The notes beneath the pieces are model-generated. The model saw nothing but the letters and a program-made list of their open reading frames with translations, was not told the DNA's origin and searched no databases. A stretch of 33,656 nucleotides of DNA from Candidatus Zhuqueibacterota bacterium. Lineage in GTDB: Bacteria > Zhuqueibacterota > Zhuqueibacteria > Zhuqueibacterales > Zhuqueibacteraceae. The stretch spans positions 1-33,656 of the forward strand of contig QEVD01000057.1 of NCBI GenBank assembly GCA_003576975.1, written 5' to 3'. Positions within the stretch are counted from its first letter, which is position 1; the number at the start of each line of letters is the position of its first letter. Of the stretch, positions 1 to 33,656 are shown in pieces. The position numbers and the translations under genes were made by a program.

Positions 1-2226
1 TTACAACTTTTCCATCTTTTCTGCGAGAGCCTGAAAATAATGTTCACGCAATGTCGACAATGAAGCCTTGAGTAATGAAGAAATTTGCAGCGCCTCGCCC
101 CCGACCTTCCCCAAAACTGTAAGCGGCACGCGATGTTTCGCACAAATTGCTTCGATCTGCCTGCGCTGCACCGGCGTATACGAAATTACAACTAATGATT
201 GGCTTTCTCCGAACAACGCAAAATCCGCGCGTTGGAATTTGGGCAGCGTGATTTCTGCGCCAAACGAACGTTCTTCATTCAGGATGCAACATTCTGCCAG
301 CGCAACCGCCAATCCCCCATCCGCAACATCGTGCGCCGAACTGAGCAAACGCTGATGAATGAGTGCAAGGCAGGCGGACTGCACGGCTTTTTCCTTTTGC
401 AGATCGAGCGCCGGGCAATCGCCGGCAACCTGACCGTGAATGACTTTCAAATACTCGCTGCCGCCCACTTCTTCAAGATTTGTGCCGAGTAAGGCAATCT
501 CATCGCCCGCTTGTTTGAAGCTCGCCGTCGTCGCGTATGCGACATCATCTAAAATCCCGAGCATACCAATCACCGGAGTCGGATAAACCGCAGCCGTCGG
601 ACTCTCATTATAAAAACTCACATTGCCGCCGGTCACCGGCGTTTCCAGCACGCGGCAAGCTTCTCCGATGCCGGCGATGGCTTCTTGAAATTGCCAGTAA
701 TTCTCCGGTTTGTAGGGGTTGCCAAAATTCAAACAGTTTGTGATCGCAACCGGCCGTCCGCCGGTGACGGCCACATTGCGCGCCGACTCGGCGACGGCAA
801 TTGCCGCGCCCCGGCGAGGGTTGAGATAAACATAACGGCCATTGCAATCTGTTTTGAGTGCAATGGCTTTTCTTGTTCCTTTGATGCGAATCACCGCCGC
901 GTCGCCGCCGGGCATAATCACGGTGTTGCTGCGCACGGTGGAATCATATTGTTGGTAAATCCAACGCTTGTTCGCAATATTCGGCGCGCTGAGAAGCTGC
1001 AGCAGTGTTTCATCGAGATGTTTCGGAGGACGGAGCGTCGCCGCCTCGAACGCGCGCGTCGTTTTCAGATAAGCCGGCGCCTTTGCTTCCCGCACGTAAA
1101 CCGGTGCGCCGCCGCCCAACACCAAAGTTTCAGCAGGAATCTCAGCCACAATCCGTCCATTCATTTTGACATGCAGCACATTGCCCGATTTTACTTCGCC
1201 AATCTTTGCCGCATGCAAATCCCATTTGCGGCAAATATCAGCAATCGCCTGCTCATTGCCGGGTTTTGCCACCACTAGCATGCGTTCTTGTGATTCCGAC
1301 AGCATGATCTCATACGGCATCATACCCGCTTCGCGCAACGGCACTTTTTCAAGATTGACTTCCATGCCGTGTTTCCCGCGCGCCGACATTTCCGAGGTTG
1401 AGCACGTGATGCCGGCGGCGCCCATGTCTTGAATGCCGACGATCAAATCGGCGCGAATCATTTCTAAGGTGGCTTCGAGCAGAAGTTTTTCGGCGAAAGG
1501 ATCGCCGACCTGCACCTGCGGGCGCTTGCTTTCGCTTTCCTCTGAGATTTCCTCGCTGGCAAACGTTGCGCCGTGAATACCGTCGCGGCCGGTTGCCGAG
1601 CCGATCAAAATGACACTATTGCCCGCCCCGGCTGCAACGGCCTTGGCGATGCGATCGTGTTTAACGAGACCAACCGCCATCGCATTAACCAGCGGATTAT
1701 CGCGATAGCAATCTTCGAAATAAACCTCGCCGGCAACGGTCGGCACGCCAAAGCAATTGCCATAATCACCGATGCCTTTAACCACGCCTTTGACAAGATA
1801 ACGCACGCGGCTGTCCTCCAGACTGCCGAAGCGCAACGAATTCAACGCGGCGATTGGGCGCGCGCCCATGGTAAAAATGTCGCGCAGTATTCCACCAACA
1901 CCCGTGGCCGCGCCTTGATAGGGCTCCACCGCCGAGGGATGATTGTGGCTTTCAATTTTAAAAGCAATCGCCAGGCCGTCGCCAATATCGACAACGCCGG
2001 CGTTTTCTTCGCCTGCCTTCACCAACAGCGCTTTGCCCTCGCGCGGCAGTTTTTTCAATTGCGCGATGGAATTTTTGTAGCTGCAATGCTCCGACCACAT
2101 CACGGAAAAAATACCCAACTCGGTAAATGTCGGCGTGCGGCCGAGGATTTGCAGAATGCGCGCATACTCTTCAGCATTCAAACCGTGCTGTTGCGCCAAC
2201 TCGACGGTCACATTCGGTTCTGTCAT
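1..2226 (-). CDS. purL: Phosphoribosylformylglycinamidine synthase subunit PurL (small type)
   Basis: Catalyses the ATP-dependent conversion of FGAR to FGAM, step four of de novo purine synthesis, in the cytosol. The product is about 741 aa, the length of the small PurL that works with separate PurS and PurQ; neither is in the window. Visible PurL signatures are WSEHCSYK near residue 45, the [10 protein letters not shown] active-site stretch near 90, [14 protein letters not shown], and the second-half repeat with [10 protein letters not shown] and [18 protein letters not shown] chose the ATG at 2226 rather than the in-frame TTG at 2232, because it begins [10 protein letters not shown] and lies 2 bases after the stop of the upstream NHL gene, which points to coupled translation. 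The stop codon is the first three bases of the window, so the gene is complete. The family call is secure. Confidence 0.97.
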
Positions 2227-2228
2227 GT

Positions 2229-3563
2229 TCAAAATTGCACCCTGGTTTCAAGCGTTTTTTCGAATTTTTTGTAACTGGAATACGTCGGTTTTATTGTTAG
2301 TCGAATGATGTAAGTTCCGGCCTTCATCGGCTGATGATTTTGCGTCACGTGGGGAGGAATTTCCGAAGTAATCACCTGCCACGTGCCATCGAATAATTCC
2401 CGCCTCTCGCCGGAAAAGCGTAGAATATTCTCCATCGGTTTCGCCAGCGGTTTCTTCGCGGCATCGAGAATTTCGAGCGTGACATAACTGGGCTCCGTCA
2501 GAAAATACGTTAGCGAAAGAAACGCAGGATTGCCTTCGATCACGGCATGCACGTCACGAATATCGGCGCCAACCCAATAATATTGCACCGCCTCGCGCTC
2601 GGCGATGATAACCTGGCCGAAACGCTTGTAAATCGCCAGGCCGCGCGGCTCGTTGAATTCCTTTTCACCGCTGCCCCGCCGCCCGAAACTGGTGAGATAA
2701 TTCAAATCGCGGTCAAACTTGTGCAGGCAATGATTCGCGATGTCCGTCACATAGATATTGCTGTAGTAATCAATCGCAGCGTAAGCTAATCTGGCATTCG
2801 GCTTCTCGAGGCTGGCCATGGATTTGCCCGCCAGCAATTGCCCTTCCGGAGAAAATTTTTGCAGACGTTGCTGATTCTGATCGATCACAATCACAAACGC
2901 ATCTTTATAATACGACCACGAGTCGCTTGCCTCCGTCACGGCGATGCCGGTGGGATGGCTCAAATCGCCGTTTGCATTCCAACTGTTCACGAGCTGGTTA
3001 TTGCGATAAACGGCAATACGATTGTTGCCGGTATCCGCAATGTACAACGTCTGATCGGATGAGACGGCGACATCGCGCGGCGCATTGAACTCGTTGAGGC
3101 TGCGTACGAACTTCAGCTCTTTGCCGGGATTGAAAAAATGCACGACCCGGTTGTTGCCGGTATCCGCGACATAAACGTCGCCGTTGCGATGCGCGGCAAT
3201 GCCGTTGGGCTGCTTCAAGCGCCTTTCACCTGATTCATTCAAGCCATAGAATGCAATCGCGCTTTTGGAAGTATTGTAGATGATCATATTGTAGCCGGCA
3301 TTCACGCCGTAGACGGTCAACTCGTCGTCATCTTCTGCTCGTTTGGGATCCTCCCAACTATCCAACCGTGTGGCGGCCACGCCCTGCGGATTGTTGACCT
3401 TTACGCTGTTTTTGGTGTAGAGCTTGAGATGTGTCGCGGTCGCCTTCTGCACCCAGACATGAAGAAACGGCGGAAAAACCAGAGTGGTGGGATCGTATTT
3501 GTCACCTAGTGAATACAGCGAATTAAGGAGTACAGAATAAATTACAGCGGAGAAAGTATTCAT
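2229..3563 (-). CDS. NHL-repeat beta-propeller protein, 5' end probably rearranged
   Basis: A 444-aa protein of tandem NHL-type blades. The clearest read [29 protein letters not shown] and [15 protein letters not shown], roughly residues 110-310. The C-terminal 100 residues look like an Ig-like/FlgD-like beta domain ([15 protein letters not shown]). NHL propellers of this kind are usually exported or lipid-anchored. Here the first 20 residues ([11 protein letters not shown]...) form no proper signal peptide, and there is no clear ribosome-binding site before the ATG. From about DPTTLVFPP onward the protein and codon use look normal, while the bases before that match the AT-rich DNA at 3500-4058. 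I infer that the original 5' end was replaced or lost. It overlaps nothing but stops 2 bases before the purL ATG. No enzymatic role can be assigned. Confidence 0.8.
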
Positions 3564-4058
3564 AATCTGAATAAGACACGATTATTAGATAACAGATGTA
3601 AAATTTTTCATCTACTGAAACTTTTTCTGACGCCAATTGCATCCAGTAGTCGAGGTTGACGTGATTGTCATTATAGTCACAGTAGGCGAAGAAACGATCA
3701 AATTTCTCTAATATCTTCTTGATTCACCCTTCCAGATTTATCCTTGCAGTGTGTCAAATGCTGGATCAATATACAATTCATTTTTTGCTTCCACTAATGG
3801 TATTGCTTTGTCAAATTTCGGTCTCAGTCACGGTAACTGATGATATGTTATTTATCTCGTTCGTTGATACAAGTCCCTCATTACTGATTCTCTGCCGGAC
3901 GGTCGGCTAATCCATATTGATGATGAAGCTCACCACTTTCTTTGCTCTATTGTATTGCAAAAGATTCTTTTGCTTTCACCAGCTTTTGAATACAGACTAG
4001 CTACTAGTTTTTTGCTACCCATGCTTTTGTGCTTAATAGCGCCATCAGTGTCAGGCTG
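3564..4058. other. AT-rich gene-less stretch with possible decayed coding
   Basis: No intact gene is convincing here. The DNA is visibly more AT-rich than purL or the S1-coding DNA on either side. On the minus strand, three short pieces in different frames resemble a broken EF-hand pair: DKSGRVNQEDIREI (bases 3701-3742) and then FDRFFAYCDYNDNHVNLDYW (ending near 3643). The plus strand also has short open pieces, including one reading LPDGRLIHIDDEAHH near 3895-3940, so the original coding strand is uncertain. This may be relic DNA left by whatever inserted or rearranged beside the cassette. Confidence 0.4.
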
Positions 4059-6446
4059 CTATTTACTCAAGCGTTCGGACAAGATAATCTTTTTGCTGTC
4101 TTTGTTGAACTCGATAACGACCAGCTCGAGCGTGTCGCCGACCGCGTAGCCGTCCGCGGGCTTTGTTAAATTCGGCTTGGCCAGATGCGACATCGGCACA
4201 AAGCCATCAACTTCCGCTGGCAATTCCACAACCACGCCTTTGTCGATCATGCGCACGATTTTACCCGCAGTTTTGGTGTGTACCTTGTATTCGTTTTCAA
4301 AAGTGCCCCACGGATTGACTTTAACTTGCTTGTAGCCCAAAGAAATTCGGCGATGGTATTTGTCCACGTTCAACACCACGACATCGACTTCATCGCCTTT
4401 TTTCACCACTTCACCGGGATGGCGGATTTTCTTGGTCCATGAGAGATCCGAAATGTGCACCAAACCGTCGATGCCATCTTCCAGCTCGACGAACGCGCCG
4501 AAATTGGTAAGATTGCGCACCACGCCCTTTTGGTGCGAGCCAATCGGATACTTTTGCTCGATGTCATCCCAGGGATCGGGCTCGAGCTGCTTGAGACCGA
4601 GAGAAATCTTGCGTTCTTCGAGATCGATGTTCAACACCTTGGCATAGACCATCTCGCCGACCGACACGATTTTGCTGGGATGGCGAATGTGCTGCGTCCA
4701 GCTCATCTCAGAGATGTGTATCAAGCCTTCGATGCCGCGTTCCAATTCCACAAACGCGCCGTAGTCGGAGATGCTGACGACTTTGCCGCGCACCACGGTG
4801 CCCATAGGATATTTCTTGTCGACATCGACCCAGGGATGCGGCTGCAGTTGTTTCAGGCCGAGCGAAATGCGGTCTTTGGCCTCGTTGAAGTCGAGCACTT
4901 GCACTTTGATTTTCTCGTCGAGCGAGACGATTTCGGAAGGATGGCTGACGCGCCCCCACGAGAGATCGTTGGTGTGCAGCAAGCCATCGACGCCGCCGAG
5001 ATCGATAAACACACCGAAGTCGGTAATGTTTTTAACCGTGCCTTCCAGCACCTGGCCTTTGGCAAGGTTTTCAAGAATGCGGCCGCGTTGCTCAGACATC
5101 GCTTCTTCCACCAACACGCGATGCGAGACCACGATGTTCTTGCGCAGCTCATTGACTTTCACCACGCGAAAATCCATCATCTGGCCGATGTAGACGTCAA
5201 AATCGCGAATGGGATTCACATCGATTTGAGAGCTTGGCAAGTACGCTTCCAAACCCATTATATCGACTACAAGCCCCCCGGTGATTCGACGTATACAGCG
5301 TCCACGAATAATTTCACCTTCTTCATAAGCGGCTAACACATACCCCAAAATTCTTTCGTCTTCTTCTTTTTCCTCATTTAAGGGCTCGATTGCATCTGAT
5401 ATGAATTCGATAAATGGCAAAGGACGCGGCTTCCATTCGGTCTCTCGCACTTTTTGAATTACTCCTGGAATAAAACTTCGCAAACGCGCCTTTCTGTCTG
5501 TATCGCTTTGGGCGACTACAACTTCGTATCCAGAGAGCAATGATGGTATATCCTGAATTTTCTCAGTCAGAAGTATTTTTGAAATCTTATACTCAAATTG
5601 TCTTTCCAGAGCAATACTCATTCCTATAGCAATGAAGGTTTCGACTGAAGTATTTGGTGTAATGCGATAGATCGCGAAGGGGGTCGAACGTACTGTCTGA
5701 CAATGGCTGCAAAGCAGGAAATCATAATTTTCGATAATGGATAATTTTTCGAGATAGCTAAAAGTGACGTCACTAAAACGTCCCAGAACATTCTCAATGA
5801 TAATTCTAAAGTCCAGGCGATCAATATCTGGACCATCTGAAATATGGCAATGCAGTGTTTTTTGTCCCCATTGCTTCGCGCGTGGATGCGTTTCGCGATA
5901 TTCACAAATCTTGTTGCCGAAGATGCAATAACGATTCCACCAATCTCGATCCGGAGGTGTATTTACCCAATCCGGCAGGCGTGTTTCGAGCAATCGTTTC
6001 AGTGTCGATTCTCCACTAAATTCCAGAATGTGTCCGCTTAAGCTCTTCAAGCACTCTGGTAATTCCTGGTCTCGATTGCTGGCATGACGTAGCAACAACG
6101 TTGGTCGATTAAGGGCAATGGCCATACCTAACTCGATGAGGACGTTTCGGGGCATTTGCCACATACCTTTTTCATTACGCCAGTAGGAGAGATCATAGAT
6201 GCCATAGCGAGCGTTGGAAATAAGCTCAATAGCTTTTTCTCGGAGGGTAACATTGGGGTCGAAGTATTTGCCCGCATAATCGAGTTCCAAGTTGAACTCT
6301 GGTCGGCACAAAACTTCCTGGCATGCGCTTAACAAATCGTCAGCCCATTCCGCTTGTGTGGAATAGGCGACGAAGCACTTTTGGCGTATGTAAGCTTGGT
6401 ACTGTGGACTGAGTCCAACGAAGTTTTGAGGTTTTTCTTCGTTCAT
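4059..6446 (-). CDS. Tandem TIR-like domains fused to ribosomal-protein-S1-type repeats (S1 domains 2-6)
   Basis: A 795-aa chimera. Residues 22-155 form a TIR-like/deoxyribosyltransferase-like fold (CFVAYS strand, ARYGIYDLS, then NVLIELGMAIALNRPTLLL with Glu105). Residues 205-315 are a second copy (PFAIYRI, ETFIAIGMSIAL) with Ala273 in place of that Glu. From about 375 to the end there are five S1 OB-fold repeats matching bacterial S1 domains 2-6, e.g. GLVVDIMGLEAYLPSSQIDV at 391-410, ISLGLKQLQPHPW, ISLGLKQLEPDPW and ISLGYKQVKVNPW. S1 domain 1, which helps anchor S1 to the ribosome in E. coli, is absent and the TIR-like pair sits in its place. Last gene of the three-gene operon; its ATG is 2 bases after the preceding stop. 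The S1 part could bind mRNA or the ribosome and the TIR-like part could bind or cleave a nucleotide; both are inferences. Base composition shifts between the two halves. Confidence 0.88.
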   Translation of the reverse strand: MNEEKPQNFVGLSPQYQAYIRQKCFVAYSTQAEWADDLLSACQEVLCRPEFNLELDYAGKYFDPNVTLREKAIELISNARYGIYDLSYWRNEKGMWQMPRNVLIELGMAIALNRPTLLLRHASNRDQELPECLKSLSGHILEFSGESTLKRLLETRLPDWVNTPPDRDWWNRYCIFGNKICEYRETHPRAKQWGQKTLHCHISDGPDIDRLDFRIIIENVLGRFSDVTFSYLEKLSIIENYDFLLCSHCQTVRSTPFAIYRITPNTSVETFIAIGMSIALERQFEYKISKILLTEKIQDIPSLLSGYEVVVAQSDTDRKARLRSFIPGVIQKVRETEWKPRPLPFIEFISDAIEPLNEEKEEDERILGYVLAAYEEGEIIRGRCIRRITGGLVVDIMGLEAYLPSSQIDVNPIRDFDVYIGQMMDFRVVKVNELRKNIVVSHRVLVEEAMSEQRGRILENLAKGQVLEGTVKNITDFGVFIDLGGVDGLLHTNDLSWGRVSHPSEIVSLDEKIKVQVLDFNEAKDRISLGLKQLQPHPWVDVDKKYPMGTVVRGKVVSISDYGAFVELERGIEGLIHISEMSWTQHIRHPSKIVSVGEMVYAKVLNIDLEERKISLGLKQLEPDPWDDIEQKYPIGSHQKGVVRNLTNFGAFVELEDGIDGLVHISDLSWTKKIRHPGEVVKKGDEVDVVVLNVDKYHRRISLGYKQVKVNPWGTFENEYKVHTKTAGKIVRMIDKGVVVELPAEVDGFVPMSHLAKPNLTKPADGYAVGDTLELVVIEFNKDSKKIILSERLSK

Positions 6447-6448
6447 GG

Positions 6449-8965
6449 TTACGCTTGCTTTTGTATGCGCGTCATATGTGCCTGCACTAGTTCTTGAAAG
6501 TGTGGTCCATTCTCGTACATAAAACTTTCAAAGAATTCTCCCACGACGTCTTCCAATCCTATGGCGTAGGATTCCGAACACGATTCCTTTTCCAAGCGAT
6601 TTCTAAGCTGTCGATCTAATGTCTGTTTGATCATCGCTTCTGTAAAATGCAATTGCCTATCTAAATCGGCCAGTAGGCGTGTTACTTCAAACTTTAGCGA
6701 GAGGCCTTCCCACAAATGCGCCAAAATGAATTCTTCAAATCGTTTCTGAATATCTCGACGAATGTCAGCATCAGTTGGCAGGGACTTTAGCGGTATAGCC
6801 AAATTCTTGAATCGACGAATCAGCCAGGCGGCCAATTCGCTTGGCATCATCTCCACCAACTTGGTCAGTTGATTGCTATCGTATGTTCCATCCGCCACGC
6901 CTAAGCCAAGATCAATAATTCGGTTCGTGTCCAACTGCTTCTCATTTAGCCATGTGCGCATTTGCTTCACTAAGTCGCGTCCCGCATCGTCCGCGTTGTG
7001 CAAGACCATGAGAGGAAGCTCGCTGCGGACAAGGCATTGCATCAGTCCATCTTGGAGTTTATCTATATCCGTCAAATTGCGCAAAAGCGCCATGTCCATC
7101 TGGCAAAGCCAACCATTTTCGATCACTACAGGTTCCAGCTCACGTACTTGCAGGTAGAGTATTTTGTTGACGTGATGCTTGGTCAACAAATCTTGAGAGA
7201 GGTGCTCAGTTAACACCGTAAAATGACGATCCGAATGCAAAGGAATTGATAATGTCCCTGCTGCCGGTCGCGCCACATGATGAGTGAGGGTGGTATTACG
7301 GCTTTGATAGTTGGTGATATATGTTCGCAAACGACTCTGCGCATCAGGAGTTTCTAACCATTTGGAAAGAGCGAGGTCTTGACTAAGTTTGGCGCATAGT
7401 TTCTCTAACAGTTGATCAAAAACAAATCTTTCGTTCTCGTCCAATTCACTCAAAATTGTGTCAAGCATTTTGAAAACCGTCTGCTCCAAGCGTAATTCTG
7501 CTTCCTCCCGTGTCTGCTTTAAGGCAACCAACAACTGGCCCATCAGCTCCCCTAAAACTTGTTTGAACGGCAGGTGGTTGATCTCGGTTTTGCTAAATTC
7601 GTTGGACTCAATGTTGGGACAAATTAAGTGCAGGAATAGAGCCAAGGGAGTATCCTCGGTCAGGTCATAGGCATCCATGAGACCACGCAATCCAAGGACA
7701 GGATCGTCGGGCTTAATCGGAGCGCGCAACCAGCGACGAAGAAAAGGATCGTCGTAGGTTGGCGTGAAATTGATAGCCGTCCAAATTTGTCTCTTGCCTT
7801 CCTTTAGATGAGCTACCGCTGCCTCAATGACAAAGGGTATACCAGGTTCATCTCCGGCATCGGTAAAAGTTTTATACAGCACGTCGCCGTCAACTGGAAA
7901 AACTCTGTTTATTATCGTGCGCATGTGTTCTAGCCCGATGCCTCCTAAGAGGGTTGATTCAAAACGTGCGCTGTTCTGGCTCAATGCGCGGTACAACTGC
8001 ATAGAAACATCACCTTGAATCTCAATCGCAGTCAGGCTTTTCTGCTTAATGACTTGAGAAATGGTATTTCTTTGCCTAGCAGTAACCGCTTGATTGTCAA
8101 ATTGGGCGAAACAACGACAAACTGCTTCTATGGGTAAAGTATTAGCTTTATCGCCGTCGCACTGCTTGCGATATAGCGCACCGAGCAAATCTTGGAAGGC
8201 TGATTGCGTATACCAATGTATCGGCGCAATCCCTAAAAATTTCTTTGACCAATTCGGATTGGCCACATATTCTTCCGTCCATTCCTTATCTCTAATCTCA
8301 ACCGTCCAATGGAACCGTGCGTGGGGATTGCACAAGTGATACTGTTCTGCAAGCAGCTTGATCTGTGACAATGTACGTGGCATTTCTTGTTCAAAATGAT
8401 CGAGGCCAACACTGATGAGTGTGCCATCAACGGACTTACCTTTTTTCTTCGTGTACTCGAAACGAATCGTCTGAGCCGTAGAATCTACTTCAAAACGTGG
8501 CAGGTATTCCATTCCGCTGCAAAGGATGGAAAGCGGTTTGAGTTCCGGATTCCAATCTCCCGCTGCACGGTTACGTAATGCGTATGGAATTCCCAATAAT
8601 GTCTTGAGCGCGTTACCCAATGCGCCACGTGTCAACCCTTTGATAAATGCCTTGCGTGAGGTGTACCACTGCGTGGCAAAAATATCCTCGATCTGATCGA
8701 CTGGAAATCTCGCACGATTGCTCACCTGCACGAATAATTGATGACATTGTTGTTGCGGCACATTGATATATTCCATGCGGATATTTAAACGCGGGTATTT
8801 TTTGCGATCTTCACGCCAAAGTGTCTCATCGGCATCAAGCGCATTATCAAGCAATTCCTTGACGATATACAAGTCCCACTCATGTGGAGGGCGACCTGTC
8901 ACACGACGCAGACCATCCAGCCGGACGAAGTCGAATTCGCGATTAAATGAGAAAGCTTCAGACAT
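6449..8965 (-). CDS. Topo VI-B/GHKL-type ATPase with a probable C-terminal TOPRIM domain
   Basis: An 838-aa protein. The N-terminus has a Bergerat (GHKL) ATP-binding N-box, KELLDNALDADET (36-48), and a glycine-rich lid RGALGNALKTLLGIP (113-127) of the Topo VI-B type. The usual DxGxG motif is not recognisable; the corresponding place reads VSNRARF (81-87). A transducer-like region follows to about 430. Near the C-terminus, ILYLQVRELEP and LMVLHNADDAGRDLVKQ, followed by IIDLGLG, look like the Glu and DxD motifs of a Topo VI-A/Spo11-like TOPRIM domain. This would be a single-chain type IIB topoisomerase-like protein or a DNA-acting ATPase in a conflict system. I could not place a catalytic tyrosine with confidence. 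Middle gene of the cassette, 8 bases after its upstream neighbour and 2 before the next, with no clear ribosome-binding site, so coupled translation is likely. Confidence 0.8.
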   Translation of the reverse strand: MSEAFSFNREFDFVRLDGLRRVTGRPPHEWDLYIVKELLDNALDADETLWREDRKKYPRLNIRMEYINVPQQQCHQLFVQVSNRARFPVDQIEDIFATQWYTSRKAFIKGLTRGALGNALKTLLGIPYALRNRAAGDWNPELKPLSILCSGMEYLPRFEVDSTAQTIRFEYTKKKGKSVDGTLISVGLDHFEQEMPRTLSQIKLLAEQYHLCNPHARFHWTVEIRDKEWTEEYVANPNWSKKFLGIAPIHWYTQSAFQDLLGALYRKQCDGDKANTLPIEAVCRCFAQFDNQAVTARQRNTISQVIKQKSLTAIEIQGDVSMQLYRALSQNSARFESTLLGGIGLEHMRTIINRVFPVDGDVLYKTFTDAGDEPGIPFVIEAAVAHLKEGKRQIWTAINFTPTYDDPFLRRWLRAPIKPDDPVLGLRGLMDAYDLTEDTPLALFLHLICPNIESNEFSKTEINHLPFKQVLGELMGQLLVALKQTREEAELRLEQTVFKMLDTILSELDENERFVFDQLLEKLCAKLSQDLALSKWLETPDAQSRLRTYITNYQSRNTTLTHHVARPAAGTLSIPLHSDRHFTVLTEHLSQDLLTKHHVNKILYLQVRELEPVVIENGWLCQMDMALLRNLTDIDKLQDGLMQCLVRSELPLMVLHNADDAGRDLVKQMRTWLNEKQLDTNRIIDLGLGVADGTYDSNQLTKLVEMMPSELAAWLIRRFKNLAIPLKSLPTDADIRRDIQKRFEEFILAHLWEGLSLKFEVTRLLADLDRQLHFTEAMIKQTLDRQLRNRLEKESCSESYAIGLEDVVGEFFESFMYENGPHFQELVQAHMTRIQKQA

Positions 8966-8973
8966 AAGAATCT

Positions 8974-10581
8974 CTATTTCGCGTATCTCTCAAAAAAGAG
9001 TTGATGTCTCAGGACGATTTCTTTTTTCAGATTAACAAAGCTATTGAACTGGTATATTGTCATACCTCGAATATCCAATGGAACTTCTCGACCAGTTCGG
9101 TGAATCATCAGAAAAGGCCGGTTGAGACCGATACTGATGCCCAAAGCTAAAAATGTGGTTGGCGAGCTAGATTCGTCCACACGATAAATCGCAAAGCGAG
9201 AGGCTTGAATAGCTTCAACAAGCTGCTCAAGTATCCAACTCGATTCACTTTTAGTTCTCAGTCGCTCGGTCAAAGATACGACCTTTAAATCGGAGTAGGC
9301 GTTTCCAAGTGCCTCGGCAACACTCGCCTCAAAATCTTCATCTTCGATAAGTTCGCCAGCAGCGATCAAATATTCGGACTTGTTGCTGGCTGTCGGCAGG
9401 TTAGTAGTAAAACGCACAACACCAAAGTTGTATTCCTCAATCCGACTTGCTAATTCACGACGCATTGTGCGGAAAAGTCCGCCTTTCACATACCGAGTCA
9501 AGCCCTCCAACACAGATGGGATATGAGCTTCGTAGTGCTGGATGAGAAAAAACGGGGCGCCAATACCAATGGCAATGCCTAATTCCAAGTACACGTTGCG
9601 ATCTTGTGATGGCGGCAAAAGAAAAATGCTGAAACGCGTGGTACATAACTTCTCACTTATTCCGCACAACCGAAAACCCCCGAGCAATGTGTCACCTGAA
9701 AAATATGGTTTGAGTGATTGTTGGTTGCCGCTGACCTGGGCCAATGTTTCGATGAATGTTTGTCGCCAGTCGGCCAGCGTATCTTGGTCCAAACCGTGAG
9801 AAATGAAGTACTCGTCGATAGCGATTTTTAGAGGACGGCCTTTGCATAACCCATTTTCAAATAAAGCTGGCAAATGATGAAGTCGGGCTTGAATCGTCTT
9901 TACAGCTTGATTGGTTTGTATCAGACCAGTTGCATCCATCTCTTCAGTGAGTTGATTAGCCAACTCTTTTTGCCCAGCCTTGTAAGCAGCGCCTAAGAAC
10001 GCAGGTGAAAGCTTGGTTGCTAATAATTCGGTTATATAAGACTTCATCCGCTCTTCGCTTGCTTGAATTTCGGCTACGAGTGTGTTGGTCTGGTCCACGA
10101 CTTCGAGCAGGATAGCCATCTGCGGAACACTGAGTTGCTCGCATAATACTTTGCGATAGCATTCAATGAAGTCGGGAATGATTTGCTCCGGTTTGAACCC
10201 ACGTTTTGGAATCAATAATTTTGTATTGGTTTCCCTATCGAGATGTTTGTCGAGAGCTAGATCAATCTCAACTTGGTTTATCGGCTGTCGATCTAAAATG
10301 TATCCCCCAATTTGTTTGGCAACAATGGGATCGCGGAAAAAAGTTATGATGCCAGTTAATTCACGCTGGGGGTACTTATCGAAGTAGAACCGAAGCGCCT
10401 TGTTCAGCGTATCGTGCAGTCGTTCGTCAAAGTTGGGCTGAACTAATCCAACCCGCTTCAACATTCTTCCGACCAAGGTGTCATCCAGCATCTGTAAATA
10501 ATGCCGCAAAATGCCTGCAGCAATTTCAGTTAGTAGGCCAGCAGTAAGTGCAATTGTTGTGAAGGGTCCGGGTTCAGGCAT
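8974..10581 (-). CDS. Helical N-terminal domain plus two TIR-like domains
   Basis: A 535-aa protein that opens the cassette operon. Residues 1-240 are helical, with a hydrophobic start (TTIALTAGLLTEIAAGI) and then ERLHDTLNKALRFYFDKYP and FFRDPIVAKQIGG. The rhythm recalls the N-terminal helical domains of NACHT/NLR-type immune proteins, but that is only a pattern match. Residues 295-395 are a TIR-like domain (RFSIFLLPPSQDRNVYLELG, Glu333). Residues 440-525 are a second copy (SRFAIYRVDESS, TTFLALGISIGLNRPFLMIH) with Ala479 at the equivalent position. The same Glu/Ala arrangement occurs in the S1-fusion protein, so the two are paralogous or co-evolved partners. It starts at an ATG with a weak AGGAAA upstream. 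Likely a nucleotide-sensing or nucleotide-cleaving effector; function unproven. Confidence 0.8.
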   Translation of the reverse strand: MPEPGPFTTIALTAGLLTEIAAGILRHYLQMLDDTLVGRMLKRVGLVQPNFDERLHDTLNKALRFYFDKYPQRELTGIITFFRDPIVAKQIGGYILDRQPINQVEIDLALDKHLDRETNTKLLIPKRGFKPEQIIPDFIECYRKVLCEQLSVPQMAILLEVVDQTNTLVAEIQASEERMKSYITELLATKLSPAFLGAAYKAGQKELANQLTEEMDATGLIQTNQAVKTIQARLHHLPALFENGLCKGRPLKIAIDEYFISHGLDQDTLADWRQTFIETLAQVSGNQQSLKPYFSGDTLLGGFRLCGISEKLCTTRFSIFLLPPSQDRNVYLELGIAIGIGAPFFLIQHYEAHIPSVLEGLTRYVKGGLFRTMRRELASRIEEYNFGVVRFTTNLPTASNKSEYLIAAGELIEDEDFEASVAEALGNAYSDLKVVSLTERLRTKSESSWILEQLVEAIQASRFAIYRVDESSSPTTFLALGISIGLNRPFLMIHRTGREVPLDIRGMTIYQFNSFVNLKKEIVLRHQLFFERYAK

Positions 10582-10917
10582 TTTATGGTTTTCCTGATGG
10601 TTATGAGTCGAAATTCAATGTTAATTAGTTAATCGAATGGTACAGAAATTTCGCACAATTTTCAAGAAACGGTTTGATTCGAGGTTTTGTTTGAGAATTT
10701 TTTATCTGAGTTTTTGCAGCTGAATCAGGTAATCCCACCAAGGCCGTAAGGCCGGAGGCTAAGGAAAGGCTCGGCGTCAAAAACCCGCACAATGCGATGG
10801 GTAAAATCCTATGCTTGCAACCGAGTCGTTGTGCTGGTAGATGAATAGCGCTACAGGGCAGTTGTGCTTGCACATTGCGGGAGCCAGCCTTGGGCACTCA
10901 ATTGCTGTGACAAAGCT
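10582..10917. other. Spacer upstream of the cassette; AT-rich half and GC-richer repeat-like half
   Basis: Bases 10582-10735 are AT-rich and must hold the cassette promoter; a minus-strand TTAACTAATTAACATTG stretch is the only promoter-like sequence I can point to, and only weakly. Bases about 10736-10900 are richer in G+C. They contain GGCCGTAAGGCC (10741-10752), a short stem with a GNRA-type loop, and a minus-strand open frame at 10625-10897 that could encode 90 aa. That frame shows no domain and no good ribosome-binding site, so I do not call it a gene. The GC-rich half may be a dispersed repeat at the edge of the cassette, or the original spacer after uvrC. Confidence 0.4.
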
Positions 10918-12816
10918 TCACGAAGTTGCACTTTTCTCCTCTTCATTTGTCGCCTGTTCACTCGCCATTTTCGGTCCCGCCTTTTGTTTATCTCGCATGG
11001 TGTGAAAGTAATCCCAAATTTTTTGTGCAATGGCCGGTGTGATGCCCTGCACCAAAATCAACTCGTCGACTGAGGCCTGGCGCACGCCCTCGAGTGAGCC
11101 GTAAAATTTCAACAAGGCATTGCGCCGCGCCGGGCCCACGCCGTCGATTTTCGACAGCTCGGAATCCGTTGTGCGCTTGGTGCGCAAACTGCGATGAAAG
11201 GTTACGCCGAAACGATGCGCCTCATCGCGGAGCTGCTGCAGCAATTTTAATCCTGAAGAATGACGCGGAATGTTTTGCGCCTCCATGGCGCCCGGCACGA
11301 ACACTTCATCCAGCCGTTTGGCCAGCGCCGCAATGGGAATATTAAGGTTCAGCTTTTGCAGGATGCTTTGCGCGCTGCTGAGTTGCCCCTTGCCGCCGTC
11401 AACGAGAATCAAATCCGGCAGCGGAAGTTTTTGTGCAAGGGAACCGGCATAGCGCCGCTCCACGGCTTCGGCCATCATGGCAAAATCATCCGGCGTGTGC
11501 TGGCCGCGGATTTTGAATTTGCGATAATCCGATTTTTTGGAACGGCCGTCGACGAACGTCACCATGGCCGCCACAGCATCCGTGCCTTGAATGTTGGAAA
11601 TATCAAAGCATTCAATCCGGCGCGGCGGTTTTTCCAAGTGCAGATCGCGTTGCAACGCGACAACGCTGTGCGGTACTTTGAGCTTGGTCTTCATCTTTTG
11701 CAGCTTCAACTCTTGCAGCAGCAAATGCGCATTCTTGGCGCACATTTCAACGAGTTTGGCTTTTTCGCCGAGTTTGGGCGTGACGAGCTGCACCGGCCCT
11801 TCACGCCTGTTTTCCAACCAGATTCTGACGTCCTCACGCTCCGGGATCTCGCACGGCAAGTTGATTTCTTCGGGAATGAAATCAGCCTTGAGATAATATT
11901 GTTTCGCAAACGAGGCCACAACGTTCTCGTAAGGCTCTTGAAATACTCCGTTGAGATAATAATGCTGCCGGCCAATAATTTTTCCATCGCGCACTTTGAA
12001 TACGGCGCCGGTCGCGTCTTCATCTTCCATGGCAACGGATACAATGTCGCGATCTTTGAGATCTTCCGTCACGATTTTTTGACGATATTGAAACTCCTCA
12101 ATGAAGCGAATGCGATCGCGCATCTTGCCCGCTTCTTCATACAAACGTTTCTCTGCCAGCGTTTGCATTTTATCCTGCATCTCTTTCACGACCTGGCGAT
12201 CGCGGCCATTGATGAAATTGACCACTTGCTGCACGACTTTGCCATAGTCCTCCGCCGAAACCAGGCCCTCGCACGGGCCGTCACATTTTTTGATGTAATA
12301 ATCCAGGCAGAGTTTGTATTTCTTGCGCGCGATGATTTCTGGCGTGAAATGATAATTGCAACTGCGAATCGGAAAGATGCGCTTCACCGCGCGCAGCAAG
12401 GCCTTCATCTGGCCGACATCGGTGTAGGGGCCAAAGTATTGTGAGCCGTCTTTCACGATTCGACGGGTGGGGAAGATGCGCGGAAACATTTCATGCGTGA
12501 CGCGAATGTAGGGATAGCTCTTGTCATCGCGCAGGTTGACGTTGTAGCGCGGGCGGTATTCCTTGATCAGATTCATTTCGAGAATCAATGCTTCCATCTC
12601 GGAATCCGTGACGATGATCTCGAAGTCGGCAATGCGGCTGCGCAAACGCGCGGTTTTGGGATCGAGCGGGCGGCCCTCCTGAAAATACGACCGCACGCGC
12701 GGGCGCAGAACCTTGGCCTTGCCCACATAAATGATTTTTCCTGCGCGGTCTTTGAACTGATAAACGCCGGGCTTCAGCGGCAGATTTTCCAATTTGTTTT
12801 GAATGGCAGAATTCAT
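10918..12816 (-). CDS. uvrC: UvrABC excinuclease subunit C
   Basis: Makes the two incisions around a DNA lesion in nucleotide excision repair, together with UvrA and UvrB. The product is 632 aa, normal for the family. Domains in order: GIY-YIG nuclease (PGVYQFKD at 16-23, IIYVGKAKVLRPRVRSYF), a four-cysteine cluster (Cys153, 170, 178, 182) in the position that binds Fe-S in characterised UvrC, the UVR coiled coil for UvrB (about 207-243), the RNase H-like second nuclease (ECFDISNIQG with Asp405; DLILVDGGKGQ with Asp473), and tandem helix-hairpin-helix motifs (LSKIDGVGPARRNALLKFYG and ILVQGITPAIAQKIW). The ATG start fits the family. The permease gene ends 15 bases upstream on the same strand, so they may share a transcript. 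Confidence 0.97.
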   Translation of the reverse strand: MNSAIQNKLENLPLKPGVYQFKDRAGKIIYVGKAKVLRPRVRSYFQEGRPLDPKTARLRSRIADFEIIVTDSEMEALILEMNLIKEYRPRYNVNLRDDKSYPYIRVTHEMFPRIFPTRRIVKDGSQYFGPYTDVGQMKALLRAVKRIFPIRSCNYHFTPEIIARKKYKLCLDYYIKKCDGPCEGLVSAEDYGKVVQQVVNFINGRDRQVVKEMQDKMQTLAEKRLYEEAGKMRDRIRFIEEFQYRQKIVTEDLKDRDIVSVAMEDEDATGAVFKVRDGKIIGRQHYYLNGVFQEPYENVVASFAKQYYLKADFIPEEINLPCEIPEREDVRIWLENRREGPVQLVTPKLGEKAKLVEMCAKNAHLLLQELKLQKMKTKLKVPHSVVALQRDLHLEKPPRRIECFDISNIQGTDAVAAMVTFVDGRSKKSDYRKFKIRGQHTPDDFAMMAEAVERRYAGSLAQKLPLPDLILVDGGKGQLSSAQSILQKLNLNIPIAALAKRLDEVFVPGAMEAQNIPRHSSGLKLLQQLRDEAHRFGVTFHRSLRTKRTTDSELSKIDGVGPARRNALLKFYGSLEGVRQASVDELILVQGITPAIAQKIWDYFHTMRDKQKAGPKMASEQATNEEEKSATS

Positions 12817-12831
12817 CTTTTCGCCGGCGCT

Positions 12832-14427
12832 TTAAGATTGTCCAAAGTACAGCCAGCCCGCAATGATCAACGCGATGATGGCCATGGGCCAGATAAACGG
12901 CAGGGTTCGTTTGGTAAGATCGAGCGGTTCCACTTTGAGATAGTTTGCAATCCAAAAATTATGGCTGTTGGTGGGATCGCAAACGCCTTGCACCGCGCCC
13001 ACCGCCAGCAGCACCGCCATGATCTTTTCCGCCGACAAGGCCTGCGTTGCCAGCATGATTGCCGCGAAACCGCTGCCCATGCCCCAAATGTTCAGCGGAC
13101 CGCGGTATAACGCCAGCGGCGCCAGCGCGCCAAAAACGACAATAAAAGCCGTGCGCGAAATGCCTTGTTCAGGAATCAACGGGCGTATCAAGGTATTGAA
13201 GGCCGCGCTGATACTCTCGTGATTTACGGTTTCCAGCAGCATGCCGATGCCGATGATCAAGAAAATTGCCGGGCCGACGTTTTCAAATGCTTCGATAATC
13301 GATTTGGTCAACACCTGCACGGTTTCGTGGCGAATCGTCAAGACTAGGGCCAGCACAAGTCCGGCGATGAAGGCAATCGTTATTGGCAATTGCACCGCGT
13401 GTATCAAGAACAGCGGCAGGATCGGCGATAAAACCGCCAGATGAGCGCGCCGCGATTTGCGGCGGCGAAAATTTCTGGCGATTTGGTAAATCGTCCAGGC
13501 AAGAAATGGCAGTAAAACCAGCGTACCGTTGAGGATTGCAGCGGCCGCCTCGTGCCGCTCTGCAATATGCATATCATACAGCCCCGGTAGAATGGCCGGG
13601 AACATAGCGACGTTGGCCAGCAAAATGAACAGCGATACGATTGCTAATTCTCCTTCCGTGCTGGAGGCGAGTATCGCAAAGAGCAAACCAACGATGAATG
13701 CCGGCACGATCGGCCAATCGAAAAATAACACGAATAGCAACGGCGTGATAGGCGAGAGCAGCGCCAAGCGGTGCAACGGCGGTTTGACGGGCGCTTGCGG
13801 CTCGGCAAAGAAGCGATGGAGTTGGCTGGCGCGCAAATACCACACGCAAAAAACAATGCCGAAGAGCGCAAACAAACCGACCATGATAATGGCGAAATCA
13901 CGCACCTGGGTGCGCGTCAAGTCCAGCACATTGATATAGAGCTGCCAATTGCGAATATTCAGCATGCCGCCCATCGCCAGGCCGATCAGCATTACTGCAG
14001 CCGAAGTCACTGGTGAGATGCCGACATGGAGCATGATGGGCAGAATGATCGAACCGACCATGATGACGGTGCCGAGTTCGCCCAGGGTCGTAAAAATTGC
14101 GGCTGTGATGAACATCAGGCTCAGCGCGAGCACGAGCGGGCGGTCGCCGACCAGCTCGGCGGTGTAGCGAATCATCAGCTCCACCACCCCGCGATTCTTG
14201 ATGAACATTGCGAGAATGCCGCCAAAAATTGAAGCCATGATCGCCGGGGCGACTTGCAATGGGCCGCGTTGGAGAATGTGATTGAGGAGATAATCTTCCG
14301 GGATGCCCGCAACAATGGCGAACAGCAGCGCCAGTAAAGGCAAAGCCAACATCGCGGAAAGGCGCTTGCGGTACATCAATATGACGCAGGCGACGAGGAT
14401 AACCAGCAATGCGGCTGAGATGAGCAC
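12832..14427 (-). CDS. Ion-transporter superfamily permease (GntP/DcuC/CitM-like)
   Basis: A 531-aa polytopic inner-membrane protein with roughly twelve hydrophobic segments in two similar halves. Segments such as FTTLGELGTVIMVGSIILPIML and LAMGGMLNIRNWQ in the first half, and ALYRGPLNIWGMGSGFAAIML and GVCDPTNSHNFWIANYLK in the second, are typical of the ion-transporter superfamily that carries organic anions such as C4-dicarboxylates, gluconate or citrate. A basic loop (RNFRRRKSRRAH, around 330-341) separates the halves. The substrate cannot be read from sequence and the neighbours (uvrC, glycosyltransferase) give no hint. Start chosen at the ATG giving a hydrophobic first helix. Confidence 0.72.
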   Translation of the reverse strand: MLISAALLVILVACVILMYRKRLSAMLALPLLALLFAIVAGIPEDYLLNHILQRGPLQVAPAIMASIFGGILAMFIKNRGVVELMIRYTAELVGDRPLVLALSLMFITAAIFTTLGELGTVIMVGSIILPIMLHVGISPVTSAAVMLIGLAMGGMLNIRNWQLYINVLDLTRTQVRDFAIIMVGLFALFGIVFCVWYLRASQLHRFFAEPQAPVKPPLHRLALLSPITPLLFVLFFDWPIVPAFIVGLLFAILASSTEGELAIVSLFILLANVAMFPAILPGLYDMHIAERHEAAAAILNGTLVLLPFLAWTIYQIARNFRRRKSRRAHLAVLSPILPLFLIHAVQLPITIAFIAGLVLALVLTIRHETVQVLTKSIIEAFENVGPAIFLIIGIGMLLETVNHESISAAFNTLIRPLIPEQGISRTAFIVVFGALAPLALYRGPLNIWGMGSGFAAIMLATQALSAEKIMAVLLAVGAVQGVCDPTNSHNFWIANYLKVEPLDLTKRTLPFIWPMAIIALIIAGWLYFGQS

Positions 14428-14532
14428 GTGTGTGTCCCACGAATGAGGTGCAAGGTCCTAAATAATGCGGTGAAAATAGTGAGGGAAGCAACGAAAGTCA
14501 AACGGAATTTCCGGCAAAGCCGCGCGCCTGTG

Positions 14533-15849
14533 TCATTTCTTTAATGATGCACGCCAGCGTGCGATTGCCGGCGGCAGCGTCATGATGCCGAAGATCATGT
14601 AAGGATACTTGTAGCGGGGATCGCCCACCGTCATGAGATTGATGCCGATGCCGTAGAGCGCGGACAAATAAATGACGGCAAATTTTCCCAGTTCTTCCTT
14701 GTGTTTGTGCTTGAGAAGAAAATAAAGTTGATGAAGTAGCAACGCCAGCATGCCGAAGTAATAGATGTGATGTATGATTTGTAATGCCGCAAATCCCAAT
14801 TTAAACCCCAAAGACTCGCCCGCCAGAAATCCGGAAACACCTTTAGTTTGTAAAATGATTTTGCCGAGATGATAGAGGCTCCAGTCATTGCTGTGTGTCA
14901 GTGTGTTGACGGCCCAATCATCGCGGCCGAAGAGGTGCAATAATTTGAGAGGCAATAGTCTGAGCCATGAAAGCGGGTGGGTTCGAATCCAATACTTGGC
15001 TTCCTGCATCCAAAGCTCGCCTTTTTGGATATAGGTTTTGGATTCCCCTTCGGGAATGAACCCGGGATTGCCCGGCTCAAAAACTTTTTTGTTGTACGCG
15101 CCGTTGGCAAACGCATTCGCGCCCATCAACAGGTTTGATGGCCCGGTGGTGGAGGTGAAAATGAAATCGCCAAAATAGCTTCTGGTGGTAAACCCCATGG
15201 CGGCAATCGTGAGAGAGAATCCCAACAGGAGGGACATCATGCGGGCATGCTGCGCCTGGCAGCGTGTGCCGTGATATAAATAAATCGAGAGATAAGCGAG
15301 CAGTAAAGCCCAGCCGAACGGCCGCACGCCAGTCGCCAGCGCCAAAAAAGCGCCCGCCAAGCCGGCATCGCGTTTTTGAGTGCGTAGGTAAAAATGAAAA
15401 CTGGCCAGGCTCAATACACCGAACGCAAGCTCCGTGAGATTCAATAATACCAAGCCGAGATTGGTGAGATAACAAACATAGAGGATGACAGCGAGTCTTG
15501 CCCAGTTTTCTTGCGCCAGCAGTTGATTTGAAATCTTGTAAAGCAAAAACAATTGCAGAAAATTTAACACGAGGTTTGCAAGCAGGATGGTAGTCGTTGA
15601 GTTGTTAATGCTCAACAACCCGATCAAAAAATTAATGTAGAGTGGCGCCAAAATATAATCATCGAAACGATGATGCGGCAAGGGATATAGCCCGCCCGCT
15701 TCAAGGCATTCTCGCGCCAGCCGTAAATGTTCGAGGGAGTCGCTTTGAAAAGGCAGAGGGAGGAAAGTGATATAAAAAAGCTGAATACAAAAATAAATTA
15801 CGAGCACGAGGGGAAGACGATTTGAGACGGACTCTAGATGATGAAACAT
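14533..15849 (-). CDS. Membrane GT-C-type glycosyltransferase (ArnT/PMT-like)
   Basis: A 438-aa integral membrane protein with about ten predicted helices. The first periplasmic loop carries QSDSLEHLRLARECLEAGG followed by HHRFDDYILAPLYINFLIG, matching the acidic loop after helix 1 that GT-C enzymes use to handle polyprenyl-phosphate sugars. Later hydrophobic segments include ATGVRPFGWALLLAYLSIY, a pattern common in the PMT_2/GT39-like families. It probably transfers a sugar from a lipid-linked donor to a cell-envelope acceptor at the outer face of the inner membrane. Shorter than ArnT (about 550 aa), so the soluble C-terminal domain is small or missing. Donor and acceptor unknown. Confidence 0.65.
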   Translation of the reverse strand: MFHHLESVSNRLPLVLVIYFCIQLFYITFLPLPFQSDSLEHLRLARECLEAGGLYPLPHHRFDDYILAPLYINFLIGLLSINNSTTTILLANLVLNFLQLFLLYKISNQLLAQENWARLAVILYVCYLTNLGLVLLNLTELAFGVLSLASFHFYLRTQKRDAGLAGAFLALATGVRPFGWALLLAYLSIYLYHGTRCQAQHARMMSLLLGFSLTIAAMGFTTRSYFGDFIFTSTTGPSNLLMGANAFANGAYNKKVFEPGNPGFIPEGESKTYIQKGELWMQEAKYWIRTHPLSWLRLLPLKLLHLFGRDDWAVNTLTHSNDWSLYHLGKIILQTKGVSGFLAGESLGFKLGFAALQIIHHIYYFGMLALLLHQLYFLLKHKHKEELGKFAVIYLSALYGIGINLMTVGDPRYKYPYMIFGIMTLPPAIARWRASLKK

Positions 15850-16259
15850 GGCGCAATGTTTGTGTCGGCATGAACTCGTCGGGCCAATTCCGTTGCAACC
15901 CGAAAAATTTGGTCAAGGTTTGCCACCCGGCACTTCTTGTCACGAGAAAGTAGGCTGGCTGGCTGCCATTTTCAAGGCCAAACTTCTAACTCTACTCGTT
16001 TCGCAATGAAAGCAGAGAAACACAAAACTGATAGTTTGATATTCCGGAGAATTTCGCGAGAACAAATACACCGCCACAATCAACCTCACATAAAACACAA
16101 GACAGAGGCACAACTTTTTAGCAGAATCAATGAGCTCAACTTTAAGCTTGCCTTTTTTGGCATTTGTTGCTACCATAGGCCGGCCTGAGGAATAGGCTGG
16201 ACCTCGGACCCGTTTCAAATGATGGCTTAACGAGTGACATTGCAAATAAGGATTACCCC
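15850..16259. promoter_or_regulatory. Divergent intergenic region
   Basis: 410 bases between the leftward glycosyltransferase and the rightward FAH-family gene; it should contain both promoters. I see no convincing gene. A perfect 10-base palindrome, AGGCCGGCCT, lies at about 16180-16189. A minus-strand open frame across 15940-16371 overlaps the FAH gene and lacks protein-like features. Confidence 0.4.
16248..16252 (+). promoter_or_regulatory. Shine-Dalgarno AAGGA supporting a TTG start
   Basis: AAGGA lies 7 bases before the TTG at 16260. The in-frame ATG at 16302 has no such site, so this motif decides the start of the FAH-family gene. Confidence 0.6.
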
Positions 16260-17177
16260 TTGACCCGCGCGTTTGCCTACCTCGATAAAAGCAACCTCCC
16301 CATGATCGGCGTGGAATGGCGTGAGCCGAATTCACCGCAACCCGACACGACTTACAATTTCTCCCGTGCATGGGATTTGTTCCGGCAGATCAAACTCAAA
16401 AACAAAGCGCCGCAATTCAATTTCCTGCAAGTGATGCTCGAAATGGATGTGTTTCACGCCGAAACGTTCGATGAAGTTTTCACGACGCTGCGGGAGTTCC
16501 GGCCGCTGCACGATTTGATTTTAAGCGAGCCGTATACGTTTCAGGTTCCGATCGCGCGGCCGCAGAAGATACTTTGTATCGGGCGCAATTATCGCGAGCA
16601 TGCCGCGGAATTGAAAAACCCTTTGCCGAGTGAACCGATTGTCTTTGGCAAATCGCCTTCGGCGATGATTCCGCACCGGGAGGCTGTGCGCCTGCCCAAA
16701 AATCTCGGCGCGATTCATCATGAAGCCGAGCTGGCCGTTGTTATCGGCAAAACGGGCGCAAATATTGCGGCCAACGCTGCGCGAGATTTCATCGCCGGTT
16801 ATACCATTCTCAATGATGTCACCGCACGTGAGTTGCAGAAGAAAGATACCGCTGCCGGGTTGCCCTGGTTTCGCGCCAAAAATCTGGATACCTTTTGTCC
16901 CATCGGACCTTATCTCATTCCGGCCGGTTGTGTTGCCGATCCGCAAGCGCTCGAGCTCAAACTCACCATTAATGGCGAAACCCGCCAACGCGGCTCGACC
17001 GCGGATATGATTTTCCCCGTCACCGAATTGATCAGTTATCTCTCGCGTTTTTGTACGCTGCAACCTGGCGACATCATCGCCACGGGCACGCCGGAAGGCG
17101 TTGGCCCGCTGCAATCCGGCGATACCATGGTCGCGAGCATCACGGGTTTCGGCGATCTGGTGAATCCGGTTATCTAA
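16260..17177 (+). CDS. Fumarylacetoacetate hydrolase (FAH) family protein
   Basis: A 305-aa enzyme of the FAH superfamily, which hydrolyses or isomerises C-C bonds in beta-keto or hydroxymuconate-type acids using a divalent metal. The N-terminal 85 residues form the usual small domain. The catalytic domain starts at ILCIGRNYREHAAELKN, with the metal ligands expected in HHEAELAVVIG and in ILNDVTAREL, then WFRAKNLDTFCPIGPYL and IATGTPEGVGPLQSGD. The TTG start is preferred because it has a well-spaced ribosome-binding site and keeps the first beta strand (TRAFAYLDK...PMIGVEW); the alternative is the ATG at 16302. The sequence cannot tell acylpyruvase, oxaloacetate decarboxylase/tautomerase and hydroxymuconate isomerase apart. 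Stand-alone gene. Confidence 0.88.
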   Translation: MTRAFAYLDKSNLPMIGVEWREPNSPQPDTTYNFSRAWDLFRQIKLKNKAPQFNFLQVMLEMDVFHAETFDEVFTTLREFRPLHDLILSEPYTFQVPIARPQKILCIGRNYREHAAELKNPLPSEPIVFGKSPSAMIPHREAVRLPKNLGAIHHEAELAVVIGKTGANIAANAARDFIAGYTILNDVTARELQKKDTAAGLPWFRAKNLDTFCPIGPYLIPAGCVADPQALELKLTINGETRQRGSTADMIFPVTELISYLSRFCTLQPGDIIATGTPEGVGPLQSGDTMVASITGFGDLVNPVI

Positions 17178-17270
17178 AAAAGTGAGAAAAAATCCGCCGG
17201 TTCGTTTCAGGAGAAGTATGCCTTCCGGCATGCTAGGATCGACGGTCAAATAACTTTCTCAATCTTCCAC

Positions 17271-17337
17271 CGCGAATACACGCGAATCATCGCGAATTAA
17301 AAAGCATTAGCGGCCCTTCGCGTTGATTAGCGGAATC
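17271..17337. repeat. Palindromic GCGAAT-type intergenic repeat, copy 1
   Basis: Three 10-base units starting CGCGAAT (17271-17300) are followed by inverted versions (TTCGCG and ATTAGCGG units, about 17307-17334), making an imperfect inverted repeat just ahead of the protease ribosome-binding site. The second copy is at 23029-23082. Confidence 0.6.
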
Positions 17338-17344
17338 AAGGAGG
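17338..17344 (+). promoter_or_regulatory. Strong Shine-Dalgarno AAGGAGG of the S8 protease gene
   Basis: Full consensus, 7 bases before the ATG at 17352; suggests high translation. Confidence 0.75.
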
Positions 17345-17351
17345 ATTTCAC

Positions 17352-19091
17352 ATGAAGGAGGTTAAGTTGTTCGTGCTGGTCGCGGCGATTCTCGCTGCTG
17401 CTTTTGCAGAATCACCGGCGCAGCCCTCGTTGCGCAACAAGCCGCAAGTCATTCCGGGTGAAGTCATTATCAAATACAAAACACCGGGTGCGCGCAGCGC
17501 AACGATTCTTGCGGAAACCGGCATTTCTCAGGTCCGGGCCTTTGCAAACGATCAGTTTGTGCTGGGCAAGGTGGCGGCCGGGCGAAACATGGACGCGGTT
17601 TTGCAGGCCTGCCGGAATCAATCCGAGGTGGAATATGCCGAGCCGAATTACCGCCTGTACATCCTCGAAGAAACTCCGGCGATGCCGCCAGTTTTTCCGA
17701 ACGATGATCGCTTCGGCGATTTGTATGCGATGCACCAATCAAACGATAATGACATCGATGCGCCGGAAGCCTGGGATATCACAACGGGTGATCCGGATCT
17801 TATCGTCGGCATCATTGACACCGGCATTGACTACAATCACGAAGATTTAAAGGATAATATCTGGATCAACCCCGGCGAAAGCGGCGCCAATTCCAACAAC
17901 GGCGTTGATGACGATGGCAACGGCTATGTCGATGACTTTCGCGGCTGGAATTTTATTTTCAACACCAATGATCCTTACGACGATAACGACCATGGCACGC
18001 ATTGCGCAGGCACGGTGGGCGCGGTGGGCAATAACGGCAAAGGCGTTGTCGGTGTAAATTGGCGCGTGAAGTTGATGGCCTTGAAGTTTTTGGGGCAAGA
18101 CGGCTCGGGCAGCACGGCCGATGCCGCCGAAGCCATCATTTATGCCGCGAACAATGGCGCGAAAGTTCTCAGTAACAGTTGGGGCGGCGGTGAAGCTTCA
18201 CGAACGCTGGAAGACGCCATCAAATACGCGGAGCAACGCGGCGCGATTTTCGTGGCGGCGGCCGGCAATGACGGTCTCAATAATGATAACACGTCGAGTT
18301 ATCCTTCGAATTACACGGTGGCAAACGTGGTCGCCGTTGCCAGCTCTGATCGCAACGATAATCTGTCGAGTTTCTCGAACTATGGCCGTTCCTCTGTCGA
18401 TCTTGCCGCGCCCGGTTCGAGCATCCTGAGTTGCCGGCCGTTGGGCCGCTATCAATTGTTGAGCGGCACCAGCATGGCGACTCCGCATGTTTCCGGCGCG
18501 TTCGCATTGGTGTGGGCCAAATATCCCACGTTAACAACGCAACAAGTTATCATTCGCGTGCTCGGCGGCGTTGAACGCAAATCGGCATTCCTCAATCGCA
18601 TGGCAACCGGCGGCCGTTTGAATGTCGCGAATTCTCTCTCGACGAATCCGCTCATCGGTTTGACCACGGATTGGCGCAACACCACAAACACAGCCGGGCC
18701 ATACACCGTGCAAACCGGTGTGGTCGATGACGGCAGCGTTGCAAGCGTGCGCCTGATTTACACCCTCAACGGCGGCGCCGCAGATACGTTGAATATGCCG
18801 TCAACCGGCGCGCCGGATATGTATGCTGCCAATATTCCGGGACAGCCGATGAACACCGTGATTAATTACATGGTGCTTGCTGCCGATAATCTTGGCAATC
18901 GCACGCTTGGTCCGACGTACAGTTTTTCGATCAGCAGTCAACCCGATCCCGGTGACGGCGGCGGCTGTTGCGGCAGCCAGGCGTTGTCGCTCAAGGGCGC
19001 GGATGCTTCCACGGAATTTGCGCTTGGCACTCCGCTGAATCTTGCCTTCTTCCTGATTCCGCTTTGGTTGCTGCGCCGGCGCAAACGCTAG
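17352..19091 (+). CDS. Secreted subtilisin-like (S8) serine protease with C-terminal sorting tail
   Basis: A 579-aa protease precursor. Residues 1-24 are a signal peptide (FVLVAAILAAAFAESPAQ). Residues 33-105 are a fervidolysin-type propeptide (VIPGEVIIKYK ... VEYAEPNYR). The S8 domain runs from about 120 to 425 with the triad Asp156 (IIDTGID), His214 (NDHGTHCAG) and Ser374 (SGTSMATPHVSG), and oxyanion Asn306 (AAAGND). A beta-sandwich of about 100 residues follows. The end has GDGGGCCGSQ (534-543), a short hydrophobic stretch (NLAFFLIPLWLL) and RRRKR, i.e. the three-part plan of C-terminal surface-sorting signals, here with two cysteines. A strong AAGGAGG lies 7 bases before the ATG. Likely exported and held in the envelope or released after tail cleavage. 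Confidence 0.93.
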   Translation: MKEVKLFVLVAAILAAAFAESPAQPSLRNKPQVIPGEVIIKYKTPGARSATILAETGISQVRAFANDQFVLGKVAAGRNMDAVLQACRNQSEVEYAEPNYRLYILEETPAMPPVFPNDDRFGDLYAMHQSNDNDIDAPEAWDITTGDPDLIVGIIDTGIDYNHEDLKDNIWINPGESGANSNNGVDDDGNGYVDDFRGWNFIFNTNDPYDDNDHGTHCAGTVGAVGNNGKGVVGVNWRVKLMALKFLGQDGSGSTADAAEAIIYAANNGAKVLSNSWGGGEASRTLEDAIKYAEQRGAIFVAAAGNDGLNNDNTSSYPSNYTVANVVAVASSDRNDNLSSFSNYGRSSVDLAAPGSSILSCRPLGRYQLLSGTSMATPHVSGAFALVWAKYPTLTTQQVIIRVLGGVERKSAFLNRMATGGRLNVANSLSTNPLIGLTTDWRNTTNTAGPYTVQTGVVDDGSVASVRLIYTLNGGAADTLNMPSTGAPDMYAANIPGQPMNTVINYMVLAADNLGNRTLGPTYSFSISSQPDPGDGGGCCGSQALSLKGADASTEFALGTPLNLAFFLIPLWLLRRRKR

Positions 19092-19110
19092 TTTGGATTT
19101 GATGATCGAC

Positions 19111-19170
19111 GATTGAGGATAGAAGAAATTGAAAACTCTTTAGATGAGTTTATAATCTCTATCCTCAATC
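19111..19170. repeat. Long imperfect hairpin between protease and dehydratase genes
   Basis: GATTGAGGATAG (19111-19122) is the exact reverse complement of CTATCCTCAATC (19159-19170). Pairing continues inward with a few bulges to a TTTAGAT loop, giving about 25 paired positions. No T-run follows immediately, so it may be a repeat element or mRNA-processing hairpin rather than a classic terminator. Confidence 0.6.
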
Positions 19171-19223
19171 CTCGATGCTATCCTCGATTTTCAACACTTC
19201 GACCAACAGGAGCTTTGGCTTTC

Positions 19224-20231
19224 ATGTTGAGCGATACTTATCCCACCCTCGAAGCTATTCAGAAAAACCGCGAGCAATTGGGGAATCTCATCATTGAAAC
19301 GCCCGTTTGGCAATGGCAGAGTCAAAACACGCAACGTTTATTTGGCGAAAACACGGAAGTTTTTTTCAAATTGGAATTATGGCAGCACACCGGAAGCTTC
19401 AAGCCGCGCGGCGCGCTTACCTCAATGTTTGCCTTATCGCCGGAACAACTGGCGCGCGGCGTGACGGCGGTGAGCGCCGGCAATCACGCCGCCGCTGTGG
19501 GTTATGCCGCCTCCGTCTTCAAGACCACGGCTAAAGTCGTCATGCCTCAGCGCTCGGATGCAACTCGTATCGCGCTGTGCAGGTCATACGGCGCAGAAGT
19601 GGTATTGGTCGATGATGTGCATGCTGCATTTGATGCGGTAAAGTTGATCGAGCAAGCGGAAGAGAGAACATTTATTCATCCGTTTGAAGGGCCTAAGGTG
19701 GCGTTGGGCACGGCAACCGTGGGCTGGGAGTTTTGCCGGCAATGCCCGGCACTCGATGCCGTCATAGTCCCGATTGGCGGCGGCGGGCTTTGCGCCGGCA
19801 TTGCTGCGGCCGTGAAACAAATGCTTCCGAATTGCCAGGTATTTGGCGTCGAACCGTTGGGCGCGGATTCGATGCATCGCAGTTTCGCCTCCGGCAAGCC
19901 TGAGGCCATTGAAAAAGTCACGACAATTGCCGATAGTCTTGGCGCACCGCATGCCGCGCCTTACAGTTTTGCATTATGCCGGAAATTCGTTGATGAATTG
20001 GTTCGCGTCGATGATGATCAGTTGTGCGAGTCGCTGTATTTGCTTTATCGCGACATGAAATTGGCGGTTGAGCCGGCGGGCGCAGCCTCAACGGCGGCAT
20101 TGCTCGGACCGCTGCGCCAAAAGCTTGCGGGCAGGAACGTGGGGTTAATCGTTTGCGGCGCAAATTTGGCAACGCAAAAGTTTGCGGAATATCTGCAGCG
20201 CGGCGAAACGATTTTTACTTCCAAATTTTGA
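19224..20231 (+). CDS. Threonine/serine dehydratase-family PLP enzyme
   Basis: A 335-aa fold-type-II PLP enzyme that deaminates threonine or serine, or racemises serine. Lys60 in the motif HTGSFKPRGA is the Schiff-base lysine. SAGNH (84-88) binds the substrate carboxylate and GGGGL (185-189) the PLP phosphate. There is no C-terminal regulatory ACT domain, so it resembles catabolic TdcB or serine racemase rather than biosynthetic IlvA. I chose the ATG at 19224 because it begins a normal family N-terminus (MLSDTYPTLEAIQKNREQL) and has AGGAG 11 bases upstream. The longer in-frame reading from 19113 runs through a hairpin and gives an atypical extension. Substrate preference cannot be settled from sequence. 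Confidence 0.9.
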   Translation: MLSDTYPTLEAIQKNREQLGNLIIETPVWQWQSQNTQRLFGENTEVFFKLELWQHTGSFKPRGALTSMFALSPEQLARGVTAVSAGNHAAAVGYAASVFKTTAKVVMPQRSDATRIALCRSYGAEVVLVDDVHAAFDAVKLIEQAEERTFIHPFEGPKVALGTATVGWEFCRQCPALDAVIVPIGGGGLCAGIAAAVKQMLPNCQVFGVEPLGADSMHRSFASGKPEAIEKVTTIADSLGAPHAAPYSFALCRKFVDELVRVDDDQLCESLYLLYRDMKLAVEPAGAASTAALLGPLRQKLAGRNVGLIVCGANLATQKFAEYLQRGETIFTSKF

Positions 20232-20285
20232 AAGCAACAGTCAACAGTGATCTGACCGCCATTTTTGTTTACAAGGCATGCACAA

Positions 20286-22943
20286 ATGAATTGGCCGGCA
20301 AAGCTAATAACAAATCCCACCCTTTCACTCTTCGTTTTTCTCCTGTTTGATCTCATCCCAATTTATGCGCAGATGCCTTCCCCGCAGGCCGTCTTCGGTT
20401 TTCAAATGGGCGCCGACCGTAAACTCGTCGATTGGAAAGAAATCACGCATTACTTTGAAATGCTCGATAGAAGCAGCGAGCGCGTGCAAGTCGTCGAATT
20501 CGGCAAGAGTACCGAAGGCCGGCCCATGATCATGGCCGTCATTACCTCGGCGCAGAATTTTCGTCGTATGCCGGATATTCTGCGCATTCAGGCAGCATTG
20601 GCGGATCCGCGCAAAATGCCGAAAGATTCTCTCGAAAATTTTGTGCAACGCGGCCGCACCATTGTGATGCTGAGTTGCAGCATTCACAGCACCGAAATTG
20701 CAGCGTCCCAGATGTCGCTGGAATTGGCGCATCATCTCGCTTCAAACAATGACGCGGCGACACTTGAAATTCTCAATAACGTCGTCACACTGTTGGTGCC
20801 CTCGCCGAATCCCGATGGCATTCAACTCGTGGTCGATTGGTATGAAAAGCAGCTCGGTACGCCCTATGAAGGCAGCGCGCCGCCGTGGCTTTATCAAAGC
20901 TACGCCGGCCACGATAACAATCGTGATTGGTTCATGCTCAATCTCGCGGAAACCCGCGCCCTCACAGCTTTGCTTTATCACAAATGGTTTCCACAGATCG
21001 TTTATGATTTGCATCAAATGGGCCGTAACGGACCGCGTTTCGTCATTCCGCCGTTTTATGAAGTCTCGCATCCCAATATCGATCCTCTCATTTTGCGCGA
21101 GATTATGATGATTGGCGGCCATATGTCGACCGATCTCGCCGCGGCCGGCTTTACCGGCATTGCGACTGAAGCGATTTATGACATGTGGTGGCACGGCGGC
21201 ATGCGCACCGCGCCTTATTATCACAACACCGTCGGCTTGCTGAGCGAGGCCGCCAGCGTAAAAATCGCGACGCCCATCACATTGCGGCCTGAGGAGCTGA
21301 CCAGCGCCGGGCGTGGTTTGCAAAATGTGCGTGAATTTCAAACGAATTTTCCCAAGCCGTGGCCCGGCGGCGCGTGGCGCCTGCGCGACATTGTTGATCT
21401 CAATCTCACCGCCTGCAATTCCGTGTTGACTCTGGCGGCGCGCTATCGTGATCTCTGGCTGAGGAATTTCTATCACGTTGGATTGCGCGCCATTAATAAA
21501 GGCCGGCAAGAGCAGCCGGCAGCTTACCTCATTCCACGCGAGCAAACCGATCCGGCGGCAGCGCAGAAGATGCTCGATATTTTGTTGTGGCAGGGCACGG
21601 AAATTCTGCGCGCGCGCGAAAGCTTTGTCGCCGAGGGTATGCGTTTTCCTGCGGGCGCTTGCGTGATTGATTTGCGCCAGCCCTATCGCGCGAATATTGT
21701 CACCCTCATGGAAAAACAGAATTATCCCATCCGGCGTTCCTCGCCGGAGGCAGCGCCGGAGCGCCCGTACGATGTAACGGGATGGACACTGCCCCTGCAA
21801 ATGGGCGTTGAAGTGATGGCGCTGGAAAAAAGTTTTGATGTTGCAGCGGACACGATGAATTTCTCCGCGATGCCATCTGCTGCAAGAATCTTCTTCTCCG
21901 TTGAGTCTTCTCAGTCCAGTTTGAGCAAGGCGCAGTACTACCTTTTCTCCTCGAGCAATTCCGACGCCTATCGTCTGGTCAATCGTTTGTTCGATAAAGG
22001 CAAGTCAATTTATTGGAATACAAAAGCGTTCTCCGATCAGGGGCAGGCATATCCTGCGGGCCAGTTTCTTGTACCGCGTGCACGGCTTCAAGCGAATGAA
22101 TTAAAAAAACTCGCCGGAGATTTGACGCTTGCAGTCGTGCCGGTAACATCTTCATCATTTCCGGCGCAGCGGTTACAGCAGCCGCGGGTTGCGGTTTATC
22201 GCAGTTATGTTCCAGCCGAAGACGAAGGTTGGACGCGTTATGTATTGGATGATTTTGCATTCAAACATCAAACGCTGTGGGACGCTGATCTGCGCGCCGG
22301 TGATTTTGCAGAAAATTTCGATGCGATTATTATTCCGGATCAGGCTGATAGCGTGATCCTGCACGGCCACATTGCGCAGGCGCGTGATAACCGTCAGGTT
22401 TATCCGCCAGAATTTTGCGGCGGCCTTGGCCAAGCCGGCTTGCGTAATTTACGGCGATTCGTCGAGTCCGGAGGAAGCTTGCTGGTGTTTGATAGTGCCA
22501 CAAAATTGTTTATTGATGCCTGGGCTTTGCCTGCCGTGAATGTGCTGGAATCGCTCAAGGGTTCGCAATTTTCTGCGCCCGGCTCGATTCTGCGAGGTTT
22601 GGTTGACGCCGAGCATCCGGTAATTTATGGCTTGCCGCGCGAAGTCGCATTGTTCTTCGCGAATTCGCCGGCATTCAAATTATATGATCGTGAAGCCGTG
22701 AGCTTGATGGCCTACCCGCAGCAGAATCCATTGTTAAGCGGATGGCTGCAGGGCCATTCAGAGCTTCATAGTAAATCAGCGCTGGCGGAGATAGCCTTGG
22801 GCAGAGGCCGTGTTTTATTGTTTGGTTTCCGTCCGCAACATCGCGGACAAACATGGGGCACGTTTAAGCTGGTGTTCAATAGTCTGCTGTACGCCGCCGC
22901 TGAAATCAGCGCTGCGGATAATCCCGCGTCCAGCGTCGAATAA
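20286..22943 (+). CDS. Secreted M14-family zinc carboxypeptidase-like protein
   Basis: An 885-aa exported metallopeptidase-like protein. The start at 20286 gives a clear signal peptide (TLSLFVFLLFDLIPIYAQ); a TTG at 20265 would add seven residues and is less likely. The M14 domain covers about 40-360: His134 and Glu137 in SIHSTEIA, His243 in VYDLHQMG as zinc ligands, NPDG at 175-178, NNRDW near 211-215, and a candidate general base Glu321 in GLLSEAAS. The remaining 500 residues include a part resembling a glutamine-amidotransferase-like flavodoxin fold (about 640-800, with FVESGGSLLVFDSATK). Large exported M14 proteins of this type are common in Bacteroidetes-like bacteria and probably degrade peptides in the periplasm or outside. 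AAGG lies 9 bases before the start. Confidence 0.87.
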   Translation: MNWPAKLITNPTLSLFVFLLFDLIPIYAQMPSPQAVFGFQMGADRKLVDWKEITHYFEMLDRSSERVQVVEFGKSTEGRPMIMAVITSAQNFRRMPDILRIQAALADPRKMPKDSLENFVQRGRTIVMLSCSIHSTEIAASQMSLELAHHLASNNDAATLEILNNVVTLLVPSPNPDGIQLVVDWYEKQLGTPYEGSAPPWLYQSYAGHDNNRDWFMLNLAETRALTALLYHKWFPQIVYDLHQMGRNGPRFVIPPFYEVSHPNIDPLILREIMMIGGHMSTDLAAAGFTGIATEAIYDMWWHGGMRTAPYYHNTVGLLSEAASVKIATPITLRPEELTSAGRGLQNVREFQTNFPKPWPGGAWRLRDIVDLNLTACNSVLTLAARYRDLWLRNFYHVGLRAINKGRQEQPAAYLIPREQTDPAAAQKMLDILLWQGTEILRARESFVAEGMRFPAGACVIDLRQPYRANIVTLMEKQNYPIRRSSPEAAPERPYDVTGWTLPLQMGVEVMALEKSFDVAADTMNFSAMPSAARIFFSVESSQSSLSKAQYYLFSSSNSDAYRLVNRLFDKGKSIYWNTKAFSDQGQAYPAGQFLVPRARLQANELKKLAGDLTLAVVPVTSSSFPAQRLQQPRVAVYRSYVPAEDEGWTRYVLDDFAFKHQTLWDADLRAGDFAENFDAIIIPDQADSVILHGHIAQARDNRQVYPPEFCGGLGQAGLRNLRRFVESGGSLLVFDSATKLFIDAWALPAVNVLESLKGSQFSAPGSILRGLVDAEHPVIYGLPREVALFFANSPAFKLYDREAVSLMAYPQQNPLLSGWLQGHSELHSKSALAEIALGRGRVLLFGFRPQHRGQTWGTFKLVFNSLLYAAAEISAADNPASSVE

Positions 22944-23028
22944 ATTGTTGAGAATTTCTGTTGTGTGCAGTGTCTATTTAGCAACGCCATTCAAATAACG
23001 CCTCCCATTTCCTGCTGCCGCTACTTAA

Positions 23029-23082
23029 CGCGAATGTGCGCTAATATATTTCGAATTCGCGTTTATTAGTGTATATTCGCGG
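23029..23082. repeat. Palindromic GCGAAT-type intergenic repeat, copy 2
   Basis: CGCGAATGTGCGCTAATA (23029-23046) pairs with TATTAGTGTATATTCGCG near 23064-23081, with few mismatches. Its unit sequence and roughly 10-base spacing match the copy at 17271-17337. Confidence 0.6.
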
Positions 23083-23111
23083 TTTCGAGGAAATGAGTAA
23101 ATTATTTCGGT

Positions 23112-23160
23112 ATCCCTTATTACCTGTCCGCAGGCGGGTTATTGGGTGATATTGTTTTTA
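23112..23160 (+). terminator. Possible hairpin terminator
   Basis: CCTG-TCCG-CAGG forms a perfect small stem (about 23123-23134). The flanking ATTACC/GGTTAT arms can extend it imperfectly, and ATTGTTTTTA follows. It is about 170 bases after the peptidase gene, so it may instead be a regulatory hairpin for the next gene. Confidence 0.3.
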
Positions 23161-23302
23161 CAGCCGTTCGACCGTTGTATTAAAAAACGGGAGTTCTTTG
23201 AGCCTTGAAAACTCGCTCAAACCGAGGATGGAGCAGGGTGATCGGTTACAATCAAAAGTGTTACGGCAATTGAATAATTAAAATCAGTGTGCGAACCGTC
23301 AT

Positions 23303-25258
23303 ATGGATCAAAAAAAAGAAACAGCGCAAGCAGCAGAAAAAAAGCAAGCCAAGTCCGAGGAATCCCCGGCGCCTTACACCGCGGTCGTTTATTTTCATGG
23401 CATGGGCAGCCAGCGCCGCTATGAAGAAGTGAGCCGATTGGTGGATTGTTTGGATTACTACGCGGGCGTGAATCATGAACAGCGAAAGACAGGTTTACTG
23501 CGGGAGATCAAAGCCTATCTGGAAACGTGCCGTAACGGGCGCACGGATGATGTTTCCTATCTGCGAGTAACACATATAAAGGACAATCAGCGCCCGAAAT
23601 TTCGTTTTTATGAAGTCTACTGGGCGCCTTTGATGGCGGGCGCGATTTCAACAAAAGAAGTGGTGAAGTGGGTGCTGGCCCGCCTTGCCACGCCGGTGCG
23701 CATGGGAAAAACGCCCTGGCGCTTGCGGCCGCGCGTCAAACGTTCCGCATTGTTTCGCCTCTGGGCGGATCATGAAAAAGGCGGGAAGAATACGTATCAG
23801 CATGGCGATCTGCACGAGTTGTTGGAGGATTATGATGCGTTCGAGGGGCAGGCGGCTCGTCAAAAATATCCCAAAGGCGGTTTTCGTGATTTTTTGGCGT
23901 TCTTGAGCGACCAGCATAACAAGAACAATCATGGCGCGGCGTTGCGCGGCCGCATTGTAGCGCTTGCAAAAGAATGGCGCAGCTCTCACAATCGTGCCGA
24001 GATGTTTACGTTTGCCATGCTGCTGACGTTTTTTGCGGTGATGCTTATTGCCGTTTTTGCTGCGGCTGTGGCGGCTGTCGGCGTCAGCGGCCTTGCCCTT
24101 GCCGGCCTTGTGTTGTTGCTCAAGGAGATCGGGCTTGCGGATAGCATCGGCATCGATATCGATAAAGTGAATTCCTTTTTTCTGCAGATTTTCGGCTTAC
24201 AGAGCAATGCACCGTGGAGTCAAGTTTTTAGCCGCCCGGATTTTTACGTCATTCTCGCGCTCAGCTTGTTTACATTGCTGGGCTTGGTTCTCGTGCGCAC
24301 ATTCTTGCGCGATTATGTCGGCGATGTGCAGCTTTGGACGACCTATGAAGAAACAAATGAAAAATATCGAAAGCGTAAAGAAGTGCTGAAGGGCGCATTC
24401 GATACGATGGCGCATGTTCTGCTCGATGAGGCGTGCGAACGCGTCGTGGTGATCGGCCATAGTCTGGGAACGACGATCGCGCACGATACGCTGTTGGAGT
24501 TGGGACGATACAATCGTGCGCGCCACAACGATAGAGCCAAAGCCTTGCGCGGCCCGTTGCCGCTGCATAAAATCGAGCATTTCATTACGCTGGGCAGCCC
24601 GATTGACAAAGTTCATTATTTCTTTGAAAGCCATAAAGGCAAGCATCATCGCTACAATCGTGTGGTCGAAGAAGTGCGCGGCGATCTCGGTGAAGTGCCG
24701 TTTGCCTCGAATCGTAAACCGCATATCCATTGGATTAATATTTGGGATCGCGCCGACTTAGTCAGCAGCTCGCTGGAAACACCCTGCAACAAGCTGCTGC
24801 CCGATCTCAAAGTGGATAATTTTGAAATTTCCAGCTATTACTTTCCGGATCCCGTAAAAAGTCACTCGGCCTATTTTGAACATGCTGAAGTCATCAGCAT
24901 CATTTTTGACGTCATTTTCAATCACCGTTATTCATACAAAATGGCTCCGCGAGAAGGGTCTCACGGCGCGCCGAATTACAGCGCGCAGAATGTCGGTCCG
25001 GGAACCCGCCTGCCGTTCACTGCGCCGTTGCAAAGCATGATGATTGCGCTGCCCTGGTTGATTTTGGGAACGATCGTGGTTCATCTGATGCGAGTTGATT
25101 TTTGGAAGCCGATTTTTCTGTATGGCACGGCTTTCGTAATTATTGTTTTATTGATCGCGTGGGGTTTTAGTAAGATGGGCGGCCTTCTGAAGCCGGTCAA
25201 AGAGCCGGGAACCGCTGCACACTCCTCGACTGAAACGACGTCTTCCGATGTCTTGTGA
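23303..25258 (+). CDS. Membrane-associated alpha/beta-hydrolase (lipase-like)
   Basis: A 651-aa protein with a lysine/glutamine-rich start, then AVVYFHGMGSQRRY (27-40), which looks like the oxyanion-hole strand of an alpha/beta hydrolase. The nucleophile elbow is VVVIGHSLGTTIAHDTL with Ser387. An acidic residue and His are expected in the segments HWINIWDRADLVSS and KSHSAYFEHAEV. Four hydrophobic segments (about 236-256, 258-275, 312-334 and a C-terminal pair near 575-630) place it in the membrane, with the hydrolase domain split around the middle pair. Probably acts on lipids or esters in the cytoplasmic leaflet; substrate unknown. A small HExxH protein gene follows 49 bases downstream on the same strand. 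Confidence 0.75.
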   Translation: MDQKKETAQAAEKKQAKSEESPAPYTAVVYFHGMGSQRRYEEVSRLVDCLDYYAGVNHEQRKTGLLREIKAYLETCRNGRTDDVSYLRVTHIKDNQRPKFRFYEVYWAPLMAGAISTKEVVKWVLARLATPVRMGKTPWRLRPRVKRSALFRLWADHEKGGKNTYQHGDLHELLEDYDAFEGQAARQKYPKGGFRDFLAFLSDQHNKNNHGAALRGRIVALAKEWRSSHNRAEMFTFAMLLTFFAVMLIAVFAAAVAAVGVSGLALAGLVLLLKEIGLADSIGIDIDKVNSFFLQIFGLQSNAPWSQVFSRPDFYVILALSLFTLLGLVLVRTFLRDYVGDVQLWTTYEETNEKYRKRKEVLKGAFDTMAHVLLDEACERVVVIGHSLGTTIAHDTLLELGRYNRARHNDRAKALRGPLPLHKIEHFITLGSPIDKVHYFFESHKGKHHRYNRVVEEVRGDLGEVPFASNRKPHIHWINIWDRADLVSSSLETPCNKLLPDLKVDNFEISSYYFPDPVKSHSAYFEHAEVISIIFDVIFNHRYSYKMAPREGSHGAPNYSAQNVGPGTRLPFTAPLQSMMIALPWLILGTIVVHLMRVDFWKPIFLYGTAFVIIVLLIAWGFSKMGGLLKPVKEPGTAAHSSTETTSSDVL

Positions 25259-25307
25259 AGGGCTGCGATTTTCGATAGCAAATCACGCCGCGCATGATTG
25301 AGTCACT

Positions 25308-25694
25308 ATGAAAATGAATTCCGTGCAATGGGGAAAATTTGTGGGGGAAGCGATGCTCGCAATGCTGGGTAATGACCCGTTTCGCATTGCCCAGGCCTGC
25401 GGTTGGCAGGTGATTATTGAGCAGCAAGATTCGCTGAATTATTTTTTGCCGCGCCGGGTGGCCGTTTGGGAAGGGGATAAGCGCATCATTCGTATTTTTA
25501 GCTCAGCGTTGCGGCGGATTTTTATCGACGAACAATTCGGCCTGCGTTTGGTTTGCAGCCATGAAGTCTTTCACGGCCTGCATGCCTCCGGTTATAAATT
25601 GTGCCAAGCCATTTCTAACCCGCCGCCGCAGTTGACCCGCCCTGAGCAAGAGCAAGCCGCGGAAGCTTTTGCGTTGATACTGTTGAGCGCATGA
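25308..25694 (+). CDS. Small HExxH metallopeptidase-like protein (ImmA/IrrE-like)
   Basis: A 128-aa protein. SHEVFHGLHA carries an HExxH zinc motif (His85, Glu86, His89), and EQEQAAEAFALILL (113-126) gives a third acidic ligand in the place seen in ImmA/IrrE (M78) domains. The N-terminal half (FRIAQACGWQVIIEQQ) matches the start of that fold. ImmA/IrrE proteins cleave repressors to trigger stress or mobile-element genes, but no partner repressor or helix-turn-helix gene lies nearby. It is 49 bases after the membrane hydrolase gene and could share its transcript. The protein stops soon after the third motif, as in minimal family members. Confidence 0.65.
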   Translation: MKMNSVQWGKFVGEAMLAMLGNDPFRIAQACGWQVIIEQQDSLNYFLPRRVAVWEGDKRIIRIFSSALRRIFIDEQFGLRLVCSHEVFHGLHASGYKLCQAISNPPPQLTRPEQEQAAEAFALILLSA

Positions 25695-25725
25695 AGATTT
25701 CTCTTTGAGATTATTTTCATGCCTA

Positions 25726-26767
25726 CTATTGGCTGATATCGGTAGACAATTTAAATCGTACAATGCGATTATTGCCGGTATCGGCGACATATAGTGTTTG
25801 ATCGAAGAAGTTTTTCCCCGGCGCCGGCCTCGCCGAACGATTGCTGCTCTTCACCTGCCGCGGAAAATTTGAACAAGTAATTCAACTCCGCATCGATCAC
25901 ATAAATATTCCCCTCCGTGTCCAGTGTGACATCCTCCGGTTGCGCAAACTTATCAATGGCAAAAAGATCAAAGTTGCCTGCCGCGGGATTCAAGCGCGCG
26001 GCGTAACCGAATTCACCGGGCGTCAGCCATTGCACTTTGAAGGAGTTTTGGCCGATCATGCAAAAAATAAAATCCCCTGAAAAATCACGCAATGCTGTAA
26101 TCCCGCTCGGACTCGAGGCCGACAAAATGCCCAGACCGTTCGCTTCGAGGTTGATCGCGTCTGGAACTCTCACTTGAAAACCTTCCGGAAAAATCAGAAC
26201 CTGGTTGTCATTCTTGTCTCCGCCGGTTGCCGTGACAAAGTAGGAGATTGTACCGCGCCCCTGCGTGCTCGTCAACAAGGCGGCGATTGCGGTATAGCGC
26301 CGGTCGGGGTTGTCGACTTCTTCAAAAACCAATTCCACCGGCGCCGCCGCGATTTGATGCTGCACCGCCGTCAAGTTGATGCGATAGATCTTGTTGCTGT
26401 CCGTCACGATCAGCAAATTCAGTTTCGAGTCTTGCGTCAGCGCCACAGGATTGTCGATGGTTTGCGACTGGTCGAGAATGTTGCCTGCCAAATCGAGCAT
26501 AAGAATGCGATCGTTACCGGTGTCGGCAATATAAATCAAAGGCTCGCGGCCAATCAAAATATCCTGCGGTTGATTCAAGCTGTAGCCTGCGGCCGCATCC
26601 CATACCGGGCGAAGTTGAATGTAAGTCGTATCGCTCACGATGGTCGAGCCGCCGCCCTCCTCCGGTTGTTGCGGCAGCGGAAATTTTTCGCCGCCGCAAG
26701 CCAGAAGTAAGAACGCGACAAGAATGAGCAAACCAGCGGCGAGATTAAGCGCTTTGCCAAAATTCAT
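25726..26767 (-). pseudogene. NHL-repeat lipoprotein with a frameshift near its C-terminus
   Basis: Starts at the ATG at 26767 with a lipoprotein signal (LLILVAFLLLAC, Cys at the lipobox) and continues as an NHL-type propeller (PLIYIADTGNDRILMLDLAGN; IYVIDAELNYLFKFSAAGE). The open frame closes at 25769 with an unnatural tail (KLLRSNTICRRYRQ). Just past a GGGGAAAAA run at about 25811-25819, another frame continues the last blade properly as [17 protein letters not shown] and stops at 25726. The gene thus carries a small indel or deletion, or there is a sequencing error at the homopolymer. Without the last blade the propeller would not close. The start overlaps the end of the FAD-subunit gene by 23 bases, so it is co-transcribed with the molybdenum hydroxylase genes. 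Confidence 0.7.
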
Positions 26768-27608
26768 ATAAAGCCCTTTTGAGAATGTTTCCAGAAACGA
26801 GACGGCGATAGTCTTCAGTTGAGCGTACATCCGTAATTGGCCGGACTTCCTGCATAGCCGTTTGCCCGGCTTGTTCGATCAACGCCTCGGTCAGCCGTTT
26901 TCCGTTTAGCAAGGCCTCGGTTTGCGGCGTGCGGATCACAGTCGGCGCCACGCTGCCGTAGGCAATTTTGATGAAACTGATTTCATGTTCGGCCGTTTTT
27001 TGCGCGCGCAGCGCCAAAACGATTTTGGAAATCGCCTGCGCCTGCCGCGTGCCGACTTTGCGGAAATATTGCCAATCGTTTTTTGCCGATTTGGGCAAAT
27101 AAATTGCAAGCAGCAGTTCTTCCGGCGCCAGTTTGGTTTTGCGATAGCCGGTATAAAATTCATCAAAAGCGATTGTGCGCGTGCCTTGCGCGCTGCCCAC
27201 TTCCAAAACCGCATCAAGAACCGCCAGCACCGGCAGCGTGTCGCCTGCCGGCGAAGCATTGACAATGTTGCCGCCCAACGTGCCGCGATTTTGAATCTGC
27301 GTTGCGCCCACGAGTTTAGCCGCTTCGATCAAAATCGGCGCATGCTGCTGCACCAGCGCGGAACGAATGATTTGCGTGTAAGTCGTCAACGCGCCGATGC
27401 GAATCATATCATTTGATTCGCCAATGCCGCGCAATTCTGCCAATTTCCAAATATTTAAATACGCGGGATGCTGCTCGACGCGCGCGTGCAACGTCACCAT
27501 CAAATCCGTGCCGCCCGCCAGTACTTTGACGCCTTCTCGTTCTTGTTGGAGAATAGCGTAAGCCTCAGCGAGGGTTTTAGGCGAATGCGTTTTTATGGTC
27601 GAAATCAT
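26745..27608 (-). CDS. Molybdenum hydroxylase FAD-binding subunit (XdhB/CoxM-like)
   Basis: A 287-aa subunit that passes electrons from the Fe-S subunit to the final acceptor via FAD. FAD-contact motifs are VLAGGTDLMV (29-38) and TLGGNIVNASPAGDTLPVL (110-128). The C-terminal CO-dehydrogenase flavoprotein domain follows (about 180-285). Length is normal for the family. It lies 98 bases downstream of the 2Fe-2S gene on the same strand; the spacer contains an inverted repeat. Its catalytic partner is probably the molybdopterin subunit at 30588-32987. Confidence 0.93.
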   Translation of the reverse strand: MISTIKTHSPKTLAEAYAILQQEREGVKVLAGGTDLMVTLHARVEQHPAYLNIWKLAELRGIGESNDMIRIGALTTYTQIIRSALVQQHAPILIEAAKLVGATQIQNRGTLGGNIVNASPAGDTLPVLAVLDAVLEVGSAQGTRTIAFDEFYTGYRKTKLAPEELLLAIYLPKSAKNDWQYFRKVGTRQAQAISKIVLALRAQKTAEHEISFIKIAYGSVAPTVIRTPQTEALLNGKRLTEALIEQAGQTAMQEVRPITDVRSTEDYRRLVSGNILKRALYEFWQSA

Positions 27609-27641
27609 TTTCTTTTTTGCCCGTTACGAGAGTTGCAAGAT

Positions 27642-27696
27642 GGATTGGTGGATCAGCGGGGCCTATTCATCGAGCAATCCAACGATCCATCAATCC
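27642..27696. repeat. Inverted repeat between the FeS and FAD subunit genes
   Basis: GGATTGGTGGAT (27642-27653) pairs with ATCCATCAATCC (27685-27696), with one G-T pair. This could be a hairpin in the mRNA that tunes expression of the FAD subunit, or a small mobile repeat. Confidence 0.5.
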
Positions 27697-27706
27697 ATTT
27701 ATCCAG

Positions 27707-28174
27707 TCATACTTTTTCCGGCTGGCCTGCTGCCGCGGCAATGGCGTCAAAAATTTTCATGTAGCCGGTACACCGGCAGAGATTGCCGGCAATTGCTTCT
27801 TTGATCTCGGCGCGCGAGGGCTTGGCCTTCTCATTTAAGAATGCCGTCGCGGCCATCAACATGCCGGGCGTGCAAATGCCGCATTGTGCCCCGCCGTGGT
27901 CGAGAAACGCTTGTTGCACGTGGCTCAATCGCCCGTCTTGCGCCAGGCCCTCGACGGTGATGATCGTGCTACCCTCCGCCTGGCAAAGCGGCACCAGGCA
28001 CGAATTCACGACTTCGCCATCGAGAATCACCGAGCACGAACCGCATTCGCCTTCGCCGCAGCCCTCTTTCGAGCCGGTGAGACGCAAATCCTCGCGCAAA
28101 ACATCGAGCAAGCGCTTCATCGGCGGCAAATCGAGATCGTAAGATTTGTTGTTGACTTGGAAGCGGATTGGCAT
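27707..28174 (-). CDS. Molybdenum hydroxylase 2Fe-2S subunit (XdhC/CoxS-like)
   Basis: A 155-aa iron-sulfur subunit. The plant-ferredoxin-type cluster is bound by Cys39, 44, 47 and 59 (GCGEGECGSCSVILDG ... SCLVP). The second cluster is bound by Cys98, 101, 133 and 135 (CGICTPGM and NLCRCTGY). It relays electrons from the molybdenum site to FAD. Length and all eight cysteines are normal. It heads the FeS-FAD-lipoprotein gene run. Confidence 0.95.
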   Translation of the reverse strand: MPIRFQVNNKSYDLDLPPMKRLLDVLREDLRLTGSKEGCGEGECGSCSVILDGEVVNSCLVPLCQAEGSTIITVEGLAQDGRLSHVQQAFLDHGGAQCGICTPGMLMAATAFLNEKAKPSRAEIKEAIAGNLCRCTGYMKIFDAIAAAAGQPEKV

Positions 28175-28368
28175 TCTTTTCTTTGTTGGAAGAGGTTATG
28201 GGATTTTAGTTTTTACAGAAATCTTGTCCGTTAGGCAATCATACTCCGGTCGCTTTTCTCTTGCCTTAATTATCGCCAGCGCGCCGGATTCGCATCTCAG
28301 ATGGAAATTTGAATCAAGGCCCAGCTTGCCTGCATTAACACGGCACACATGCTTTTTTAACTGCGGTT

Positions 28369-28857
28369 CTATGCTAAAAGCTGGGGATTGAGTCGCCACG
28401 TTGCATAGGTGAGCGCTGCTGCAAAAGTCACCCATGCGAGGTATGGCAGAAGCAATATCCCGGCAAGCGGCCGTACGCGCCAGAAGGCCACAATCGTCGC
28501 GAAAATCAATGCCCAGAGAATGATGATTTCTACGAACGCCAATGCGCCCTGATGCCAAACAAAGAACAGCCAGGTCCAAAGTGCGTTCACCGCGAGTTGA
28601 ATCAAAAACAGTAAGAGGGCCATGCCTGCGCCGTGAAAGCCCTGCTTTCGCCAAACGAGCCAGGCAGCCGTGCCCATCAGGAGATACAGCACGCTCCAGA
28701 CCGGGCCGAAGAGCGATGCCGGAGGCGCCCATGCCGGGCGCGTGAGTGCTTGATAAAATTCCCCGGCATTGGCTGAAGCGACACCGCCTACCGCTGCTGC
28801 TGCAAAGCTAATTGCGAGCCAGCCGAGAAAGCCAAGAGCTTGCTTGGATTTGTTCAT
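28369..28857 (-). CDS. tspO: TspO/MBR family tryptophan-rich membrane protein
   Basis: About 162 aa from the ATG at 28857 (MNKSKQALGF); an in-frame start five codons upstream (28872) is possible. Five hydrophobic helices and family signatures are visible: FYQALTRPAWAPPASLFGPVWSVLYLLMG after helix 1, NALWTWLFF in helix 3, and AALTYATWRLN at the end. TspO proteins bind porphyrins and related ligands in the membrane and act in stress and tetrapyrrole homeostasis. It lies between an MgtC-family gene and the molybdenum hydroxylase FeS gene, all on the minus strand. No functional link to them is apparent. Confidence 0.93.
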   Translation of the reverse strand: MNKSKQALGFLGWLAISFAAAAVGGVASANAGEFYQALTRPAWAPPASLFGPVWSVLYLLMGTAAWLVWRKQGFHGAGMALLLFLIQLAVNALWTWLFFVWHQGALAFVEIIILWALIFATIVAFWRVRPLAGILLLPYLAWVTFAAALTYATWRLNPQLLA

Positions 28858-28990
28858 CTGAACCATAACCATTTTGTGATGGACTTGCTCAGCTTCGGAC
28901 CTGTGTGAACTCGATCAAGCGGGATAATGTTATTAAGCATTGCGCAGCAGTTTGGGATGCTCGCCAAATTCCGAGTGTACAAAGTTCTTG

Positions 28991-29473
28991 TCAATCTGCC
29001 TTTGGCTTACTGCCCATCCGGCCCAGTGCCCGTTCAAAAAAACGCTCGACCGGCTCGCCCACGACCAGGACAATCAGTACCAAACTGACGGCGATGATCA
29101 CGCCGATCCAATATCCTATTCCGCACAAAATTCCCAGCGAGGCTGCCACCCAAATTGTTGCGGCCGTGGTCAACCCGCGCACATGACCTCCCTCGTCACG
29201 CAGGATTACGCCGGCTCCCAGAAAACCCAATCCCGTGATGATGCCCTGCATGACGCGACTCAACGCATCCGTGCCGGCGACGCCCTGACTCAACGATAAA
29301 TGGATTGACGACAATGTAAAAAGCGCGGCTCCCAGCGTAACCAGAGCATGCGTGCGCAAGCCTGCCGGCTTTCCTTTCAGTTCCCGGTTCAGGCCGATGG
29401 CGCATCCGACGGCAGTCGCCGCAACCAGGCGCAGGATGACTTCGCCGATTTCCAAATTATCGGCTGGGTTCAT
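28991..29473 (-). CDS. MgtC/SapB family membrane protein
   Basis: A 160-aa membrane protein with about four helices. Family signatures are ILRLVAATAVGCAIGLNRELKGKPAGLRTHALVTLGAAL in two consecutive stretches, IITGLGFLGAGVILRDEG and VRGLTTAATIWVAASLGI. MgtC proteins modulate F-type ATP synthase or Mg2+ and acid stress; the exact role here is unknown, and no long C-terminal cytosolic domain is present. The start is the ATG at 29473, which has AAGGAG 6 bases upstream; longer readings extend into the neighbouring gene. The DUF5919-like gene ends 10 bases upstream, so the two are probably in one operon. Confidence 0.9.
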   Translation of the reverse strand: MNPADNLEIGEVILRLVAATAVGCAIGLNRELKGKPAGLRTHALVTLGAALFTLSSIHLSLSQGVAGTDALSRVMQGIITGLGFLGAGVILRDEGGHVRGLTTAATIWVAASLGILCGIGYWIGVIIAVSLVLIVLVVGEPVERFFERALGRMGSKPKAD

Positions 29474-29479
29474 TGAATT

Positions 29480-29485
29480 CTCCTT
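29480..29485 (-). promoter_or_regulatory. Shine-Dalgarno AAGGAG of the MgtC-family gene
   Basis: Lies 6 bases before the ATG at 29473 and overlaps the stop codon of the upstream gene; it decides the start. Confidence 0.7.
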
Positions 29486-30317
29486 ATCCGAGATCGTGCC
29501 TAGCGGAGTCAATCTCTCCAACCACCCGCACGGTCTGAATGATTCGCTCTTCTGCCGTTTCAGCCAACTCTTTGAGAGGAATGGAGTCTTCCCAGTGTTT
29601 GTTGAACTGATCGAGAAAGTTGCGAAACAAGTTCTCCTCCTGTTCATCGATTGAATGATGAGTCAACTCGAAGAAAGGGCGCCGCTCGGGCGAGCATTGA
29701 TACAACTGAAGATCAACTCGGATTCTGCCGTGAGGCTTTGAGGCGTCAAAAATCATGACCGTCAGCGCCGGGATCGCATTGCTCAACCTGGCCTCGATAT
29801 CGTAGCGTGAGTTGTTGAGCTCCTGGAGGTAATCGATGGACAGTTCAATTTCGCTTTTGAATCGGTTCGGGTTTGTGCCCTTCCAACTGGCAATTGCTTT
29901 GAGAGCCGGGCTGGCAGGGTTGGTCAGAATGAATCTGATCCTGCATCCTTCGGCAGCCTTCTGCATGAAAAATTTGTGGTAGCGCGGTACCAGTTGGGCC
30001 AATGATCCGCCGCTGATGAGGATTTCCTGTGCCGGTTTGGCATAGGCCTCGAAAGGCGTCCAGTCGGTCGGAATATTGAAAAAGTTTCTCTTGCCATGTC
30101 TGATTTCCGATAGAGCTCGTTCCATCCTCTCGAAGTAACCCCATCGCTCTGCCAGCATGGCAAAAGCGATCACACCCAAAACAAAGAGTATGACCTTGAG
30201 CAAAACATCGGAATGAGGCTGAATAATATCGAAAACAAGAAAACCAAAAGTGATGACCAGTGCCGAGGTGAGAGGTATGTTTTCGGGTTTCAGCAGAAAT
30301 TTTACCATTTCTTTCAT
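29484..30317 (-). CDS. Membrane-anchored DUF5919-like protein
   Basis: A 277-aa protein with two N-terminal membrane helices (about 14-32 and 38-56), a short charged linker, and a cytosolic domain from about 85. The domain has ILISGGSLAQLVPRYHKFFMQKAAEGCRIRFILTNP split by turns, then ARLSNAIPALTVMIFD and FFELTHHS. This resembles the DUF5919/phospholipase-D-like fold seen in many signalling or defence contexts, but I see no HKD motif, so it may bind rather than cleave. It lies 10 bases upstream of the MgtC-family gene and may regulate or accompany it. Family match is by eye. Confidence 0.6.
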   Translation of the reverse strand: MKEMVKFLLKPENIPLTSALVITFGFLVFDIIQPHSDVLLKVILFVLGVIAFAMLAERWGYFERMERALSEIRHGKRNFFNIPTDWTPFEAYAKPAQEILISGGSLAQLVPRYHKFFMQKAAEGCRIRFILTNPASPALKAIASWKGTNPNRFKSEIELSIDYLQELNNSRYDIEARLSNAIPALTVMIFDASKPHGRIRVDLQLYQCSPERRPFFELTHHSIDEQEENLFRNFLDQFNKHWEDSIPLKELAETAEERIIQTVRVVGEIDSARHDLG

Positions 30318-30587
30318 CGCTGCACCCCTTTCAACTGGTTCCCTCTATTTTTATAGCTGATATTTAAAATGTCCTTTTAACTGTCAATTTTGTGCGTTTC
30401 GTTTCTACACTCAGCCGCCGGAGCGCCGGCCTTCAGTTTTGTCATGTGGGGATCTCGCTTAACTAAGTCTACGGCCGTGAATGCTTCCGACCAGCTCTAC
30501 GGCCTCGGGAATTTTTCTGTAAGGGTTGAACTGCAAACCGAACGGTCGAGCTGAGTTTGCGGTTGAGACGACCGGCTATCAACCTCA

Positions 30588-32909
30588 TCACTTTTCGTTC
30601 GCATGCCACCGCATCAACCTCTCCGGCGTAATTGGCACCTCCTCTGGCATGACACCAACCGCCTGCCACACCGCTGCGGCAACGGCCGCCGCGCCGCCGT
30701 CCATGGGTAATTCACCTACGCCTTTTGCGCCGTGCGGGCCGTAGGGATAGGGATTCTCGATCAAGATCACACGCATCTCCGGTGTATCCAATGAAGTCGG
30801 AATGAGGCAATTCGTCATACGATTGTTGTGCACTTTGCCGTTTTGCATGATCACTTCTTCAATTGTCGCGTGGCCGACCGCCTGCAACGAACCGCCTTCA
30901 ATTTGGCCTTCGAGCAAAAGCGGATGCAGTGCCTTGCCGCAATCGATCGCTGAAACGAATTCCAGCACTTTGATTTCGTACGTGTCCAAGTCAACCTCGA
31001 CTTTCGCTACATCCGCGCCCCAGCCGAAAACAGGATATGCGTCGCCGCGATAGGTGGCGTCATCCCATTGAATGTCTGAGGGGAGGGAGTAGCCATGCAA
31101 CACTTTGACATTGCCCTCGCGCGCCAGATATTCTTTGGCAAGATCGGCAAAACTCGACATGCTGCGGCCCTCGGCCCACAACTCGCCGTTGCGCAGCGCC
31201 ACGGCATGCGCGCCCCATTTTTCCCGGCCAAAAGCTTCAAGTTTATTCTTGAGAATATAAGCCGCGTCCTGCAAAGCTTTGCCGACAATCATGCAGGTGC
31301 GCGAGGCCACCGTCGGGCCGCTGTCAGGCACATGCGCGGTGTTGGGTTGCGCGAATTCAACGTCATCATAAGTCACGCCCAGCGCTTCTGCGGCAAGCTG
31401 GCAAAAAATGGTTTCCGTGCCTTGCCCCATTTCAATCGAACTGGTGAGCACACGCGCTTTTCCGTCTTCAGTCAATTCCAGTCCGGCGCGCGTGGGCAAG
31501 CGCGTTTCACCGCTGCCGGTGAAACCGGCGCCGTGATAGAAGAGGGATAAACCCACGCCCACGCGTTTATCCGAGCCGTTTTGCTTTTGCGCCGCGGCAT
31601 ACTCAGCCAGATAATTCGAATTCCTAACCGCGGCCTCCAAAACTTGTTCAGCGCTGACGCTGAGATTGAGGGTTTGCCCGGTTGCGGTAACCTCGCCTCC
31701 GCGCAACAAATTCTTTTGCCGAATTTCGAGCGGTGACATGCCGAGCGTTTGCGCGATTTGATTCATGTGCATTTCATAAGCAAAACAGGTTTGCGGCGCG
31801 CCAAAGCCACGAAAAGCGCCGGCCGGCGGGGTGTTGGTTGCCATCACCCGCGCACGGATGCGCACGTTCGGGCAATTGTAAGGCCCGAGCGCGTGAATCG
31901 CGCCGCGCGAAAGCACCACGGCGCTCAACGTGGCATAAGCGCCGCCGTCCATGATGACATCGATATCCGCCGCAACCAACTTGCCGTCTTGCGTCACGCC
32001 GGTTTTATGATGCACGATTGCGGCATGCCGCTTCGTCGTGGCAGCAATGTCTTCCGAACGATCGTAAATCAGCTTCACCGGCCTGCCGGATTTGCGCGCC
32101 AGCAACGCCGCGTGTCCGGCGATCATGTTGGGATATTCTTCCTTGCCGCCGAATGCGCCGCCGGTCACGGTTTGAATCACAATGACTTTGTCGTCGGGTA
32201 AATCAAACAGCGTTTTGAGTGCTTTGTGAACATAGTACGGACATTGCAACGAGCCTTGCACGGTGATTGAGCCGTCCGCGCCCGGAATGGCTATCATGCC
32301 TTGCGGCTCGATGTAAATATGTTCCTGCAAACCGGTGCGATACGTGCCCTCGACAATCTTGTCGGCTTGCGCAAAACCGGCATCCAAGTCGCCGCGTTCG
32401 ATAAGAAAACTTTTGATAACGTTGTTTGATTTGTGAATGATCATGCCGGCATCGCCGCTTTCGCCGGCGGTGATCGCTTGTTCCATCGAGAGAATCGCCG
32501 ACTTTTCTTCATAACTGATATGAATATGTTTCGCCGCTTCTTCTATGGCTTCGCGATTTTTGCCAGCGATTAAAAGTATAGGCTCGTCGTGATGCAGGAT
32601 TTCTTTTTCAACGAGCAGAGGCTGATCATCCTCAATCAATGCGACGATATTTTTGCCGGGAATGTCGCGGTAATCAGCGATGATGATTTGCGACCAATCA
32701 AATTGTGGATCAAATTTAATTTCTTTGATCACGCCGCGTGCGATGGTGCTGCGCACGGTTTTGCCATGCAGCATGTTGGGATAGGAGAGATCATCGACAT
32801 ATTGGGCCTGGCCCGTCACTTTGGTCTGGCCTTCTTTGCGCAAAACATTGGTACCGACGATTGGCACGGTGGGAGAAAGTGTTGGCGCTGCTTGATCTTC
32901 GCGATACAT
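30588..32909 (-). CDS. Molybdenum hydroxylase catalytic (molybdopterin) subunit, xanthine dehydrogenase family
   Basis: About 773 aa from the ATG at 32909 (MYREDQAAPTL); the frame is open 26 codons further upstream to 32987, but that extension looks unlike the family. It hydroxylates an aldehyde or N-heterocycle at a Mo-cytosine/guanine dinucleotide centre. Visible motifs (numbered from 32987): VTGGAFGGKEEYP (274-286), PAGAFRGFGAPQT (388-400), EMGQGTETIF (519-528) and the catalytic Glu759 in AKGVGEL. The substrate (purine, aldehyde, nicotinate or other) cannot be read. Its FeS and FAD partners lie 2.4 kb downstream on the same strand, after three unrelated genes. No XdhC-type maturation factor is in the window. 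Confidence 0.9.
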   Translation of the reverse strand: MYREDQAAPTLSPTVPIVGTNVLRKEGQTKVTGQAQYVDDLSYPNMLHGKTVRSTIARGVIKEIKFDPQFDWSQIIIADYRDIPGKNIVALIEDDQPLLVEKEILHHDEPILLIAGKNREAIEEAAKHIHISYEEKSAILSMEQAITAGESGDAGMIIHKSNNVIKSFLIERGDLDAGFAQADKIVEGTYRTGLQEHIYIEPQGMIAIPGADGSITVQGSLQCPYYVHKALKTLFDLPDDKVIVIQTVTGGAFGGKEEYPNMIAGHAALLARKSGRPVKLIYDRSEDIAATTKRHAAIVHHKTGVTQDGKLVAADIDVIMDGGAYATLSAVVLSRGAIHALGPYNCPNVRIRARVMATNTPPAGAFRGFGAPQTCFAYEMHMNQIAQTLGMSPLEIRQKNLLRGGEVTATGQTLNLSVSAEQVLEAAVRNSNYLAEYAAAQKQNGSDKRVGVGLSLFYHGAGFTGSGETRLPTRAGLELTEDGKARVLTSSIEMGQGTETIFCQLAAEALGVTYDDVEFAQPNTAHVPDSGPTVASRTCMIVGKALQDAAYILKNKLEAFGREKWGAHAVALRNGELWAEGRSMSSFADLAKEYLAREGNVKVLHGYSLPSDIQWDDATYRGDAYPVFGWGADVAKVEVDLDTYEIKVLEFVSAIDCGKALHPLLLEGQIEGGSLQAVGHATIEEVIMQNGKVHNNRMTNCLIPTSLDTPEMRVILIENPYPYGPHGAKGVGELPMDGGAAAVAAAVWQAVGVMPEEVPITPERLMRWHANEK

Positions 32910-33077
32910 GGCAAAGCCCGTGATTAAAGTAGTGAAGGGCGCTTTTGTTCTTGCTTCAAGAACAAAAAATTCATCTTCAATACACACAAGTCAGGATTCG
33001 GCAAAATAAAAAGATTTGAAGGAAAGGCAAGGCTTTATTCTTCCCGGGGTGGCGCGAATTGTTTTAAGCTCGGCGGT

Positions 33078-33656
33078 TCAGTTTTTGGCTTTTAGAATAT
33101 TTTCCAACGCAGCCTCCACCTCACGCACGGTGAAAACAATGCGTTGTGTCGAGATGCCGTAACGATTCCCGACAAATGGCTCATGCAGTACTTTGCCGTT
33201 CGGCGAGAGCAGCCAAATCGCGGGCAGCGAATGGCTTTGTTTGTCCGAGCAGGGCTTGAGTTTGCCCATCCAGGCCAAAATCGAATCGGAGAACGCAACC
33301 CCGTTCGCCAGCTTTTGGTGATTGAACATCAAACGAAACTTGGGATCGAAGTAAATCTTATCAAACGGAATGACGTGAGTGTTCTGCAAGTCATACGTCG
33401 CTTGCACGAAGCTCTCGAACGCTTGACGCCAGTCTTCACTGGTTTCAGGCAGGGCGAGAAATGTGTCGCCGGGATAGCCGTAATCTTGTTCGCTGTAAAC
33501 CGGTGGGCAGGCCACGGCAACAAAGGTGACGCCGGCTTCGCGATATTTGAGATAAAGATAATTTGAAATAGGCAGGTCATTGAAGGAATCATTGCACCAA
33601 ATGCCGCCATAAGTTTCCACCGGGCTGGCGCTGGCACCGCCGAAAAGCAGGAGATA
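33078..33656 (-). CDS. Thioredoxin-like (redoxin) protein, 5' end beyond the window
   Basis: At least 193 residues; the frame runs off the right edge (LLLFGGASASPVETYGGIWCND), so the start is missing. A beta-alpha-beta thioredoxin-like pattern is suggested by VTFVAVACPPVYSEQDYG, HVIPFDKIYFD and LPAIWLLSPNGKVLHEPFVG, the last matching the cis-Pro and following strand of AhpC/TSA/redoxin proteins. A classic CxxC is not visible in this part. Could be a periplasmic or lipoprotein oxidoreductase. It ends 168 bases before the molybdenum subunit start. Confidence 0.5.
   Translation of the reverse strand, partial: YLLLFGGASASPVETYGGIWCNDSFNDLPISNYLYLKYREAGVTFVAVACPPVYSEQDYGYPGDTFLALPETSEDWRQAFESFVQATYDLQNTHVIPFDKIYFDPKFRLMFNHQKLANGVAFSDSILAWMGKLKPCSDKQSHSLPAIWLLSPNGKVLHEPFVGNRYGISTQRIVFTVREVEAALENILKAKN

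What the first reader, a model, noticed from the sequence alone, without database searches (positions are those of the whole stretch)
4059..10581. Candidate new conflict system: TIR-like protein, Topo VI-like ATPase and TIR-like/S1 fusion in one operon
Three large minus-strand genes separated by only 8 and 2 bases combine two tandem TIR-like proteins, a GHKL/TOPRIM-type DNA ATPase and an S1-repeat RNA-binding module. Their composition differs from the housekeeping genes on both sides. TIR-like nucleotide-processing domains and GHKL/Topo VI-type ATPases are both recurrent in prokaryotic conflict systems. I know of no described system with exactly this trio.
Basis: partly seen in the sequence, partly recalled or inferred. 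Interest (0 to 1): 0.88.

Follow-up and report, generated by a model that had tools for sequence, protein, structure and literature searches.

The report
TIR operon carrying copied ribosomal S1
A rare three-gene cassette, probably an immune system, joins enzyme-like domains and a degenerate DNA-clamp-like protein to a swappable module that here is a near-copy of the host's own ribosomal protein S1, perhaps a bait for viruses that attack S1.

Summary
The three genes are real, intact and spaced as stated. The trio is inserted between uvrC and an NHL gene; two congeneric genomes have that site empty. The same order A-B-C' recurs in a Xenococcus (cyanobacterial) MAG (60/55/52% identity), over two contigs sharing a 25-bp overlap. 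Elsewhere it is very rare: B and C's front in 1 of 82 genomes searched of its phylum (the host), A and C's front in 1 of 386 cyanobacteria.

Protein C is the surprise. Residues 413-700 and 723-795 are a near-copy of this host's own ribosomal protein S1 (part of D2 to D6; D1 missing), grouping with the species' own rpsA. Two diverged, low-GC3 patches (351-412, 701-722) suggest that an older S1 fusion was overwritten by host rpsA in tracts. The S1 part is under purifying selection. In Xenococcus the same TIR-like front carries DUF1257/Ycf35 instead.

B is a Topo VI/VIII-type GHKL relative lacking the G1 aspartate; a TOPRIM is not supported. A and C share a paired TIR/NDT-like unit, one domain keeping NVxxELG.

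Best reading: a TIR-type conflict system whose third protein carries an exchangeable bait, here host-matched S1. Defence, catalysis and bait function are inferred.

The parts
8974..10581 (-). Gene A, 535 aa: helical N-terminal region plus a pair of TIR/nucleoside-deoxyribosyltransferase-like domains
9832..10581 (-). A residues 1-250, predicted mostly helical (low-confidence model; pLDDT above 50 only in 48-150); no significant family match
8977..9831 (-). A residues 251-535, TIR/NDT-like pair: first domain keeps NVYLELG (from 329), second has TFLALG in its place (from 476)
6449..8965 (-). Gene B, 838 aa: Topo VI/VIII-type GHKL relative
8396..8965 (-). B residues 1-190, GHKL region: N-box KELLDNALDA (36), G1 position reads VSNRARFP (81) where relatives read DNGPG or DDGPG, lid TRGALGNALK (112), GTLI (181)
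6896..7171 (-). B residues 599-690, position where a TOPRIM would lie; acidic residues not conserved (HNADD here, HNVSK in Xenococcus); assignment by eye only
4059..6446 (-). Gene C, 795 aa: TIR/NDT-like pair fused to ribosomal protein S1 domains D2-D6
5397..6446 (-). C residues 1-350, TIR/NDT-like pair: NVLIELG at 101, FIAIGMS at 271; 52% identical to Xenococcus C'
5211..5396 (-). C residues 351-412: linker and front of S1 D2; diverged from host rpsA, GC3 0.365 over 351-402 (foreign-like patch 1)
4347..5210 (-). C residues 413-700: end of S1 D2, D3, D4, D5; host-rpsA-like tract
4281..4346 (-). C residues 701-722: S1 D5-D6 linker, diverged low-GC patch 2 (22 codons)
4062..4280 (-). C residues 723-795: S1 D6; most host-like tract (24 of 25 informative sites match this host)
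10637..10665 (-). Promoter-like hexamers upstream of A (TTGAAA-17-TACCAT); number of such sites in the region not above chance

Best explanation
A-B-C is a horizontally acquired conflict (probably anti-phage) system. A and C carry related TIR/NDT-like pairs in which one domain keeps the acidic NVxxELG site and the other has lost it; they would form the nucleotide- or NAD-cleaving part. B is a Topo VI/VIII-like GHKL protein that has lost a key ATP-site residue and probably acts as a DNA-bound clamp, scaffold or regulator rather than as a topoisomerase. The C-terminus of C is an exchangeable module related to a cellular protein: S1 D2-D6 here, Ycf35/DUF1257 in Xenococcus. In this host the S1 module appears to have been overwritten by tracts of the host's own rpsA and is kept under purifying selection. 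Most likely it is an integrated bait: phage factors that bind or modify S1 touch the bait, which releases the TIR activity and stops the infected cell. Shown by computation: gene order, fusion, empty sites, module exchange, host-lineage origin of the S1 tracts, mosaic pattern and purifying selection. Inferred: repeated gene conversion, defence role, TIR catalysis, complex formation, bait function.
For: Same order A-B-C' in a cyanobacterium. Inserted between uvrC and NHL: gap about 7.35 kb here against about 0.5 kb (G001) and 0.85 kb (G002). The front of C is conserved while its C-terminus is exchanged. S1 part: 94.7% aa identity to host rpsA over the last 393 codons; host-like tracts group with the native G000/G467 rpsA, support 0.98-1.0; two patches hold 38 of 49 amino-acid differences in 84 of 445 codons. 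Changes polarised to the C branch, at sites where G001 and G002 agree: 9 nonsynonymous, 26 synonymous. C lacks D1 and keeps D2, D5 and D6, which phage T4 attacks in E. coli S1: ModB modifies D2 and D6 strongly and the others, D1 included, less (PMC10468400, passages); RIII mainly targets D5 (PMC9409239, section 2.2). DUF1257-like proteins occur in cyanophages (5 records of 3 phages, about 30% identity). The stretch of C' between the TIR pair and DUF1257 matches proteins on cyanobacterial plasmids, one annotated NB-ARC and one passing the Pfam NB-ARC cut-off. A bacterial defence protein triggered by a phage protein bound to a host housekeeping protein is known (CapRel-FtsZ, PMC13423816, abstract), and decoys (inactive enzyme copies) were proposed for conflict systems (PMC7159879, passages).
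Against: Only two members are known. The Xenococcus Ycf35 module is just 41% identical to the other copy found in that genome, so host matching is not seen there, and I know no function of Ycf35. The C branch carries more amino-acid changes than the native branch (9:26 against 1:29, p = 0.016), so matching is not perfect. Homologous recombination with a conserved gene could overwrite S1 without selection for matching. None of 15 flanking window proteins scanned with Pfam matched a defence family (3 of the 15 had no match at all; PADLOC was not run on them). TIR matches of the window proteins are below curated cut-offs. No structure could be predicted well (mean pLDDT 37.5 and 35.6).
Confidence: 0.4

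Rival explanations
1. S1 is the aiming part of an effector, not a bait: it brings the TIR/NDT-like enzyme to mRNA or ribosomes so that nucleotides or RNA ends are processed there, and B triggers it on sensing foreign DNA.
For: S1-like and other RNA-binding OB domains are listed among effector domains of conflict systems (PMC7159879, passage; PMC8195603, passage). Five S1 domains under purifying selection fit real RNA binding. B as a Topo VI/VIII relative is a plausible DNA sensor.
Against: It does not by itself explain why the module is a host-lineage rpsA copy, nor the replacement by DUF1257 plus a zinc-ribbon-like end in Xenococcus, although the latter may also bind nucleic acid. D1, recalled as the main ribosome anchor of S1, is absent.
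Confidence: 0.25
2. Conflict system with an S1 module whose likeness to the host rpsA is neutral: ectopic gene conversion between two similar genes, with no advantage from matching.
For: Segments of different synonymous divergence (pS from 0.08 to 0.55 in the host-like tracts) are what random gene conversion gives; a highly conserved gene is an easy partner.
Against: The reading frame is intact and the tracts stay constrained; but the latter could also mean only that S1 must fold.
Confidence: 0.2
3. Not defence: a maintenance or replication module of plasmids or integrative elements built round a Topo VIII-like protein.
For: B's distant relatives are plasmid-borne (Synechococcus and Halalkalicoccus plasmids), and the Xenococcus trio shares its two contigs with ParA and ParB genes and a weakly TraC-like ATPase (17.1 bits, cut-off 28.1).
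Against: The G1 motif is lost in both members. In the window the trio stands among chromosomal-type metabolic genes, with no mobility gene among the flanking proteins scanned. TIR-like pairs and the linker domain shared with NB-ARC-type proteins point to conflict.
Confidence: 0.12
4. Assembly artefact: a chimeric contig joined a TIR gene to rpsA.
For: The assembly is in 776 contigs.
Against: The S1 part differs from the resident rpsA by about 10% of bases, mostly silently, has its own diverged patches, ends at its own stop and is followed by non-rpsA sequence and the conserved NHL neighbour.
Confidence: 0.03

Closest known systems
TIR/CAP12-PCTIR (PF10137) and Nuc_deoxyrib_tr (PF05014) domains, effectors of conflict systems such as CBASS and Pycsar (system names partly recalled)
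   Same: C' of Xenococcus passes the PF10137 cut-off; A and C each hold one domain with the acidic motif and one without
   Different: No cyclase, NLR or Argonaute gene beside them; tandem pairs on two proteins; partner is a Topo VI/VIII-like protein
DNA topoisomerase VI subunit B / topoisomerase VIII (type IIB)
   Same: N-box, lid and GTxI motifs; distant plasmid relatives hit Topo VI B and, in one, the Spo11/Topo VI A TOPRIM
   Different: G1 aspartate missing, TOPRIM not demonstrable, operon with TIR-like genes
Bacterial ribosomal protein S1 (rpsA)
   Same: 90% aa identity to the host copy over 355-795; the S1 part scores above the cut-off of two S1 equivalog models (600.7 against 524; 522.9 against 368)
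   Different: D1 and the C-terminal tail missing; fused to a TIR-like pair; below the cut-off of the best-scoring S1 model (660.1 against 720)
vWA-MoxR/VMAP and TERNS conflict systems (PMC7159879, PMC8195603; passages only)
   Same: TIR or DRHyd domains, S1-like domains and proposed decoys in modular multi-gene systems
   Different: No MoxR, vWA or STAND gene in the trio; module is a host-lineage copy rather than a generic domain
CapRel-Ebc sensing Gp0.4-FtsZ (PMC13423816, abstract)
   Same: Immune sensing through a phage-attacked housekeeping protein
   Different: There the host protein is free; here its copy would be built into the immune protein

Membership tests
TIR / CAP12-PCTIR effector | Sequence match to family profile above curated cut-off | tested here: inconclusive
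   Met for Xenococcus C' (27.0 bits, 27.9; cut-off 24.7); not met by window A (18.1) or C (no PF10137 hit); C and C' fronts are 52% identical
TIR / CAP12-PCTIR effector | Conserved acidic residue in the NVxxELG-type motif (role of the motif recalled) | tested here: met
   NVYLELG in A (329), NVLIELG in C (101), Glu kept in Xenococcus; absent in the second domain of each pair
TIR / CAP12-PCTIR effector | NAD or nucleotide cleavage | not testable with these tools
   needs assay
Topo VI B / Topo VIII ATPase | GHKL N-box and lid glycines | tested here: met
   KELLDNALDA and TRGALGNALK align with the Synechococcus plasmid homologue
Topo VI B / Topo VIII ATPase | G1 motif DxGxG | tested here: not met
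   VSNRARFP and VSNRSIFP in place of DNGPG
Topo VIII (fused A and B parts) | C-terminal TOPRIM with Glu and DxD | tested here: not met
   No Pfam TOPRIM hit for B, hhalign 0.7%, acidic residues not conserved between the two members
Ribosomal protein S1 | Match to S1 equivalog models above curated cut-off | tested here: met
   Above for NF004952 (600.7/524) and NF005208 (522.9/368), below for NF004953 (660.1/720) and most others listed
Ribosomal protein S1 | Full domain set including the N-terminal D1 (ribosome anchor, recalled) | tested here: not met
   Homology to the host rpsA starts near its residue 149; D2-D6 only; a separate 661-aa rpsA exists in the genome
Described anti-phage systems in PADLOC-DB 2.0.0 | Confident match of the proteins to system models | tested here: not met
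   For A only effector-TIR (E 3.9e-5, 71 residues), JetA (0.0044) and PDC-M21B (0.039); none for B and C at E 0.1; Xenococcus proteins likewise weak
Anti-phage defence system | Protection from phage | not testable with these tools
   needs plaque assays

The most novel reading that the evidence does not exclude
A bacterial immune receptor with an integrated decoy: the C-terminus of the TIR-like protein is an exchangeable copy of a phage-attacked cellular protein, and in this lineage the decoy is refreshed by repeated gene conversion from the resident rpsA so that it keeps matching the true target, in the manner of the integrated domains of plant NLR receptors.
Probability: 0.25. Interest if true: 0.93.

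Novelty: new variant of a known kind. Interest (0 to 1): 0.72.

Why it matters
If C is a bait, bacteria would hold the plant-like trick of building a copy of the attacked protein into the immune receptor, and would keep it up to date by recombination with the real gene. It also gives a simple way to find further baits: look for TIR-type proteins fused to near-copies of resident housekeeping genes. Even without the bait reading, a degenerate topoisomerase relative working with paired TIR-like proteins would be a new arrangement among conflict systems.

Tried and rejected
Structure prediction of A and B from two-row alignments gave mean pLDDT 37.5 and 35.6, so no fold search was run. PDB profile searches with A1, A2 and A3 gave nothing significant (best E 0.39, 0.26 and 0.13; the last, for C's front, nucleoside 2-deoxyribosyltransferases). 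Viral-contig scans for B and A confirmed no relative; a B motif pattern gave 5 viral stretches, none with a convincing match by tblastn (best E 0.37; all 5 searched), and an A motif pattern gave none. Plasmid searches with A and the front of C: no match; B in phages: no match. Rfam and tRNA: nothing in the window. No target-site duplication was recognised at the insertion: repeats listed in 3400-11000 are short or lie within the S1 repeats (20 of 25 direct families shown). A was searched in cyanobacteria and the own genome, not through the window's phylum. G467 (same species) lacks B and C's front but also lacks uvrC, so its state at this site cannot be judged. An assembly chimera was considered and rejected (see rivals). 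Two partial cyanobacterial hits for B (G084, with two stops inside; G096) were weak and are not counted as members.

Dropped rows: of the 15 genomes with rpsA searched, G005 (one in-frame stop reported), G004 and G013 (no full-length copy) were left out; one search used 5 relatives besides the host, one search used 10 full rpsA rows of relatives plus the two G467 pieces. G467 rpsA is split over two contigs and its two pieces were analysed apart.
Full report
Observation. Three minus-strand ORFs lie at 8974-10581 (A, 535 aa), 6449-8965 (B, 838 aa) and 4059-6446 (C, 795 aa) with gaps of 8 and 2 bp. The neighbours are uvrC on one side and an NHL-repeat gene followed by a purL-like AIR-synthase gene on the other. 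A, B and the first 350 residues of C have GC3 0.43-0.48, against 0.61-0.64 for the NHL gene and uvrC. A promoter-like pair sits at 10665-10637(-), but such sites are no commoner in the region than in shuffles (11 against a mean of 10.7).

It is an insertion. In G001 and G002, of the same genus, the NHL gene follows uvrC, with about 0.5 and 0.85 kb between them, where the window has about 7.35 kb. A third genome, G467, given as the same species, lacks B and C's front, but uvrC is also not found in it, so it says nothing about the site. No tRNA lies in the window; no integrase was among the flanking proteins scanned and no clear target duplication was seen.

It recurs. A scan of genome contigs with B, which reaches close relatives only, found one, in a Xenococcus MAG: a 545-aa A homologue overlapping B by one base, B being cut by the contig end. 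Searching that genome with C found a 570-aa protein on another contig. The two contigs share 25 identical bases inside B, so the order A-B-C' is kept. Identities are 60% (A), 55% (the larger part of B) and 52% (front of C). The Xenococcus contigs also hold ParA and ParB genes and a weakly TraC-like ATPase, below cut-off. Beyond that the system is very rare in what was searched: B in 1 of 60 and 1 of 82 genomes of the window's own kin, and C's front in 1 of 82, each time the host itself; in 386 cyanobacteria A in 1, C's front in 1 and B in 3, of which two are weak partial hits. A and C's front had no match in plasmids, B none in phages.

Protein A and the front of C. Both hold a pair of TIR/NDT-like domains, shown by profile-profile match to each other (97.6%). 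The window proteins hit PF05014 and, for A, PF10137 only below cut-off, but Xenococcus C' passes the PF10137 cut-off. In each pair the first domain keeps NVxxELG (A 329, C 101) and the second does not (A TFLALG, C FIAIGM). I recall this acidic motif as the catalytic one in this fold; no call tested activity. The first 250 residues of A look helical in a low-confidence model and match no family significantly.

Protein B. Its only direct NCBIfam hit is Topo VI B at E 0.0011, and Pfam gave none at 0.1. Relatives give the clue: a Synechococcus plasmid protein (24% identity) and, found with the Xenococcus B, a Halalkalicoccus plasmid protein of 906 aa that matches Topo VI B (6e-13) and the Spo11/Topo VI A TOPRIM (4e-7). 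Hhalign links B to it at 97.2% over residues 15-478. B keeps the N-box, the lid and the GTxI motif but reads VSNRARFP where these relatives read DNGPG or DDGPG. Its C-terminal part could not be linked to a TOPRIM (0.7%). Topo VIII and Mini-A, relatives of Topo VI mainly encoded by mobile elements, are described (PMC8185306, passages; the original paper is not held).

Protein C, the main finding. Residues 355-795 are 90% identical to ribosomal protein S1 from the same genome (contig C649), a complete 661-aa rpsA. The fused part begins at what I read as the D1-D2 linker; D2-D6 start near 376, 463, 548, 635 and 722 (labels mine). Two S1 equivalog models of NCBIfam score it above their cut-offs, the best-scoring one below. 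Over the last 393 codons C and native rpsA differ at 10% of bases, dS 0.468 and dN/dS 0.063, closer than either is to G001 (dS 0.90 and 0.84). Host-like tracts group with the native copies of G000 and G467 with support 0.98-1.0; in the 600-795 tree the order inside that group is unresolved (0.263) and the place of the group among the relatives is weak (0.668). Two patches do not fit: 351-412 and 701-722 hold 38 of the 49 amino-acid differences in 84 of 445 codons (Fisher p about 6e-22, with borders chosen after seeing the data; by a scan permutation the second patch is reached in 24 of 20,000). pS is 0.94 in 351-402, 0.56 in the transition 403-412 and 0.91 in 701-722; GC3 is 0.365 (351-402) and 0.50 (701-722) against about 0.7. 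The tree of 360-405 puts C on a branch of 0.85. Synonymous divergence also differs between the host-like tracts (p = 0.011), and host-specific bases are shared at 24 of 25 sites in 723-795 but at 51 of 80 in 403-700 (p = 0.0017; 7 further sites in 403-700 match neither side and were left out). The plain reading is an older S1 fusion overwritten by host rpsA in several events; fast local divergence of the patches after one capture is the alternative. The longest identical run, 24 codons, is not clearly unusual (1,051 of 20,000). On the C branch 9 nonsynonymous and 26 synonymous changes were counted, on the native branch 1 and 29 (only sites where G001 and G002 agree, in 413-700 and 723-795): constrained, but less than the native gene (p = 0.016).

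Module exchange. In Xenococcus C' the part after the TIR-like pair is a short stretch that matches proteins on cyanobacterial plasmids (4 of 5 records; one annotated NB-ARC, and one that passes the Pfam NB-ARC cut-off), then DUF1257 (Ycf35; E 1.1e-20) and a zinc-ribbon-like end below cut-off. The other DUF1257 copy found in that genome is 41% identical, so this is no recent copy of it. DUF1257-like proteins are also found in 5 phage records of 3 phages, at about 30% identity.

Mechanism. I favour an integrated bait (confidence 0.4). S1 is attacked by T4: ModB modifies D2 and D6 strongly and the other domains less (PMC10468400, passages), RIII mainly targets D5 (PMC9409239, section 2.2). These are domains that C keeps, while D1, recalled as the ribosome anchor, is missing. 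Sensing through a phage-bound host protein exists in CapRel-FtsZ (PMC13423816, abstract), and decoys have been proposed for conflict systems, for inactive enzyme copies (PMC7159879, passages). The main rival is that S1 merely aims the enzyme at RNA: S1-like domains are listed among effectors (PMC7159879; PMC8195603). Neutral gene conversion is a third reading.

Literature. My ten searches listed no paper on a TIR-Topo VI/VIII-S1 trio; several lists were capped and the library lacks most subscription journals. PMC13040014, PMC10123090 and PMC10586767 were seen only in a listing with the start of the abstract.

Verdict. Real, inserted, rare, and stranger than first described: the interest lies in the host-derived, exchangeable third module. 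Function remains untested.

Noticed in passing
window 3564-4058: About 495 bp of sequence between C and the NHL gene with no ORF of 80 aa or more lying wholly inside it; possibly a remnant of the inserted element.
   Followed up: no
L053 end and L054 end (G467): In the same-species genome G467 the rpsA gene is broken between two contigs at residue 423, with no long shared overlap (4 bp at most in the ends printed); cause unknown.
   Followed up: partly
L057:5858-14015: Pseudanabaena plasmid gene row with GrpE, Hsp70, DUF1257, ATP-binding protein, DUF2997 and AAA ATPase, a chaperone-like set around DUF1257 that may be another uncharacterised system.
   Followed up: no
L060:5962-8682: Halalkalicoccus plasmid protein with Topo VI B-like N-terminus and Spo11/Topo VI A TOPRIM C-terminus, annotated only as hypothetical; looks like a Topo VIII.
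   Followed up: partly
L048, L049, L050 (G009, G010, G007): Several genomes of the order hold a second S1-like protein, 33-35% identical to the host rpsA, in open frames of 510-550 aa, besides rpsA (similar at 29-30% in G008 and G011).
   Followed up: no
L058:5998-7455: Tolypothrix plasmid NB-ARC/AAA-type protein begins with the same short domain as the linker in Xenococcus C'.
   Followed up: partly
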